Assembly: GCA_013289795.1 (NCBI GenBank)
Contig: JABCZH010000009.1
Location: 1 to 64,000 of the forward strand
Length of the DNA stretch: 64,000 nucleotides
DNA from: Acidobacteriota bacterium
GTDB lineage: Bacteria; Acidobacteriota; Terriglobia; Terriglobales; Acidobacteriaceae
Reading direction: 5' to 3'
Shown one piece after another: positions 1 through 64,000 of this stretch. How positions within the stretch are numbered: position 1 is the first letter of the stretch; every line of letters begins with the position of its first letter. The notes beneath the pieces were generated by a model, which saw only the letters and a program-made list of their open reading frames with translations, was not told the origin of the DNA and made no database searches. Both the position numbers and the translations under genes were made by a program.

Positions 1-2
1 GC

Positions 3-164
3 GGCAAGAAGACCTACCAGTGGATCACTATCATCGACAATTTTCTTACCGCGATGCAAACAATGGCCAAGGCAGCCGCCCAGCAGTCTCAGCCGACAGA
101 ACCCAATACGCTCCGACCCAGCAAGGCCAGCCAATTGAAGAATGTGACGCCACAAAAGCGATAG
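3..164 (+). CDS. 3' end of an unidentified element gene (partial)
   Basis: An open frame enters from the left edge and stops with TAG at 162-164, giving about 53 C-terminal residues. They begin with a helical, aromatic stretch (KTYQWITIIDNF) and end in a Gln/Ser/Lys-rich tail. The next gene starts 6 bases later in another frame and the recombinase follows, so this is probably the last part of a gene in the same mobile-element operon. Too little is present to name a family. The longer overlapping frame that starts at position 20 is less likely to be the true start of the excisionase-like gene because it would overlap this one almost completely. Confidence 0.45.
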   Translation, partial: GKKTYQWITIIDNFLTAMQTMAKAAAQQSQPTEPNTLRPSKASQLKNVTPQKR

Positions 165-169
165 CTGCG

Positions 170-436
170 ATGGATACCTCGGACAATACCGTAAAGGCAA
201 AACCAACCGGCGAGCCTGAAGCGTTCGTGGATGCCAGCGAAGCGGGCAAGTTTCTTCGCCTGCGCCCGCGTCGAGTCTTGGAACTTGCGCGTCGGGGAAT
301 TCTTCCCGCCTACCCTCTCGGCGACGGCGAACGACGCGTGTGGCGTTTTCGGCTATCAGAACTTGCTTCTGCGATTCGTTCCCGTGCGGTACACTCTGCT
401 CGGCAGTCTCCCGCGCCAGGACAGGAGACGATCTAA
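170..436 (+). CDS. Excisionase-like helix-turn-helix protein
   Basis: This predicted 88-residue protein has a MerR/excisionase-type winged HTH: EAFVDASEAGKFLRL, then a region with RRVLELARRGILPAYP and a wing with WRFRLSELASAI. Such proteins (HTH_17 type) usually act as recombination directionality factors or small repressors beside integrases. The start at 170 was chosen because the upstream frame ends at 164 and the residues before Met-51 of the longer frame look non-homologous and low in complexity. Its TAA overlaps the ATG of the recombinase (TAATG at 434-438), so the two are probably translationally coupled. Excisionase function is inferred from domain and position only. Confidence 0.7.
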   Translation: MDTSDNTVKAKPTGEPEAFVDASEAGKFLRLRPRRVLELARRGILPAYPLGDGERRVWRFRLSELASAIRSRAVHSARQSPAPGQETI

Positions 437-1635
437 TGGCGCGGTTTCAACGTGGAAGTTTGCGGATTGAATCCCGCAGGAAAGGACCGACCTGGGTGTT
501 GCGTTACTACGCAACCCGTGAGTCTGACGGACAGAGGGTAGAACATAAGCTCGCTATCGGGCTAGTGCATGATTTTCCTACCCAAACCGCCGCTTGGGCA
601 CGGGTGGAAAAGCAGCATCTTTCTTCACAAATCAATCAACCGGACGCAAGGACCCGTGTAAGGTTTGCTGATCTGGCCCAGCACTATCTAGAAAACGAGT
701 TGGGTGAGCAAACGGAAGCGGTGGACCCAAAGTCCCACACAACGATTGCAGGCTACAAACGCATTCTGAAGAATCGCTGTCTAGACCGATGGGGGAAACG
801 GAATGCGTTAGATATCGAGCCACTGGAAATCGAGCGATGGTTGAAGGCTCTGAAGCGAGAAGAGGGTCTTGAGAACCTGACGCTCGATAAAATTCGCCGG
901 GTGATGAGTCTGGTCTTTAAGCACGGCCAACGCTACGGATTGATTCCACGAACGCAGGAAGCCAATCCGATGCGCTTTGTCCGCTGCAAAACGACTAGCA
1001 GCTATGAAGCGATGATCCTCACGCCACAGCAGGCTTTTGCGGTTCTGATGAACCTCGGAGAACCCGAACGGACGCTTACTCTGCTAGCGTCTGCAACCGG
1101 GCTTCGTATTTCAGAATGCTTGGGCTTGCAGTGGCAGGATGTCAGCTTTGAGCAATCGCAGATTCATGTTCGTCGGACCTGGACCTGTGGCGCGATTGGG
1201 GTACCAAAGAGTAAGGCTTCACAGGCACCTGTTCCTCTGCACCCGCTACTTGCTGAATCCATGCAGGAGTGGAAGAATACAACGCCCTATTCGCAAACGA
1301 CGGATTGGGTGTTCCCTTCCATGCGGTGCAAAGGTACGCAACCGCGTACTGCAAATATGTTGGTTGAGGATCATTTGAAACCGGCAGCGGTTGCGGCAGG
1401 AGTGTTAACCGAAAACGACCCGCGTCGCTTCGGCTTTCACAACCTGCGCCATAGCCTTGCTTCTTTCCTTGTGCGGTCAAAAACCGATCCGAAGACGGTG
1501 CAGGCCCTACTTCGTCATTCGGACGTGAAGACGACCCTCCAACTCTACGCTCACAGCGTGAGTGAAGATCGCCTTGCGGCACAGGGACAGATGCTCGACG
1601 CGATGCTGCAATCGGGCGGTAGGGCGGTGAACTAA
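436..1635 (+). CDS. Tyrosine recombinase / phage-type integrase
   Basis: This 399-residue protein is a site-specific tyrosine recombinase. An N-terminal Arm/SAM-like DNA-binding region (about 1-185) precedes a catalytic domain. The catalytic set is visible: R224 in ATGLRISECLG, H335-x-x-R338 in HNLRHSL, H361 in LLRHSDVKTT and the nucleophile Y371 in QLYAHS. The start at 436 has a GGAG ribosome site at 424-427 and overlaps the stop of the excisionase-like gene; the longer frame starting at 340 has no such support. The gene points at the 3' end of a tRNA-Phe gene 77 bp downstream, the normal arrangement for an element integrated into that tRNA. The catalytic residues are intact, so the protein may be active. 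Confidence 0.95.
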   Translation: MARFQRGSLRIESRRKGPTWVLRYYATRESDGQRVEHKLAIGLVHDFPTQTAAWARVEKQHLSSQINQPDARTRVRFADLAQHYLENELGEQTEAVDPKSHTTIAGYKRILKNRCLDRWGKRNALDIEPLEIERWLKALKREEGLENLTLDKIRRVMSLVFKHGQRYGLIPRTQEANPMRFVRCKTTSSYEAMILTPQQAFAVLMNLGEPERTLTLLASATGLRISECLGLQWQDVSFEQSQIHVRRTWTCGAIGVPKSKASQAPVPLHPLLAESMQEWKNTTPYSQTTDWVFPSMRCKGTQPRTANMLVEDHLKPAAVAAGVLTENDPRRFGFHNLRHSLASFLVRSKTDPKTVQALLRHSDVKTTLQLYAHSVSEDRLAAQGQMLDAMLQSGGRAVN

Positions 1636-1711
1636 ATTTTGTGCGCCCTTCAATGGGCTGACCGTGGGCTGAGAGGTTGCGAGGTGATTCGGCTTAAGTC
1701 CTTTAGAATGA

Positions 1712-1787
1712 TGGTGGCCAGGGACGGAGTTGAACCGCCGACGCCAGCCTTTTCAGGGCTGCGCTCTACCACCTGAGCTACCTGGCC
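1712..1787 (-). tRNA. tRNA-Phe (GAA)
   Basis: On the minus strand the sequence folds as a complete cloverleaf. The 7-bp acceptor stem is GGCCAGG (complement of 1781-1787) paired with CCTGGCC (complement of 1716-1722). The discriminator is A at 1715 and an encoded CCA occupies 1714-1712. The anticodon stem CAGCC/GGCTG encloses the loop CTGAAAA, giving anticodon GAA for phenylalanine. The T arm contains GGTTCAACTCC. The 3' end faces the recombinase gene, so the tRNA is the likely attachment site of the element to the left. Confidence 0.97.
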
Positions 1788-1989
1788 ACGTTGCACACCG
1801 CTAGCTGACTGCCCCATCCTTCATTCGGATAAGTCTTAAGGCAGGCCGAAACTGGGCACAATCCTTGGACTACCGGCAGTCACAACGCTGGGAGCGTTTG
1901 GAGCAGAGCTGATTATAGCAACCAGGGCGCAATCGCTCAACGCAAGTTGCGAACTGGTCAAAGGCGGACGCGACGCCGCGCTCCGCGGT

Positions 1990-3303
1990 TCACTCTGCGC
2001 TCCATTCTCCGGGAAGGTTCAGAGTGCCGTTCAAAACCGTAAAGGCACAGTGGTTGGTGGCGAAGTAGTAGGCGATCTCGCGGTAGTCGATAGCGTTGAA
2101 AACAGCAAGGTCGGCATCTTTGCCGGACTCGATGGAACCTTTACTATCCTGCAGACGCAATGCCCAAGCTCCGTTGATGGTAGCGGCAGAGATGGCCTCG
2201 GCGGGAGTCATCTTCATGTGGGTGCAGGCGAGGGAAAGGACAAACGGCATACTAGGCGTGGGCGAGGAACCGGGATTGTAGTCGGTGGCCAGGGCGACGG
2301 CGACGCCGGCGTCGATCAGTTTGCGGGCGGGAGGGAATCTGTCAAGGCCGAGAAAGTAGTTCGCGCCGGGAACAAGGGTGGCGACGGTATTGCTTCGAGC
2401 GAGAAGAGGGAGGTCGCGGTCGTTCACGTGGTCCATATGATCGAGAGATGCGGGGTCGAAGTGCAGTAGAGGTGCGAGCGGCGGTTCGGTTAGTTGGCAG
2501 ACGTGGGCGCGGACCCCGAGGCCATGCCGAGCGGCGGCTTGAAAGATCTTTTCGGTGTCGGCGGAGGTGAAGGCGCCGCGATCGGTGAAAACGTCGACGA
2601 ATTGCGCGAGTTTGCGTTTGGCTGCGGCAGGGATCATCTTGTCGCACACTTCGTTTACATATTCGGCAGCGCGGCCGGTGAACTCGCTGGGCACAACGTG
2701 CGCACCGAGGAGGGTTGCGACCAGAGTGCCGGGCCAGCGGGCGGCAGCAGACCGGATGGCTTCGAGTGACTTCAACTCAGCTTCGAAAGTCAACCCATAG
2801 CCGGATTTGGCCTCGACTGTGGTCGTCCCCTGCTCCGCCATTTGGTGCAGTGCTCGCGTGACCTTTTCGGTGAGGGCACTCTTCCCTGCTTTCCGAACGG
2901 CTTCGACGCTAGAGCGGATACCGCCGCCGGCTGCCGCGATCTCTTCGTAGGTCGCGCCGGAGATGCGCTTCTCGAAATCCACGAGGCGCGGGTTCATGAA
3001 GGCTGGATGGGTATGGGAATCGACGAAGCCGGGAAGGACGACGTGGCGGGCACAGTCGATTTCGATTACTTTCTTGCGATTCTTCTTGAGCCAGGGATCG
3101 CGGAGTGCGTCTTTGGTCTTGCCCACCGAGACGATTTTGCCACCGAGGCAGAGGATGGCGGCGTCTTCGAGCAGTCCGATCTCAGAGAGCTCGGGGCCAC
3201 GACGGGGACCGGGCTTATCGGAGCGAAGGGTGAGAAGCTGGCCGATGTTGATCAGCAGCAGCGCGAGCGGATTTTGCCGGCGAGGTTTTCGAGGTGAACT
3301 CAA
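1990..3303 (-). CDS. hutI: Imidazolonepropionase
   Basis: HutI hydrolyses 4-imidazolone-5-propanoate to N-formimidoyl-L-glutamate, the third step of histidine degradation, in the cytoplasm. The 437 residues show the amidohydrolase-superfamily metal site DSHTHPAF (H97, H99), then EAKSGYGL, LLGAHVVP and a late ATDYNPGSS motif, all typical of HutI. The length is slightly above the usual roughly 405-420 because of a basic, Pro-rich N-terminus. The only start in the frame near the domain is a TTG at 3303 with no clear ribosome site, so the exact start is uncertain. It lies 67 bp downstream of the beta-propeller-like gene and in the same direction as hutU. hutH is not in the window. Confidence 0.93.
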   Translation of the reverse strand: MSSPRKPRRQNPLALLLINIGQLLTLRSDKPGPRRGPELSEIGLLEDAAILCLGGKIVSVGKTKDALRDPWLKKNRKKVIEIDCARHVVLPGFVDSHTHPAFMNPRLVDFEKRISGATYEEIAAAGGGIRSSVEAVRKAGKSALTEKVTRALHQMAEQGTTTVEAKSGYGLTFEAELKSLEAIRSAAARWPGTLVATLLGAHVVPSEFTGRAAEYVNEVCDKMIPAAAKRKLAQFVDVFTDRGAFTSADTEKIFQAAARHGLGVRAHVCQLTEPPLAPLLHFDPASLDHMDHVNDRDLPLLARSNTVATLVPGANYFLGLDRFPPARKLIDAGVAVALATDYNPGSSPTPSMPFVLSLACTHMKMTPAEAISAATINGAWALRLQDSKGSIESGKDADLAVFNAIDYREIAYYFATNHCAFTVLNGTLNLPGEWSAE

Positions 3304-3370
3304 GTTAGCAGTTTATCAGCCGTGGCAGAAACGCGTGATTACGGTGACGCTTCAGGTTAGACACCGCATG

Positions 3371-4534
3371 CTACGGAAGCCGATATACCTTCAGAACGCC
3401 GTCAGAAACAACCGCGAGCAGATTGCCGTCCGGTGATATGGCAAGGTCGTCGAAATGAATTGCCCAAGGACTCCACGGCGACGTGCCTTCAAGTTTCAGT
3501 GCGCAGATTACGTGAGGCTCCGAGAGGCTGTACACCGCAACTCTATCGGCGGATAAAAATGGGTACATGTCGAGAGGTGCACTTTTCAGGCCTCTCATCC
3601 TACCCTCAACAACTGCGAACCTGCTACCTCCGGTCGACTTCACCGATATGGCAAACCGACCCTTGGGCGGCGCCACAGTGAACACCGTCGAGTCATCCAC
3701 CGTCGCTACCACCACGTGGCGTCCCTCAATCACAAATGTCTCGCCAGTGACGAATTGCACCGGCGCGCTCATGACTTTTGCATTTACATCCTTCCAAGCA
3801 ACGTGGAGCGGTCGCCAGGATTGCCCGACTCCGCGTATGCATAAGTCGGATGGATCGCCACACAACCCTGCAATCCAGTGATCCGAGGCACTGGCCGCTT
3901 CCCGCTTTCCCGGCATTTCCGTCCACTTGGATATGACCTCGAACGTTTGTGTATCCCGCAGCTCCATCGTGCGGAGCCCATCCTTCGGAAAGTATGAGAG
4001 AAGGAGAGATCGCTGGCTCGGAGACACATTTTGTGATCCAAAAGGAGGGCAAGAATCATCTCCGAGTGCCCGTTCGCGTACTGACTCAAAGCCGGCTGAG
4101 AACAGATGAATGGTGTTTCCGGTGCAAGTGATAAATTTTCCGTCCCGCAAGCCGAGAAACCCAAACCAGGTAGAGGGCACATTCCACTCTTGTTGGCCCC
4201 GTTTGTCGCCGGTTCTGGCATCGACCAGTAGAACCTGTAGACGCCCCGGCCTCGCGGCCGGCAGGACAGTCTTTTTGTGCGTACCTAAGTCGTCCGCAGT
4301 TGCCCACGCCAGAGCGAGGCCGTTGACATCAGTGAAATCGACCCGAATGCGTATGGGGCGAACCGCCTCTTTGTCGCCGAACCTCTCGTATCCGAACTTG
4401 CGTAGGTCAACTTCGAACAGCGGCTTATCCTTACTGAGTGGGGGGTCTCGCTCCTGTAGTTGTGCTCTACTCGCGGACGCGAAGAACGCTATCATTAGCG
4501 CACCCAGGACCCATTTCGTGATGTCGGGGTTCAC
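3371..4534 (-). CDS. Secreted beta-propeller-like protein of unknown function
   Basis: This 387-residue protein has an N-terminal signal peptide ([19 protein letters not shown]) and repeating beta-rich segments ending in a WD40/YVTN-like last blade ([23 protein letters not shown]). Cysteines near the middle ([23 protein letters not shown]) could form disulfides, which suits a periplasmic protein. Its GTG start overlaps the TGA of hutU (GTGA at 4534-4531), so it is translationally coupled to hutU. I do not recognise a specific family. The coupling could be incidental, because the protein has no obvious role in histidine catabolism. Confidence 0.75.
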
Positions 4535-6228
4535 CGCCGGATGTCCTTACCTGACTTCATCGGGACTTTAACGCTCTTCTGCTGCGCGAATTCTTTCGCT
4601 TCCTCATATCCCGCGTCCACGTGGCGGATGACGCCCATGCCGGGGTCGGTGGTCAGGACGCGTTCGATGCGTTTGGCCATAGCTTCGGTACCGTCGGCGA
4701 CGGTGACCTGCCCGGCGTGCAACGAATAGCCGATGCCGACGCCTCCACCGTTGTGAATAGAGACCCAGGATGCGCCTGCGGCAGTATTCAGCAAAGCGTT
4801 GAGCAAGGGCCAGTCGGCGACGGCATCGCTGCCATCTTTCATGCTTTCGGTTTCGCGGAAAGGCGAGGCCACGGAGCCGCAGTCGAGGTGGTCGCGGCCG
4901 ATCACGATGGGAGCTTTGAGTTTGCCTTTCTTGACCAGGTCGTTCATGGCGAGACCGAACTGGGCGCGCTCGCCGTATCCCAGCCAGCAGATGCGGGCGG
5001 GCAGACCCTGAAACTTGATGCGCTTGCGGGCCAGGTCAATCCAGCGGCGCAGGATGCGGTTGTCGGGAAAGAGTTCGAGGATAAGGTCGTCGGTGACGTG
5101 AATGTCGGAAGCCTCGCCCGACAGAGCGACCCAGCGGAATGGGCCGCGGCCCTCACAGAACAGTGGGCGAATATAGGCAGGGACAAAGCCGGGAAAGTCG
5201 TAAGCGTTCTTCACTCCCCGCTGAAAAGCGAAAGTGCGGATGTTGTTGCCGTAGTCGAATGTGACGGCGCCCATCTTCTGCAACGCCAGCATTCCCTCCA
5301 CATGCTTGGCCATGGCATCGAGCGATAACTGCTGGTAGGTCTCGGGATCGCGCTGGCGCAGTTCGAGGGCTTCTTGCAGTGACATACCGTTCGGTACGTA
5401 GCCGTTCAGGGGATCGTGGGCGGAAGTCTGGTCGGTGAGAATGTCGGGGACCACGCCGCGCGCGGCGAGTTCAGGAATGACGTCGGCGCAGTTCCCGACG
5501 AGCCCGACAGAAACATTTTCCTTCTTGCGGACCGCGTTCTTCAGGATGCGCAGAGCTTCGTCGAGCGTGTTGACCATGAAGTCGCAATAGCCGGTCTTCA
5601 GGCGCTTCTTGATGCGTTCGGGATCAACGTCGATGCCGAGAAACGCCGCGCCGGTCATGGTTGCGGCTAGGGGTTGGGCGCCACCCATGCCTCCCATGCC
5701 GCCACTGACGATGAGTTTACCGGCGAGATCGCCATTAAAACTCTTCTCCGAGGCGGCGGCGAAAGTCTCGAACGTTCCCTGCACGATGCCCTGCGAACCG
5801 ATGTAGATCCAGGAGCCGGCGGTCATCTGGCCGTACATCATGAGACCGGCACGTTCCAGTTCGTTGAACTTTGCCCAGTTTGACCAGTGGCCGACGAGAT
5901 TCGAGTTGGCGATCAGCACGCGCGGAGCGTATTCGTGCGTCTTGAAGACGCCGACCGGTTTGCCGGATTGCACCAGCAGAGTTTCGTCGTTGTCGAGGCT
6001 CTTGAGCGAGGCGATGATGGCGTGGTAAGCCTCCCAACTGCGGGCGGCCCGGCCGGTCCCGCCATATACAACGAGGTCGCGCGGGCGCTCGGCAACTTCC
6101 TCGTCGAGATTGTTCATCAACATGCGCATGGCAGCTTCCTGCTGCCAGCCTTTGCAGGAGATCGCATTGCCGCGGGGAGCACGGATGGGCGTGTAGGTGG
6201 CCTGGGTGGTTTCGGTTTCTACCGGCAT
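4531..6228 (-). CDS. hutU: Urocanate hydratase
   Basis: HutU adds water to urocanate to form imidazolonepropionate, using tightly bound NAD+ as an electrophile. The 565-residue length matches the family. Conserved segments are [13 protein letters not shown] near the N-terminus, [16 protein letters not shown] for NAD binding, [30 protein letters not shown] and the late [18 protein letters not shown] block that holds the active-site cysteine region. The ATG at 6228 is clear. It is followed by the coupled beta-propeller gene and then hutI, so two of the four hut steps are here; hutH and the final deiminase or formiminotransferase are not. Confidence 0.97.
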
Positions 6229-6294
6229 GGAGTAATGGTAGTGGTTTGGGAAGAAGGGTTCAAATCAAGGTGGGCACTGCGCTCCGCCCATATC

Positions 6295-7044
6295 TCACCA
6301 CATCGTGTAGGGCCTTCCGTCGCTCGATATCCTTGGGGAAGAACTATGCACACCCACGATTCGCGGACCGCTATCAGCATTGATCGCCGACATCTCGGGA
6401 TTCCACTCTGGCGCGGCTGTCATCGGATCGATCGGAATTTTCTTGAGATATCCCGCCCTTACCAGATCGTCGAGCGATTGCGGTGCTTTCCGTTTGTCTA
6501 AGGTGTACTGCGAAATGACAGAACGCAGCGTGAACAGATTCTGTCGTAGTACTGCTTCCCTTGCTCCCAATATGGAGTCGCCAGAGGGTCGCCCGCCTGC
6601 TTCCAAGCCAGACACAATCGACAACAAGAAGATCGTCGATGCGGCCACGCTGAGTAGGGTTCGTACAGCATGGAGTCTTCCCCAGCGGTCTAAGAGCTGG
6701 CGGGCAAAATCAGAGTCTCTGTCGAGGTCGGGATCGAGCAGTTTCTTATTCGTAAGAAGGATAACGACCAGAGTAAAGGGGATCACGGCGCCGATTAGAA
6801 TTGCGCCAAGTAACCAGGCGAGACGCGAGGTGCTGAGCCAGGCCCCGATCGCGGTCAGGAAGCTCAAGGCTGCAAGCGAGGCCTGCATTACGGTGGCGCG
6901 CCGGTAGCTGGGACCGAACTGGGTAGCGGCGAGGACTGTGCCACATTCCATTCGCGCCGGATGTTCGACGAGGGTAATGTAGAGAGCGGCGCCGGCGAAG
7001 AGAGCGGCGCAAAAGGTTGCGGCGAAGCTAAGCGCAAAAGCCAT
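6295..7044 (-). CDS. DUF1772-like membrane protein fused to a pseudopilin head domain
   Basis: The first ~150 of 249 residues form a four-helix membrane protein with DUF1772 (anthrone oxygenase-like) features: LVEHPARM after helix 1, PFTLVVILLTNKKLL after helix 3 and WGRLHAVRTLLSV before helix 4. From about residue 158 the sequence becomes a pseudopilin globular domain. Forty-nine residues, from AREAVLRQNLF to PIDPMT, match the upstream pseudopilin at 41 positions, followed by the same type of C-terminal SDGxxYxxW ending. There is no GFTLxE prepilin helix. The ATG at 7044 lies one base after the stop of that pseudopilin; a longer start at 7122 would overlap it by about 75 bp and adds only a low-complexity leader. 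The membrane part may anchor the head in place of a prepilin helix. Function is unknown. Confidence 0.8.
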   Translation of the reverse strand: MAFALSFAATFCAALFAGAALYITLVEHPARMECGTVLAATQFGPSYRRATVMQASLAALSFLTAIGAWLSTSRLAWLLGAILIGAVIPFTLVVILLTNKKLLDPDLDRDSDFARQLLDRWGRLHAVRTLLSVAASTIFLLSIVSGLEAGGRPSGDSILGAREAVLRQNLFTLRSVISQYTLDKRKAPQSLDDLVRAGYLKKIPIDPMTAAPEWNPEMSAINADSGPRIVGVHSSSPRISSDGRPYTMW

Positions 7045-7045
7045 G

Positions 7046-7462
7046 TCACCAGGTGTTATATGCGGTGCCATCGCTGCCGACGCCGGCGGAGCCGCTGTGT
7101 ACGTCGACGATGCCGCCTTCATCCTGCTGGTCGAGGGACGCGATTTCGCCCTGCTCCTGATCTGGGGTCCAGCTGTCGCTGCGGCCGGTCATGGGATCGG
7201 TGGGAAGCTGTTTCAGATAGCCGGAGGAAACCAGATCATCGAGCGATTGCGGAGCTTTTTGCTTGTCGAGGGTATATTGCGAGATGACCGATCGCATTGT
7301 GAAAAGGTTCTGCCGCAGCACGGATTCTCTCGCCCGCAAAATCGACTGGTTATAGGCGGGGAGCGCAACCGAAACCAGAATCAGGATGATGCTGATGACG
7401 ATCATCAGCTCGATGATGGTGAAGCCGCGGCTGGCTTTTCTATGTGGGAGTCGCGTTGCCAA
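7046..7462 (-). CDS. Type II secretion / type IV pilus-like pseudopilin (GspG-like)
   Basis: The 138 residues begin with a short basic leader and a prepilin cleavage site, RGFTIIELMIVISI, followed by the hydrophobic class III helix and a small globular domain. The mature protein would start at Phe after Gly and have Glu at +5, as required for pilin assembly. The C-terminal head (RSVISQYTLDKQKAPQSL through a DPMT motif) is GspG-like in layout. The start is a TTG at 7462, three bases after the upstream pseudopilin's stop. The gene lies between another pseudopilin and the DUF1772-head fusion, all in one operon below the secretin gene. Confidence 0.9.
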   Translation of the reverse strand: MATRLPHRKASRGFTIIELMIVISIILILVSVALPAYNQSILRARESVLRQNLFTMRSVISQYTLDKQKAPQSLDDLVSSGYLKQLPTDPMTGRSDSWTPDQEQGEIASLDQQDEGGIVDVHSGSAGVGSDGTAYNTW

Positions 7463-7465
7463 GAT

Positions 7466-7930
7466 TTACCAGTCCTTGTATTTTGTGCCGTCGAGGGCAA
7501 TGCTCTGGGATTTTGTGTACACGTCGAAAACGTTCTGTTCGCCCCAGGAATCGGAATCCGGGTCGTCCTGCATGGAGCGCAAGCCCCATTCCGTGGAATT
7601 GGTCATCGGGTCTATCGGAATTTTGCGTAGAAACTTTAGCTTCTTGCCTTGGACGTCTTCACCCTTGACCAAAGTATCGAGGTCAGGAGGCCAGCCTTCG
7701 GAACCGACTTTGGTGCGGAAGGCGCCACGATCGCTGGCGTCTTTGTAGCGGTCAATGGCATCGCGCAATTGCCAAAGCGCTTGGCGCAACTCGTGTTCTT
7801 TTTCGCGCTTGATGGTGACCCGCGCCATGGGAACCGCCAGAAAGGTCAGCACAATCAGGATGGTGGTGGCCACGATCAACTCGATCAGGGTGAAGCCACG
7901 CATCCGCCGCGGTTTTGAAAAAGCTTTCAT
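7466..7930 (-). CDS. Type II secretion-like pseudopilin
   Basis: This 154-residue protein has the prepilin leader and processing site MRGFTLIELIVATTILIVL, a hydrophobic N-terminal helix, then a head domain with RQALWQLRDAIDRYKD and a DPMTNSTEWG segment resembling GspG. The C-terminus (SIALDGTKYKDW) matches the Ser-x-Asp-Gly...Tyr...Trp ending of its two downstream relatives. The start ATG at 7930 is 54 bp below the secretin stop, so it is probably cotranscribed with it. It would be processed by a prepilin peptidase that is not encoded in this window. Confidence 0.9.
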   Translation of the reverse strand: MKAFSKPRRMRGFTLIELIVATTILIVLTFLAVPMARVTIKREKEHELRQALWQLRDAIDRYKDASDRGAFRTKVGSEGWPPDLDTLVKGEDVQGKKLKFLRKIPIDPMTNSTEWGLRSMQDDPDSDSWGEQNVFDVYTKSQSIALDGTKYKDW

Positions 7931-7984
7931 TGGTGTGTCACGCGAGAATTCTTCTTACGCTTTCGGAGAGTCCGCCCTTCCCGA

Positions 7985-10270
7985 TTATTGAATCGTTACT
8001 GCCGCCGTAGCTCCCGCGCCTAGCGTAGGTTGCATGTTGGGATCGCGTGTGCCTCCCTTCGAAATGGCAAGGGTGGATTGTCCCGAAGCTTTTGCCATGA
8101 AGGTCAGAGTCACGACTGTTCCCTGCCCGGAAATGCCACTGGCGCCGGGTGGCCGGGTGGCTGTGATCTGGAGAGTGCCAGTGGAGTCGTCGTCGCGATG
8201 GACCAATGCCACAGCCTGACCGTCCTGGGAGAGAAAGGTGCCGTTGGAAACGTTGACCACCTGAAGCATCTTGGGATCGTAGGTGACTTGCAAAGGCACG
8301 GAGTAAGCATTCTGCGCACCCGAAACTTGAACGTTGACGGTAAACGTAGAGCCGTGCGGTTGTGAGATGGCCGGCGGATCAAAGCTGAAGCTGGCCGAAC
8401 CCGGAGCAGGCGAACCAGGTTGCGCCGGACGCGCAGGGGCGGACGGTTGCTGCGGCCCCGGCGCGGGAGTTGCGTTATCACCGGTCGATGGGGTCTGGGG
8501 ACGGCTCACACGGTGCAATTCGATAGCGCTGGCAGTGCCCACATCCAGGGCTTCCTGATTGATATCGGTGATGTCTTGTCTGCGGACGATGTGGGGAATC
8601 AGCACAAAGACGGTTTCGGTTTCACTGTGATCCTGGGTGGTCTGGCCAAACAGATACTTCAGGATCGGAATCTGCGAAAGCAGCGGAAACCCGGTAAGAG
8701 CGCGGGTTTGCTGATCTTCCATCATGCCGCCCAGCAGGTTGACTTCGCCTTCCTTCAGGCGAACCTCGTGTTCGATCTTGCGCTGGCCGATGATGGGCTG
8801 GCTGATTCCTCCAAGGTTGGAGGTGCCGTCAACTTCGGAAACTTCCATAGTGATCTTCAGCGTGACGTCGCCGTTGGCATGGATCCGGGGCGTGATGTCG
8901 ATGTTTACACCCACATCGAGGTATTGGAACTGGGTGTTGACCAGAGGGTTGATGCCGACGCCGCCGATGCCGGGCTGAAATGATCCGGTGGCCACGGGAA
9001 CGCGCTGGCCGATCTTGAGCGAGGCCTTTTGTCCTTCGATGGCGCGAATCTGCGGTTTCTGGAGGAGCTTGCTGCTGCTGTCACTGAACAGTGCGGTGGC
9101 GGTGGCCTGCGAGATCGTCACGGTGAAGTCGGTGGCGTTCAGGTTGCCGATGGAGTTCAAGCTGATGGTGTTGGGCGTACTGCCAGAGGTTGTGGTGACT
9201 GGGCTGCCAACGGTGGATCCTGGAGTGGTGGTCGTTGTGGAATTGAGGTTGTTCTGCAAAGTCACCGAGCCGCTGGTGGGCGGGTTGATGCCCAGGGTGC
9301 GTGACTTGTCACGATTCACCTGCATGATGGCGACATCCACGATGACCTCGGCCTTGGGCTTATCGAGGTCGCTCACCAGTTTCTGGGCGAGCGCAATCTG
9401 ATCGGGAGTGCCGCGGACCACAATTGCCGCCTGGGTGGGCAAAGGCTGGAGGCGGTTGATTTCCAGAATCTGGCGCAGGGTGTTGACCACATCCTGCAAC
9501 TCGGTGGGCTGCGAAAGGTTGGTCAGATAAAAGGTCTTGATGACGCTTTGTTCGAGGTCCTTGCGCTTGGCCGGATTGTCGGCGGCAACAAAGACGGTGT
9601 TGGGAGTCACCGGCCGCCAGAATGTTTTGGACTCGATCGCAATAATACGCAACGCCTCCTCCAAGGAGACGTTGTTGAGTTCGATCTTGATGCGGCGCGA
9701 AGTGTAGTCGGGATCAAATAGAACGTTGATTCCGGCCAGCTTGCCGACGGTCTCGTAAATGACCTTGGAGTCCTCGGTGATTTTCAGGTTGATGGGAACG
9801 TTGGAGATGGCGGCCAGTTCGACCGGACCTCCGGCCTGCTCGATGCGCTTCTGGAGGAACCCGGACGGCGGTACCGCGGCAGAGGGCGCGGCTTTCGCGG
9901 CATCAATCATCTGCTTGGTACGCTGCAACTCCTGTTTGGCAATGGCGCTGGAGGGATCGATTTCGGCAGCCTTCTGGAATTCGGCCAAGGCGACATCCAG
10001 TTGGCCGGCCTCGCGTAACAATTGTCCCCTGTGCACATGCGAAGCTCCGGCCAGGAACCGCAGGCGCTCGTAGGAAGCGCGGTATCCTAGGTTGGTCGGC
10101 TTGAGGTCGTAGGCGTGCTTGTAGAAGTCGTAGGCTTGCTCGTAATTCTGACGAGCTTCCGCGTCCCGGCCCTTGTTGTAGAAGGCTTTAGCATTGTCAG
10201 CCGCGACAGCGCCCAGAATTACCGCTCCCACCAGAAAGGAGATAGCCGCTGCGCGGCTCAAACATTTCAT
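7985..10270 (-). CDS. Secretin (GspD/PilQ-like) with N-terminal TPRs and C-terminal cohesin domain
   Basis: This 761-residue protein should form an outer-membrane secretin ring. In order: signal peptide (residues 1 to about 28), TPR repeats (about 28-125, with FYNKGRDAEARQNYEQAYDF), STN/secretin N domains with VSLEEALRIIA and VVRGTPDQIALAQKLV, the secretin beta-barrel domain (KLLQKPQIRAIEGQKASLKIG to LIPHIVRRQ), a Pro/Ala linker, and a cohesin-type domain over about the last 135 residues (FSFDPPAISQPHGSTFTVNV onward). The start at 10270 was preferred over 10312 because GAGGAA lies just upstream and the signal peptide begins there. The domain combination is recurrent in Acidobacteria. No ATPase or platform protein gene is nearby, so the motor components must be elsewhere. 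Confidence 0.92.
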   Translation of the reverse strand: MKCLSRAAAISFLVGAVILGAVAADNAKAFYNKGRDAEARQNYEQAYDFYKHAYDLKPTNLGYRASYERLRFLAGASHVHRGQLLREAGQLDVALAEFQKAAEIDPSSAIAKQELQRTKQMIDAAKAAPSAAVPPSGFLQKRIEQAGGPVELAAISNVPINLKITEDSKVIYETVGKLAGINVLFDPDYTSRRIKIELNNVSLEEALRIIAIESKTFWRPVTPNTVFVAADNPAKRKDLEQSVIKTFYLTNLSQPTELQDVVNTLRQILEINRLQPLPTQAAIVVRGTPDQIALAQKLVSDLDKPKAEVIVDVAIMQVNRDKSRTLGINPPTSGSVTLQNNLNSTTTTTPGSTVGSPVTTTSGSTPNTISLNSIGNLNATDFTVTISQATATALFSDSSSKLLQKPQIRAIEGQKASLKIGQRVPVATGSFQPGIGGVGINPLVNTQFQYLDVGVNIDITPRIHANGDVTLKITMEVSEVDGTSNLGGISQPIIGQRKIEHEVRLKEGEVNLLGGMMEDQQTRALTGFPLLSQIPILKYLFGQTTQDHSETETVFVLIPHIVRRQDITDINQEALDVGTASAIELHRVSRPQTPSTGDNATPAPGPQQPSAPARPAQPGSPAPGSASFSFDPPAISQPHGSTFTVNVQVSGAQNAYSVPLQVTYDPKMLQVVNVSNGTFLSQDGQAVALVHRDDDSTGTLQITATRPPGASGISGQGTVVTLTFMAKASGQSTLAISKGGTRDPNMQPTLGAGATAAVTIQ

Positions 10271-10359
10271 CGTACGTTCCTCACAGACAGTCTTCCCCTC
10301 CCGGTCGGCCATGACCGCAGGTCAAAGCTCAATTGCACCCGCTGAACCTATTTTCGGCG

Positions 10360-10365
10360 ATTATA
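10360..10365 (-). promoter_or_regulatory. Candidate -10 box for the secretin operon
   Basis: The minus strand carries a perfect TATAAT here, 90 bp upstream of the secretin start. The -35 region about 17 bp further upstream (TTCGGT) is a poor match, so this is a weak call. The rest of the 10271-10543 gap contains no gene I can support. Confidence 0.35.
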
Positions 10366-10543
10366 GCATCGCCTCACAACGCACCGAAGTCACTGTGTTG
10401 GTAGCAGTTAAGTCTTAGGTACTAAATCCCTGCAGAATCTGGGACAATCGCGGTTCAAAACTCAGTTCGCGCCCAGGCTGCAGATTGCTTAATGCTGACA
10501 TCGGCTGCCATGGACGGACTCATGAGATAAGCTAATCAGTAAG

Positions 10544-11071
10544 ATGCCACGCCAGCACGTACAGCCTACCCGGGCCAATCCGGAAAAGAATCCACGCCGT
10601 GATCCCACGGCCGCAGGGCAGCGGGATGCCTCCGTCAATAGGATCGCTTCCCATAACTACTTCTTGCTGGAAAAATTTGAGGCGGGCGTGGCCCTGACCG
10701 GGACGGAGGTCAAATCGGTCAGAGCAGGCCGGGCTAACCTGAAGGACGCGTACGGGCTTATCAAGGATGATGAACTCTGGTTGCTGAATGCCCATATCGG
10801 ACCGTACGACCACGGGAATATCTTCAACCATGCTCCACTGCGGACACGGAAGCTGCTGATGCATGCGGAAGAGATCCGCAAGCTGATTGGGAAAACCCAG
10901 CAAAAAGGACTGACCCTGATTCCCACCCGTATGTATTTCAAGAACGGCCGGGTAAAGGTGGAGTTGGCGCTGGCCAAAGGCAAGCAACTGTGGGACAAGC
11001 GAGAAACCGAGCGGCGCCGAACCGCTGACAAAGAAGCCCGAGAAGCGATCAAGAGCCGCAAGACGAGATAG
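10544..11071 (+). CDS. smpB: SsrA-binding protein
   Basis: SmpB binds tmRNA and delivers it to stalled ribosomes for trans-translation. The core is clearly conserved: NRIASHNYFLLEKFEAGVALTG, then EVKSVRAGRANLKDAY, LLNAHIGPY, RKLLMHAEEI and the basic C-terminal tail that follows GKQLWDKRE. The 175 residues include a roughly 25-residue Pro/Arg-rich N-terminal extension compared with typical SmpB of about 150-160. The gene is followed after 7 bp by a small Smr-like gene. The tmRNA gene itself was not seen in the window. Confidence 0.97.
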   Translation: MPRQHVQPTRANPEKNPRRDPTAAGQRDASVNRIASHNYFLLEKFEAGVALTGTEVKSVRAGRANLKDAYGLIKDDELWLLNAHIGPYDHGNIFNHAPLRTRKLLMHAEEIRKLIGKTQQKGLTLIPTRMYFKNGRVKVELALAKGKQLWDKRETERRRTADKEAREAIKSRKTR

Positions 11072-11078
11072 GCTTCCG

Positions 11079-11387
11079 ATGAAAACGGTGAATCTCAAGG
11101 AGGGTATGCCGCTGGTGCGTCAGGCGCTCATGCAGATGGACCGCGAACTGGCAGTGGCCCGGGCCGAGGGCTGTGGTCTGGTCAAGCTGATTCATGGCTA
11201 CGGTTCGACGGGCGCAGGCGGCGAGATTCGAATTGCGGTGCAGAACCGGTTGCGGGAGATGAGTGAGCGAGGAGAGATTCGCGGCTTCATCTTTGGAGAG
11301 AACTGGACGAAAATCGGACGAGCGGGCGTGGAAGATTGTGAGCGTCCGGCAGGAACTGAAACAGGACAGGGATTTGGGGAAAGGTAA
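11079..11387 (+). CDS. Small Smr/MutS2-like domain protein
   Basis: This 102-residue protein begins MKTVNLKEGMPLVRQAL and contains VKLIHGYGSTGAGGEIR followed by IRGFIFGENW. That resembles the LxxIHGxGxG core of Smr domains, which act as nicking endonucleases or nucleic-acid binders in MutS2 and related proteins. The last 25 residues are polar and poorly conserved. The start lies 7 bp after smpB, suggesting cotranscription. Enzymatic activity is not demonstrable from sequence; the usual N-terminal LDLHG motif is replaced by a VNLKEG segment. Confidence 0.75.
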   Translation: MKTVNLKEGMPLVRQALMQMDRELAVARAEGCGLVKLIHGYGSTGAGGEIRIAVQNRLREMSERGEIRGFIFGENWTKIGRAGVEDCERPAGTETGQGFGER

Positions 11388-11432
11388 TCGCGGGATCACG
11401 ATTGTGGAGCTGTGAGTGGGCGGGAAAGGCTT

Positions 11433-11459
11433 TACCACAGAGGGCACAGGGGATCACAG
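11433..11459. repeat. Dispersed CCACAGAGGGCACAG intergenic repeat, copy 1
   Basis: The stretch TACCACAGAGGGCACAGGGG followed by ATCACAG belongs to a family found five times between genes in this window (also near 15.7, 17.2, 19.2 and 38.9 kb). It lies between the Smr-like gene and pepA. It does not code and looks like a REP-type element. Confidence 0.65.
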
Positions 11460-11550
11460 CGGGACCTGGATCCCAATAATTTGCAATTGATTTCGAGCAT
11501 CTGGCCTTGCACTTTTTCCTTCGCACGAGGAATACTGGAATCACAACATT

Positions 11551-13053
11551 ATGAAGACAATTCTTTCTCTAGCTATTCCTGCCGAGGTTGACACCGAATG
11601 CTTAGCGGTCGTGGTCTTGGATCGAAGCGAGAAAGACCGCGGTGCGAAAGATAAACCCGAGGTGACGGCCGCCACGAACGATGGCGCAGTAAGCGCTGCG
11701 GCCGCGGAGGTGATTGCCAGCGGTGAAGTCTCCGGAAAACTGTTCGAAGCCACGCTGCTGCATCGTCCGTCGAAGCTCAAGGCAAAACGCCTGCTCTTAC
11801 TGGGCGGCGGAAAGACGAAAGACTTCACTTCTTCCGAACTGCGCAAGCTGGCGGGTGTGGCGGTGCGCTTCCTCAAGCCTAGGGGAATTCGGAGTCTCGC
11901 CTTTATAGCGCCGGAAGGAATTGCCGCCGAAGAGGCGGTCAAAGCAATTGTGGGCGGCGCGTTTGTGGGCGACTTCGACCCTGATACCTATCGCAGCGAC
12001 CGCAAGGACCAGGCGGTGGACGCGGTAACGGTTGTCGCTCGCGGGGATCAGGCGCGCTTGCAGAGGGCGCTGGACGAAGCCCGAGTGGTCGGTGAGTCGC
12101 AGAATCTCACGCGCGACCTGGCCAACGAACCGAGCAATCGCATGACTCCTACCATCCTGGCAGAGCGGGCCTGCAAGATGGCGCAGGAAGTCGGATTGAA
12201 ATGCGAAGTGTATGGGGCGGAGAAGATCAAAGAATTGAAAATGGGCGCATTCTGGGGCGTGGCGCAGGGTTCGGATGAGCCTCCGGCACTCATTGTGTTG
12301 CGTTATGAGCCGGCGGATGCTCCAGCCACCCCCGTGCTCGGGTTAGTCGGAAAAGGCATTACGTTTGACACCGGCGGGATTTCGATCAAGCCAGCCGATG
12401 GTATGGAGAAAATGAAATACGACATGGCGGGCGGGGCGGCCATGATCGGCGCCATGCGTGCGATTGCCCAGATCAAGCCGAAGGTGAAAGTAATCGCGGT
12501 GATTTGCGCGACCGAGAACATGCCGTCAGGCAAGGCACAGAAGCCGGGAGACGTTCAGATCGCAATGTCGGGCAAGTCGATTGAGATCATCAATACCGAC
12601 GCCGAAGGACGGCTAGTGCTGGCGGATGGACTCTGCTATGCGCGGCAACTGGGATGCACGCACCTGGTGGATGCAGCGACTCTGACGGGCGCAGTCGTAG
12701 TGGCGTTGGGTTATGTAAATGCCGGCGTCTTTGCCAATAACGACGAGATGTATGAGCGCTTTCGCCAGGCGCTGGAGAAGAGCGGAGAAAAATTCTGGCG
12801 GCTGCCTCTCGACGAAGAATACAAAGAGAGCATTCGCTCGTCGATCGCCGACATCATTAATTCCGGTGGGCGGTGGGGCGGGGCCGTCACTGCCGCCATG
12901 TTCCTGAAGGAATTTGCCGAAGACACACCGTGGATTCACCTCGATATTGCAGGCACCGCGTGGATGGAAGAGCAGAAGCCGTGGATCGCGAAAGGGCCCT
13001 CGGGGATCGCGGTGCGAAGTCTGGTGGAGTTCGCGAAGGGATTCGCGGGCTAG
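11551..13053 (+). CDS. pepA: Leucyl aminopeptidase (M17 family)
   Basis: PepA removes N-terminal residues from peptides with a two-metal active site in the cytoplasm; homologues can also bind DNA. The 500-residue length is typical. Metal and catalytic residues are visible in GLVGKGITFDTGGISIKP (K268, D273), KYDMAGGAAM (D291) and the family signature NTDAEGR at 348-354 (D350, E352, R354). The N-terminal regulatory domain occupies roughly 1-165. The ATG at 11551 follows a 163-bp gap containing the CCACAGAGG repeat. Confidence 0.97.
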   Translation: MKTILSLAIPAEVDTECLAVVVLDRSEKDRGAKDKPEVTAATNDGAVSAAAAEVIASGEVSGKLFEATLLHRPSKLKAKRLLLLGGGKTKDFTSSELRKLAGVAVRFLKPRGIRSLAFIAPEGIAAEEAVKAIVGGAFVGDFDPDTYRSDRKDQAVDAVTVVARGDQARLQRALDEARVVGESQNLTRDLANEPSNRMTPTILAERACKMAQEVGLKCEVYGAEKIKELKMGAFWGVAQGSDEPPALIVLRYEPADAPATPVLGLVGKGITFDTGGISIKPADGMEKMKYDMAGGAAMIGAMRAIAQIKPKVKVIAVICATENMPSGKAQKPGDVQIAMSGKSIEIINTDAEGRLVLADGLCYARQLGCTHLVDAATLTGAVVVALGYVNAGVFANNDEMYERFRQALEKSGEKFWRLPLDEEYKESIRSSIADIINSGGRWGGAVTAAMFLKEFAEDTPWIHLDIAGTAWMEEQKPWIAKGPSGIAVRSLVEFAKGFAG

Positions 13054-13085
13054 TTATTCGCGCGAATCCCTGACGCGGCACCAAT

Positions 13086-13517
13086 TTACTTACTGGCGGT
13101 TTCTACCGCTTGCTGCAATCGGCTGACCAGCGGAGTCTCGCCTTTTTGCAACCCCCCGCGACCCATGGCTCGCCAAAGGTAATCGGCCCCAGGAAGGTGT
13201 GCGTCGTACGCCTCTACCACGTCTTCGGTTGGGCGAGACTGCACTAGGAGAGTCATGTCAGCGTCCTGGGCGCGATACACGATGACAAAGCGTCCCCACT
13301 GACGCAGCGCATCCTGCGTATTGACGATTGCCGCACGATCCTCGGGCAACAGGTTGGGATCGAACTGATCTCCATCAAAGGCCGCCACGTACACATAGCG
13401 AGCATTGGCCAGTGTCTTGGGAAATAACAGCACTTTCGACTGGCCCACATTGGGCGCGGCCAGTGCACTCACCGCACCTAACAATAACAAACCCACTACC
13501 GCCGAAAACCTCTTCAC
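13086..13517 (-). CDS. Small secreted protein of unknown function
   Basis: The 143 residues start with a signal peptide (MKRFSAVVGLLLLGAVSALA). The mature part contains KVLLFPKTLANARYVYVAAFDG and later RFVIVYRAQDADMTLLVQ, an alternating alpha/beta pattern also seen in uncharacterised acidobacterial proteins. The start is GTG at 13517 with an AGGAGG ribosome site seven bases upstream, which supports it strongly. It converges with pepA, 32 bp away. No catalytic motif is recognisable. Confidence 0.8.
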   Translation of the reverse strand: MKRFSAVVGLLLLGAVSALAAPNVGQSKVLLFPKTLANARYVYVAAFDGDQFDPNLLPEDRAAIVNTQDALRQWGRFVIVYRAQDADMTLLVQSRPTEDVVEAYDAHLPGADYLWRAMGRGGLQKGETPLVSRLQQAVETASK

Positions 13518-13603
13518 AAATGACCTCCTATAGCACCTAACCGATTAGATGATGGAGCCGGCCTTTTTGGATGTAAGGTACCCGAACTGTGAATTCACAG
13601 GGT

Positions 13604-15613
13604 TTACATCACTGGCGGAGCCGTGATTCCCATCACCGCGAGTGAGCGGATCAACTCCCTGCGAACTATTGCGATGGTTGCCAGCAGAAACATTTTTCTC
13701 TTTTCGTCGATCTCAGTGAGGATCGGGTAGCGATGGTAAAAGGTGTTGAAGAGTTGCGCCAGTTGGAAAACGTGCTTGGCCAGATGAGCAGGCTCGGTGG
13801 TGGCGATGCACTGATCAATGATGTAGGAAGTCTTCGACGACGCCAGCCAGAGCTCCCAGAAGTCGTTGTTGGCTTCGCCGGTGAGAAAGTTCAAGAGATC
13901 GCCGGGGGAGACGTAGCCAGCCACGTCTCTACTGAAATTGTCGGGATCAAACCCACCCTTGCGGAAAATGTTAGTCGCGCGGACGACGGTGTACTGCGCG
14001 TACGGACCGGTCTCACCTTCGAAGCTCAGAGCTTCTCTTAAATCGAAGGCAATCACCGATGACTTGGTGAACTTAAGCATGAAGTAGCGCAGGGCTCCGA
14101 TGGCGATCTGGGTCGCGATGCCGGCACGTTCGCTGTCGCTGAGTTGGGGATGGCGAGCGTTGACTTCTTTCTTGGCAGAGGTGATGAGTGAGTCGATAAG
14201 ATCGTCGGCTTTCACTCCGAAGCCTTTCCGGCCAGAGACTTCAATGTAAGGTCGAGCTTTGTCTTCTTCAGAGAGTTGGTAGCCCAATTCGGCAGCGCAG
14301 CGCGGCGTGAGCGCAACCATTTCGTAAGAAAAATGAGTGTAGTGGTCGGCCTGTTCGTTGTGGCCGAGAGCACGCAGGGCCTCGATGACGATGTTCTGCG
14401 CCTCGGATTGGCGGGCATCAATGACGTTGTAGATTTCAGCCACATCGCCGAAGTGAGGATGGTCGAGCGCACCGACGGTAGTCGAGATCCAGCAGTCGTG
14501 TCCGTTAGGATACCGATAGAACTTTCGATAGCCGAAGTCGCGGCCGAGCAAGCCAAACTTCCACATGTGGTACGCAATGTCTTTGCCGACATAGCCGACC
14601 GTACCGTTGGAACGGACGATGACTTTCTGGTCGTCTTCGGAGATTCGGTCGAGGTCTTGCGTTCCGATTTTCGTTAGTATCTCGTCTGAGGTTTCTTCCC
14701 TCGAAGCTCCATCTCTCCGCATCACCCAGCAGCCTTTGTTCTTGCCCTCGCTCTCAAAGGTGAGCACGCCGGCTTCCTTCAGCTTGGCGAAAGCGGCGTC
14801 CCAAAAATGCAGGTGAAGGATTTCGCTCTCGCGAGGCAGGAAGTCGTATTCGATGTCGAGCCGATCCATGGTTTCGAGATGGCGGCGGAGGACCGCAATC
14901 GAGATCAGATCAGCGATCGCGGCCGTTTCGTTGCCGCCTTCTTCGATATCCTGCAGCACGTGGTGACGGACTTGCAGATTCTGCTTGTCCTCGGCGTACC
15001 ACTGCGAGGCGCGGGCGTAGAGATCCCAGCAGTAATAATCAAAACGCGGTTGGCTAGCGAGCACCTCGATCTCGGCGCGCGACTTCTTCTCCAGATTCAG
15101 AAATCCGACAATAACATCGGCGACTTGGACGCCAGTGTTGTCAATATAGTTCTGAACGTCCACTTCCCTGCCAGCAAGGCGCAGCAGGCGAACAAAAGTG
15201 TCGCCGAGGACGGCATTGCGTAGATGGCCGACGTGAGCGGCCTTGTTGGGATTGATGCTGGAGTGCTCGACTAGAATCTTGCCGGATGGAAGGGTGGCGT
15301 GTGGGGCTTCGCCAACAGCGAGAGCGGCGGCAAACTGGTCGCGTTGGACGCGGGCGTTGATGTAGCCGGCGCCGGCGAGCTCCAGTTTCTCGAAACCTTC
15401 GATCGGTCCGATTCCAGCGACGATTTCCTCGGCAATCTTGCGCGGAGGCTTGCGCAGCTTCTTGGCAAGATCGAATGCCAGAGGGAGTGCGTAGTCGCCC
15501 AGCTCGACGCGGGGCGGCTGTTCGATGACGATCCGAGGCAGGTCAAGCGCATAGGCACGACGGAGAAAGTCGCGTATGCGATCGACGAGCCGGTGTTCCA
15601 AGTGGCGGTACAA
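13604..15613 (-). CDS. argS: Arginyl-tRNA synthetase
   Basis: ArgS charges tRNA-Arg in the cytoplasm. The 669 residues contain an N-terminal Add1 domain, the class I HIGH motif as HVGH (127-130) within VEHSSINPNKAAHVGHLRN, FVQ-type motifs such as VDVQNYIDNTGVQV, a catalytic core with DCWISTTVGALDHPHF, and the DALR anticodon domain ending in ITAPPVM. It is longer than the usual roughly 560-600 residues because of insertions in the catalytic half. The start is TTG at 15613, preceded by GAGGAG. A tRNA-Arg(CCG) substrate gene lies at 60.1 kb. Confidence 0.95.
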   Translation of the reverse strand: MYRHLEHRLVDRIRDFLRRAYALDLPRIVIEQPPRVELGDYALPLAFDLAKKLRKPPRKIAEEIVAGIGPIEGFEKLELAGAGYINARVQRDQFAAALAVGEAPHATLPSGKILVEHSSINPNKAAHVGHLRNAVLGDTFVRLLRLAGREVDVQNYIDNTGVQVADVIVGFLNLEKKSRAEIEVLASQPRFDYYCWDLYARASQWYAEDKQNLQVRHHVLQDIEEGGNETAAIADLISIAVLRRHLETMDRLDIEYDFLPRESEILHLHFWDAAFAKLKEAGVLTFESEGKNKGCWVMRRDGASREETSDEILTKIGTQDLDRISEDDQKVIVRSNGTVGYVGKDIAYHMWKFGLLGRDFGYRKFYRYPNGHDCWISTTVGALDHPHFGDVAEIYNVIDARQSEAQNIVIEALRALGHNEQADHYTHFSYEMVALTPRCAAELGYQLSEEDKARPYIEVSGRKGFGVKADDLIDSLITSAKKEVNARHPQLSDSERAGIATQIAIGALRYFMLKFTKSSVIAFDLREALSFEGETGPYAQYTVVRATNIFRKGGFDPDNFSRDVAGYVSPGDLLNFLTGEANNDFWELWLASSKTSYIIDQCIATTEPAHLAKHVFQLAQLFNTFYHRYPILTEIDEKRKMFLLATIAIVRRELIRSLAVMGITAPPVM

Positions 15614-15736
15614 GAGTCTCCTCTAAATTGTTGAAGGAAATGGTGATTTTAGCAGAGTGGCGACGCGGCAGGCGGTTTGACGGAGGGTGAGGGGTTCCCT
15701 ATGATGAAGTTTCGGCGTTCGCCACGAAAAACCAAT

Positions 15737-15812
15737 AACCACGAAGGACACAAAGGCACACGAAGATAGTTCTGAGAGTTTTCCTTTGTGTACCTCCGCG
15801 CCCTTTGTGGTT
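15737..15812. repeat. Dispersed CCACAGAGG-type repeat as an imperfect inverted pair, copy 2
   Basis: The left arm (15737-15765, AACCACGAAGGACACAAAGG...) and the right arm (15783-15812, CCTTTGTGTACCTCCGCG...TTTGTGGTT) are diverged, partly complementary copies. The right arm runs up to the larC start region. It belongs to the same family as copies at 11.4, 17.2, 19.2 and 38.9 kb. Confidence 0.65.
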
Positions 15813-15821
15813 CAAGGTCCT

Positions 15822-17171
15822 ATGCGCATAGCCTATCTCGAGTGTTTTTCCGGCATTAGCGGCGACATGTTTCTGGGGGCGCTGGTGGACGCAGGTGTGC
15901 CTGCGGCGTTGCTGGAGGAAACCGTTGCGGCGTTGGACGTTGGGGCGCGCCTCGAGATTTCGCGGGTGGACCGGAGCGGAATCAGCGCGGTCAAGGTTGA
16001 TGTTTACGTCCACGGCGAGAAAGACGCGCCCCGAGAAGATCACGAACATGGGCATCACGACCATCGTCATAACCATGACCATCGGCACGAGCATGAGCCG
16101 GTGGAACTGCTCGAGCACAATTATGCCAAGGGCGAGGCTGCGCTGCGGGCGGGTACAGCGGTGCCACGCGAACCTGAACACCAGCACGGACGTGGGCTGA
16201 AAGACATTCGCCAGATCATTGGTAAGGCCAAGATCAGCGAGGCCGCCAAGGCCAGGGCAATTGCGATTTTCGAGGCGCTGGGTAAGGCTGAGGCCAAGAT
16301 TCATAACCGGGACATCGAGAGCATCCATTTTCATGAGGTCGGAGCGGCGGATGCGATGGTGGACATCGTGTGCGCGGCGGTGGGTGCGGAAGCGCTGGGG
16401 GTGGATGAGATTATTTGTTCGTCGCTGAACGTGGGTGGCGGCACGGTGAAGTGCGCGCACGGAACTTTCCCGGTGCCGGCGCCGGCGACTGTGGAGCTGT
16501 TGAAAGACGCTCCGGTGTATTCGTCGGGGATTCAGGCGGAGCTGGTGACACCTACTGGGGCGGCGATTATCAAGACACTGTGCACCCGCTTCGCGACCTT
16601 TCCGGCGATGAAGGTGGAGAAGAGCGGGTATGGCGCGGGCACGCGGGACTTCTCCGGGCACGCGAATGTGGTCCGGCTGACAGTGGGCGAGGCGGACATC
16701 GAGTTCTCGGCCAAGGTTTCGCAGGAGACTATTACGGCGCTGGAGGCGAACCTGGATGACCTGAATCCGCAGGTGTTCGGCTATGTGATGGACCGCCTGC
16801 TCGAAGAGGGTGCGCTGGACGCGTTCGGGGTGCCAGTGCAGATGAAGAAAAATCGCCCTGGAACTTTGTTAACGGTGTTGTGCCGGCCCGAAGATGCGTC
16901 GAAGCTGACACAGTTGCTATTTACCGAGACTACGACGCTGGGAGTTCGGCGGCGGGAAGAAATGCGCCAGGCGCTGGCGCGTAAGTGGGTAACTGTGGAC
17001 ACCCGCTGGGGCCAGGTGCGCATGAAGGTTGCGAGCATGAATGGAACGGTCACCAACTACGCTCCGGAGTATGAAGATTGCCGTCGCATTGCAGCAGACA
17101 ACCATGTGCCACTGAAGATGGTAATGCAGGAAGCGTTGCAGAAGTATTTCCCTGGGACGGAGAAGCATTAA
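15822..17171 (+). CDS. larC: Nickel pincer cofactor biosynthesis protein LarC
   Basis: LarC inserts nickel into pyridinium-3,5-bisthiocarboxylic acid mononucleotide to give the nickel-pincer nucleotide of lactate racemase and related enzymes. The 449 residues start MRIAYLECFSGISGDMFLGAL, the family hallmark. A His/Asp/Glu-rich nickel-binding segment lies at about 73-92. Later blocks include HFHEVGAADAMVDIV, GAGTRDF and EANLDDLNPQVFGYVMDRL. In some lineages larC needs a programmed frameshift; here it is a single uninterrupted frame. The ATG at 15822 was chosen over 15786 because homology starts there. larA, larB and larE are not in the window. Confidence 0.93.
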   Translation: MRIAYLECFSGISGDMFLGALVDAGVPAALLEETVAALDVGARLEISRVDRSGISAVKVDVYVHGEKDAPREDHEHGHHDHRHNHDHRHEHEPVELLEHNYAKGEAALRAGTAVPREPEHQHGRGLKDIRQIIGKAKISEAAKARAIAIFEALGKAEAKIHNRDIESIHFHEVGAADAMVDIVCAAVGAEALGVDEIICSSLNVGGGTVKCAHGTFPVPAPATVELLKDAPVYSSGIQAELVTPTGAAIIKTLCTRFATFPAMKVEKSGYGAGTRDFSGHANVVRLTVGEADIEFSAKVSQETITALEANLDDLNPQVFGYVMDRLLEEGALDAFGVPVQMKKNRPGTLLTVLCRPEDASKLTQLLFTETTTLGVRRREEMRQALARKWVTVDTRWGQVRMKVASMNGTVTNYAPEYEDCRRIAADNHVPLKMVMQEALQKYFPGTEKH

Positions 17172-17203
17172 CCACAGAGGGCACAGAGCTCCACAGAGGA
17201 AAC
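17170..17203. repeat. Dispersed CCACAGAGGGCACAGAG repeat, copy 3
   Basis: ACCACAGAGGGCACAGAG and a second half-unit (CCACAGAGGAAACC) fill the gap between the larC stop and the metG start. The repeat begins on the last base of the larC stop codon. It could be transcribed in a larC-metG message. Confidence 0.65.
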
Positions 17204-17225
17204 CCGCAAGGGTCCCGCAATCCAA

Positions 17226-19238
17226 ATGAGCAAGAAGTTCTACATCACGACGCCGATCTACTACGTGAATGCGCGGCCGCATATTGGCCACGCCTACACC
17301 ACGATTGCGTGTGACGCAATCGCGCGGCGGCAGCGCATGCTGGGCGCGGACACTTTCTTCCTCACTGGCACGGACGAACATGGGCAAAAGATCGAGCGTG
17401 CGGCCCAGGCGGCGGGCAAGACTCCGCAACAATTGACGGACGAAGTCTCAGCACAATTCCGAGGATTGTGGGACCGGATGGGGATCACCTACGACGACTA
17501 TATCCGGACCACGTCGGACCGGCACAAACGCGGAGTGCAGGCACTGTGGCGAAAAATTCGCGACAACGGCTATATCTACAAAGACCAATACTCGGGCCAG
17601 TACTGTGTGTTTGACGAACTCTACGTGGATGCCGCCGGCCCGGGTTCGCCCTGTCCGGAGTGCGGACGCCCGACAGAAACGGTGAAGGAAGAGAACTACT
17701 TTTTCAAGCTGTCGGCGTTTCAGGACAAACTGCTGAAGTTGTACGAACAGCCAGATTTCATTCGCCCGGAGACACGGCGGAATGAAGTGATTTCATTCGT
17801 GCGTTCCGGGCTGCGCGACCTCTCCATAAGCCGCAGCACGTTTTCGTGGGGTATTCCCGTACCGGATGATCCCAAACACGTCATCTATGTGTGGCTGGAC
17901 GCGTTGTCGAATTACATAACGGCGCTGGGATACGGATCGGACGACGCCAAGCTGTATGAGAAGTTCTGGCCGGCGGACTTGCAGATGATCGGCAAAGAGA
18001 TCGTGCGTTTTCACTGCGTCTATTGGCCTGCGTTTCTGATGGCGGCAGGGCTGCCGGCGCCGAAGAGCATCGTGGCGCATGGCTGGCTGCTGTTTGAAGA
18101 GAACAAGATGTCGAAGTCGCGTGGGAACATTGTGCGCGCCGAAACGATTCTTGAAGTGATGGGTCAGGATGCGCTGCGCTATTTTCTGCTGCGTGAGGTG
18201 GTGTTCGGGCAGGACGGATCGTTCTCGTTCGATGCTCTTGTGCAGCGCTACAACGCCGATCTGGCGAATGGGTTGGGGAATCTGGCGAGCCGGACGTTGG
18301 CCATGATTACGCGCTATTTCAAGGGCGAGGTACCGTATCCCTCGGCGGGAGCAGCGCGCCGTCCGGCGGATGGTGCGATCGCGGAGGCCGCGGGCAGGAC
18401 CATCGCGGAATGCAATGGGCTGTTCGATCAATATCAATTTTCACGCGCTCTGGAACTTGCCTGGGGATTGGTGGCGGCGGTTGACAAGTACATTGTGGAG
18501 AACGAGCCATGGGTGCTGGGTGAAAAGCAGGACGAAGAGATCCGTGCACAACTGGTGACGGTGCTGTATACCAGCGCTGAGGCGCTGCGAATCGTGACCG
18601 CGCTGGTGCATCCGGTGATCCCGGAAGCAACTGCGAAAATATGGACTCAGCTTGGTCTGGGCGATATCAAGACGTTCCGGCTGGTGGACCTGAAATGGGG
18701 ACAACTCGAGTTAGGGACGAAACTTGGGAGTGTTGCTCCAGTATTTCCGCGGGCAGACAAGAGCGCAATCGAAAGGATGCAAGAGATGGAAGAACAGGGA
18801 CGCGGAGCAGTGGCTCCAACGGCGAGTGAAGCGCAACCATCGGCGAAGCCTGCGGCAGCAGCTACGGCCACAACCACGGCCGCAGCCAAGACTGCACCCC
18901 CGATTCCTGAGGGGAAGATCGGTATCGACGATTTCACCAAGGTCGAAATGCGGGTCGGACAAGTCAGAGTGGCCGAGAAGGTTCAGGGGGCCGACAAACT
19001 GCTCCGCCTGGAAGTTGATCTCGGGAACGAAGTCCGACAAGTGGTGGCGGGAATCGCCGAGGCTTATGCGCCAGAAGCGCTGGTCGGGCGCAAAGTGGCG
19101 ATCGTGACCAATCTTGCCCCGCGGAAGTTGCGCGGACTGGAATCGAATGGCATGATCCTGGCCGCATCGGTGGAGGGCGGGAAGCCGGTGTTGGCAAGCT
19201 TTCTGGAAGATGTGCCTGTGGGGGCGAAGCTGAAATAA
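17226..19238 (+). CDS. metG: Methionyl-tRNA synthetase with C-terminal tRNA-binding domain
   Basis: MetG charges initiator and elongator tRNA-Met. The 670 residues start with KFYITTPIYYVNARPHIGHAY, which holds the class I HIGH motif (19-22). A zinc-knuckle pair CPECG follows, then DALSNYI, the KMSKS loop KMSKS at 294-298, and an alpha-helical anticodon domain. An Ala/Thr-rich linker (about 525-560) joins a C-terminal OB-fold dimerisation/tRNA-binding domain (IDDFTKVEMRVGQV to SNGMILAA). The zinc finger has one clear CxxC pair, as in the short bacterial form. It is followed by tatD, separated by another copy of the CCACAGAGG repeat; metG-tatD order is common in bacteria. Confidence 0.97.
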   Translation: MSKKFYITTPIYYVNARPHIGHAYTTIACDAIARRQRMLGADTFFLTGTDEHGQKIERAAQAAGKTPQQLTDEVSAQFRGLWDRMGITYDDYIRTTSDRHKRGVQALWRKIRDNGYIYKDQYSGQYCVFDELYVDAAGPGSPCPECGRPTETVKEENYFFKLSAFQDKLLKLYEQPDFIRPETRRNEVISFVRSGLRDLSISRSTFSWGIPVPDDPKHVIYVWLDALSNYITALGYGSDDAKLYEKFWPADLQMIGKEIVRFHCVYWPAFLMAAGLPAPKSIVAHGWLLFEENKMSKSRGNIVRAETILEVMGQDALRYFLLREVVFGQDGSFSFDALVQRYNADLANGLGNLASRTLAMITRYFKGEVPYPSAGAARRPADGAIAEAAGRTIAECNGLFDQYQFSRALELAWGLVAAVDKYIVENEPWVLGEKQDEEIRAQLVTVLYTSAEALRIVTALVHPVIPEATAKIWTQLGLGDIKTFRLVDLKWGQLELGTKLGSVAPVFPRADKSAIERMQEMEEQGRGAVAPTASEAQPSAKPAAAATATTTAAAKTAPPIPEGKIGIDDFTKVEMRVGQVRVAEKVQGADKLLRLEVDLGNEVRQVVAGIAEAYAPEALVGRKVAIVTNLAPRKLRGLESNGMILAASVEGGKPVLASFLEDVPVGAKLK

Positions 19239-19247
19239 CGAAACCTT

Positions 19248-19280
19248 CGCCACAGAGGCCACAGAGTTTCACCGAGGAAC
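19248..19280. repeat. Dispersed CCACAGAGGCCACAGAG repeat, copy 4
   Basis: CGCCACAGAGGCCACAGAG followed by TTTCACCGAGGAAC lies between the metG stop and the tatD start, ending 7 bp before the tatD ATG. Its GAGGAA end may double as the tatD ribosome-binding site. Confidence 0.6.
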
Positions 19281-19287
19281 CCTCCGA

Positions 19288-20121
19288 ATGACCAACGACC
19301 AACCACCGGTTTTCGTCGACTCCCACGCCCATCTGGATGGCGAGCAGTTTCATGCTGACCGGGAGCAGGTGATCGCACGCGCGCGGGATGCGGGTGTCGA
19401 GAGCATCGTGGCCATCGGGAACGGCGACGGACCGGGGAGCATGGACTGTGGCGTTAAGCTAGCCGAGCGGTACGAATTCATTTATGCCACCGTCGGCATT
19501 CATCCCCACGAAGCCAAACTGGCAACCGAGGCGGCCTTCGTCGAACTTGAGCAACTAGCGAAACGACCCAAGGTCATAGCATGGGGCGAAATTGGACTGG
19601 ATTATTTCTACGATCACTCGCCGCGAGATGTGCAACAGCAAGTCTTCGTCAAGCAGATGGAATTGGCGCGCGCAGCCAAGCTGCCGATCGTGATTCACTG
19701 CCGCCCATCGGACGGGAGCGACGATGCCTGGCAGGAGTGTCTGGGATTGATCTCGCTGCACTGGGCGAGCAGCGGATTGGGCGGCATTTTGCACTGTTTC
19801 ACGGGAACTTGGGCACACGCGAAACATGCGCTGGACCTCGGATTCATGATTTCATTTGCCGGGAACATCACGTTCCCCAAGGCGCAGCAGATTCGGGATG
19901 CGGCCAAGGAAGTGCCGCTGGAGCGGATGTTGGTCGAAACCGACTGTCCCTTTCTCGCACCGGTGCCGCATCGTGGCAAGCGCAACGAACCGGCATTTGT
20001 GAGGGAAACTGCGCGCCAACTGGGCGATTTGCGCGGGCTTTCGACGGAAGAGATTGGCGTACAGACGGCGAAGAACTTCTACCGTTTCTTTTCACTTCAC
20101 GAAACGGCCAACTCCATTTAG
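19288..20121 (+). CDS. tatD: TatD family metal-dependent DNase
   Basis: The 277 residues match TatD-type 3'-5' exonucleases, which fold as a TIM barrel with two metals. Visible metal ligands are the N-terminal DSHAHLD, the WGEIGLDYF glutamate, the HCRPSD histidine, LHCFTG and the late LVETDCPFLAP aspartate. It is slightly longer than typical (about 255-265) because of a small insertion after HCRPSDGSDD. Its usual placement directly after metG is preserved. Proposed roles in DNA repair or apoptosis-like DNA turnover come from other species. Confidence 0.95.
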   Translation: MTNDQPPVFVDSHAHLDGEQFHADREQVIARARDAGVESIVAIGNGDGPGSMDCGVKLAERYEFIYATVGIHPHEAKLATEAAFVELEQLAKRPKVIAWGEIGLDYFYDHSPRDVQQQVFVKQMELARAAKLPIVIHCRPSDGSDDAWQECLGLISLHWASSGLGGILHCFTGTWAHAKHALDLGFMISFAGNITFPKAQQIRDAAKEVPLERMLVETDCPFLAPVPHRGKRNEPAFVRETARQLGDLRGLSTEEIGVQTAKNFYRFFSLHETANSI

Positions 20122-20180
20122 TTTGGTAGCACGCATCTTTCATTGGGGCACCGCAATCTGATACTTGGAAGCCGAACACC

Positions 20181-20678
20181 ATGCCAGAGAACACGTTCGA
20201 CATCGCGAGCAAAATTGACCTGCAGGAAGTGTCCAATGCCATCCAGCAGGCGCTGAAGGAAGTCCATACCCGCTTTGACTTGAAGGACGCAAAGGCGACA
20301 ATTGAAATGGATGGCAAAGACGCCATCGTGCTGCACTCCATTGACGAGTACAAGCTCAAAGCAGTCAATGACATTTTTCAACAAAAATTGGTGAAGCGTG
20401 GGGTTTCGCTCAAAGGGCTGACTTACGGCGCGGTCGAGTCCGCCCTCGGCAGCACCGCAAAACAGCGCATTACCATGCAGCAGGGGATCCCCATCGAGAA
20501 GGCGCGCGAAATCGTGAAGACCATCAAGGACAGCAAGAAGAAAGTGGGCGTGTCCATCCAGGGGGACGTGGTGCGGGTGAGCGGGAAGGACCGTGATACG
20601 CTCCAGGACATCATCGCCCTGCTGAAGCAGCGCGACTTTGGGATTGATATGCAGTTTACGAATTACCGAACCAACTAG
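20181..20678 (+). CDS. yajQ: YajQ family nucleotide-binding protein
   Basis: The 165 residues align across the full YajQ family: NTFDIASKIDLQEVSNAI at the start, TRFDLKDAKATI, VNDIFQQKLVKRGVSLK and a C-terminal VQGD-type IQGDVVRVSGKDRD block. The protein has two ferredoxin-like domains. Xanthomonas homologues bind cyclic di-GMP and act with a transcription factor; older work reports tRNA or nucleotide binding. The ATG at 20181 is unambiguous. An HD-GYP protein and a PilZ protein are encoded within 10 kb, so a link to c-di-GMP signalling is possible but not shown. Confidence 0.93.
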   Translation: MPENTFDIASKIDLQEVSNAIQQALKEVHTRFDLKDAKATIEMDGKDAIVLHSIDEYKLKAVNDIFQQKLVKRGVSLKGLTYGAVESALGSTAKQRITMQQGIPIEKAREIVKTIKDSKKKVGVSIQGDVVRVSGKDRDTLQDIIALLKQRDFGIDMQFTNYRTN

Positions 20679-20692
20679 CGACAAACCGCCAC

Positions 20693-21682
20693 GTGAGCAC
20701 ATCAGCCGCCATTAACGGGAAAGAGATCTTCGAACTGTTGCGCGAGGACTTGGCGGCGATCGAGCGCGAGTTCGGACGGGACACGGTTTCCGGGGTGGAA
20801 GCCATCACCGAGATTGGCGAATACCTGCGCGCGGGCGGAGGCAAGCGTATCCGCCCCATGCTGCTGCTGCTTTCTTCCAAGCTTTTTGCTTACTCCGGAC
20901 GCGGCGCCATCAAGCTGGGAGCGGTGATGGAGATCATTCACCCCGCGCCCCTGGTGCATGACGACATCATTGACGAGGCCCAGACCCGGCGCGGGCGCCC
21001 CGCCGCGAACACGCAATGGGGAAACTCGAAATGCGTGCTGGCGGGCGACTGGCTGTACATGCAGGCCTTCAAGATCGCCGTTCAGGAGCGCAACTTCCGT
21101 ACCTTGGACACGCTGATCGAACTGACGCAGCAGATGGTCGAGGGCGAACTGTTGCAGATGGAAAAGCTGGGCAAGCTGATTTCACTGGACGAACATTTTG
21201 ACCTGATTTATCGCAAGACCGCGTGCCTGTTTTCGGTCTGCATGCGAATCGGAGCCATCCTCGGGGGCGCGACGGTGGAGCAGGAGGAAAATCTAGCGCA
21301 GTATGGACGAGACCTAGGAATGGCGTTCCAGATTGTGGACGATGTACTGGATCTGACGGCGTCGGAAAGCGTTCTGGGCAAGCCGGTGGCCAGCGACTTG
21401 CGCGAAGGCAAGGTCACGATGGCGGTCATCCACGCTCTGGAACGGTGCGGCCCGCGGGAACGGGAAAAGATCAGCACGGTGGTGCGAGAGCAGGCTTTCG
21501 ACGGCGTAAGCCACGAAGAAATCCTGGAGATCCTGAACCGCTATGGATCGATTGATGCCGCCCAGCAGTGCGCCCTGCAGTATGCCGGGCTGGCACGGAA
21601 CGCGATCTGCAGGTTTCCTGACAGCGAAACCAAGCGCGCGCTGCTATGGGCCCCGGAATATGTAGTAGGAAGAGAGAAGTAA
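20693..21682 (+). CDS. Polyprenyl diphosphate synthase
   Basis: This trans-isoprenyl diphosphate synthase adds isopentenyl units to an allylic diphosphate, supplying side chains for menaquinone/ubiquinone or carrier lipids. The 329 residues contain GGGKRIRPML, the first Asp-rich motif DDIID (90-94) and the second DDVLD (217-221), plus GDWLYMQAF. These features match the octaprenyl/heptaprenyl/solanesyl class more than the short farnesyl class, but product length cannot be set from sequence alone. It starts with GTG at 20693, 14 bp after yajQ, so they may be cotranscribed. Confidence 0.93.
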   Translation: MSTSAAINGKEIFELLREDLAAIEREFGRDTVSGVEAITEIGEYLRAGGGKRIRPMLLLLSSKLFAYSGRGAIKLGAVMEIIHPAPLVHDDIIDEAQTRRGRPAANTQWGNSKCVLAGDWLYMQAFKIAVQERNFRTLDTLIELTQQMVEGELLQMEKLGKLISLDEHFDLIYRKTACLFSVCMRIGAILGGATVEQEENLAQYGRDLGMAFQIVDDVLDLTASESVLGKPVASDLREGKVTMAVIHALERCGPREREKISTVVREQAFDGVSHEEILEILNRYGSIDAAQQCALQYAGLARNAICRFPDSETKRALLWAPEYVVGREK

Positions 21683-21769
21683 GGTAAATCCGTTTTAGCT
21701 CGGGCCTCGTAATACAATTGGGGCATAACCCACCACTTCAATTCAAATACTTTAAGGAGAATGAAAAAT

Positions 21770-22078
21770 ATGAAGAAGCTTTTGGTTTTAGCATTGGCAC
21801 TCTCGGTTACGATGATCGCCGCTTCCGCCATGGCGCAAGACACCATGAGCAAAGACTCGGGGAAAACTGCCGCCGCCGCTCCTTTGAAGAACGTCAAGGG
21901 CACGGTGAAGTTCGACGGCGACAAGGCGAGCTTCGTCGCGGACAAGGACCAGAAGTCATGGGATGTCATGAATCCCGAGGCACTCAAGGGTCATGATGGC
22001 CACCACGTGGAACTCAGCGCCCACGTTTATGCGGACAAGGGCGCCATCCACGTGATGAGCGTGAAGATGCTGAAGTAA
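21770..22078 (+). CDS. Small secreted protein, OB-like, unknown function
   Basis: The predicted 102-residue protein has a signal peptide (MKKLLVLALALSVTMIAASAMAQ). The mature part resembles a short beta-barrel: VKGTVKFDGDKASFVADKDQ, then GHHVELSAHVYADKGAIHVMSV. The ATG at 21770 is preferred over 21761 because AAGGAG at 21754-21759 is too close to the earlier start. The gene ends just before a strong terminator. A secreted protein at 34.2-34.6 kb has a similar C-terminal layout (small barrel ending IHVxSI), so the two may belong to one acidobacterial family (possibly DUF5818-like). Confidence 0.8.
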   Translation: MKKLLVLALALSVTMIAASAMAQDTMSKDSGKTAAAAPLKNVKGTVKFDGDKASFVADKDQKSWDVMNPEALKGHDGHHVELSAHVYADKGAIHVMSVKMLK

Positions 22079-22102
22079 GCGACGCGACGGCAAGAACTCT
22101 AG

Positions 22103-22127
22103 GGCGGCGAAGACGCCGCCTTTTTTT
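22103..22127 (+). terminator. Rho-independent terminator
   Basis: A perfect 7-bp GC stem (GGCGGCG at 22103-22109, CGCCGCC at 22114-22120) with loop AAGA is followed by seven T residues (22121-22127). It lies 24 bp after the small secreted protein gene. It rules out the TTG at 22126 as the start of the following DedA gene, since that codon lies in the T-run. Confidence 0.92.
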
Positions 22128-22164
22128 GTTTATACTGACAACGGCACTGCCGTTCCCAAACCCT

Positions 22165-23136
22165 GTGAATCCGCTCTTCGCACTCATCGCGCGCCATCGC
22201 TACCTCCTGACCTTCCTGGTGGTACTGTCGGAGGCCATTGGCCTGCCGGTGCCGGCGGCTCTGGCTCTGGTGGCGGCCGGGGCAGGAGTGGCCTCGAAGG
22301 CGCTGAATGGCCCACTGGCCATGGGTGCGGCGTTGTCCGCAATGCTGCTGGGCGACACCCTGCTGTTTGTCTTGGGCCGTTACATGGGCTGGACGCTGCT
22401 GGCCGTTCTATGCCGGTTGTCGGTGAACCCGGAGAGTTGCGTTTTGCGTTCGGCGGAATCGTTTTACAAGCGGGGAAAACTCACGCTGCTGTTTGCTAAG
22501 TTTATTCCCGGTGTTAATACCATGGCGCCTCCGCTGGCAGGAAGCATGAAGATGCGTCCGCTGCAGTTTCTGCGGTTCGATCTGACCGGCGCGACGCTGT
22601 ACATCCTGGCCTACGGCGGCATGGGTTTCCTGTTCCGCGATTTTCTGGCAGCCATTACCCGTGGCTTGCAAGCTGCAAGCCATGTGTTTGGAGAAGTGCT
22701 GTTCACTGCAGCCCTGGTCTATACCGGCTATCGGGTGTGGATCTATCGCAAGAACCTGGTGTATAAGGTCGTGCCGCGGGTGCAGGTCGAGGAACTGGCA
22801 AGGAAGCTGGCTTCTGATGAGGCAGCCAAAGTGGTGCTGGTGGATGTGCGGAGCCATGGTTACTACGATCCCGACGCATCCCGTATCAAAGGCTCCATCC
22901 GGATTGAGCCGAACAATCTGTACGAAGAGCTGAAAACACTTCCAAAGGACAGGGACATCTATCTTTACTGTACTTGAGCACGCGAAGCGACCAGCGCCCG
23001 GGTGGCGCTGCAACTGGAAGAGAAGGGGTTCAAGGCGTTTGTGATTGTTGGTGGCCTGGCAGCCTGGCGGAAAGCGGGACATGCATTGGAACCGGTGCCG
23101 CGTGATGATTTGGTAAAGCTGCCAACGTTTTCGTAA
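22165..23136 (+). CDS. DedA membrane protein fused to rhodanese, candidate selenoprotein (in-frame TGA)
   Basis: Residues 1 to about 195 form a DedA/SNARE-associated membrane domain with the motif AKFIPGVNTMAPPLAG (FIPG at 113-116). A rhodanese domain follows, with VVLVDVRSHGYYDPD and, after the stop, IVGGLAAWRKAG. The frame meets TGA at 22975-22977, directly after the catalytic-loop YCT (C269), then continues open for 52 codons. That continuation is ordinary rhodanese sequence (REATSARVALQLEEKG) and ends with TAA at 23134. In relatives as I recall them this position is cysteine (YCTC), so Sec271 would replace Cys. A 7-bp hairpin with loop CGGGU starts 14 nt after the TGA. GTG 22165 was chosen as start because it aligns with DedA N-termini and avoids the terminator. 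A nonsense mutation or sequencing error is the alternative; no sel genes are in the window. Confidence 0.75.
22975..22977 (+). other. In-frame TGA, candidate selenocysteine codon
   Basis: This TGA interrupts the rhodanese domain at the second residue after the active-loop cysteine (C-T-TGA). Reading frame, domain homology and codon pattern continue unchanged on the far side up to TAA at 23134, so it is not a frameshift. Selenocysteine, readthrough and point mutation of TGC/TGT are the possibilities. Confidence 0.6.
22992..23010 (+). promoter_or_regulatory. SECIS-like hairpin downstream of the TGA
   Basis: CAGCGCC (22992-22998) pairs perfectly with GGCGCTG (23004-23010) around the 5-nt loop CGGGT (22999-23003). 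The loop lies 21 nt after the TGA, inside the 16-37 nt range given for bacterial SECIS elements, and contains GGU as in the E. coli fdhF loop. There is no bulged U, and a 7-bp GC stem can arise by chance in GC-rich coding DNA. Confidence 0.5.
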
Positions 23137-23173
23137 ACCGGTGTGGGGCCGGCCGATTCTCGATCCGAGTTTC

Positions 23174-23749
23174 ATGACCCTCCATAAAGAAATCGAAATC
23201 AAGTTTCGCGTGGAGAACCTGCGCTTACTCAACCGCAGGCTGCGGCAGTCGGGATTCCGGGTGGTCACACCTCGCACTCACGAAATGAACACCCTCTACG
23301 ATCTGCCGGGGCAGCGGTTACGGAAGCGCGGCGACTTGCTCCGGCTGCGCAAGTACGGGCGAAAGTGGACGCTTACCCACAAAGCCAAGGGCAAGACCGG
23401 GCGTCACAAGATACGCGTGGAAAACGAAACCCAGGTCGCCGACGGCGCTAGAATGGACATTATTTTGCGGGCTCTGGGATTTGCTCCGACCTTCCGCTAT
23501 GAGAAGTTTCGCGCGGAATGGAGCGATGGCAAGGGGCACGTCGTGGTGGACCAGACTCCGGTTGGGAACTTTGGCGAGATCGAAGGTCCAGCCTACTGGA
23601 TCGACCAAACAGCCCGCCACTTAAGGGTTCCGCAGGCTAGCTACATCACCGAAACCTACGCTGCACTGTTTTTTCGCTGGAAGAGACTGACCGGGAGCGC
23701 CGCCCAGGAAATGACTTTCGCTTCGGTAGGAAAGAGCAAGACCCGGTAG
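23174..23749 (+). CDS. CYTH domain protein (class IV adenylate cyclase-like)
   Basis: The 191 residues begin with the CYTH signature EIEIKFRVENL, followed by LYDLPGQRLRKRGDLLRLRKYG, LTHKAKG and a C-terminal GNFGEIEGP plus TYAALFF block. CYTH proteins form a tunnel that binds triphosphates and metal; members include CyaB-type adenylate cyclase and thiamine triphosphatase. The substrate cannot be assigned here. The ATG at 23174 was chosen over a GTG at 23141 because the domain begins directly after it. It starts 37 bp after the DedA-rhodanese stop and may share its transcript. Confidence 0.87.
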   Translation: MTLHKEIEIKFRVENLRLLNRRLRQSGFRVVTPRTHEMNTLYDLPGQRLRKRGDLLRLRKYGRKWTLTHKAKGKTGRHKIRVENETQVADGARMDIILRALGFAPTFRYEKFRAEWSDGKGHVVVDQTPVGNFGEIEGPAYWIDQTARHLRVPQASYITETYAALFFRWKRLTGSAAQEMTFASVGKSKTR

Positions 23750-23822
23750 CTCTAACCACCTCTGCAAATGCTGCACCAAAGTAGCAAACAAGATCGATAG
23801 ACGCACGCATGGTAACCTCAAC

Positions 23823-25106
23823 TTGCTCTGGTCTTGTGCTCCTGCCAGCGCTGTGGCAGTACAAAAAGACAACTTTCGCAGACTTCTGCGGACAGTAGAA
23901 GCGCTCTCCGATCTTGGCCCCGCCATGACCGCCGAGCGTGCTTTTTCGCAGATCTCAGGGCTTATGCTGTCCGCCTTGCAACAGGCGGCCGGTGCTCGCG
24001 AAGTTGTGCTCTTCACTTACAGCGACAAACCTTCCCTGCTGACTTCGATTGCGTCCAACGGCTTCGCGCTGATGCCGGACCCGGCCATCATTCCGATGCT
24101 GCCCAAGCATGTCCATGCGCTCTCGACGGCACGCGGCCCGGCCGTAGTGGAAGCGGGGTCTCACGACGCCTTCCTGAGTTCCAACGGAAATGTAGCTCCC
24201 GAATTGTTCCGCTGCATCGCTCCCCTGAAAGTTGGCGGCAAACTGGTGGGCGTAGTCGCTTTGGGGCATCGCGAAGGAGACGCGAACTACGACGCGGGAG
24301 AACTGGAAGCGCTGGATCTGCTTTGTCACTACGTGGCCCTGGCCATCCATAATCAGACGTTGAGTCAGACTCTGGCGCAGCGGGTCTCGGAAAACCTGCG
24401 GCTCATGGCCTCGCTGCATGGTTTCTATGACAACGCCCTGGAGGCTTTCGCTATCGCGATCGACGTGAAGCACGTGAACATCCACGGACACTCTTTGCGG
24501 GTCGGACGGTATGCGGCGGCCATGGGCGAAGCCATGAATCTGGAGACTTCCGAAGTGGCGGCGTTGCGCTCTGCCGGATATCTGCACGATATCGGCAAAG
24601 TAGCCGTGGATAAGCGCCTATTCGGCAAAACCACCTCGCTAGACGCAGAAGAATTTCGCGAGATGGCTGACCATACCGTAGTTGGGCACCGGATTGTCAG
24701 CGGGGTACAGTTTCCCTGGCCGCGAATTCCCGAGATCGTCCGCTGGCATCACGAACGCGCGGATGGGTCAGGGTATCCGGACAAGCTGGCAATCGAAGAA
24801 GTCCCGCTAGGAGTGCGCATTGTAGGACTGGCCGACACTTTCGACGCCATGGTCAGCGAGCGACCGTATCGTGAACCGATGTCCCTGGGCGCTTCGTTGA
24901 GTGAGATCGTGCGTTTGACACCACTGAAATTCGATCCCAACGTGGTGCAGGCTTTACTGCTGCAAGTGCGTCGCGACACCGTGGGCAGCAACCGCACACC
25001 GTTTCTCGAAGCCCGGATGGCGGACACCATTGCCGCCCCGGATGTTGACCATCTCGCGGCCAGCCTGCAACACAAGGTGACTCGCGGCAGGCTGTTCCTC
25101 ACTTAG
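23823..25106 (+). CDS. GAF-HD-GYP domain protein, probable cyclic di-GMP phosphodiesterase
   Basis: The 427-residue protein has a GAF-like sensor domain (about 25-185) and an HD-GYP domain (about 205-375). The HD-GYP catalytic residues are intact: HSLRVGRYA, YLHDIGKVAV with H255-D256, HTVVGHRIV, HH at 309-310 and the DGSGYP segment (GYP at 317-319). Such enzymes hydrolyse c-di-GMP to pGpG or GMP in response to the sensor. There is no transmembrane segment, so it is probably cytoplasmic. The start is uncertain: TTG at 23823 and GTG at 23853 are both possible and neither has a good ribosome site. Confidence 0.88.
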   Translation: MLWSCAPASAVAVQKDNFRRLLRTVEALSDLGPAMTAERAFSQISGLMLSALQQAAGAREVVLFTYSDKPSLLTSIASNGFALMPDPAIIPMLPKHVHALSTARGPAVVEAGSHDAFLSSNGNVAPELFRCIAPLKVGGKLVGVVALGHREGDANYDAGELEALDLLCHYVALAIHNQTLSQTLAQRVSENLRLMASLHGFYDNALEAFAIAIDVKHVNIHGHSLRVGRYAAAMGEAMNLETSEVAALRSAGYLHDIGKVAVDKRLFGKTTSLDAEEFREMADHTVVGHRIVSGVQFPWPRIPEIVRWHHERADGSGYPDKLAIEEVPLGVRIVGLADTFDAMVSERPYREPMSLGASLSEIVRLTPLKFDPNVVQALLLQVRRDTVGSNRTPFLEARMADTIAAPDVDHLAASLQHKVTRGRLFLT

Positions 25107-25274
25107 AGTTTGCTACTGGTGGAGGCAGTGTACCCTTAGCGGAGTCATGTGGTGTTACATGGCGCAGAACTCGAACCCGGGAAGGCCCGAACGCCAATAG
25201 CCTTATAGGGAGACTCCCGCAGCAACTTCCGTACCGTTCCGGGTTTGTAGATGTAGTAGTTTTTTCGAGACGGT

Positions 25275-27254
25275 ATGAAGTTGGGGCATCGCCAAATCGC
25301 GACTGCGGGTTTGTTGCTTGGAGTCGCTCTCCCGGGGCAACTGGCAACCGCCAAGAAGAAGGATAGGAACCCAGTACCTTCCCAAATAGACCCTGAGAAG
25401 CGGGCTGTGCACGCACTGAACCGGCTCACCTTTGGACCCCGGCAGGGCGACGTTGAACGCGTGCAAGCGATGGGCATGGACCACTGGATTGACCAACAAC
25501 TGCATCCGGAAAGAATTGACGATGGCGCGCTCGATGCCCGTCTCGCCCCTTTCCGCACACTGAAGATGAACCGAGAAGAACTATTTCAGGACTTCCCTTC
25601 TGGCGAGATGATCAAGGCGGTTGCCGAGGGCAAGCGGGCGCTTCCCTCGGACCCGCTTAAACGCGCCGTATATCAGGCGCAGCTCGACCAGTACGAGCAG
25701 AAACAGGAGCGCAAGGCGGAGAACGTGGCGAGTGCTACCCTGCCAGCGGACGCCATCGCCAAACCGGACAAGATGGCTAGTGACGACCGAATGTACTCCG
25801 AGGAGAAGATCCAGCAAGTATTGGACATGCAACCTGAACAGCGGATCGCGACCGTTCTCCAGATGCCTGCGGAAGAGCAGCGCACTCTGATCGCTTCCCT
25901 GCGGGGCAAGCGGGATGAATTTCTGGACGGAATGAAACCCCGCGAGCGCGAAGCGCTGCTGGCGCTCAACAACCCGCGCCAGGTGGTGAATGATGAACTG
26001 ATCCAGGCCAAGCTGCTGCGCGCCATTTACAGCGAACGCCAGTTACAGGAAGTGATGGACGATTTCTGGTTCAACCACTTCAATGTTTTCATCGGCAAGG
26101 GCGCCGATCACTATCTGCTGACGAGCTATGAGCGCGACGTGGTTCGTCCCCACGCCCTGGGCAAGTTCGAGGATCTGCTGGTGGCCACGGCGCAAAGCCC
26201 CGCCATGCTTTTTTACCTCGACAACTGGTTGAGCGTGGGGCCAAATTCGGATGTGGCCAACGGCATCCCCAAGCGCAACCATGACGATTGGAAGAAACGC
26301 GCGCGGAACAGCGGACCCATCAATCAAGCCAAGGGCAAGCGCAGCGGTCTCAACGAGAATTATGGCCGTGAGCTCATGGAACTGCACACGCTTGGAGTAA
26401 ATGGCGGCTATACCCAAAAAGACGTGACCGAGGTAGCGCGGGTATTCACCGGATGGACACTCAAACAGCCGCAACAGGGAGGCGGTTTCACGTTCGAAGA
26501 GCGCATGCATGAGCCGGGAGAGAAGATGGTGCTGGGGCATCGCATCAAGGCAAAGGGCGAAAAGGAAGGATTCGAGGTATTGCATATCCTCGCGCATCAT
26601 CCTTCGACGGCGAAGTTTGTCTGCACCAAACTCGCAGTGCGCTTCGTTTCCGATGATCCACCGGGGCCGCTGGTGGACCGCATGGTCCAGACCTTTCTGA
26701 AAAAAGACGGCGACATTCGTCAGGTTATGAAAACCATGTTTGATTCGCCCGAATTCTGGGCCGCCGATACCTACCGGGCGAAAGTGAAAACTCCGCTGGA
26801 GTTTACGGTTTCAGCGGTGCGGGCCAGCGGAGCGGAAGTCAGCGATGCCGCATCTCTGGCCCGTCAACTACAAAACATGGGAATGTCTCCCTACGGCATG
26901 CAACCACCGACCGGTTATTCCATGAAGGCGACCACTTGGGTAAACTCTTCGGCGCTTCTGGGACGGATGAATTTTGCGCTGGCGCTGACTGCCGGCAAGT
27001 TGAAGGGTGTGCAAGTGAATCCTCTGATTAGGGCCGGCGAAAGCAACCCGCCGCTGGATGCCGCGACAACGCTGGCGGACTTGGAGAACGATTTGCTTCA
27101 TGGCGATGTTTCCAAGCAAACCCACGATACGATCGCGGCACGGCTGCAGGATCCGCAGATCAGCCAGCGAAGGCTGGATGATCCGGTCCGGGCACCGAAC
27201 GTCAACGCCATCGCGGGTCTGTTGTTGGGATCGCCGGAGTTTCAGAAAAAATAG
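25275..27254 (+). CDS. DUF1800 family protein
   Basis: The 659 residues have an N-terminal hydrophobic signal-like stretch (ATAGLLLGVALPGQLATA), then the DUF1800 hallmark HALNRLTFGPRQGDVERV. Further blocks are EVMDDFWFNHFNVFIGKG, NENYGRELMELHTLGVNGGYTQKDV and a late VKTPLEFTVSAVRA. A charged central insertion (about 110-215) is specific to this group. DUF1800 genes are regularly paired with DUF1501 genes, as here, in Acidobacteria, Planctomycetes and Proteobacteria; the function of the pair is not established. The ATG at 25275 is preceded by a 168-bp gap with no gene. Confidence 0.92.
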   Translation: MKLGHRQIATAGLLLGVALPGQLATAKKKDRNPVPSQIDPEKRAVHALNRLTFGPRQGDVERVQAMGMDHWIDQQLHPERIDDGALDARLAPFRTLKMNREELFQDFPSGEMIKAVAEGKRALPSDPLKRAVYQAQLDQYEQKQERKAENVASATLPADAIAKPDKMASDDRMYSEEKIQQVLDMQPEQRIATVLQMPAEEQRTLIASLRGKRDEFLDGMKPREREALLALNNPRQVVNDELIQAKLLRAIYSERQLQEVMDDFWFNHFNVFIGKGADHYLLTSYERDVVRPHALGKFEDLLVATAQSPAMLFYLDNWLSVGPNSDVANGIPKRNHDDWKKRARNSGPINQAKGKRSGLNENYGRELMELHTLGVNGGYTQKDVTEVARVFTGWTLKQPQQGGGFTFEERMHEPGEKMVLGHRIKAKGEKEGFEVLHILAHHPSTAKFVCTKLAVRFVSDDPPGPLVDRMVQTFLKKDGDIRQVMKTMFDSPEFWAADTYRAKVKTPLEFTVSAVRASGAEVSDAASLARQLQNMGMSPYGMQPPTGYSMKATTWVNSSALLGRMNFALALTAGKLKGVQVNPLIRAGESNPPLDAATTLADLENDLLHGDVSKQTHDTIAARLQDPQISQRRLDDPVRAPNVNAIAGLLLGSPEFQKK

Positions 27255-27258
27255 CCAT

Positions 27259-27292
27259 CAGCTCTCAGCTTTCAGTCCAAAGCTGAGAGCTG
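27259..27292. repeat. 14-bp inverted repeat (CAGCTCTCAGCTTT hairpin)
   Basis: CAGCTCTCAGCTTT (27259-27272) and AAAGCTGAGAGCTG (27279-27292) form a perfect hairpin with a 6-nt loop, followed by further degenerate GGCTGAAAGCTGAGG units up to the DUF1501 start. It separates DUF1800 from DUF1501 within a likely operon. Similar TCAGCATTCAG-type units occur at 28.9 kb. Confidence 0.7.
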
Positions 27293-27320
27293 AAGGCTGA
27301 CGGCTGAAAGCTGAGGTCTC

Positions 27321-28565
27321 ATGTCCATCACTCGCCGCATATTTCTTCGCAATAGCGCAATGGCCGCGGTCGGTACAGCGGCCATCCCGTCGTTCCTTAC
27401 CCGCGCTGCATATGGCGCGGTGGAGTCCGGGACACGCACCAAGCGCCTGGTAGTCATCTTTCAGCGTGGCGCGGCGGACGGTCTCAACATCGTGGTGCCC
27501 CACGGCGAGCCGGCTTACTACGCGATGCGGCCGTCCATCAACATTCCCCGCAAATCGGTCATTGATCTCGACGGCTTCTTCGGGCTGCATCCCTCGCTCG
27601 CAGCTTTCCAGCCTCTGTGGAACCAGCGCCACCTGGCGATTGTGCATGCCGCGGGATCACCCGATCCAACGCGGTCGCACTTCGACGCGCAGGATTTTAT
27701 GGAGTCCGGCACGCCCGGCTTGAAGGCGACTGACGATGGATGGCTCAACCGCTGTTTGCATGACCTGCCTGCTCCGGCCGACAAGTCGGCATTTCGCGCT
27801 ATCGCCCTGGGGCCTTCCCTACCGCGAATTCTTTCTGGCAGTGAACCTGCGTTGGCCGTGAACAACGTCAACGATTTTGGGGTAGGCGGTCGTGGCGCCA
27901 ATGCCACGCCCATGTCCAATACGTTCGAAGCGATGTATGCGCAGTCGGTGGATTCGGTGCTGCACGGCACCGGACAGGAAACCTTCGACGCAGTGAGGAT
28001 GCTGAAGTCGGCCGATCCTTCAAAGTACAAACCGGCGGCAGGAGCGGATTATCCCAAGGGCCGGTTTGGCGACAGCCTGAAACAGCTCGCGCAACTCATC
28101 AAAGCCAATCTTGGAGTGCAGGTCGCATTCGCTGACATCGGCGGCTGGGACCACCACGTGAACGAAGGCAGCACCCAGGGCCAGATTGCGAATGTTCTGA
28201 CGGAGTTTTCACAGTCGCTGGCCGCGTTTTGGACCGACCTCGGCGACTTGAGAGAAGACACCGTCGTCGTGACCATGTCCGAGTTTGGGCGCACCGCGCG
28301 GGAAAATGGCAATCGCGGCACCGATCACGGTCATGCCAACGTGATGTTCGTGATGAGCGGCCCGGTTAAGGGCGGCAAAGTCTACGGGCGCTGGCCCGGC
28401 TTGAATCAGTCGCAGCTGTACGAAGGCCGCGATCTGGCGCTGACCACGGATTTCCGCCAGGTGCTGGGTGAGGCGGTGTATTCACATCTGGGGAATAGGG
28501 CGCTGAGTGAAGTGTTTCCAGGTTTCGAGAATCAGCCGGGGAAATTTCTCAGGTTGTTCGCGTGA
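27321..28565 (+). CDS. DUF1501 family protein, Tat-exported
   Basis: This 414-residue protein has an N-terminal twin-arginine signal (TRRIFLRNSAMAAVG). The mature part shows the DUF1501 pattern: RLVVIFQRGAADGLNIVVP, an alkaline-phosphatase-like fold segment FADIGGWDHH, and VVTMSEFGRTARENGNRGTDHGHAN, which supplies putative metal ligands. It follows the DUF1800 gene by 66 bp and is probably cotranscribed. Its end is 6 bp from that of the convergent Rieske gene. Substrate and pathway are unknown. Confidence 0.92.
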   Translation: MSITRRIFLRNSAMAAVGTAAIPSFLTRAAYGAVESGTRTKRLVVIFQRGAADGLNIVVPHGEPAYYAMRPSINIPRKSVIDLDGFFGLHPSLAAFQPLWNQRHLAIVHAAGSPDPTRSHFDAQDFMESGTPGLKATDDGWLNRCLHDLPAPADKSAFRAIALGPSLPRILSGSEPALAVNNVNDFGVGGRGANATPMSNTFEAMYAQSVDSVLHGTGQETFDAVRMLKSADPSKYKPAAGADYPKGRFGDSLKQLAQLIKANLGVQVAFADIGGWDHHVNEGSTQGQIANVLTEFSQSLAAFWTDLGDLREDTVVVTMSEFGRTARENGNRGTDHGHANVMFVMSGPVKGGKVYGRWPGLNQSQLYEGRDLALTTDFRQVLGEAVYSHLGNRALSEVFPGFENQPGKFLRLFA

Positions 28566-28571
28566 GGACTC

Positions 28572-28868
28572 TCACACTTCGATCATTGCGTTGCCGTCCT
28601 CGATCTTGATCGGATAGACCGCAATCTTCGCGCTGGGATTGTGTGCGGCTTCGCCGGTCTTGGGGTCCCATTGCCAGCCGTGCCAGGGGCAAACGATTTT
28701 GTTGCCCTCGATGGTTCCCTGCCCCAGCGGGCCGCCACGGTGGAGGCAGACGTTGTCCATGGCGGAGACGGTTCCATTCACGTTGGCAACGCAGATGACT
28801 TTATCGCCGCAGGGAAATTCCTTGGCTTCGCCTTCCGCGGGGAGTTCGGATTGGGGGAAAACCAGCAT
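28572..28868 (-). CDS. Rieske [2Fe-2S] ferredoxin
   Basis: The 98-residue protein carries a Rieske cluster: C41-x-H43 in CLHRGG and C60-x-x-H63 in CPWHGW. It has no membrane anchor or oxygenase catalytic domain, so it resembles the small soluble ferredoxins that feed dioxygenases or nitrite reductases. The spacing GPLGQG-x-IEGNKIVCPWHGWQWD is typical. No oxygenase gene is adjacent; the upstream neighbour on the same strand is nuoB, 104 bp away across an inverted repeat. Confidence 0.92.
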   Translation of the reverse strand: MLVFPQSELPAEGEAKEFPCGDKVICVANVNGTVSAMDNVCLHRGGPLGQGTIEGNKIVCPWHGWQWDPKTGEAAHNPSAKIAVYPIKIEDGNAMIEV

Positions 28869-28882
28869 TCAGCAGTCAGCAG

Positions 28883-28953
28883 TCAGCATTCAGTCGGAGA
28901 GATTACGATGCACTTCAAGAAATCGCAACATGTCTTGCCTGGCTGAATGCTGA
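28883..28953. repeat. 11-bp inverted repeat flanking a short spacer
   Basis: TCAGCATTCAG (28883-28893) and CTGAATGCTGA (28943-28953) are perfect inverted arms 49 bp apart, with extra TCAGCAGTCAGC units to the left. They sit between the nuoB and Rieske genes. The sequence style matches the AGCTGAGAGCTGA repeat at 27.26 kb. Confidence 0.6.
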
Positions 28954-28971
28954 GTGCCAAATGCTGACGGC

Positions 28972-29532
<561 letters not shown>

Positions 29533-29632
29533 GAGGTGTCCTTGGAAGTTCGTTATATCCCGCGTATGCAGCGTCCGCATTCAGTCTAGGGGTGGGCGCG
29601 GGAGGTGTCAAACAGAGACGCCGCTCTCCCGC

Positions 29633-29657
29633 ACGAGCGCGGACGCTCGCGCCTACA
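29633..29657. repeat. Dispersed stem-loop repeat (ACGAGCGCGGACGCTCGCGCCTACA), copy 1
   Basis: GAGCG-CGGA-CGCTC forms a hairpin followed by CGCCTACAT. A second copy at 37603-37627 differs at three positions, two of which are a compensatory pair in the stem (A-T here, G-C there). It lies upstream of the PilZ gene. Confidence 0.7.
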
Positions 29658-29688
29658 TCGCTGGCATTACGCCGGTAACTTGGAGGTG

Positions 29689-30135
29689 ATGGAGTTCCTG
29701 ACGAATAATGCCGAGGGCGGTGGTTATATCCTGGAGGCACTTGTGGCTTGGCCATTCAAAAGGAAATATGAGCGGGTGAAGCTGGCAGTGCAGGCAGAGA
29801 TGCGGAGTCCGTCGAAAAACTATCCGTATCGCGGACGGACGGTCACGGTCGGCGAAGGTGGTTGCTACATTGAAGTTGTGGAAACGCTAGAACCGTCGGC
29901 CACAGTTGAAGTGGTGCTTTGGCTAAACGGGGAGAAGGTCCTGGCAAAAGCTGAGGTTGCCAGCGTTGATCGTCATATCGGCAACGGCGTCAAGTTCGTG
30001 CACATGAAGCGGGAAGATTCGGAGAAACTGAAGGCGTTCTTGAAAGCGGCCTCGCAGTCGACGGTTGCAGCAGTCCAGGCAGACAGCGCCGTCCCAGTGT
30101 TCGAAGTGACCAGGTTTACGCCGGCCTCGGCTTAG
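29689..30135 (+). CDS. PilZ domain protein
   Basis: The 148-residue protein has a PilZ-like barrel preceded by RKYER, a match to the RxxxR c-di-GMP-binding motif. The second motif, normally (D/N)xSxxG, is degenerate (TVGEGGCY), so c-di-GMP binding is uncertain. Beta-strands VEVVLWLNGEKVLAKAEV and GNGVKFVHM fit the fold. The ATG at 29689 has a GGAGG site at 29682-29686 and is preferred over a GTG at 29605 that would add a repeat-derived leader. It converges with the STAS gene, 9 bp away. Confidence 0.8.
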   Translation: MEFLTNNAEGGGYILEALVAWPFKRKYERVKLAVQAEMRSPSKNYPYRGRTVTVGEGGCYIEVVETLEPSATVEVVLWLNGEKVLAKAEVASVDRHIGNGVKFVHMKREDSEKLKAFLKAASQSTVAAVQADSAVPVFEVTRFTPASA

Positions 30136-30144
30136 GCTGGCGTT

Positions 30145-30888
30145 CTAGGCTGTTTTGGGTTTGAGGCAAGCCTCGATCTTCTCCAGCAGTCCCGCCCCAG
30201 CTTCGCCGGCATCCAGCGTGGAAAAATCGTTGCCCAGTTCGATCACCGGCAGGCTGGCGCAGGCCGAGTGAAAGGCTTGCTGCGTGCCCGGGGAGGTGGT
30301 CATGTCGGGGCCTACCAGAAGAAGATCAAAATGGGTGACCCGCATCAGCATCAGGGCGTCGCTGCGGCGGCTGGTGGTGTGCACGTGGTGTCCGGCCCGG
30401 CGCAGCAACTCGCGCAGGTAGGCGAGCACATCGGCATTGCCATCGAGGCAGAGAACGCTGGGACCGGTGGGGACGGTCGCCTCGGTGCGGGTGCCAGGAC
30501 GGTAAAAAGCAGCGACCGCCTCCTCCTCCGACTCGTGAGCGTCGAATAACTTCGTAAGTTGCGACAGCTCCAGAACCTTGCGGATCCGTTCCGGCACATT
30601 GCAGAGTTTGAGGTCCCCGTGCACCTGGCGAGTGCTGGTCAGGCTGCGGGCGATGGTGCCAAGGCCGCTGCTGTCAATGAATTCGACGTCTCCCAGGTGC
30701 AGGACGATGGCACGGCGGTCGCGCAACAGCCAGGCCACGTGCGCGAGCAGAGATTCGCTCTCTTCTCCGGCAATGATCCGCCCGTTGCAGCAAACGATGG
30801 TGACGCGTCCGACTTCGCGAGTGTCTAGCGACAGGCGCAATGGGCCTCCGGGTAAGGCTGGGAACAAGCCTGCGAAAGCTTCGCCCAC
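30145..30888 (-). CDS. STAS domain protein with degenerate receiver domain
   Basis: The first half of the 247 residues is a STAS (anti-sigma factor antagonist) domain with the motif FIDSSGLGTIAR, where S73 or S74 would be the phosphorylation site for a partner switch. The second half (about 143-245) has receiver-domain layout (SVLCLDGNADVLAYLRELL, then DLLLVGPDM), but glycine (G193) replaces the phospho-acceptor aspartate. It is therefore probably a pseudoreceiver. The start codon is GTG at 30888; a TATAAT directly before it is likely coincidental. No cognate kinase is adjacent. Confidence 0.82.
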   Translation of the reverse strand: MGEAFAGLFPALPGGPLRLSLDTREVGRVTIVCCNGRIIAGEESESLLAHVAWLLRDRRAIVLHLGDVEFIDSSGLGTIARSLTSTRQVHGDLKLCNVPERIRKVLELSQLTKLFDAHESEEEAVAAFYRPGTRTEATVPTGPSVLCLDGNADVLAYLRELLRRAGHHVHTTSRRSDALMLMRVTHFDLLLVGPDMTTSPGTQQAFHSACASLPVIELGNDFSTLDAGEAGAGLLEKIEACLKPKTA

Positions 30889-30924
30889 ATTATATTCATA
30901 CCGGAGACAAAACGATTAGCAGAA

Positions 30925-30969
30925 ATGAACTCCGTCGTCCAGCTCAACCGCCGAGTCGACGGAGTTCAT
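30925..30969 (-). terminator. Strong hairpin, likely terminator for the 31.0-31.7 kb gene
   Basis: Perfect 13-bp arms ATGAACTCCGTCG (30925-30937) and CGACGGAGTTCAT (30957-30969) enclose a 19-nt loop that can itself pair CTC with GAG. It lies 43 bp beyond the stop of the minus-strand gene ending at 31012. On that strand it is followed by TTTC rather than a long U-run, so termination is probable but not certain. Confidence 0.6.
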
Positions 30970-31011
30970 CCCTAACGGGCAAGATTGCTGAGAACTAAAA
31001 GCGGAACGCAA

Positions 31012-31707
31012 TTAGTGTCCCAGCACCTGGAAACCCAACTGCACGTACTGAAACGGGACCCACTTGCCGCTGTCCTGACCGCAGTAGGTGGATGATCCGA
31101 GGCACCACGAAGCCGCCAGGTGCGGTGTCATATCTGTGCTGTTGTAGGCCCAGGCGTAGATATCTGTATCTTCCGAGGTTGTGCTGACGACCACCCAGTA
31201 TTGAGTTCCGGCAGTAAGCGGTATCCCGGCGGGGTCGTCAGCTTCCGCCACTGCGCAACACTGTCCGTAGGATGGCAGCTTGGTTACGTGAACACCTTTG
31301 ATCAGCGGTCCTGGGACGCCGTTTTCGTCACTGTAAAGACCAAGCTCGAATCCAGCGGTCCCTCCGCCTTGTCTGCCGGCGGAGACTTCAAGCTTCGTAG
31401 CCATCGCATCCACTGCCGGAGTGAAAGCAACCGCGACCCAGGTTTGAAACGGAAAGTTCGCTCCACCTTGAGCGACGGTATTACCCCAGATGCTGAAGTA
31501 CGTGGCATTCGGATACAAGCTGAAGTTGCCCGCGATCTTCGTGAGTTTGGCATCCTCCGCGGGCGCAGGCGTGATCTGGGGCGAGGGCTGTGTCGCCCGC
31601 ACGAATCTGAGATCTGGACTGAAGACAAATTGGTCCTGGACAGGCGCCGCAAAAGCCGGGCTAGCAAGAAGCGCGAGGCAAAACAGCGAAAGCGTGATTC
31701 TTTTCAT
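31012..31707 (-). CDS. Secreted protein of unknown function (choice-of-anchor-like)
   Basis: The 231 residues start with a signal peptide (MKRITLSLFCLALLASPAFA). The mature part is beta-rich, with TKLEVSAGRQGGG, FELGLYSDENGVPGPLI and PLTAGTQYWVVVSTT. That pattern resembles choice-of-anchor R domains found in secreted proteins. Cysteine pairs (GQCCA, SWCLGSSTYC) suggest disulfides. The ATG at 31707 has AGGAG 9-10 bases upstream. No anchor sequence is present and the function is unknown. About 240 bp upstream hold no gene. Confidence 0.75.
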   Translation of the reverse strand: MKRITLSLFCLALLASPAFAAPVQDQFVFSPDLRFVRATQPSPQITPAPAEDAKLTKIAGNFSLYPNATYFSIWGNTVAQGGANFPFQTWVAVAFTPAVDAMATKLEVSAGRQGGGTAGFELGLYSDENGVPGPLIKGVHVTKLPSYGQCCAVAEADDPAGIPLTAGTQYWVVVSTTSEDTDIYAWAYNSTDMTPHLAASWCLGSSTYCGQDSGKWVPFQYVQLGFQVLGH

Positions 31708-31947
31708 TTGCAGTTTCTCCTGGGATGATTAAGTTGAGCCGCATTGACATTGAATAAGCCCCAGAGAGAGCGCTGGGCTTGCAGCTTGGCTGTCCATTGT
31801 TTTTTAACTTTCTTGATCTGTCAACGCCTATATCCAACCGCGGCTCCCGGCGGAAGTCACGTTGCGGAAATATCGGCAGCAAATCAGCAGGCTCTTCGCA
31901 CAAGATCGGCGAGCCCCGCTGGCGGACGCCCCTGAACTACCTCTCTC

Positions 31948-32313
31948 TCATTTCGGATCGGAGCCGAGACGGAGCACGTTGCCGTCGGGATCTTCGATTT
32001 GCATTTCCAGCGCCCAGGGGTAATTGGTAGGAGGGAGAAGAATCTTCAGGCCGAGGGCTTGCTATTCCTGATGAAGCTTTTCAACGTCGTCGACGCCAAC
32101 CCATATCCAGGCGCGGCCCTGGCCTTGACCACCGCGGCAAAGGTACATGCCAGTTCCGTCGCGAGTGAGCGAGGTGAAATCTTCGGTGCCCCAACTGGCG
32201 TTTTCAAAACCCAGCGCGTTCACGTAGAACTGGAGGCTGGCCTGCATGTTTTCCACCCGCAGGATGGGGTTAATGCATTCGAAATGAACGCGTGGCAGTT
32301 TGGCGTCTGTCAT
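31948..32313 (-). pseudogene. VOC/glyoxalase-like protein interrupted by an in-frame TAG
   Basis: The frame starts at an ATG at 32313 and encodes a vicinal-oxygen-chelate fold (ILRVENMQASLQFYVNALGF, then AWIWVGVDDVEKLHQE). It reaches TAG at 32064-32062. Translation beyond it in the same frame gives the missing second half: QALGLKILLPPTNYPW, ALEMQIEDPDGNVLRLGSD and a TGA at 31950-31948. The full reading would be 121 residues, the usual single-VOC length. One base change (for example from TTG) explains the stop. It is probably a recent nonsense mutation; readthrough cannot be excluded. Confidence 0.75.
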
Positions 32314-32457
32314 GGGAGGCCTCCGGCGAATGATGATAACAGGCCGAGAGAATCACAAGAGTTAGCAACTCTTCATGAGCGCAACGAAGTTACGCTCTGT
32401 CTTTTCCGGCAAGGATTCCTCATAATCCAGAATGACAGGAATCCTGAGGATTGACTG

Positions 32458-32883
32458 ATGATCCGTCCGTCCCTGACGTGCGAGTGCGGCTGCCGCATGT
32501 GGCTTCCCTATCGCAAGTCTCAACCGGCCGTGAGCGAACCGGGATGGGTTCCGAAAGAATTCCTGTCCCGGGAGATGGCCTGCCCCGAGTGTGGCCGGGC
32601 GTCGGCGTACGGAGTGCGGGACGTGCGCTGGGCCGAAGGTGCCGAGATCGATCCGGTCACCGGCGGCGACGAGGTCAGTTGCTGGTTCGTCGAGACCGTG
32701 TGCAATGAGCAGCGCTGCGAGCTGCCCATCGGATTCCATTGGCTGACGGGCGGGCACAGCGGACCGGAAGAGATTCGCTTTCGAACCCTGCGGCTGTTTG
32801 AACGAGGATTTTTCAAGAGCTTGCTATGCGGACGCGGCCATCCTCCCGGAACACGCGTCCCCACAGTGCGGCGCGTGGGATAG
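32458..32883 (+). CDS. Hypothetical protein with zinc-ribbon-like cysteines
   Basis: The 141 residues begin with a CECGC cluster (TCECGCRMWL), have a CPECG pair at about residues 42-46 and further cysteines in VCNEQRC. Such spacing suggests one or two metal-binding knuckles. The C-terminal half is basic with no recognisable domain. The ATG at 32458 is preceded by GAGGA. I do not recognise the family; antisense frames here are less protein-like. Confidence 0.6.
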   Translation: MIRPSLTCECGCRMWLPYRKSQPAVSEPGWVPKEFLSREMACPECGRASAYGVRDVRWAEGAEIDPVTGGDEVSCWFVETVCNEQRCELPIGFHWLTGGHSGPEEIRFRTLRLFERGFFKSLLCGRGHPPGTRVPTVRRVG

Positions 32884-32940
32884 GCGGTTGAATCATCGCT
32901 GGTGAACGGTATTATCCTCGGACGCAAATGAAGACTCCTC

Positions 32941-34227
32941 ATGCCTGACTCCACAGCCACTTGGGGTAGCTCAGTTCGACACTGGTGGGCACAGGCGCGG
33001 ACGTCTTTTCCCTGGATTGTCGCGATCGCGCTCGTGCTGCGCTTCGGATACATCATGATTGCCCACACCTACAAGCTGAAAACCGTGGAGGACAATTTCG
33101 ACTTTGGCTGGGAGATGGGGCGCATTGGGCGTGCACTGGCGCAAGGGGAGGGCTTCAGCAATCCTTTCATGGGCATTACCGGGCCGACGGCGTGGGAACC
33201 GCCGCTTTACCCGTATTTGATTGCTGGTGTGTTCAAGGCATTCCGAATCTACAGCCGGGCATCGGCGCTGGTGCTGCTGAGCATGAACAGCGTGTTCTCG
33301 GCGCTTACTTGCCTGCCCATTTTTCTCATCAGCAAACGCTGTTTCAGCGAAAGAGTCGCAGTCTGGGCGGCATGGGCCTGGGCCCTGCTCCCTCCGATTA
33401 TTTTCTGGTGCACGCGCTGGGTGTGGGAAACAAGCCTGGCGGCGCTATTGCTGGCAATCATCTACTGGTTGACGCTGGTGATGGAGGAAGCGAAAGATGT
33501 GAAACCGTGGGTAGGGTTCGGTCTGCTCTGGGGTGTGGCGACACTGACCAACCCCTCGCTTTTATCGTTTCTGCCGGCTTCCGGGCTGTGGGCATGGCGG
33601 CGCGCGCGTCAAGGCCGGCGCTCACTCGGCGGAATTGTTTTGGCAGCGGTCATGTTCTTTGCGTGCATCGCGCCCTGGCTGATTCGTAACCACCGCACCT
33701 TCGGCCAACCGATCTTCATCCGCTCCAATTTTGGGGCGGAACTTCGCCTGGGCAACGGACCGGGAGCGAATGGGTTGTGGATGGAATACCTGCATCCCAC
33801 AAAGAATGTGGTGCAGATGCAGTTATATCGGCGGATGGGCGAGATGGCATATGTGGCAGAACGTAAGCGAGAGGCGATGGCCTTTATCCGCGAAGACTAC
33901 GCGCGCTTTGCCGACCTGTGCCTGAAGCGGTTCATTTATTACTGGGGCGGACTACCACACTCGCCCGACGAATCGCGGATGGCGCCGGTGGCAAATTCAC
34001 TATATCTGGCGTCTTCGCTCTTGGCGTTTTGGGGGTTGGGGCGGGCGATTCGCAAGCGCCAGCCAGGCTCGTGGCTATTCTTCTGGCTGGTACTGTGTTA
34101 TCCACTGGTCTATTATGCGGTGTTTCCGCACCCGCGCTACCGGCATCCCGTTGAGCCGGAACTGATGATTCTGATCGTGTACATAATCTCCGAGGCGGAA
34201 AGGAAACCGCAGTCAGGACGACCCTAG
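32941..34227 (+). CDS. Membrane glycosyltransferase-like protein (GT39/ArnT-type)
   Basis: The 428 residues contain about ten hydrophobic segments. A first periplasmic loop with DNFDFGWEMGRIGRALAQGEGF resembles the acidic loop of lipid-linked-sugar glycosyltransferases of the PMT/ArnT superfamily. Further features are a GPTAWEPPLYPYLI motif and FPHPRYRHPVEPELM near the end, a typical C-terminal HxRYRxP pattern. These enzymes transfer a sugar from a polyprenyl phosphate to protein or lipid A on the periplasmic side. The acceptor is unknown. Its stop codon shares the palindrome CTAG with that of the convergent gene. Confidence 0.82.
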   Translation: MPDSTATWGSSVRHWWAQARTSFPWIVAIALVLRFGYIMIAHTYKLKTVEDNFDFGWEMGRIGRALAQGEGFSNPFMGITGPTAWEPPLYPYLIAGVFKAFRIYSRASALVLLSMNSVFSALTCLPIFLISKRCFSERVAVWAAWAWALLPPIIFWCTRWVWETSLAALLLAIIYWLTLVMEEAKDVKPWVGFGLLWGVATLTNPSLLSFLPASGLWAWRRARQGRRSLGGIVLAAVMFFACIAPWLIRNHRTFGQPIFIRSNFGAELRLGNGPGANGLWMEYLHPTKNVVQMQLYRRMGEMAYVAERKREAMAFIREDYARFADLCLKRFIYYWGGLPHSPDESRMAPVANSLYLASSLLAFWGLGRAIRKRQPGSWLFFWLVLCYPLVYYAVFPHPRYRHPVEPELMILIVYIISEAERKPQSGRP

Positions 34228-34601
34228 TCAGCGTCGATGCTAACGACGTGGATGGAATCTCCTTTTTCGTCCAGCGTTCCGCGCAGTTTGACCTTTAGAC
34301 CTACGAAGCGGCGGGGCAGGTCCTGGTTGTCGAGATGATAGACATGGCCTTTGGAGGCCAGCACGAATTTCCCTCCGAGTTGCGAGATGCAGTAGATGGA
34401 ACAAGTGGCGGCGGTGTGGCCGGCAGCGCCGGACTTGGACTTCAACATCTCTTCGTGCGATTTCGTCAGCGAGTGAACGTTGAAAGCGCACTGGCTGTCG
34501 GAAATCTCGCCTTTGAACGTAGCGGAACCCTGCTCGCCGGCGTAGGCGGTGAAGGCACAGAAGATGGTGAGGATTGAGATCCAGTTCTTGCGTATTCTCA
34601 T
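34224..34601 (-). CDS. Small secreted protein, OB-like, unknown function
   Basis: The 125-residue protein has a signal peptide (SILTIFCAFTAYA) and a beta-rich mature part: SATFKGEISDSQCAFNVHSL, a central CSIYCISQLGGKFVLAS cysteine cluster and the ending LRGTLDEKGDSIHVVSID. Cysteines in DSQC, TCS and YC suggest metal or disulfide sites. The C-terminal layout resembles the secreted protein at 21.77-22.08 kb. It lies 50 bp downstream of the cupredoxin gene on the same strand and may be the last gene of the porin/cytochrome/cupredoxin operon. Confidence 0.75.
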   Translation of the reverse strand: MRIRKNWISILTIFCAFTAYAGEQGSATFKGEISDSQCAFNVHSLTKSHEEMLKSKSGAAGHTAATCSIYCISQLGGKFVLASKGHVYHLDNQDLPRRFVGLKVKLRGTLDEKGDSIHVVSIDAD

Positions 34602-34650
34602 GAGTCCACTCCAGACACTGCGAGAAAGTGTACCGCAATGTTGAGAACGA

Positions 34651-35067
34651 TTAAGGTTCCACCACGAATCTCATGAACATGCCCTCATGATCCTCACTGC
34701 AAATGACGGTGCAAACCACTACGTAGTCGCCCGGCTCTTGTGGCGCCGTCATAGCAAATTCCTGAGTGCCGGGCTTGAGCAGGAGATCCCAGTCCGGAAC
34801 TTTAGTGCGGTCTTTGGCACGCAACAGCGAGAATCCGTGAATGAAGCCGTCGCGGTTGTGCGATTTTGCCTTTCGGGCGGTGATCCGAAGCAGAACCCGC
34901 TCACCCGCCTTCACAGAAATCTCAGGTGTTTTCTCGCCGGCGATTTTGTAACGACTGTCCTTGTCGGCCAGAATCTCTATGACACGAATCTTGTCGGAGG
35001 CTTGAGCGTGTGCCCAGCCGACCGTATAAACCGCAAGAACCACCCCCAGCAGAACCCTTGTGCTCAT
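34651..35067 (-). CDS. Secreted cupredoxin, CuA-like (cytochrome oxidase subunit II type)
   Basis: The 138-residue protein has a signal peptide and a single cupredoxin domain. The metal site C119-x3-C123-x3-H127-x2-M130 (VCTVICSEDHEGM) with an upstream H77 (FIHGFSL) matches the binuclear CuA centre of cytochrome c oxidase subunit II. There are no oxidase transmembrane helices, so it is probably a free periplasmic electron carrier or related to nitrous-oxide reductase CuA. The start at 35067 (ATG) was preferred over a TTG at 35091. It follows the monohaem cytochrome c gene by 27 bp. Confidence 0.85.
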   Translation of the reverse strand: MSTRVLLGVVLAVYTVGWAHAQASDKIRVIEILADKDSRYKIAGEKTPEISVKAGERVLLRITARKAKSHNRDGFIHGFSLLRAKDRTKVPDWDLLLKPGTQEFAMTAPQEPGDYVVVCTVICSEDHEGMFMRFVVEP

Positions 35068-35094
35068 GCGCGATGGCGTGTCCTGGTCCAACCC

Positions 35095-35391
35095 TTACTG
35101 GGTCATGTAGTAGAGGACGAACCGCATATCCTCGTCCGTGATTGTGGCTCGCACCCGCATGTGGCGCACGATGGTCGCCATCATGCGCGGCGGAAACTTG
35201 TGAGGTGCGGCATGACAGCGACCGCAATTGGCACGGAAGCGCTTTTCGCCTTCCAGTCGCATGGTGTCTGCATCTTGAACCTTGCTCACGGCGGGCGGGG
35301 CCGCGGCATTGCTGTTTCGCGGGGAGACGGCGGCAGAAGCGATGGAGAGCAGGGCCGCGATCGACAGCGTCGCGATCAGTTTCAGTCTCAT
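35095..35391 (-). CDS. Secreted monohaem cytochrome c
   Basis: The predicted 98 residues include a signal peptide (LIATLSIAALLSIASA) and one haem c site, C56-G-R-C59-H60. Downstream methionines (M70, M71, M78) are possible distal ligands, though the spacing is short for a class I cytochrome. Its ATG overlaps the stop of the porin gene (ATGA at 35391-35388), so it is translationally coupled to it. It likely exchanges electrons with the neighbouring CuA-like cupredoxin. Confidence 0.85.
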   Translation of the reverse strand: MRLKLIATLSIAALLSIASAAVSPRNSNAAAPPAVSKVQDADTMRLEGEKRFRANCGRCHAAPHKFPPRMMATIVRHMRVRATITDEDMRFVLYYMTQ

Positions 35392-36482
35392 TGCAACTCC
35401 GTTCGTCCGAGTGGCAAGGCAAAGCGGTAAGCTACGCCCACATTCCACAAGTTGAAGTTACCGTCAGCGCTGAATTGACGGCCGTAGCTGGCGGCGGCTT
35501 TGAGCCCATCCTGCAAGTAGTAGTTCAGGCCGAAGTCTGCTTCGTGGGTGTTGAGGGCGGGCAAGCCGTACTCTGCGGCATCGTCTTCAGTAATTTGTCC
35601 TGCAAAGAGTTGCTGTGCCCGGCCGACAGCTTCGGCGCGACGCATGAACTTGTTCCAGGTCCGTATCTGGCTGAGGCGATAAGCGGCTTCAATCCAATAA
35701 CCACTGCCCAGGTTGGAGCGGGCGTATTCCGAGCGCAAGTTCAGCGGCAGTGGGGTTGGCTGCCAGGCAAAGTGAAAGCCGAAACCGTTGTTGCGCCCTT
35801 TTTGCAGCAGTTTTTGCCAGGAAGCCCCGACCTCAATTCGTGGGCCGGGAAAGAACAGGCCTGCGCGGCCGCCGGCGGTGCGATCGGAATCCAAAGTGTT
35901 GTTGGTGCTCGAGACGGAGAAGTAGGTTGCATAGTTGAGATTGACTTTGGCATTCAGCGGGAACCCGCCGCGGAACATTGCGCCGTTACTGGAGCCGGTG
36001 CCGATGGGGAAAATCAGCGGCGTCGATTGCAGGTCGCGAATCCAGATGGGATACAGGCGCTCGTTGTAGATGCCAAAGGGCGTCAGGAATCGGCCAACGG
36101 TCACGGTCACGGAGGAGCTGACGATGTAGTCGGCCTGAAGGTAGTTCAGTTCTTTTCCGACCTGGCCGCCGTAAGGGCCGTCGCCCCAGTCCTTGCGCTG
36201 GAAGTCGCCTTCGAATTCGCCTCGGGCCTCGATCAGCCAATGGTCACCGAGGGGGACGAGAATTACCGGATTGATTTCCGAGACGATCTCAGCCTTGCCG
36301 GCCTGAACGTTGGTAAAGAAACCGGCGTTGCCAGTGAGGATCGGGACTGGGTTATCCGCGCTATAGGTTTGCGCGACGAGCAGCGTGGGAAAGACAAGAA
36401 CACCGAGAAATAGGGCGCACCTCCAGCGCGAGACCGGAGCCGGCGTCGACCGGTGGGCCAAAAACTTGGGAAGATACTGCAC
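35388..36482 (-). CDS. Outer-membrane porin-like protein
   Basis: The 364 residues have a signal region (CALFLGVLVFPTLLVAQ) and alternating beta-strands ending with an aromatic strand (WNVGVAYRFALPLGRTEL), as in phosphate-selective or maltoporin-like barrels. YIVSSSVTVTVGRFLTPFGIYNERLYP resembles porins found beside respiratory gene sets. The start is GTG at 36482. It leads an operon with a monohaem cytochrome c and a CuA-like cupredoxin, so it may admit a substrate for a periplasmic or extracellular redox process. The specific solute is unknown. Confidence 0.75.
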   Translation of the reverse strand: MQYLPKFLAHRSTPAPVSRWRCALFLGVLVFPTLLVAQTYSADNPVPILTGNAGFFTNVQAGKAEIVSEINPVILVPLGDHWLIEARGEFEGDFQRKDWGDGPYGGQVGKELNYLQADYIVSSSVTVTVGRFLTPFGIYNERLYPIWIRDLQSTPLIFPIGTGSSNGAMFRGGFPLNAKVNLNYATYFSVSSTNNTLDSDRTAGGRAGLFFPGPRIEVGASWQKLLQKGRNNGFGFHFAWQPTPLPLNLRSEYARSNLGSGYWIEAAYRLSQIRTWNKFMRRAEAVGRAQQLFAGQITEDDAAEYGLPALNTHEADFGLNYYLQDGLKAAASYGRQFSADGNFNLWNVGVAYRFALPLGRTELQ

Positions 36483-36657
36483 CGCACTTCCTCACTTCCT
36501 GCTGCTGGTGGAGTTATTGTCCAATGTCTTGGGGCGAAGGACAAAGATAACGGAAGTAACTGTGCCGCATTGATATACGAGCCGCAATAGTTTCGAGAAA
36601 CTTCACACTCACGAACTGCACACTGGCGCGTCTAAGCTGTGTCTGACCGGAGGAACT

Positions 36658-37536
36658 ATGAACCGCCAACGCCGACACGCCGCCTGGATGGGAGCGATTC
36701 TGGGTTTGTTTTGTGCGCTGCTTTATGCCGCCGAGGCCAACGCCAAGGATTATGGAAAGCTGACCGAGGAGTTCCATCACACCTATGCGCTGGGCACCGG
36801 AGGCCGCGTGGAACTCGACAACATCAACGGCGCCGTCCACATTACGGCCTGGGACCAGAACGAGGTCAAAGTTGACGCGGTGAAGTATGCGAACACCAAG
36901 GAGCGGATGGACGAAGCCGAGATCGAAGTGGAAAGCGGGAGCAGCTACGTATCCATCCGCACCAAATATCGAGATCACAACCATACCTGGGACAGGGATG
37001 GCTGGAACAATCCGGCGAGTGTGGAGTACACGATCACCGTCCCTAGAAACGCCCGGTTGGATGAAATCAAACTGATCAACGGGCCGCTGGACATTCATGG
37101 CGTGGCAGGCGAGGTGCGCGCATCGTGCATCAACGGACGCATGACGGCGCAGGGGTTGCAGGGCCGGGTCAAACTGGAATCGGTGAACAGCCGGATGGAC
37201 GTGCAGTTCGACCGTCTTAGTAATTCACCGGTCGAGCTTTCGTCGGTGAATGGTGGAATCGAACTGACATTGCCCTCAGACGCTAAGGCGGAGGTAGAAG
37301 CATCGACCGTATCTGGGAGCATAGAAGATGAGTTCGGGCTGCACGTCAACAATCATCGTTATGTTGGACACGACCTGCGTGGAGAGTTGGGGAGCGGCGG
37401 GCCGCGAATCGAGCTTTCCAATGTGAATGGGCGAATCGAGATACGGCACGCCAACGACGGACGGGCGTTAAGTACGGCGAAGGACCTCAGTAGCCGCGAT
37501 CGGGATGACGATAGAGATGACGACGATGAGATCTGA
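36658..37536 (+). CDS. DUF4097-like secreted beta-helix protein with charged tail
   Basis: This 292-residue protein has a signal peptide ending near AEANAKD, then repeated beta-helix units of the DUF4097/adhesin type: GGRVELDNINGAVHITAWD, IKLINGPLDIHGVAG, VKLESVNSRMDVQF and RIELSNVNGRIEI. It ends in an unusual Asp/Arg repeat (DRDDDRDDDDE), which may bind metal or polymer. The ATG at 36658 has GGAGGA just upstream. DUF4097 proteins often accompany anti-sigma or stress genes; none is adjacent here. Confidence 0.82.
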   Translation: MNRQRRHAAWMGAILGLFCALLYAAEANAKDYGKLTEEFHHTYALGTGGRVELDNINGAVHITAWDQNEVKVDAVKYANTKERMDEAEIEVESGSSYVSIRTKYRDHNHTWDRDGWNNPASVEYTITVPRNARLDEIKLINGPLDIHGVAGEVRASCINGRMTAQGLQGRVKLESVNSRMDVQFDRLSNSPVELSSVNGGIELTLPSDAKAEVEASTVSGSIEDEFGLHVNNHRYVGHDLRGELGSGGPRIELSNVNGRIEIRHANDGRALSTAKDLSSRDRDDDRDDDDEI

Positions 37537-37602
37537 GAGAGTGTCCCGAAAAACAGGTTCCTCGACACATCTTTAGAACCGCCACAGCATTAACACTGAC
37601 GC

Positions 37603-37627
37603 ACGGGCGAGGACGCCCGCGCCTACA
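37603..37627. repeat. Dispersed stem-loop repeat, copy 2
   Basis: ACGGGCGAGGACGCCCGCGC then CTACA matches the copy at 29633-29657 except for one loop base and one compensatory stem pair (GGGCG/CGCCC here, GAGCG/CGCTC there). It lies at the 3' end of the gabT-like gene. Confidence 0.7.
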
Positions 37628-37628
37628 T

Positions 37629-38924
37629 TTACACCGCTGCGGGTTGGGCCACTTCCTGAAGGGCTGACGCAAAAGCGCTGATGGCCTGGTCAATTTGCTG
37701 CCGGGTGATGATCAACGCTGGCTGAAAACGAATCACGTTGCCGTAGACGCCGCCGACACCCACCAACACTCCACTCTTCAGCAGAGCGTCGCGGATCGCC
37801 TCAGCTTCAGCAGTTGCGGGGGTCAGCTTTTCGTCTTTCACCAGTTCAACACCGATCATAAGGCCCAAGCCGCGAATGTCCCCGATGATGGGATTCTGCT
37901 TCTGCAACTCGCGTAACTTCGACATGGCGTAATAGCCGGTTTCAGCGGCTCGCGCAGGCAGATTCTCTTTCTGCATGAAGTCGATGTTGGCGAGCGCAGC
38001 GGCGCAGGAAACTGGGTTGCCTCCGAAAGTCGAAAGATGGTCGCCGGGCTTAAAGGCAGCGGCGATCTCTGGCCGTGTACTGAATGCGCTTAGTGGGAAA
38101 CCGTCGGCGATGCCTTTGGCAGTGACCAGAATATCGGGATCGACACCGTAATGCTCGTAAGCGAACATCTTGCCGGTCCGGCCGAAGCCGGATTGGACTT
38201 CGTCGGCGATGAATAGGATCCCGTGCTGGTCGAGGATTTGCTTTACTTCTTTGAAGTAATTCGACGGCGGCACGATGATGCCGCCTTCACCCATCACTGG
38301 CTCGGCAATGAATGCGGCTACGTCGGCAGAAGTGGCGAAACGGATCACATCGTCGATCGAGCGGGCACATTGGCGCCCACATTCTTCGGGATCGGTGCGC
38401 CACTGCGAACGGTAAGCGTACGGCGCGGGTGCAAAAGCCACGCCGGAAGCGTAGGGACCGCCGCGCTTCTTGCGTCCCTGGTTGCCGGTAATGCTGAGGG
38501 TTCCCCAACTGCGTCCGTGGAAACTGGCGTGGAGAGCGATGAATTCATGTTTGCCAGTGTAAAGACGCGCCAACTTCATGGCGCCTTCAATAGCCTCGGC
38601 GCCACTATTGCCGAAGAAAGTCTTGGTGAGGCCGCGGGGAGCGATGTGGGCGATTTTCTCCGCGAGATCAGCGACCGGCTGCACATGGTAGATGTAGGAC
38701 GAGCAGTGGACGAGCTTGTCCATCTGGGCCTTGGCGGCGGCGACGACTTGGGGATTGTTGTGGCCGGCGTTAACCACGGAAATACCGGCAAAGCAGTCGA
38801 GGTACTCGCGGCCGTTGACATCGGTGACGGTGGCACCACTTGCATGATCAATGACGATGGGCACAACCGACTTCATGAAGCCGGTCATTACGTAGTCTTT
38901 GTATTTTTGGATGGTGTCTGACAT
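37629..38924 (-). CDS. Class III aminotransferase (4-aminobutyrate aminotransferase-like)
   Basis: This PLP enzyme of 431 residues transfers the terminal amino group of an omega-amino acid such as GABA or beta-alanine. It shows FFGNSGAEAIEGAMKLARLYTG, the cofactor aspartate segment IADEVQSGFGRTG, and the Schiff-base lysine in ILVTAKGIADGFPLSAF. Its sequence is closest in feel to GabT/4-aminobutyrate-type enzymes. It is the last gene of the leftward polyamine operon, separated from the MMSDH-type gene by a perfect 29-bp inverted repeat that could reduce its expression relative to upstream genes. Confidence 0.88.
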   Translation of the reverse strand: MSDTIQKYKDYVMTGFMKSVVPIVIDHASGATVTDVNGREYLDCFAGISVVNAGHNNPQVVAAAKAQMDKLVHCSSYIYHVQPVADLAEKIAHIAPRGLTKTFFGNSGAEAIEGAMKLARLYTGKHEFIALHASFHGRSWGTLSITGNQGRKKRGGPYASGVAFAPAPYAYRSQWRTDPEECGRQCARSIDDVIRFATSADVAAFIAEPVMGEGGIIVPPSNYFKEVKQILDQHGILFIADEVQSGFGRTGKMFAYEHYGVDPDILVTAKGIADGFPLSAFSTRPEIAAAFKPGDHLSTFGGNPVSCAAALANIDFMQKENLPARAAETGYYAMSKLRELQKQNPIIGDIRGLGLMIGVELVKDEKLTPATAEAEAIRDALLKSGVLVGVGGVYGNVIRFQPALIITRQQIDQAISAFASALQEVAQPAAV

Positions 38925-38940
38925 GAATACCTCTTTTGTC

Positions 38941-39008
38941 TCTGTGAACCTCTGTGTCCCCTGTGGTTATGGTTTTTCTTAACCACAGGGGACACAGAGG
39001 TTCACAGA
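38941..39008. repeat. Perfect 29-bp inverted repeat of the CCACAGAGG family, copy 5
   Basis: TCTGTGAACCTCTGTGTCCC continues to GGTTA (38941-38969) and is exactly complementary to 38980-39008 (TAACCACAGGGGACACAGAG...), with a 10-nt loop. It is the longest and only perfect pair among the family copies. It fills the gap between the MMSDH-type gene and the gabT-like gene and would form a very stable hairpin in their transcript, either a terminator-like attenuator or a processing site. Confidence 0.85.
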
Positions 39009-39018
39009 AAAAACCAAT

Positions 39019-40509
39019 TCAGAATTTCCGCGAATGTTCTTTTGCCCAGCGTTCTACCACCACTTTTTTCTCTGTATAGAACTCAACCGCGTCGCGGCCC
39101 TGGCCGTGCATGATTCCGAAGAAGCTATCTTTCCAGCCACTGAAGGGGAAATAGGCCATGGGTGCAGCGACTCCGATGTTGATGCCGATATTACCTGCCG
39201 GGGCCTCATAGCGGAAACGCCGCGCGGCTGCACCGCTCGAAGTAAATAGCGACGCCTGGTTGCCGTAGGGACTGCGCTCAAGGAATGCCAGGGCTTCGTC
39301 CATGCCGTCGGCGTGGATCAGGCTGAGGACTGGGCCGAAGATTTCAGTGTCGGCAAGTTCACTGGTGGCAGGCAGATTGTCGAGAATGGTCGGCTTCACG
39401 AAGTTTCCGGCCTCGTATTTGGGGATCTTGGCGCTACGGCCGTCGAGCAGGACTTTCGCGCCCTGCTTCGCGCCGGTTGCGATAAGAGATTCGACTCGCG
39501 ATTTGCTCTTAGGAGTGATGACCGGCCCCATTTGCACGCCGTCGTCAAGGCCGATGCCGACGCGCAGGTTTGCAGCAGCTTCGGTGATGGCGTCACGAAA
39601 CGTTTTCTGCGCCTCGCCCACAGTCACAGCGACCGACACCGCCAGGCAACGCTGACCGGCGCATCCGAAGGCGCTGTCACTAATGATTTGAGTAGCCATG
39701 GCCATGTCCGCGTCGGGGAGAACGATGACGTGATTCTTAGCGCCGCCCTGGCATTGCGCGCGCTTGCCGTTCGCTCCCGATCGCGCGTAGACGTGTCGCG
39801 CTACTGGGGTTGAGCCTACAAAACTAATCGCTCGAACCTTGGGATGATCGAGCAGCGCGTTGACCACGTCCTTGCCGCCGTTCACCAGGTTGACCACCCC
39901 CTTGGGCAGGCCAGTTTGCTCCAGCAGTTCGAAGGCGCGGCGCATGGTGAGGGGCACGCGCTCGGAAGGCTTCAAGATAAAAGTGTTGCCGCAGGCGACG
40001 GCGTAAGGCAGAAACCAGAACGGAATCATGCCGGGGAAATTGAAAGGGGTGATGGCAGCGACCACGCCGAGCGGCTGGCGAATCATGAATTCATCGATGC
40101 CGCGAGCCACGTCTTCGAGGTTGTAGCCTTGCATCATCATCGGAATGCCGCAGGCAACTTCGACGTTTTCGATGGCGCGACGCAGTTCGGCTTTGCCCTC
40201 GGCGAAGGTCTTGCCATTTTCTCGGGTGATGATGCGGCCCAGTTCGTCGATATGATCTTCGAGAAGCTGCTTGAGTCTGAACAAAGGCTGGATGCGGTCT
40301 TCGGGCGGTGTGCGACGCCATTCGGGATAAGCGGCAGCGGCAGCATCCACAGCCGAGGCGACCTCGGCGGCGCTTGAGAGTGGAGTTTGGGCGATAGTTT
40401 CGCCGGTGGCCGGATTGGTGACATCGAGCCATTCGGAGGCGCGCGATTCGACCCAGCGGCCGTCGATGAAGTTCGGGACCTTGGTTGTTGGAGGTGCGGC
40501 GACCGGCAT
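39019..40509 (-). CDS. mmsA: CoA-acylating methylmalonate/malonate-semialdehyde dehydrogenase
   Basis: The 496-residue enzyme oxidises malonate or methylmalonate semialdehyde to acetyl- or propionyl-CoA with NAD+. It has the MMSDH form of the conserved block, QCQGGAKNH, where hydrolytic aldehyde dehydrogenases have a glutamate in ELGGK. The catalytic cysteine lies in [36 protein letters not shown] is also typical. In this operon it would convert malonate semialdehyde from beta-alanine to acetyl-CoA, the exit of the pathway. The start at 40509 is 18 bp after the upstream aminotransferase gene. Confidence 0.92.
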
Positions 40510-40527
40510 AGATGAATAATCTCCGTT

Positions 40528-41889
40528 TTACGTGACTTGGGCCACGGCACCCTGGCGCTCGCTAACCATCTGCAATGCGGCTTCAAGCACGTCAAGCGCC
40601 TCGTCCATTTGCTCGTCAGTGACGACTAGCGGCACCAGCACGCGAATGACGTTGGAATACGACCCGGCAGTGATCGTAATCAGTCCATGCTCGTAGCAGT
40701 ATTGGGTTATCTTCTTGGTCTCATCGGCCGCGGGTTCGCGCGCCTCGGCCGATTTGACCAGTTCGATGGCCTGCATGCCGCCCAGGCCGCGGACATCGCC
40801 GACGAGGGCCCAGCGCTTCTGCCATGCTTTTGCGCGCTTCTGAAAGTGGCTCCCTATTTCGTTGGCGCGGCGCAAGAGATTTTCACGGTCGAACATATCC
40901 AGCACGGCGAGCGCGGCTGCGCAGGAAACTGGGTTGCCAGCAAACGTACCGCCCAGGCCGCCAGGGCCAGGTGCGTCCATGATTTCGGCGCGTCCGGTGA
41001 TGGCCGCCAGGGGTAATCCGCCGCCGAGTGACTTGGCTGAGACCAGAATGTCCGGCTCAATCCCGTAATGCTCGCTCGCAAACAGTGTTCCGGTGCGGCC
41101 GAAACCGCTTTGCACTTCGTCGGCGATGAACAGTACGCCGTGCTTGCGGCAAATGTCGATCAGCACGCAGAAGTAATCCGGCGGCGGCACGACGAATCCG
41201 CCCTCACCCAACACCGGTTCGGCGATCACGGCAGCGACATCCTCCGATGCGACCACGCGCTTGAAGGTGTCTTCCAAATGACGCGCACAGAAGAGATCGC
41301 ACGAGGGATACTTCAACGAATAGGAACAGCGATAGCAGTACGCATAAGGAATGCGGTAAACGTCACCGGGGAACGGAGCAAAGCCAGCCTTGTAAGGATG
41401 AGTCTTGCTGGTGAGGGCGAGAGTCATCATGGTCCGGCCGTGGAAGGCGTCCTCGAAGGCGATGATCCCCGTGCGGCCGGTGTGCGCACGCGCGATTTTA
41501 ACGGCGTTCTCGACCGCCTCGGCGCCGGAGTTTACGAAGAAAGTCTTCTTGGGAAACTTGCCGGGCGTGACCTCGTTCATACGCTCGGCCAGGCGAACGT
41601 AGTTTTCATACGGCGTGACCTGGACACAGGTGTGCAGGAAGTTGTCAAGTTGCTCGCGAATAGCGGAAAGCACTGGTTCCTGCCGATGGCCAACATTGAT
41701 GCAGCCAATGCCCCCGGCGAAGTCGATGTAACGATTGCCATCCACGTCCTCCAGCCAGGCGTCTTGGGCATTGGCTACATACACCGGGGTACCGTGAGAC
41801 AGGCCGCGGGGGACGGCGGTAGCCCGGCGTTCGGCCAGCGCTTTCGATTTCGGGCCGGGGATCGTGGTTCGCAGTTGAATGATCGGCAT
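40528..41889 (-). CDS. Class III aminotransferase, GabT-like, second copy
   Basis: The 453 residues include FFVNSGAEAVENAVKIARAHTG, FIADEVQSGFGRTG and the PLP lysine in ILVSAKSLGGGLPLAAI. The N-terminal ELRTTIPGPKSKALAERR-like segment (RTTIPGPKSKALAERRATA) is a hallmark of GabT/GoaG-type 4-aminobutyrate transaminases. With the gene at 37.6-38.9 kb and the GSAM-like gene at 44.9 kb it makes three class III enzymes in one operon, suggesting more than one amine or omega-amino-acid substrate. It is followed at 18 bp by the MMSDH-type gene. Confidence 0.9.
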   Translation of the reverse strand: MPIIQLRTTIPGPKSKALAERRATAVPRGLSHGTPVYVANAQDAWLEDVDGNRYIDFAGGIGCINVGHRQEPVLSAIREQLDNFLHTCVQVTPYENYVRLAERMNEVTPGKFPKKTFFVNSGAEAVENAVKIARAHTGRTGIIAFEDAFHGRTMMTLALTSKTHPYKAGFAPFPGDVYRIPYAYCYRCSYSLKYPSCDLFCARHLEDTFKRVVASEDVAAVIAEPVLGEGGFVVPPPDYFCVLIDICRKHGVLFIADEVQSGFGRTGTLFASEHYGIEPDILVSAKSLGGGLPLAAITGRAEIMDAPGPGGLGGTFAGNPVSCAAALAVLDMFDRENLLRRANEIGSHFQKRAKAWQKRWALVGDVRGLGGMQAIELVKSAEAREPAADETKKITQYCYEHGLITITAGSYSNVIRVLVPLVVTDEQMDEALDVLEAALQMVSERQGAVAQVT

Positions 41890-41896
41890 TAGGATA

Positions 41897-41930
41897 AGTT
41901 TCCAGTTTCCAGTTTCTAGTTTCTAGAATT
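41897..41930. repeat. Short degenerate tandem TTTCCAG/TTTCTAG repeat
   Basis: GTTTCCAGTTTCCAGTTTCTAG and a further TTTCTAGAATTC unit are reiterated in the gap before the aminotransferase gene at 41.9 kb. A similar GGTTCTCAGTTCTCAGTTAG occurs near 57.38 kb. Such strings appear to be non-coding filler repeats. Confidence 0.55.
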
Positions 41931-41933
41931 CTC

Positions 41934-43415
41934 TCAGTACCAGGCAATCGGCGCTTCGTTCAGGTTGATGTAAACCTGTTTAGTTTCGAGATATTCTTCA
42001 ATGCCCCAGGGGCCGAGCTCGCGTCCGAATCCGGATTGTTTGTAACCTCCCCAGGGAGCTTCGACGTACGTCGGCTGCATGTGGTTCACCCACACAATGC
42101 CAGCGCGAATCGCCTTCACCGCGCGGAACGCCTTGAAGATGTCGCGAGTCCAGACCGCGGCAGCCAGGCCGTAGGGCGAATCGTTGGCGATCTTGACCGC
42201 CTCTTTCTCGTCTTCAAAGGGAATGACCGTGGCGACGGGACCAAAAATCTCTTCGCGGGCAATGCGGGCGCTGTTGGTTACGTCATAGAAGATGGTGGGC
42301 TGCACGTAGTAGCCTTTGGCAAACTGCTCGGCGCGGCCTCCTCCGAAAGCGAGCTTGGCTTCTTTCTTGCCGACTTCCTGATAAGAACGAACGCGGTCGT
42401 ACTGGTCTTTGCTGACGAGCGGACCCATCTTGGTGTCGCGGTCGAGGGGCGCGCCCAGCTTGACTTTCTTCGCTTTCTCGGTCATGGCGTCGACGAACTG
42501 TTTGTAAATCGGCTTCTGGACGAGAATGCGGCTGCCGGCGGAACAGACTTCTCCCTGGTTAATGAAGACTCCGAAGAGCGCGCCGTCGATGGCGGCTTCG
42601 AAATCGGCGTCGGCGAAGAAGATGTTAGGGGACTTGCCGCCGAGTTCGAGAGTCACGCGCTTGACCGTATCAGCGGCCTGTTTGACGATGATCTTGCCGA
42701 CGGCGGCGCTGCCGGTGAAAGCAATCTTGTTGACGTCGGGATGCTGCACCAGCGGAGCGCCACAGGTCTCGCCGAATCCGGTGATGATGTTGACGACTCC
42801 GGGAGGCAGTCCGACATCGGCGAGCCAGTTTGCCATTTCGAGCACGGTGATGGGCGTTTGCTCAGCCGGCTTCAGGATGCAGGTACATCCGGCGGCGAGA
42901 GCGGGCGCGAGTTTCCAGGCAGCCATCAGTAAGGGGTAGTTCCAGGGAATGATTTGACCAGCCACGCCGATGGGTTCTTTGAGCGTGAGGCTGACGGCGT
43001 TGTCCGGTACGGGGTTCACGAAACCCAGAATCTTGGTGGCCAGGCCACCGTAGTATTCAAAACAGGTGGCGACGTCGGCGATATCGAATTCGGCCTCGAC
43101 GATGGGCTTGCCGGTGTTGCGGGATTCGAGCTCGGCAAGGGTCGCGGTGTTCTGGCGAATCTTCTCAGAGAGGCGAAAGAGCACGCGGCCACGTTCTTGC
43201 GCAGTCGCGGATCCCCAGGGACCATCCTCGAAAGCGGCTTTGGCGGCAGCAACGGCGCGGTTGACGTCGTCGGCGTTGGCGTCGGGAACCTGGGCGATAA
43301 CTTCTTCGGTCGCGGGATCGTAGACCGGAAATGTTTTGTTTGACTTGCTGTCGACCCACTCGCCGTTCACATACATCTGATAAGTGCGGACATCGGCTTT
43401 GACACCACCGGGCAT
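41934..43415 (-). CDS. NAD-dependent aldehyde dehydrogenase (aminoaldehyde/betaine-aldehyde type)
   Basis: The 493-residue enzyme has the hydrolytic aldehyde-dehydrogenase residues: catalytic glutamate in LELGGKSPNIFF and catalytic cysteine in NQGEVCSAGSR. PWNYPLLMAAWKLAPALAAGCT and PWGGYKQSGFGRELG are standard. The overall pattern is that of betaine-aldehyde or gamma-aminobutyraldehyde dehydrogenases. In this operon it is the natural candidate to oxidise 4-aminobutanal to GABA and 3-aminopropanal to beta-alanine. Substrate choice is inferred from context. It follows the permease gene by 9 bp. Confidence 0.92.
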   Translation of the reverse strand: MPGGVKADVRTYQMYVNGEWVDSKSNKTFPVYDPATEEVIAQVPDANADDVNRAVAAAKAAFEDGPWGSATAQERGRVLFRLSEKIRQNTATLAELESRNTGKPIVEAEFDIADVATCFEYYGGLATKILGFVNPVPDNAVSLTLKEPIGVAGQIIPWNYPLLMAAWKLAPALAAGCTCILKPAEQTPITVLEMANWLADVGLPPGVVNIITGFGETCGAPLVQHPDVNKIAFTGSAAVGKIIVKQAADTVKRVTLELGGKSPNIFFADADFEAAIDGALFGVFINQGEVCSAGSRILVQKPIYKQFVDAMTEKAKKVKLGAPLDRDTKMGPLVSKDQYDRVRSYQEVGKKEAKLAFGGGRAEQFAKGYYVQPTIFYDVTNSARIAREEIFGPVATVIPFEDEKEAVKIANDSPYGLAAAVWTRDIFKAFRAVKAIRAGIVWVNHMQPTYVEAPWGGYKQSGFGRELGPWGIEEYLETKQVYINLNEAPIAWY

Positions 43416-43424
43416 GAGAACCTC

Positions 43425-44885
43425 CTATTTAATGCGAGCCTCGCTCGCGGGGACGGGTGCGCTCATCCCCAGACGAATCTGTTGCGCCACCTTACGGCGA
43501 CCGTAAACAAAGAAAAAAAATGCGGCCAGCGCGATGAAGAATAACGTCAGACCAAACATGGTCACTTCGTAACGCCAGACCGACGTGATCTGCTTTGCGG
43601 GGGAGAACGCCACGACAATCCCGAGAACGGTGGTCAGCAGACCACTTCCACCCGCGAACACGAGAACAGTCTTGCTGTAGCGTCCCTTTCTTGCCGTCTC
43701 GGCGAACGCGAACTTCAGCAGCGCTGCGAACACATAGATAAACGGTACTAGCTGCAATACGACAGCCAGCGACAACATGGTCTGAAATGCTTCCTGCACG
43801 CCGCCGGACGTCGCAAAATTGATGATGCAGAGCCCCAGTGACACTACAAACTGCACGATCAGCGCGGCGTAGGGCGTCGCATATCGCGGATGCACTCTGC
43901 CCAGCCACGACGGCATATAAGAATCGAGTCCGGCAACAAATGGAATTCGAGCCGAGCCACCCATCCATGCCGAACCAATTCCGGCGATCGACAGACTCAA
44001 CATCAGAGCAAACGGAGCGACGATCCAAGCAAATCCAACCCTGGTGGCCATGTGACTCACGGCTTGCACGATCCCTTGCAGCACGCTGATGTCGTTCTTG
44101 CCTACTGCGATCAGCAAGGTCAGAGTTGCGCCGATGTAGAGCAAGCCGCTGAGCACACCACCCCAGGCGACCGCACCGGGCAAAGCGCGCGCCGGATCGC
44201 GAATCTCGTCGCCCATCACCGAGGCCAGTTCGAGCCCCACCAAGCCGAAGCAGATTACTCCGAAAGAATTCATCACGAAGCGCGGATCAGCGGGAATCTT
44301 GAAATCCGCCGATGTGATTGACGTACCGAAGCGGGCCAGCACAATCACACCCAGGCCGATCAGTGTGGCGGCGGCGATGCCGGTGCCGATTCCGCCCAGG
44401 TTGTTCAGCCATTTCCCTACGCTGAGCCCCACGATGTTCAGGACAGTCAGAAAGGCCAGCAAAGCTATGGACGCAGTCAGAGCAAACGCTTTGCTGTCGG
44501 CCAGAGCCGCGTGTCCCGGCCCCAGCACGAACACCGAAACGCCAACGAAGTACAGCATGACTGTGGGCACGTACAGCATGTTGTTGGTCCAATAACACCA
44601 TCCGGACAAGAAGCCATGAAAGTCTCCGAACACTTCCTTGGCCCAGAGGTAGACACCGCCTTCTCCTGGAAAGCGGTGTGCGAGTTCGAGGACCGCAATG
44701 CCCTGCGGCCAAAAGAAAAGCAGCAGAGCGATGAGCCACAACCATACGGTGACCCCGCCATTAGCTGCGATCGACGGAACCACGTTCAGGTTGAACACCG
44801 CGACCACGAACAGCAAGACCAGATCCCAACGGCCGAGGACACGCCTCAGCTGCGGCTGGTCGGTCGCGTCATTGTTGGCCGTCAA
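43425..44885 (-). CDS. APC superfamily amino acid/amine permease
   Basis: The 486-residue protein has about twelve hydrophobic helices in the APC fold, with the helix-1 region GRWDLVLLFVVAVFNLNVVPSIAANGG and a GEGGVYLWAKEVFG loop. A TTG start at 44885 was chosen because AAGGAG lies directly upstream and the homology begins with a cytoplasmic N-terminus; the longer frame (to 45092) overlaps the next gene by nearly 200 bp. It overlaps the coding end of the aminotransferase by its ribosome site only. It probably imports an amino acid, GABA or polyamine, the substrate of the neighbouring enzymes. Confidence 0.9.
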   Translation of the reverse strand: MTANNDATDQPQLRRVLGRWDLVLLFVVAVFNLNVVPSIAANGGVTVWLWLIALLLFFWPQGIAVLELAHRFPGEGGVYLWAKEVFGDFHGFLSGWCYWTNNMLYVPTVMLYFVGVSVFVLGPGHAALADSKAFALTASIALLAFLTVLNIVGLSVGKWLNNLGGIGTGIAAATLIGLGVIVLARFGTSITSADFKIPADPRFVMNSFGVICFGLVGLELASVMGDEIRDPARALPGAVAWGGVLSGLLYIGATLTLLIAVGKNDISVLQGIVQAVSHMATRVGFAWIVAPFALMLSLSIAGIGSAWMGGSARIPFVAGLDSYMPSWLGRVHPRYATPYAALIVQFVVSLGLCIINFATSGGVQEAFQTMLSLAVVLQLVPFIYVFAALLKFAFAETARKGRYSKTVLVFAGGSGLLTTVLGIVVAFSPAKQITSVWRYEVTMFGLTLFFIALAAFFFFVYGRRKVAQQIRLGMSAPVPASEARIK

Positions 44886-44899
44886 ACTCTGCTCCTTGG

Positions 44900-46273
44900 C
44901 TAATGGGCCACCGCTTCTGCAGTGCGCTCCTGCTGGGCTTTGGCCAGCGCCGGCGCCACATCTGCGAATGCCGCCAGGTGCTTGTCGATGTCGGCTTCGG
45001 TATGCTGCACCGAGATGGTCCACTGTTCGTCCCACCAGTAGGGTTGCGGCATAACTCCACGGTTGACCATGCCGAACCAGTAATGCCGCCACAGGTCGAC
45101 GTCGACGGTGGTCCAGTCGCGGTAGTTGCGAATCTCCTTGGGATAAAGCATGAGCGCGCCATTGGCGCCGGCGACGGCGATGTAGCCCTGTAATCCGGTC
45201 TTGGCCAGTGTCTTACGATAGCCCTCGACCAGCTTCTTGCTGAGCTTCTCTACATGCGCATAGTTTTCGCGGGTGAGGACTTCGCGGAACGCGGCCAGGC
45301 CCGCGGCCATGGAAACAGGATTAGTGTTGTAGGTACCACCATGAAAGACTTTGTGCTGCGAAATAAGGTCCATCACCGATTTGTGGGTGCCGAATGCCGC
45401 CAGCGGGAAACCGCCACCAATTGACTTGGCCAGGCAGATCATGTCGGGCTTCACGTTGAAGTACTCGGAGGCTCCTCCCCATCCGAGTTTCGCGCCGGTC
45501 TTTACTTCATCGAAGATCAGCAGCGCGCCGTTCTTGGTACAGATGTCGCGGAGGCCCTGCAAGAATCCGGGCTGCGGCATGCATAGGCCCACATTCATCA
45601 TGATGGGCTCGAGAATGATCGCGGCAATCTCGCCGGGGTTCTGCTGGAAGCGAAGCTCGACGCTCGCCAGATCGTTGAAAGTGGCGACGGGCACGTTAGC
45701 GATGGATGCCTTGGGAACGCCGAGACCGCCGGGCACTGAGGTTGGAGCATTGACATCGCCAAATTCGGGAGCATGAGGCTTCACGCTGACGAGAGCAGTG
45801 TCGTGCAGGCCGTGGTAGCCACCTTCAAACTTTAAGATCTTGTCGCGACCGGTAGCTGCGCGCGCCAGACGACAGGCGTGCATGGTAGCTTCAGTCCCGC
45901 TGGACCCGAAGCGAACCATCTCAACCGGGAAGCGTTGGGCGATTTCTTCGGCAAGCTGCCATTCCATATCGTGTGGCATCCCAAACATGGTGCCAGTGCT
46001 CAGGCGGGCCTGAACGGCTTTCATGACCGCGGGATTGCAATGCCCGGCCATGAGCGCGCCGAAGCAGAGGTTGTGATCGATATAGTCGTTGCCATCAAGA
46101 TCGCGGAAATGAGAACCGCTGCCCTCTTGGACGAAGATGGGATAAGGATCGTAGGCGCGGTAGTTACTGGCTACGCCGAGTGGGATACGCTTCAGGTTGC
46201 GCTTGTGGGATTCAGCCGATTTGGGCGTGCGACGCTCAAAAGTGGAAATCTCCTGCTGCAAGTCGGGGTACAT
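44900..46273 (-). CDS. Class III aminotransferase, GSA-aminomutase-like
   Basis: The 457-residue PLP enzyme resembles glutamate-1-semialdehyde aminomutase: NYRAYDPYPIFVQEGSGSHFRDLDGNDYID, FGSSGTEATMHACRLARAATGRDKI, IFDEVKTGAKLGWGG and the Schiff-base lysine in ICLAKSIGGGFPLAAFG. The aminomutase family also contains omega-transaminases, and the location in an amine-catabolism operon makes a role in haem synthesis unlikely. It lies between the TonB receptor gene and the permease gene. A 6-bp hairpin (46296-46311) sits in the 79-bp gap from the receptor gene. Confidence 0.87.
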   Translation of the reverse strand: MYPDLQQEISTFERRTPKSAESHKRNLKRIPLGVASNYRAYDPYPIFVQEGSGSHFRDLDGNDYIDHNLCFGALMAGHCNPAVMKAVQARLSTGTMFGMPHDMEWQLAEEIAQRFPVEMVRFGSSGTEATMHACRLARAATGRDKILKFEGGYHGLHDTALVSVKPHAPEFGDVNAPTSVPGGLGVPKASIANVPVATFNDLASVELRFQQNPGEIAAIILEPIMMNVGLCMPQPGFLQGLRDICTKNGALLIFDEVKTGAKLGWGGASEYFNVKPDMICLAKSIGGGFPLAAFGTHKSVMDLISQHKVFHGGTYNTNPVSMAAGLAAFREVLTRENYAHVEKLSKKLVEGYRKTLAKTGLQGYIAVAGANGALMLYPKEIRNYRDWTTVDVDLWRHYWFGMVNRGVMPQPYWWDEQWTISVQHTEADIDKHLAAFADVAPALAKAQQERTAEAVAH

Positions 46274-46295
46274 CTGGATCTCCGAGAAATCTCAA

Positions 46296-46311
46296 GCCGC
46301 CTCCTGGCGGC
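46296..46311 (-). promoter_or_regulatory. Small hairpin in the receptor-aminotransferase gap
   Basis: GCCGCC (46296-46301) and GGCGGC (46306-46311) form a perfect 6-bp stem with loop TCCT, 22 bp upstream of the aminotransferase start. A second, weaker CCCGG/CCGGG pair lies nearby. It could tune expression of the catabolic genes relative to the receptor gene, but no test is possible from sequence. Confidence 0.35.
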
Positions 46312-46352
46312 CATTAGAGTACCCGGACAGCGGGGCTGCCCGGGCTTTGGGG

Positions 46353-49300
46353 CTAGAAATAGTATTTTAAAGCAAACTGCACCAGCCGGGGGGCAGCTGC
46401 TTGTGTGATCTTCCCAAATTGTGTCGGGCCATCCGAGAAGCGACCATCCGGATTGGAGAAGTTTGTGTGGTTGAAAACATTGAAAATCTCCGCCCGGAAC
46501 TGGAAATACGTGCTTTCTGTAACGGCGAGCTTCTTGTGGACCGAGAAATCCCACTCCTGGAGTCCGGGACCGCAGCAGATTGTGCGCTGCGTGCCGTTGT
46601 TAAAGTGACCTAGCGGCGGATCTGCAAAATCACTGGGACTGAACCAGAAATTGCTATTTGTCTTCGGGTTCAATTTCTGGAACGGCGCAACCAGACTGGG
46701 AGCCTCGGTTCCCAGGAAGAACAAGCTGTTGATCAGTTCGGTGTCGTCGATTGTATCCAGACGAATAGGAAACCCGCTCTGGAACTGGGTGATGCCTGAA
46801 ACCGCCCAGTCATCCACCAGCTTTCCCGTGAAGCCTTCATGTTTCGGGATTGGCAGTTCCCAGTCATAGCTCACCACGAAGCGCTGAGCCGAGTTGAACA
46901 AGGAGAGCGCGCGACTGGCCCTGAAGTTAAAGGGATTAATGGTCTCTTCGAAAGTAGAGCCATCGTCAATCGATTTGCTGAAGGTATAAGCGGCTTGAAA
47001 TTGCAAGCCATGAGAGAACCGCTTTTGAAGCATCGCTTCGAGCGCGTTGTAATTCGAACTGGCGACGGTGTCCTCGGCGAAAATATCGGTGAAAACCGGA
47101 ACGCCATCGGCCGGGCAACCAGCCCCGGTCAACGCATTGCAGTTGGGAGACGAGAAGGGCCGCAGACCGACGAAGGTCAGCGGGGTTCCGCCAGCGGCAC
47201 CGGTCACGATGGAACCGTTGGGCATGTGAAACTTGAAGCCCTGGGGCACGGTGACGTTGAATGGCCCATCTTCGCCGGTCGGAGCGCAGGTCCCAGCGCC
47301 TTGTATGGTGTTGATGTCGAGGCAGGTCTGAGGGTTCGATGGGTTAATGTCGCGCCCTGCAAGTAAGCGGTGCCCCTGCGAGCCTACGTAACCGATTTGG
47401 AACATCAAATCCCTGGCCAGTTCCCGCTGAATGGTCAGATTGTATTGCGCCGTGTATTGCGCGCGCAGGTGAGGTTGAAACTCCCCGTATAAGAGGATTG
47501 GCCGGAAATTCGACAAGTCGACCGGCTTCCCCGGCGTGGGTGTGATGATTCCGCCAAAGGGGTTTGGTGCGATACCACCGCTCTGGAAAACGAAGGGGGT
47601 ATTCAAGAATGTGTTAGAGATTGAAGAACTGCCTCCGAAAGGAGGTTCGGCACCGAACTGGGCCATCACCAATTCTTCGATTGGGTTGTAGAACAGGCCC
47701 CAACCCATGCGGATGCTGGTTTTCCCATTGTTGCCAAACACCTTTCCCAGCAAACCGCTATCAAAATTGGGGCTGTAGGCCAGGCCTACGCGTGGCGCAA
47801 AAGACTTGTAATAAGTCGAAGTCAGGCCAGCGGGAACGCCAGGATCGTGCGGAACTACCAGTCCAGTGGGACAATCAGCAGGAAAATCAGCGGTAGTGGC
47901 AGGACTACAAGGATAAACAGTACTGTTCTGGCCCGGACGGTAAGTCTCCACGTGTCCGCTGACGTCGGTCGGTGGCGTATTGAGTTCCCATCGCAGCCCG
48001 TAGTTCAGGGTCAGATTTGGTTTGATCTTCCAACTGTCCTGGAAGAAAGGATAAAGGGATGTGCTGCGAACCGCTTCACTCTGACCTGAGCCCTGGAGAT
48101 AGGTATCACTCAACCCGAGCAAGAACTCGGCGTAGTTGTTGCCGTCACCGGCCCCGATGGCATTCGGTCCTAGGCCGCTAAACGTGAAATCTCCGTTGAC
48201 GTCAAAATAGTAAAATTGGTCGAAACGCTGACGCCGTACTTCAGCTCCAAACTTGAACGTGTGATTCCCTTTGACCCAGGTCAAGCTGTCGGACCACTGG
48301 AAGCTATTTCCCACCTGGGGAAGAACGCCTTCCCAGTTGTTGCCAATATTCGCGCCACCTCCAATACTGACAAACGGGACGCCAGTATGGCTGACTGGCA
48401 GACCTGGGGTGATCCCTAGCTTTGGGTTGTTACCGAGCGCCCCCGAGATGGCCGTCGAATCGGAAGTCCCGGTAAAGCAAAACGCCGCCGCCGCACCCGT
48501 GCCACACGACGCAGTGACCGCACTCAAGGTTTGCGGCTCGAGGAACCCTAGTTGCCCTTCCCTCATGTAGGTGAAATGCGCCTCGTTGACGAGCGCGTTA
48601 CTAAGCGACCAGCTGTGACTGATGTTCCATTGCTGGAAGCGAGAATTGTCGAAATTGCCGAAGCCCGGAACATTGGCTCCCGCCTGCTCGAAGGTGTCAT
48701 AGGGTGCGAGCTGTCTGACATCGGTGAAGTAGTAGTAGACCGAAAGATTCTGGCGGTCGGTAATCTTGTGATCAACGCGAACCGTAAACTGATCTTCGTT
48801 ATCGGTTCCGGTGGGGACGGACTGGTTCTGAAACGCCCCTACATTTGCCTGAGGGATGAACCTCTGCATCAGGGCGATTGCTACGGGGTCCTGGCAAGCA
48901 GTGGGGATTACTCCGGTGGGAAATATCTGGGACCACAAGAGGTTGGCGGCAGGTGCCTGGCCGTGCAGATTCTGAATCGCTGCCGTGCAACCGGGCCGCC
49001 CGTTCAAAACCTGGGCAACGAATGGGTCGCTGATTTGGTTGGGTAAACCGCTGTTAGGGTTGGTGGTCGGCGCGAATCCTCCGACGGCAGAAAAATCCCC
49101 CTTGGCTTCTGCGAGAGAAGGCACATTCACCACCTCGCCGGGATCTCCTTGCCGGATGCGGCGGCCTTCGTAGGAGGCGAAGAAGAAGGTGCGGTCTTTT
49201 TTGATCGGTCCACCGAGAGTTCCACCAAACTGATTCTGGTTGAGTTGCGGCTTAACGGTATTGAAATATCCTTGTGCGTTCAGCACAGTGTTGCGGAAGT

Positions 49301-50087
49301 ACTCGTAGACATCCCCGTGAAACTGGTTCGTGCCTGATTTAGTGACGACGTTGACGACCGAACCCGAATTGCGTCCATACTCGGCATCAAAGGTGTTGGT
49401 AATTACACGGAACTCGGCGACACTGTCCGGAGTAGGCTGCACGGTGGGCAGGTTCACGAACTGATCGTTGGCATCGCCTCCGTTGACGCTGAAGTTGTTG
49501 GCCCGGGTACGTCCGCCATTCACCGAAACGCTGCCCGCATCATCAGACCCAAAAAAGAGGCTGCCACTGCTTCCCAGTTGTGATTGCACGCCGGGCTGGA
49601 GTTGAAGAAACTGATAGGTGTCGCGGGTATTGAGGGGCAACTCGTTGACGGAGCGGTCGTTGATAACCGCACCCAGCTGGGTGCTGGTGGTATCGACCTG
49701 CTGGGCTTCCGAGGTAACTTCGACAACTTCCTGGGTGGCGCCGATGTCCATCACCTTGTTCAGCGTGACCACTTGGTTGACGTCGACAGTGATGCCTTTC
49801 TGCACGCTCTTCTTGAAGCCCGTCAACTCAAACTGAGTATCGTAGACCCCGGGCACAACTTCCACGAAGGTGTAGTCGCCGCTGCCGTTGGTGGTCGTGT
49901 CCCGGCTGGCGCCGGTGGCGGCGTGGGTCAACGTCACCTTCACGCCGGCCAGCACTGCGCCCGTGGGATCCGCGACGCGGCCCAGAATTCTGCCACTTTG
50001 TGCGAGAGCCGGAGAGGAAAGCAGCGCGATCAAACTGAGCAGGACCAGGCAGAAGGACAACGTACGGCGGTCCAGAGACGGATGCAT
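46353..50087 (-). CDS. TonB-dependent receptor, Oar-like, with N-terminal carboxypeptidase-regulatory domain
   Basis: This predicted 1244-residue outer-membrane protein has a signal peptide (LSFCLVLLSLIALLSSPALAQ). A CarboxypepD_reg-like domain follows (GRILGRVADPTGAVLAGVKV with GSGDYTFVEVVPGVYDTQF), then a plug domain (ELPLNTRDTYQFLQLQPGVQ) and a long beta-barrel ending in VQFALKYYF. The family is abundant in Acidobacteria and imports large or diverse ligands with TonB energy. The ATG at 50087 has GGAGG seven bases upstream. It is the first gene of the leftward polyamine operon, so a polyamine-containing or peptide ligand is possible, but no substrate can be read from the sequence. Confidence 0.95.
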   Translation of the reverse strand: MHPSLDRRTLSFCLVLLSLIALLSSPALAQSGRILGRVADPTGAVLAGVKVTLTHAATGASRDTTTNGSGDYTFVEVVPGVYDTQFELTGFKKSVQKGITVDVNQVVTLNKVMDIGATQEVVEVTSEAQQVDTTSTQLGAVINDRSVNELPLNTRDTYQFLQLQPGVQSQLGSSGSLFFGSDDAGSVSVNGGRTRANNFSVNGGDANDQFVNLPTVQPTPDSVAEFRVITNTFDAEYGRNSGSVVNVVTKSGTNQFHGDVYEYFRNTVLNAQGYFNTVKPQLNQNQFGGTLGGPIKKDRTFFFASYEGRRIRQGDPGEVVNVPSLAEAKGDFSAVGGFAPTTNPNSGLPNQISDPFVAQVLNGRPGCTAAIQNLHGQAPAANLLWSQIFPTGVIPTACQDPVAIALMQRFIPQANVGAFQNQSVPTGTDNEDQFTVRVDHKITDRQNLSVYYYFTDVRQLAPYDTFEQAGANVPGFGNFDNSRFQQWNISHSWSLSNALVNEAHFTYMREGQLGFLEPQTLSAVTASCGTGAAAAFCFTGTSDSTAISGALGNNPKLGITPGLPVSHTGVPFVSIGGGANIGNNWEGVLPQVGNSFQWSDSLTWVKGNHTFKFGAEVRRQRFDQFYYFDVNGDFTFSGLGPNAIGAGDGNNYAEFLLGLSDTYLQGSGQSEAVRSTSLYPFFQDSWKIKPNLTLNYGLRWELNTPPTDVSGHVETYRPGQNSTVYPCSPATTADFPADCPTGLVVPHDPGVPAGLTSTYYKSFAPRVGLAYSPNFDSGLLGKVFGNNGKTSIRMGWGLFYNPIEELVMAQFGAEPPFGGSSSISNTFLNTPFVFQSGGIAPNPFGGIITPTPGKPVDLSNFRPILLYGEFQPHLRAQYTAQYNLTIQRELARDLMFQIGYVGSQGHRLLAGRDINPSNPQTCLDINTIQGAGTCAPTGEDGPFNVTVPQGFKFHMPNGSIVTGAAGGTPLTFVGLRPFSSPNCNALTGAGCPADGVPVFTDIFAEDTVASSNYNALEAMLQKRFSHGLQFQAAYTFSKSIDDGSTFEETINPFNFRASRALSLFNSAQRFVVSYDWELPIPKHEGFTGKLVDDWAVSGITQFQSGFPIRLDTIDDTELINSLFFLGTEAPSLVAPFQKLNPKTNSNFWFSPSDFADPPLGHFNNGTQRTICCGPGLQEWDFSVHKKLAVTESTYFQFRAEIFNVFNHTNFSNPDGRFSDGPTQFGKITQAAAPRLVQFALKYYF

Positions 50088-50131
50088 GCAGCACCTCCCG
50101 ATCCGGGGTGGAGAATTTGCCAGCAACCAAG

Positions 50132-50159
50132 TTGCATGAAAAGCAAACCTTGCTATAAT
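50132..50159 (+). promoter_or_regulatory. Sigma70-type promoter of the regulator/transport operon
   Basis: TTGCAT (50132-50137) and a perfect TATAAT (50154-50159) are separated by 16 bp, facing rightward toward the MerR-XRE-cupin gene at 50254. The -10 lies within the palindrome at 50146-50170. Confidence 0.7.
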
Positions 50160-50170
50160 CGCGCAAGGTT
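50146..50170. promoter_or_regulatory. 8-bp-arm palindrome overlapping divergent promoters, probable operator
   Basis: AACCTTGC (50146-50153) and GCAAGGTT (50163-50170) are perfect inverted arms 9 bp apart, covering the rightward -10 box. A leftward TTGACA lies at 50195-50190 on the minus strand, with its expected -10 region (around TAACCT, 50171-50166) overlapping the right arm. A regulator bound here could control both operons. The MerR or XRE HTH of the adjacent regulator is the obvious candidate ligand. Confidence 0.6.
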
Positions 50171-50253
50171 AGTGAAATCTGCCATTGGCTGTCAAGCAAA
50201 AAATGGGGTTTTAGGGACGCCCTGAAAATACTCGGAGAGCGCGGTTTTGTAAA

Positions 50254-51054
50254 ATGAAATCCGCCGAGCCAAAACCTTACTTGAAGATCGGAGAAGTGGC
50301 CCGGCTGGCGGGGGTTTCCCCCTCGGTGATTCGCTCCTGGGAGCGCCTGGGCCTGACCCGCCCGCGACGCACAGCCAGTCAATACCGTGTTTACACCCCC
50401 GATGACGTGAAACTGCTGAAGCGGGCACGGTTTTTGCGCAAGGTGCGAGGGCTTAACGCCCCGGCCATCGTGCAACTACTGCGGCGGGAAGGGCGGGTGC
50501 GCACGCAATCCAACGGAGCCAGTGGAGCCATCGGCTCACATCTGCGGCAACTTCGGCAACAACGTGGGCTTTCTTTGGCCCAAGTAGCGAAGCAGGTTGC
50601 CATCTCCGTGGGATTTCTGAGTGCGCTGGAACGCTCGCAGATGAGCGCCTCCGTGAGCACTCTGCGCAAGCTGGCTCTGTACTACCAGACCAGCATCCTG
50701 GATTTCTTCGATGCCGCGGAATCGCGAGGCCGCCTGGTGTCACCTGGGAAACGCAAGATCCTGGAGGCAGGGCCAGGAGTTCGCATGGAATTGCTGGCGT
50801 ATGGAAACACGGTGATGGAACCGCATTTGTTTCGCATAGCACCCAAGGCAGGCAGCGGCGAGTCTTACGCCCATGAGGGCGAGGAGTTTCTGTATGTGTT
50901 GCGGGGCGAACTGCGGATCTCTGTCCAGGAAGAGGAATACCGTTTGCGGACCGGTGACAGTTTCTATTTCGAGAGCGCGACACCGCATCGCTGGCTGAAC
51001 CCGGGACGCAACGAGACATGGGTATTGTGGGTGAACACGCCGCCGACGTTCTAG
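50254..51054 (+). CDS. Transcriptional regulator with MerR HTH, XRE HTH and cupin domain
   Basis: The 266-residue protein has three domains in series. A MerR-type HTH (about 9-78) contains KIGEVARLAGVSPSVIRSWERLGL, with RTASQYRVYTPDDVKLL as the wing. An XRE-type HTH (about 95-150) contains HLRQLRQQRGLSLAQVAKQV. A cupin (about 190-262) holds a metal/ligand site in SYAHEGEEFLYVL (H207) and TPHRW (H245). XRE-cupin regulators such as PuuR control putrescine catabolism, which fits the polyamine genes on both sides. An additional MerR HTH in the same chain is unusual. It is the first gene of the rightward operon with the Pot-like transporter. Confidence 0.9.
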   Translation: MKSAEPKPYLKIGEVARLAGVSPSVIRSWERLGLTRPRRTASQYRVYTPDDVKLLKRARFLRKVRGLNAPAIVQLLRREGRVRTQSNGASGAIGSHLRQLRQQRGLSLAQVAKQVAISVGFLSALERSQMSASVSTLRKLALYYQTSILDFFDAAESRGRLVSPGKRKILEAGPGVRMELLAYGNTVMEPHLFRIAPKAGSGESYAHEGEEFLYVLRGELRISVQEEEYRLRTGDSFYFESATPHRWLNPGRNETWVLWVNTPPTF

Positions 51055-51147
51055 CGCGACGGGAGAATTGATCACGATGGGCGGTAGGGTGGAAGGCCAA
51101 TCCTCGAAGTGGAACGCGGCAGGGACAGACTTGGAGGACTCACAGTG

Positions 51148-52212
51148 ATGGTCCGGCGTGTTGGAATCCTGATTGTGACGGCGTGCGCACTGCTTCTGAC
51201 TGGGGCCTGCACGAAGAAAACACCCACTCTGAACTTGCTGGTATGGGAGGGATACGCCGACCCTTCGTTTGTGCGTGGGTTCGAGGATCAATATCACTGC
51301 AAGGTTACGGCTTCGTACATGGGATCGAGCGATGAATTGGTGGCCAAGCTACGGGGCGGAAGCGCCGGTAACTACGATGTGATCTCCCCTTCGAGCGACG
51401 TTGCCACTTCCATCGCCTCGGCGGGACTGGCGGCGCCGCTTGATCTTTCGAGACTTCCCAGCTACAGCCAGCTCTCGCCGCAGATGACTTCCCTGCCCCT
51501 GGTTCGGATTCACGGGCAAGTGTTCGGTACGCCTTTTGTGTGGGGACCAGATCCGATTATCTACGACACTACGGCCTTCGCACTGCCGCCAGATAGCTGG
51601 AATGTGCTCTGGGACCCAAAATATCGGGGCAAGATTTCCGTTTGGGATGACCTCTCTACTGTCTACATGACGGCGCAGCTTCTGGGGTTCGACAAGCCGA
51701 ACCCTGGCCAGTTGTATAACCTCACCGACGAACAGTTGGAAGCAGTCAAGAAGAAACTACTGGAGTTGAAACCAAACATCCGGAAGATGTGGTCGACTGG
51801 CGGCGAGTTGACCAACCTGTTTCAGAATCACGAAATCGTCCTCGCCATGGGCTGGCCGCTGATGACGAATCAGCTGCGCAAGATCGGATTTCCCGTCGGC
51901 GAGACGATTCCCAAAGAAAATACGACGGGCTGGATTGATCACCTGATGATCACGGCCGGCAGCGAGAACAAGGATCTGGCCTACCAGTTTCTGGAGTACA
52001 TGATTCAGCCGCAAACTCAGAAGAAAGTCGCCGATGTGACCGGCTATACTCCGGCGAATCCGCAGGCGGCGCAATACATGACTGCCGGACAAGTGAAGAG
52101 CCTGCACCTGGATGACGTGGACAACTATCAGAAGCGGCTGTACTTCTGGCAGGATGTTCCGCGGCGCAAGAAGTACAACGAGATTTGGAATGAAGTGAAG
52201 GCAGCACAGTAG
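51148..52212 (+). CDS. potD: Polyamine ABC transporter substrate-binding lipoprotein (PotD-like)
   Basis: The 354-residue protein has a lipoprotein signal (ACALLLTGAC) and a spermidine/putrescine-binding fold: LNLLVWEGYADPSFVRGFE, SYMGSSDELVAKLRGG, YDVISPSSDVA and WGPDPIIYDT. A WDDLSTVYMTAQLLGF segment and a TTGWIDHLMI stretch also match. It captures polyamine in the periplasm for the PotABC transporter encoded next. GGAGG at 51133-51137 supports a start at 51148 or the adjacent in-frame GTG at 51145. Ligand identity (putrescine, spermidine or a related amine) is inferred from family and context. Confidence 0.9.
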   Translation: MVRRVGILIVTACALLLTGACTKKTPTLNLLVWEGYADPSFVRGFEDQYHCKVTASYMGSSDELVAKLRGGSAGNYDVISPSSDVATSIASAGLAAPLDLSRLPSYSQLSPQMTSLPLVRIHGQVFGTPFVWGPDPIIYDTTAFALPPDSWNVLWDPKYRGKISVWDDLSTVYMTAQLLGFDKPNPGQLYNLTDEQLEAVKKKLLELKPNIRKMWSTGGELTNLFQNHEIVLAMGWPLMTNQLRKIGFPVGETIPKENTTGWIDHLMITAGSENKDLAYQFLEYMIQPQTQKKVADVTGYTPANPQAAQYMTAGQVKSLHLDDVDNYQKRLYFWQDVPRRKKYNEIWNEVKAAQ

Positions 52213-52266
52213 GGCGTCACGGGGTAAAGCCGGCATTTTGCCAAGACGGCGGCGCTACCAAGACAA

Positions 52267-53370
52267 ATGGCCACCACCACCGAAGCCACGCTAGCTCGCT
52301 CCTCCAGAGTTGGGGCACAACCTCTGCTTTCCGTCCGCAACATCGCCAAATCATTCGGCAAGAATCCGGTGCTGCGCGATATCTCCCTGGAGATCGCGGA
52401 AAGTGAATTCCTGACCATCTTGGGCGAAAGCGGCTCGGGCAAGACGACGCTGCTGCGCATCATTGCCGGCTTCGAGGATGCGACATCGGGCGAGATCTGG
52501 ATGGAAGACCAGCGGCTCGACGTTTTGCCTCCGTACCGGCGGCGGGTGAATACGGTCTTTCAGCATTATGCTTTATTCCCCCATTTGACGGTCGCAGAAA
52601 ACGTAGGCTATGGGCTTCGTGTGGCAAAATTGCCAAAGGAAGAAATAGCGAACCGCGTGGAGCAAGCCCTGGCCATGGTGAAGATGACGGCGTATGCCAG
52701 GTCCAAGCCGGCAAAGATCAGCGGTGGACAACAGCAGCGCATCGCTCTGGCCCGCGCCTTGGTGAACCGCCCGCGGCTGTTGCTGCTGGACGAGCCGCTT
52801 TCCGCACTGGACGCCAACCTTCGGCGGCAGATGCAGGTGGAGCTGAAATCGCTGCAGCGCGAAGTCGGCATTTCGTTTGTGTTTGTCACTCACGACCAGG
52901 AAGAAGCCATGGTCATGTCGGACCGTATTGCGCTATTGCGCCGGGGTGAATTGGAGCAGATTGCTTCGCCGCGTGAAATCTACGGGCGGCCAGCGACGGC
53001 GTACACGGCGCAGTTCATTGGGCACACCAACCTGCTGCCAGGAGAAGTGAAGGGTGGCGTGGTGCGATGCCATTCGCTGGATTGGCCGGTCGGGCTGCCG
53101 GATGGGCCGGTGTTGTTCTCGCTGCGGCCGGAAAGCCTTCGGGTGGTGAACTCGGCGGCCGGAAGCGCTGGCGTAAACGTCGTCCGGTTTCGCGCCCGCG
53201 TCTGTCACCAGGCGTTTCACGGTTCGACGGAGTTACTGCAGGTGGAATGTGCGGACGGATTGAAGCTGTCCATACGCACTGCGACCCGGGAGAACTGGAG
53301 CGGCGATCTGGAGTTGGAATTCTCGCCCCAGGATGCCGTCGCGGTCCGCCCGTCGGAGGAAAGGATCTGA
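52267..53370 (+). CDS. potA: Polyamine ABC transporter ATP-binding protein (PotA-like)
   Basis: The 367-residue protein contains the ABC ATPase motifs: Walker A GESGSGKT (53-60), Q-loop near TVFQHYALFPHLTV, signature ISGGQQQRIALARAL (from 151) and Walker B LLLLDEP (171-177), plus the H-loop FVTHDQEEA. A C-terminal TOBE-like domain (about 280-367) matches PotA. It energises import through PotB and PotC. Its TGA overlaps the ATG of potB (TGATG). Confidence 0.95.
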   Translation: MATTTEATLARSSRVGAQPLLSVRNIAKSFGKNPVLRDISLEIAESEFLTILGESGSGKTTLLRIIAGFEDATSGEIWMEDQRLDVLPPYRRRVNTVFQHYALFPHLTVAENVGYGLRVAKLPKEEIANRVEQALAMVKMTAYARSKPAKISGGQQQRIALARALVNRPRLLLLDEPLSALDANLRRQMQVELKSLQREVGISFVFVTHDQEEAMVMSDRIALLRRGELEQIASPREIYGRPATAYTAQFIGHTNLLPGEVKGGVVRCHSLDWPVGLPDGPVLFSLRPESLRVVNSAAGSAGVNVVRFRARVCHQAFHGSTELLQVECADGLKLSIRTATRENWSGDLELEFSPQDAVAVRPSEERI

Positions 53371-54218
53371 TGTTTTCCCGCGCCTACCGAGCCGCGATTA
53401 CAGTGCCGCCATTAGTGTGGGTCGCAGTGTTTCTGCTGGTCCCGTATGCGCTGCTTTTTTGCTACAGCTTCTGGTCGGTCTCGGTATCGCAGACGATTGT
53501 ACATTCCTGGACACTCGACAACTATCGCGACCTGTTTCGCGTGAATGTTTACTTGCAGACTCTGTTCCGCTCGATGTGGATTGCGGCACGCGTCATGGTG
53601 TTTTCCCTGCTGTTGGGTTATCCGCTGGCTTATTATTTGTCGTTTCATGCAGGAGCGAGAAAAGAGCTTTTCTATCAGTTGGTGATTATTCCGTTGTGGG
53701 TCAGCTATCTGGTGCGCGCCTACGCGTGGAAGACTATCCTAGGCAGCGACGGCGTCCTCAACACGCTGTTGCAGTACGTGCATGTGACGCAACATCCACT
53801 GGATTTCCTGCTCTACAGCCCGTTTGCAGTGGTGTTGACGCTCACGCACATCTACACGCCGTTTGCGTTCTTACCGATCTACGCTTCGCTCGAGCACATC
53901 CCGCGGAACCTGGTGGAGGCCTCGCATGATCTGGGTGCATCGCCTTTCCAGACCTTCTGGCGTGTGATCTTGCCACTTTCGATCCCGGGAGTGCTGGCGG
54001 GAGCGACTTTCGCGTTCGTACTCAGTCTCGGAGATTTTCTGGCGCCGCTGCTGCTTGGTGGGCCGAGTGGAATCATGATTTCGAACATCGTTGTGAGCTT
54101 GTTCGGTGCGGCCTACAACTGGCCGCTGGGAGCGGCGATTTCGTTGTGCATGTTGCTGCTGGTGCTGGCGCTGATTTATCTGTCGGAGAGCCTCGAAAAG
54201 AAATGGAGCTTCCGATGA
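53370..54218 (+). CDS. potB: Polyamine ABC transporter permease (PotB-like)
   Basis: The 282-residue protein has about six transmembrane helices and the EAA loop VEASHDLGASPFQTFWRVILPLSIPG that contacts the ATPase. The true start at 53370 overlaps the potA stop. A longer frame to 53067 lies inside potA and is rejected. It pairs with PotC to form the channel and stops within the ATG of potC. Confidence 0.92.
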   Translation: MFSRAYRAAITVPPLVWVAVFLLVPYALLFCYSFWSVSVSQTIVHSWTLDNYRDLFRVNVYLQTLFRSMWIAARVMVFSLLLGYPLAYYLSFHAGARKELFYQLVIIPLWVSYLVRAYAWKTILGSDGVLNTLLQYVHVTQHPLDFLLYSPFAVVLTLTHIYTPFAFLPIYASLEHIPRNLVEASHDLGASPFQTFWRVILPLSIPGVLAGATFAFVLSLGDFLAPLLLGGPSGIMISNIVVSLFGAAYNWPLGAAISLCMLLLVLALIYLSESLEKKWSFR

Positions 54219-55051
54219 GTGGCGGCGCGCAGGTGAAGTCGCGGTGGTTGCCGTGGCACGCAGCAGCGGTATTCTGCTTTTTGTACCTGCCGATCGTAAC
54301 ACTGATTGTGTACTCGTTCAACGGAAGCGGGGTAGGGGGATTTCCACCACGCAATCTGACGCTGGATTGGTATCGCATGCTTTTCGCGGACGATGCCATT
54401 TGGACATCCGTATTGAACAGCGTATTGGTGGCCGCGGCGGCGATGGCAATTTCGCTGACTTTTGGCATTCCTGCGGCCCTGGCCCTGGATCGAGCCGACT
54501 TTCCAGGAAAGGTCCTCTTCCGGCGGTTGGTTCTGCTGCCGCTGATTCTGCCGGGAATCATTACTGGACTGTCACTGCTGATGCTGTTTCGCGCGGCTGA
54601 CATGAAACTGAGCTTGTTGACGATTGTGCTGGGCCACGGTACGGCGCTGATTTCAGTTGCCACAACCGAAGTGTTTGCGGGTCTGCAGAAGCTTGACCGC
54701 GCCCAGGAAGAGGCGTCACTGGATCTGGGAGCGAACTACTGGCAGACGTTCTGGCGAGTGACGATCCCCAACCTGCGTTTGTCGATCATTGGAGCGGCAC
54801 TGCTGATCTTCACGCTGTCGATGGATGAGATCGCCGTGAGTTTCTTCCTGATCGGACGGGACAACACTTTGCCGCTCGAAATCTGGGGACGGCTGCGGCG
54901 TGGGATTACGCCGGAGATCAATGCCATTTCGAGCATCATCTTTGCGTTTTCGCTGGTCGCGATTGTGACATGGTACCGATTGCGGGCGAGGGCGGAGGGA
55001 AACGCTGAAGGTGGGGCCGAATTGGTGGAGGCCCCGGTGCAAGGTGACTAG
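54215..55051 (+). CDS. potC: Polyamine ABC transporter permease (PotC-like)
   Basis: The 278-residue protein is the second permease, with an EAA loop EEASLDLGANYWQTFWRVTIPNL and LSMDEIAVSFFLIGRDNTLP, characteristic of PotC. The start at 54215 overlaps the potB stop (ATGA) and has GGAG at 54204-54207. The longer frame to 54146 is rejected because its first residues lie in the potB coding end. The amine oxidase gene follows after 3 bp, so transport and oxidation are cotranscribed. Confidence 0.92.
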   Translation: MSGGAQVKSRWLPWHAAAVFCFLYLPIVTLIVYSFNGSGVGGFPPRNLTLDWYRMLFADDAIWTSVLNSVLVAAAAMAISLTFGIPAALALDRADFPGKVLFRRLVLLPLILPGIITGLSLLMLFRAADMKLSLLTIVLGHGTALISVATTEVFAGLQKLDRAQEEASLDLGANYWQTFWRVTIPNLRLSIIGAALLIFTLSMDEIAVSFFLIGRDNTLPLEIWGRLRRGITPEINAISSIIFAFSLVAIVTWYRLRARAEGNAEGGAELVEAPVQGD

Positions 55052-55054
55052 CGA

Positions 55055-56578
55055 ATGAGCACAAATCGCAGAGACTTTATCAAGTACGTCGTAGCGGGTT
55101 CGATTGCCGCCCGATGTCCGGTGGATCTTTCTTTACTGGCGGCAGAGACGGCCCCGCGGCCCGAAGTCGATGGTGAAGACAACCGCATCTGCCATCAGGT
55201 CCGCGACGGAAAGATCTTTACTCTGCCGCCGGCTACCGCTCGCCACGACATTGTGATTGTGGGTGGAGGAGTCAGCGGACTGACCGCAGCCTACTTATTA
55301 CAAAGTCACGATTTTCTTCTACTGGAGAAGGAACCGCACTGGGGCGGAAATGCTTACCTCATGGAGCATGACGGAAGCGCCTTCGCGACCGGTTCCGCGT
55401 TCCTAACCAAGAGCGAACCTGCGGCTTTCAACTTCGCCAAGGAAATCGGCCTTGAGCCTTTACCTGTGCAAGATCGCGATGCCACCATCATTCAAGGCGA
55501 ATGGATTCCCAATACCTGGACGGACGGGCTCGATAGGTTGCCGTATCCTCCGACTGTCCGTGAGGGCTTTAAGAAGTTCAAGAAGGAAATTTTGGCGATT
55601 GATGTGGTCAATCGCGGAAAGGAACTGGACAACGTTCCGTTCTCTAATTTCCTGAAGGGGTATCCCGTTGAAGTAAAGCAATGGTGGGACAATTATGGGC
55701 CCTCCAACTGGGGCGCGACGAGCGAAAACACCGCTGCCAGACTCGCGATCGACGAACTGCAAGACATCGGCTCGGATACCGTTCCTGACTTCTACACCTG
55801 GCCTGGGGGTTTGGGAGCAATGAGCAAGCGGTTGGCCGAGATTCTCCTCCCGAAGTTTGCCGATCGCATGCAAGCCGGGGCCACCACCGTTGCGGTAGTT
55901 CCCGGCAAAAAAGAGGTACAGGTCACATACATGCAAGGCGCAGAATTGAAGACGGTGGCTGTGAAGGCTGTCATCATGGCCACTCCGAAGTTCATTACGC
56001 GGCGCATTGTGCAAGGCCTGCCTGAGAAGCAGAGTGATGCCATGCACCAGATCCGCTACATTCCCTATCCCGTGGTGAACCTGATTTTCGACAAGCCGGT
56101 GTTCAACAAGTCATACGACACTTGGTGCCCGGGAAACACATTCACCGATTTTATTGTTGCGGATTGGGTGGTCCGCAACCAGCCTGGATACCAGCAGAAG
56201 TACAACATTTTGACTTGTTACGCGCCCATGAAGGAGGAAGACCGAGGGTATCTGCTGACGGAGGGCAGCACGCGAAAGATTGCGGCGAATGTGCTGCGGG
56301 ATTTCCAGAAGCTGTTTCCGGGATCCAATGTCGATCCGGTCGAAGTACACATTTACCGTCGCGGCCATGCTTTATACATGTCCACTCCTGGCCTATATAC
56401 GACGATCCAGCCATTGGCGCGGGAACCGATGGATCGCGTGTTCTTCGCCAATACCGACTCGGAAGGGCCGGAGTCGACCACCAATAAGGGGATCGTCGCG
56501 GCACGGCGCGCGGTGAAGGAAGCGGAGCATCGTCTGGCCGGGAAACCGGCTCTGAAGCATGCAGGAGTGGCAGGTTAG
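55055..56578 (+). CDS. Tat-exported flavin-dependent amine oxidase
   Basis: The 507-residue protein has a twin-arginine signal (NRRDFIKYVVAGSIAA), an FAD dinucleotide-binding motif (IVGGGVSGLTAAYLL, G70-x-G72-x-x-G75) and the conserved acidic EKEPHWGGNA that holds the ribose. A C-terminal block with ANTDSEGPESTTNKGIVAARRAV completes the FAD site. It belongs to the flavin monoamine/polyamine oxidase superfamily and would oxidise polyamines to aminoaldehydes plus H2O2 (or pass electrons to quinone) in the periplasm. That places it upstream of the aldehyde dehydrogenases of the opposite operon. Substrate is inferred from context. Confidence 0.9.
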   Translation: MSTNRRDFIKYVVAGSIAARCPVDLSLLAAETAPRPEVDGEDNRICHQVRDGKIFTLPPATARHDIVIVGGGVSGLTAAYLLQSHDFLLLEKEPHWGGNAYLMEHDGSAFATGSAFLTKSEPAAFNFAKEIGLEPLPVQDRDATIIQGEWIPNTWTDGLDRLPYPPTVREGFKKFKKEILAIDVVNRGKELDNVPFSNFLKGYPVEVKQWWDNYGPSNWGATSENTAARLAIDELQDIGSDTVPDFYTWPGGLGAMSKRLAEILLPKFADRMQAGATTVAVVPGKKEVQVTYMQGAELKTVAVKAVIMATPKFITRRIVQGLPEKQSDAMHQIRYIPYPVVNLIFDKPVFNKSYDTWCPGNTFTDFIVADWVVRNQPGYQQKYNILTCYAPMKEEDRGYLLTEGSTRKIAANVLRDFQKLFPGSNVDPVEVHIYRRGHALYMSTPGLYTTIQPLAREPMDRVFFANTDSEGPESTTNKGIVAARRAVKEAEHRLAGKPALKHAGVAG

Positions 56579-56585
56579 AACTCAG

Positions 56586-57290
56586 ATGACTCGCGTATTC
56601 AAATTCGGCATTGTTGCGACGATATCCGTCGCGACTTGTCCCGGAGCCCAAAGAGGAGGGGTCAATCCACACGTTGCGGCTCCCGTGATCATGAGTGTTC
56701 TGAGTCGAGCTCACGCTTCGGCTTCTCTTGAGTATTGGGGCCGATGCGAAGGACCGCTACCGGACTTCCCTCCACTGCGGGCTCCGATAAAGGCTGGCGG
56801 CGACCCCGTAGATACTCTACGTGAAGTTTTCTCCGGTGACCCGAAGATGCGAATTACACGGGAGCCGAGCGGGACAATTCGAATGATTGAGGACGATGTT
56901 CCGTCAGACATCCTAGGTGTCAGGATCAGTCATGTCTTGTTCAAGGTGGAGTATGAAAATGCTGACGCGTTGTACGATCCCAGGGACGCGCTACGAGCTA
57001 TTATGTCGGCCCCTGAAGTAGCAGCGTATATGAAGGCCCGCGACATTGGGCCACCATTCGATTTCGAGCAGATTGGCGCGCGCGCCATGCCTTCGCCGAA
57101 ACTGCCCCACATCTCCGGAACTTTGGACAATGTCACTCTTTCGGAGGCCTTGGATCGAGTCCTACAGACTTTCCCAGGTATCTGGGTTTATGAAAACTGC
57201 CCAAGCAAGAAAAGAGAACGAGCCGTGTTCTTCACTTTTTTTCCCAACAGCCCCGATTGGCACGGCATGGAAGGGCACGCGAAACCCTAA
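56586..57290 (+). CDS. Hypothetical secreted protein
   Basis: The 234-residue protein begins with a hydrophobic signal-like stretch (VFKFGIVATISVATCPGA). A segment with LSEALDRVLQTFPGIWVYENCP resembles the secretin/STN short domains that use NVTLSEALDRVL-type strands. The start at 56586 was chosen because the longer frame to 56559 overlaps the amine oxidase stop. It is the last gene of the rightward operon; a link to polyamines is not evident. I do not recognise a family. Confidence 0.65.
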   Translation: MTRVFKFGIVATISVATCPGAQRGGVNPHVAAPVIMSVLSRAHASASLEYWGRCEGPLPDFPPLRAPIKAGGDPVDTLREVFSGDPKMRITREPSGTIRMIEDDVPSDILGVRISHVLFKVEYENADALYDPRDALRAIMSAPEVAAYMKARDIGPPFDFEQIGARAMPSPKLPHISGTLDNVTLSEALDRVLQTFPGIWVYENCPSKKRERAVFFTFFPNSPDWHGMEGHAKP

Positions 57291-57460
57291 ATGTCTGGCT
57301 GGTTATCTCATTCTGGCTTACCGTTAGGAACGCGCGTCTCGCCTGTCAAGCCGGGCGGGACGCCTAGCCTCCACCGGTTCTCAGTTCTCAGTTAGTCCCC
57401 AAATGCCCCAGCATAGTAAAGTAGTAGTGAGGCGAAGCCTCGTTCCCTGAAAGGATTCTC

Positions 57461-59284
<1,824 letters not shown>

Positions 59285-59331
59285 GGTTGAGCGGCAGCAG
59301 CGTCAAACCGCAAACCAGTCGCGGTCTACGG

Positions 59332-59514
59332 ATGTACCTTGTCCCTTGCAGTTGTGGCACGACCTTCGCGGTCGCGGAAGATCGCGATTCCAAAGGCACC
59401 GGCTGGAGCCGCTATCTGAAGTGCCCCAAGTGCGGCAAACGGCACGATCCCAAGAACCGATTATTGCAACTGGGATATCAAGGCGATGGCTACTGGAAGG
59501 TTGAGCAATGCTAG
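59332..59514 (+). CDS. Small zinc-ribbon-like protein
   Basis: The predicted 60-residue protein has two CxC/CxxC pairs, in PCSCG and KCPKCG, separated by about 25 residues, typical of a zinc ribbon. It starts at the ATG at 59332; a TTG at 59287 would add 15 poorly conserved residues. It follows typA by 47 bp. Function is unknown. Confidence 0.65.
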   Translation: MYLVPCSCGTTFAVAEDRDSKGTGWSRYLKCPKCGKRHDPKNRLLQLGYQGDGYWKVEQC

Positions 59515-59697
59515 CGGCCACGACTGGGCGAGGCCGTCTGACGCACGCTCTCGCAAAATAGCTTCCCACCGGCAGTAGACCTGCTATACTTCCCCCGCAT
59601 TTGACTGTGGGTCAACTCCGGCTGCCTGGCCAACCAGCCTCCTCTGTCTCGCCGAAGCCGCAGAATCAAATAGCTTGCAGCGGAAGAGGAAAGTCGC

Positions 59698-60033
59698 TTG
59701 AAAAACATTTTCGTTGGCAACCTCGACTTCAATACGGCAGAAGACGAGTTACGCAAACTCTTCGAGGCATACGGACAGGTGGACCGCATTACCATTTTGA
59801 CAGACCGGGACACGGGCCGCTCCCGCGGTTTCGGCTTCGTGGAGATGACCAACGCGGAGGAAGGCGACAAAGCCATTGCCGCCTTGAACGGATCTCAGAT
59901 CGGCGGACGAACGCTGAACGTGAACGAAGCGCGCCCCAAGACAGAACGCAGTGGCGGGGGCGGCAAAGATCGCGGCGGAGAACGTGGCGGACGCGGTGGC
60001 GGCGGCGGTGGGGGCGGCAGGAACCGCTGGTAG
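59698..60033 (+). CDS. RRM-type RNA-binding protein with Gly-rich tail
   Basis: The 111 residues contain one RNA-recognition motif: RNP2 IFVGNL (4-9) and RNP1 RGFGFVEM (43-50), followed by a Gly/Arg-rich C-terminus. Such small cold-shock-like RRM proteins are common in Cyanobacteria and Acidobacteria and bind RNA in the cytoplasm. The start is TTG at 59698 after GAAGAGGAAAG. A possible -10 TATACT lies at 59585-59590, with no good -35. Confidence 0.93.
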   Translation: MKNIFVGNLDFNTAEDELRKLFEAYGQVDRITILTDRDTGRSRGFGFVEMTNAEEGDKAIAALNGSQIGGRTLNVNEARPKTERSGGGGKDRGGERGGRGGGGGGGGRNRW

Positions 60034-60098
60034 CAGCCGCGACGTCGGTGGCACGGACGATTGATGGGGCCAAGCTCTGCATGTACACTGGAACCGGA

Positions 60099-60175
60099 GC
60101 GCCCGTAGCTCAGATGGATAGAGCGATTGCCTCCGGAGCAATAGGTCGGGAGTTCGAATCTCTCCGGGCGCACCA
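60099..60175 (+). tRNA. tRNA-Arg (CCG)
   Basis: The acceptor stem is GCGCCCG (60099-60105) paired with CGGGCGC (60165-60171), with discriminator A at 60172 and encoded CCA at 60173-60175. The anticodon stem ATTGC/GCAAT encloses loop CTCCGGA, giving anticodon CCG. The T arm has GAGTTCGAATCTC. No integrase gene is adjacent. Confidence 0.97.
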
Positions 60176-60234
60176 GATTTCCCAAGTCCTTGGCCTGGGA
60201 TTAGAGCTTTTGGCTAAGAATCTCCGCTCCGAAC

Positions 60235-61338
60235 TTATCTCCCGACTGCGGTCATTGAAAATGCAAAGGAACCGGAAGAGGTCGTTTTCAGGCTCGAGGC
60301 TGGCGTCAAAGTTGCGCCGTTAACAGTGTAGGACTGCACCGTATTATTGGCCTCCGCATCGTCCCAGATCTGGGCGATCGGGCTACCGGTTCCGGTTTTC
60401 CCAATAGTTTGCACCGTTCCCGTATAAAAGGCAGCGCTGTTCACGGTTGAGCTGGCATACGTAATCGTCCCCGCATCGAAGGTCGCCACGATGATGCCTG
60501 CTGGGTAACCCGTGCCGAAGCCCATGGCACCGAGGTAAAGATTGCCGTTCCCCGCCCGTGCTGCGGGGCTGAACCAAGGAGTTTGTACGTTCTGCAGAGT
60601 GGTTTGGCCCGTATAAACTGCAACCGCGGCGTTGGTGAAACCGCGGGGGGTCAGCTTCGCAGTCAGAATGGACGGACCACTAAGGGTCGCGTTGCCCCAC
60701 ACCCAGAATTGGCCGGTATCATCAACGTCCTCAGCACTTGGGTAGCAGCCTACGTTCGCGCACTCCGAAACTGCCGCATTGAAACTGAGTTGTGGACCGA
60801 GTGTGGTCATTGCCCCAGTGGTTGCATTCAGTGTGTACGCCTGCGCTCCGCCAAGGTCCACGTGGGAGACAACCAGCGCCCTCCCATCCTTGGTGATGGC
60901 GATGCTCATACTAGTGTCGGGCTGGTTAATCGGCGTCCCGACCAGCGTCAGTGAGCAATCGGGAGCGATTGACATAACCGCAAGGTTGCCGCTGCCAGAC
61001 AATGCCGAATAGAGAAACTTGCCGTTGGGGGACACAGCCAAACCGATGCCATAAAAACCGTCCAGCTGGCGATTAGTGAAGTTTGTCGGGACTTTCTTAA
61101 GGCCGGGGATCTGGAAAGCAGCGATGTCGCTGCTGACGGCGTCGGCCACGAAGAAGCATTTGAAATTCTGTCCGATAGCGTTACGCGGGGCAAGGGCGCC
61201 GGTCGAACTGATCGTGTCAATATCGGCGCTGTTGCCATTCACATTGTCGTTGTTGATCAGAAGGTAGCCGCCGTTCTGGGCAAGGCTTACCGTAGCGGAC
61301 AATGCGATAACGGCAAGAATCCCGAAACTTCTTCTCAT
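60235..61338 (-). CDS. Secreted YVTN-like beta-propeller protein
   Basis: The 367 residues have a signal peptide (FGILAVIALSATVSLAQ) and repeated propeller blades: GLAVSPNGKFLYSALSGSGNLAVMSI, then SIAITKDGRALVVSHVD and later blades. The ATG at 61338 has AGGAGG upstream; a longer frame to 61506 is rejected because it runs back into the ferredoxin gene. Cysteines in ECANVGC and APDC may form disulfides. The function is unknown; such proteins are common in acidobacterial secretomes. Confidence 0.82.
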   Translation of the reverse strand: MRRSFGILAVIALSATVSLAQNGGYLLINNDNVNGNSADIDTISSTGALAPRNAIGQNFKCFFVADAVSSDIAAFQIPGLKKVPTNFTNRQLDGFYGIGLAVSPNGKFLYSALSGSGNLAVMSIAPDCSLTLVGTPINQPDTSMSIAITKDGRALVVSHVDLGGAQAYTLNATTGAMTTLGPQLSFNAAVSECANVGCYPSAEDVDDTGQFWVWGNATLSGPSILTAKLTPRGFTNAAVAVYTGQTTLQNVQTPWFSPAARAGNGNLYLGAMGFGTGYPAGIIVATFDAGTITYASSTVNSAAFYTGTVQTIGKTGTGSPIAQIWDDAEANNTVQSYTVNGATLTPASSLKTTSSGSFAFSMTAVGR

Positions 61339-61460
61339 CTGGATCCTCCTGGCCCGGATGGTAGGTGAGCCGCGCCATCCTACTCTCCGCCGCAGGATGG
61401 ATTCAATAGAGAAGGAAGGCCCGAGACTCGACGGGAGCCCGTTACGATGAAATATTGACT

Positions 61461-61721
61461 CTAGCGCCCGAAATACTTGGCGTTGCGCTCGGTGAATGAC
61501 TTCCACTTTTCCGGCAGATCGTCTAGCGCAAAGATGGCCGAGACGGGACAGACCGGGACACAGGCACCGCAGTCAATACACTCCACGGGATCGATGTAGA
61601 GCATTTCTTCTTCGGCGTGCGCCGGCGCATCCTTCTTGGGATGAATGCAATCCACCGGGCAAGCATCCACGCAGGCGGTGTCCTTGGTGCCGATGCACGG
61701 TTCTGCAATTACGTATGTCAT
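61461..61721 (-). CDS. fdxA: Ferredoxin, 7Fe/8Fe type
   Basis: The 86-residue protein has cysteines C9, C17, C21 and C25, and C48-x2-C51-x2-C54-x3-C58 (VECIDCGACVPVCP). The pattern matches FdxA-like ferredoxins with one [3Fe-4S] and one [4Fe-4S] cluster, in which the first site lacks the usual middle cysteine. The C-terminal extension (LPEKWKSFTERNAKYF) is typical of the family. It probably serves as a soluble electron carrier. The ATG at 61721 is clear. Confidence 0.92.
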   Translation of the reverse strand: MTYVIAEPCIGTKDTACVDACPVDCIHPKKDAPAHAEEEMLYIDPVECIDCGACVPVCPVSAIFALDDLPEKWKSFTERNAKYFGR

Positions 61722-61902
61722 AAAGTCTGTGTCTCCCTGATATATGCGGAACTCAATAGAACTGGATATTCTAACAAGAATGAAGCGCGGGGTATAGCCG
61801 GACCGCTCGGCGCCAGATCCCCGCCAAGGACAGCGTCAAGTTGGCACGGCGCGTCGGTCTCTCCGTGCATCACAGTTTCATGATGTACCCAGGAGGCAGC
61901 CC

Positions 61903-62631
61903 TTGGAGAAACGGATCATTGCGTTTTTTGCGGTCGCGTTGCTGTTGACAGCCTTGAGTTCCTGCAAGCCGAGGAACCAGATCACGCAAGACGAACTCGT
62001 CCGCCGCACTCAGGAACTGGTCGATTCGGTCGCCGCGGGCGACCAGCGTCCCTGGAAAAAGTACTTCGCCGAGGACTGCATGTTTTTTGACGAAAAGGGC
62101 AGAAACATGAGTAAGGCAGCCCTGGTCGCCGATGTCACCCCGCTGCCGGCTGGTTCCTCAGGCAGCATCAAAATAGGGAAAGTGCAGAGCCACATCGAGC
62201 GGAAGGTCGCCGTCTTGAGCTACGACCTTGACGAAAAAGAAACGATCTACGGGCAGGAAATGACGGCACGCTATCACGAAACCGATACCTGGATGCGCCG
62301 CAACGGACAATGGCAAATCGTTGCCGGCCAGGTGTTGCGCTATTACGAGGACCCTGCGCCCGGAAAAGTGAACCCTGCCAGTTTCGCCGAGTATCTGGGA
62401 ACCTACGAACTCGCTCCCGGGCAAACGCTGGCGATTTTGGCGGATGGCGGCTTGTTATTTCGTCAGCGCGGTGATCGTCCGAAAGATCAGCTCATTCCAG
62501 AAGCCACCGACATATTCTTTCGCAAGGGAGTGGAAGGCCGCATCTTGTTTCAGCACGGCGACAACGGGAAAGTGGATGCGCTGATTGACCGGAGGAACAA
62601 CGAGGACTTGGTCTGGAAAAAAGCGAGGTAG
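61903..62631 (+). CDS. Lipoprotein with SnoaL/DUF4440-like domain
   Basis: The 242-residue protein has a lipobox (LTALSSC) and an N-terminal domain of the SnoaL/NTF2-like fold: ELVRRTQELVDSVAAGDQRPWKKYFAED, then RYHETDTWMRRNGQWQIVAGQVLRYYED. The start is TTG at 61903 with AGGAGG upstream. The C-terminal third (from about 160) is a separate domain with EYLGTYELAPGQTLAI, as in some secreted hydrolase-associated lipoproteins. Function is unknown. Confidence 0.85.
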   Translation: MEKRIIAFFAVALLLTALSSCKPRNQITQDELVRRTQELVDSVAAGDQRPWKKYFAEDCMFFDEKGRNMSKAALVADVTPLPAGSSGSIKIGKVQSHIERKVAVLSYDLDEKETIYGQEMTARYHETDTWMRRNGQWQIVAGQVLRYYEDPAPGKVNPASFAEYLGTYELAPGQTLAILADGGLLFRQRGDRPKDQLIPEATDIFFRKGVEGRILFQHGDNGKVDALIDRRNNEDLVWKKAR

Positions 62632-62650
62632 AGCGACGAGATCTCCCGGG

Positions 62651-62709
62651 GGCGGAATCCCAAGAGGGTGGAATCCCACCCTTGCAAAGAACGCAAGGAT
62701 GGGCCACCC
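62651..62709. repeat. GGGTGG/CCACCC hairpin repeat in a 230-bp gap
   Basis: GGGTGG-AATC-CCACCC forms a perfect hairpin within GAGGGTGGAATCCCACCC, followed by CAAAGAACGCAAGGATGGGCCACCC. The remaining gap from 62632 to 62861 shows no gene. The layout is that of another non-coding repeat family. Confidence 0.5.
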
Positions 62710-62861
62710 GTCGGCGTAGGGCGTAGTTAGTCAGGAACGGGAATATAAATCTTCCCGTTTCTAAGTTCTCTTCCCCACGAGCAACTGAAACTGGCGGAAG
62801 CTGCGTCTTAAAGCTTCCCGCACCCGCCGTTTTCGGCTTTGCGCCGCACTCCCTGCCGTCT

Positions 62862-64000
62862 TCATGCCCCCACCAGTTCCCTATCTGCGCTTGGCTCGTA
62901 CTCCACGATGTATCCCGCGACCGCGCTGGCAGCGACGGTTAGTGGGCTGGCAAGGTACATTTGGCCGGGACCACTGCGGCCGGGGAAGTTGCGGTTTTGG
63001 GCGCTGATGACCACTTGCTCGGGGCGCGTGGTCACCCCGGGGCCGGCATTGATGCAGGCGCCGCAACTGGGCTCGATCACGTGCGCGCCGGCTTTCTGGA
63101 ACACGTCGAGATAGCCCTTGCGAATGCAGTAGTCGCGGGTCTCCTGAGACCCGAACTGGATGTAGAACTTCACCGAATCAGCCACCCGCTTACCGTGCTT
63201 CAGCGCATCAGCCAGCACGGCGGCGTACATATCCATGTCTTCGTTCTTGCCGGCGGTGCAGGTTCCGCCGTAGGCAAGCTCGACGGGCACCGGCGTGTTC
63301 AAATCACGGATGTACTTACCGTTGCCGGGGTCGCCGGGCGTAGCGACCATGGGAGTGATTTCGGCGGCGTCAAGTTCGATGACGTGGGTATACTGCGCGC
63401 CGGGGTCGCTGCAGAGGCCTTCGATCATTTTCTCGGCTTGGTCGCGTTTCATGCCGCGGCGCTCGACCAGGAAGTCGACCGCCTTTCGGTCGGGGGCCAC
63501 GATTCCGGTGAAGCCGCCGATTTCCGCGGCCATGTTCGTCATGGTGGCGCGCTCGTCCACGCTGAGGGCCTCGATGGCTTCGCCGGCATACTCCATGACC
63601 TTGGCCAAGGCCTTGCCGCTGCGGACGTAGTCGAGGCTGAGAATCTTGAGGATGAAATCCTTGGCGGTGACGTTGGGATGCTTTCTGCCGCGGACCATGA
63701 TCTTGACCGACTCGGGAACTTTGACGCGGACGTCTTTGGTGATCCAACTGTTGAACACGTCGGTGGTGCCGATGCCGAAGGCCACGCAGCCGATGGCGCC
63801 GACATGAGGAGTGTGGGAGTCGGAACCGATGTTTAATTGGCCGGGCAGCGCGTAGCTTTCGAGGACAATGGAGTGGCAGATGCCTTCCGAGCCCTTGCGG
63901 TCTTTTAATTCTCCGTGCAACTTGATGCCTTGTTTAGTGGCGAAGTCCTGCTGCTTGAGTTTGAGCTGGGTGGCAAGGTCGAGCAGGCCGAGCTTTTTCT
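62862..64000 (-). CDS. 3-isopropylmalate/homoaconitate dehydratase large subunit-like (partial, runs off the window)
   Basis: The visible 379 residues are the C-terminal part of an aconitase-superfamily large subunit. The [4Fe-4S] ligands are in GSDSHTPHVGAIGC and in EPSCGACINAGPG; a further Cys is in GGTCTAGKNED. RSGPGQMYLASPLTVAASAVAGYI is typical. Translation continues in frame past 63920 (a TTG that is not the start) to the right edge, so the N-terminus is missing. It would isomerise 3-isopropylmalate in leucine synthesis or act in a related 2-oxoacid pathway; the small subunit is not in the window. Confidence 0.9.
   Translation of the reverse strand, partial: KKLGLLDLATQLKLKQQDFATKQGIKLHGELKDRKGSEGICHSIVLESYALPGQLNIGSDSHTPHVGAIGCVAFGIGTTDVFNSWITKDVRVKVPESVKIMVRGRKHPNVTAKDFILKILSLDYVRSGKALAKVMEYAGEAIEALSVDERATMTNMAAEIGGFTGIVAPDRKAVDFLVERRGMKRDQAEKMIEGLCSDPGAQYTHVIELDAAEITPMVATPGDPGNGKYIRDLNTPVPVELAYGGTCTAGKNEDMDMYAAVLADALKHGKRVADSVKFYIQFGSQETRDYCIRKGYLDVFQKAGAHVIEPSCGACINAGPGVTTRPEQVVISAQNRNFPGRSGPGQMYLASPLTVAASAVAGYIVEYEPSADRELVGA

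Follow-up and report, generated by a model that had tools for sequence, protein, structure and literature searches.

Gene, reading frame, and domain layout

The stretch of DNA analysed here (the window) comprises 64,000 nucleotides from the start of contig JABCZH010000009.1 of an acidobacterial genome (GCA_013289795.1), and carries on its forward strand a DedA-rhodanese gene of 323 residues which starts with GTG at 22165, contains an in-frame TGA, and stops with TAA at 23134-23136 (Table 1). The genes metG, tatD, yajQ, and a polyprenyl synthase gene lie upstream and a CYTH gene follows. This order is kept in relatives L050-L055 as far as their contigs reach; L056 keeps the upstream genes with no CYTH match, polyprenyl synthase and CYTH genes flank the fusion in L018 and L021 as well, and none of these neighbor genes was found within the short flanks of more distant fusions. 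A polyprenyl synthase gene beside a DedA gene fits lipid-carrier metabolism, although it proves nothing. By eye, an inverted repeat rich in GC and then a run of T, together resembling an intrinsic terminator, sit at 22100-22127 between an upstream small ORF and the DedA gene.

Table 1. Features of the DedA-rhodanese locus, in window coordinates
Feature	Position	Strand	Remarks
Predicted DedA-rhodanese selenoprotein gene	22165..23136	+	alignment with homologues of comparable length begins at the first residues
VTT/DedA domain	22264..22626	+	PF09335 match
C83, first Cys of the DedA-domain pair	22411..22413	+	invariant in 53/53 aligned fusions
C92, second Cys of the DedA-domain pair	22438..22440	+	invariant in 53/53 aligned fusions
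Rhodanese domain	22789..23073	+	PF00581 match, one TGA inside
C269 (TGT)	22969..22971	+	Cys two residues before the predicted Sec; Cys in 53/53 aligned fusions and 78/78 loci
TGA, predicted to be read as selenocysteine (U271)	22975..22977	+	TGA here in 59 loci; associated with selB
Bacterial SECIS-like stem-loop	22992..23010	+	7 bp; loop CGGGU at 22999-23003

Two Pfam models match the read-through product above their gathering scores: PF09335 (VTT_dom; 38.2-41.3 bits, cut-off 33.9) and PF00581 (Rhodanese; 46.2-50.1 bits, cut-off 22.2), the latter over residues 209-303, so that the match crosses the TGA. In a predicted structure (model m711ebb035016, pLDDT 85.1, with Cys in place of Sec) the C-terminal domain has the rhodanese fold, superimposing on E. 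coli GlpE (1gmx) by VIA-align with a Z score of 13.6 and an rmsd of 2.3 over 103 residues; the PDB matches of the model are to the rhodanese domain, and the structural comparison therefore covers that domain and not the DedA fold. Codon differences 3′ of the TGA in the two relatives compared are mostly synonymous (16 synonymous and 6 non-synonymous for L050, 17 and 8 for L051). Thus, as is characteristic of bacterial selenoprotein genes, homology continues beyond the in-frame UGA. The original prediction had placed the TGA two residues after C269, with 52 codons of rhodanese homology from there to the TAA; the codon count and all coordinates of gene and TGA proved correct. Were TGA annotated as a stop, such gene models would end within the rhodanese domain, at residue 270.

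Codon 271 alternates between TGA and cysteine codons

Some match to one or the other domain is found in 289 of the 396 Acidobacteriota genomes searched, and the near full-length homologues listed have either TGA or no stop, with a single exception that has TAG ("no stop" meaning no stop inside, the bases themselves having been read for 19 non-TGA loci only). Codon 271 was read in 78 loci, including the window gene (L017), and is TGA in 59, TGC in 13, TGT in 5, and TCC in 1; these counts are not a rate, since 40 of the 78 loci were chosen for a listed stop and 39 of those for a TGA listed somewhere inside. In all 39, the TGA proved to be at codon 271. The same codon thus alternates between Sec and Cys, another hallmark of bacterial selenoproteins, and relatives with Cys there, which the original prediction mentions, account for 18 of the 78 loci. 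Mapped onto a 57-fusion tree, the Sec/Cys label requires four changes, each forced by starred branches, so that at least four Sec/Cys changes have occurred within one family. Many related bacteria appear to share the TGA-read DedA-rhodanese arrangement of this soil acidobacterium. The TCC locus (L082, G249:C5) is a paralogue which also has an internal TAG and lies in a selB-less genome; it looks like a decaying copy.

Selenocysteine machinery

The source genome (4.67 Mb, 99.91% complete) contains selA (535.3 bits), selB (369.8 bits), selD (364 bits), and a tRNA-Sec gene (selC) with a UCA anticodon (66.9 bits), all above curated cut-offs, as expected of a genome that makes selenoproteins. Its selD gene also contains a TGA in frame (L060 2392-2394, G000:C1), within A-A-G-U-A-S-K; downstream lies a SECIS-like hairpin whose 3-nt loop, GGC, occupies +21..+23. 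SelD is thus probably a selenoprotein too, which brings the number of genes that probably use selenocysteine in this genome to at least two.

Across the phylum the TGA form is associated with selB. In the survey of 396 genomes, counting the 88 listed near full-length matches (first residue 1-51, last residue 305-323), selB is present in 29 of 30 genomes with a TGA form versus 3 of 39 without one (Fisher p = 5.8e-15, kinship ignored). Partial or split matches were excluded, and the count thereby leaves out G221, a selB-positive genome with a Cys-form fusion. G055 combines a TGA form and selA with no selB match, and non-TGA forms occur in the selB-positive genomes G394, G068, and G043. Among nine further metagenome-assembled genomes (MAGs), seven have a readable TGA and all seven have selA; four of them have selB, one (G403) as a partial match below the cut-off, and the other three (G396, G398, and G399) have selA with no selB match at 1e-60. 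A MAG with TGC (L054) has neither selA nor selB, and the ninth locus (L055) ends before codon 271.

A SECIS-like hairpin seen in TGA forms only, among the genes compared

The hairpin (arms 22992-22998 and 23004-23010) begins 14 nt after the TGA, with the loop 21 nt after it, and the predicted folding energy is -11.8 kcal/mol alone and -14.0 with flanks; stem length, loop sequence, and both distances are exactly those originally predicted. The available text of PMC13188914 gives limits for bacterial SECIS elements of a 3-9 nt loop, a 4-16 bp stem, 16-37 nt spacing, a G in the first two loop bases, and an MFE of at most -7.5, and adds that an N1-N2 loop pair is formed in most members of the bSECIS model. 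With its 5-nt loop, 7 bp, G in second place, 21 nt, and -11.8 kcal/mol, the window hairpin lies within the limits quoted there. The N1-N2 pair is absent, as the first and last loop bases are C and U; the SECIS-like spacing and loop originally claimed therefore hold for these main limits but not for the loop pair.

Generic folding energy was tried as evidence and dropped because it did not separate the Sec and Cys sets, both of which, over the 42-nt region following the codon, barely exceed synonymous shuffles in stability (mean z of -0.39, Sec, and -0.34, Cys). We used instead a position-specific test, in which the 42 nt after the codon were aligned without gaps and scored for a stem of at least 5 bp closing a 5-nt loop at +22..+26. 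This hairpin is present in 45 of 58 TGA genes (30 of 38 DedA fusions and 15 of 20 others) versus none of 18 Cys genes; sampling synonymous codons according to the genes' own usage leads one to expect about 3.4 of the 58 (1.8 of 38 plus 1.6 of 20) and 0.8 of the 18. L057 was excluded because its contig ends too soon. The other 13 of the 58 form no 5-bp stem at this position, and for several TGA genes the minimum-energy structure of the 42 nt differs from this hairpin. Among the genes compared, then, the hairpin is conserved only where TGA is present, the pattern by which the original prediction could be judged.

Within the stem, columns 18 and 30, which largely fall on the third positions of Ser and Ala codons, covary: A30 accompanies T18 in 7 of 8 sequences and C18 in 0 of 46, three of the seven T18/A30 sequences (L087, L097, and L098) being near-identical. 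The covariation score of 0.129 was reached by 0 of 500 shuffles, a score that related sequences can inflate, and 94.3% of cells are paired in the stem versus 23-67% when it is slid out of register. Two-sided changes occur at only one of the five pairs, a count reached by 386 of 500 shuffles; the six further pair types were reached by 18 of 500; and two-sided cells number 8 in register and 10 when slid by +1. The case for covariation is carried by the paired cells and the covariation score.

Taken together, the sel genes, the Sec/Cys alternation, and the confinement of the hairpin to TGA forms among the genes compared strongly support the originally predicted reading of the TGA. We regard it as almost certain that SelB and tRNA-Sec would insert selenocysteine at the UGA at 22975, with the downstream stem-loop as the directing signal, and the predicted product is a membrane protein with an N-terminal DedA/VTT domain and a C-terminal rhodanese domain bearing a C269-x-U271 pair.

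A cysteine pair in the DedA domain

In an alignment of 53 fusions (35 with TGA and 18 with Cys), C83, C92, C269, and position 271 are among the columns that never vary; TGA was translated as Cys in this alignment, so that invariance at 271 means Cys or Sec. The alignment holds 53 of 54 qualifying matches, L082 having been dropped; also outside it are the partial matches L020, L055, L057, and L058, and L034, which has two stops in the matched stretch. The C83/C92 pair is present in 4 of 4 proteobacterial Cys-form fusions as well, and is absent both from 15 unfused DedAs of the phylum (of the 16 fetched, L123 gave no match and is not counted) and from the three other DedAs of the source genome, all unfused. 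The pair therefore largely tracks the rhodanese fusion. Three close relatives of the fusion's DedA domain lack a rhodanese: L128 and L130 keep Cys-Cys, and L129 (G265:C4) has His at both positions, a hint of metal binding; a metal site would also fit L128 and L130.

In the predicted model a presumed re-entrant hairpin comes after the C83/C92 loop; next are helices 132-156 and 172-202, which from the DedA literature we take to be membrane-crossing, and then the rhodanese domain. With one re-entrant hairpin and two membrane-crossing helices between them, the C83/C92 loop and the rhodanese domain would end up on one side of the membrane. Lys/Arg residues are abundant in the loop and in the stretch leading into the rhodanese domain alike (4.3 and 4.5 per segment, versus 2.7 and 0.7 acidic residues), which by the positive-inside rule makes these two segments probably cytoplasmic; in this model the loop and the rhodanese domain would thus share one face of the membrane, probably the cytoplasmic one.

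Other TGA-form rhodaneses

Judging from their domain matches, the TGA-form CxU rhodaneses at the C-terminus of a Na_H_Exchanger domain (PF00999) in L084, L086, L093, and L096 (G379, G086, G025, and G242) represent a second fusion of a membrane transporter to a predicted Sec rhodanese. Of the 16 other TGA-form rhodaneses without DedA, 12 stand-alone loci (L083, L087, L088, L090, L091, L094, and L097-L102) have starts that by eye resemble signal or lipoprotein signal peptides; if real, these N-termini would imply an extracytoplasmic Sec rhodanese.

Proposed mechanism and alternatives

In active thiosulfate sulfurtransferases, the canonical catalytic loop begins at the catalytic Cys. HMMER alignments are split as to which residue of the window protein corresponds to it: position 271 aligns with the catalytic Cys of 6mxv domain 1 and 1yt8 domain 2, and the alignment with 6mxv domain 2 favors C269. 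We favor U271 as the nucleophile, since wherever Sec occurs in the loci read it stands at 271, not at 269; most likely U271 replaces the rhodanese catalytic Cys and C269 serves as its resolving partner. U271 could then pick up oxidizing equivalents or sulfane sulfur, as Se-S(H) or as a C269-U271 selenenylsulfide, and exchange these with C83/C92, whereby the redox or persulfide state of the cell would control or repair the DedA transporter.

We wish to stress that these proposals differ greatly in strength. That the protein is a selenoprotein with the DedA-rhodanese layout, leaving any relay aside, is very probable. The relay from U271 to C83/C92 is speculative, and our confidence in it is well short of even. 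A still wider idea, that the CxU rhodanese is a selenium redox or persulfide control module of Acidobacteriota membrane transporters (DedA and cation/proton antiporters) which switches or repairs DedA through C83/C92 and would thereby tie recycling of envelope lipids to sulfane sulfur or redox state through a selenoenzyme, strikes us as unlikely to hold as a whole.

The alternative that deserves most weight accepts the selenocysteine and makes DedA a mere anchor: it would tether a Sec sulfurtransferase or persulfide reductase to the membrane, and C83/C92 would bind metal or play a structural part. This has a substantial chance of being right, if not quite an even one. It is consistent with the match of a rhodanese-related (seleno)protein model (NF041203, see below) to the window protein and to every aligned fusion; with the module also being found on its own, in many cases behind a signal-peptide-like start, and attached to antiporter-like proteins; and with His-His in L129 and Cys-Cys in the rhodanese-less L128 and L130. 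A mere anchor fits less well with a Cys pair that is invariant in all 53 aligned fusions and all four proteobacterial ones yet missing from the 15 phylum and three own-genome unfused DedAs.

Those alternatives that deny selenocysteine altogether fare far worse, and we reject them. The TGA could be a true stop, or the gene a pseudogene, yielding a truncated 270-residue protein with a decaying remainder; the TGA is after all in frame, and the full-length product is a predicted one, but TGA occupies this very codon in 59 loci spread over many families of the phylum, synonymous differences outnumber non-synonymous ones 3′ of it, and the TGA form is associated with selB, all of which makes a stop or pseudogene very improbable. 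Hardly credible at all are a sequencing or assembly error for TGC or TGT, for which a one-base difference would suffice but which sits ill with the recurrence of this TGA in assemblies whose sampling projects bear different names and with a hairpin found, among the genes compared, in TGA forms only; and a variant code in which UGA is generally read as an amino acid, which would explain readthrough both here and in selD but not the presence of a full Sec system, nor that one of 11 window genes checked (27321-28565) ends in TGA.

Comparison with known systems

The Y-C-x-U rhodanese motif is itself already known. NF041203 (rhodanese_LYCAU, "rhodanese-like domain-containing protein form 3", CxU) is likewise, by its listing, a rhodanese with Sec two residues after Cys (YCxU), and CxU rhodanese selenoproteins are listed in the available parts of two reviews, PMC13188914 (2026) and PMC9312934, parts in which the word DedA does not occur. 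NF041203 is the best NCBIfam match of the window protein, whose motif at the TGA (LYCTU, Y-C-T-U with U as residue 271) conforms to the Y-C-x-[UC] of the family; the whole-protein score is 84.4 bits, below the cut-off of 115. The NF041203 model is 126 residues long, whereas the window protein additionally has a DedA domain. The model matches 53 of 53 aligned fusions, and one of ten related TGA-form proteins without DedA that were scanned (L083) passes its cut-off.

DedA-rhodanese fusions are also known (PMC10127716 and PMC12893004, from the portions available). Cys-form fusions such as P. aeruginosa PA1209 (known to us from its literature description, and not aligned) and Xanthomonas sacchari WP_043095768.1 have the same architecture, COG0586 with PF00581; the four proteobacterial Cys-form fusions we compared have the same C83/C92 pair, with Cys rather than Sec at 271 and Cys at 269. 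TsoB (NF045694, rhodanese/DsbD fusion-like) is, by its listing, a rhodanese selenoprotein joined to a DsbD-like part, but it is listed with two Sec in UxxxxU, unlike the window protein; its model matches 4 of 53 fusions at 0.001. The UptA/DedA undecaprenyl-phosphate transporters share the VTT domain, to which the window protein adds the rhodanese domain and the Cys pair; two UptA models match 49 and 48 of the 53 fusions, and against one of them, NF052605, the window protein scores 29.7 bits, far below the cut-off of 300.

In Occallatibacter riparius, the one acidobacterium tested according to the available text of PMC12013277, three known selenoprotein genes and no new ones were found. A search of open-license PMC papers, which can give only a weak negative, turned up no paper on a Sec form of the DedA-rhodanese fusion. 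Given a known Sec module, an architecture we did not find described, and a Cys pair that tracks the fusion, we consider this a new architecture of a known module: what is new here is i) the C83/C92 pair in the DedA domain, and ii) a further fusion of the Sec rhodanese, with antiporter-like proteins as partners. How rhodanese domains connect to undecaprenyl phosphate is called unclear in a 2023 paper on DedA subfamilies (PMC10127716); the C83/C92 pair is a directly testable candidate for that link.
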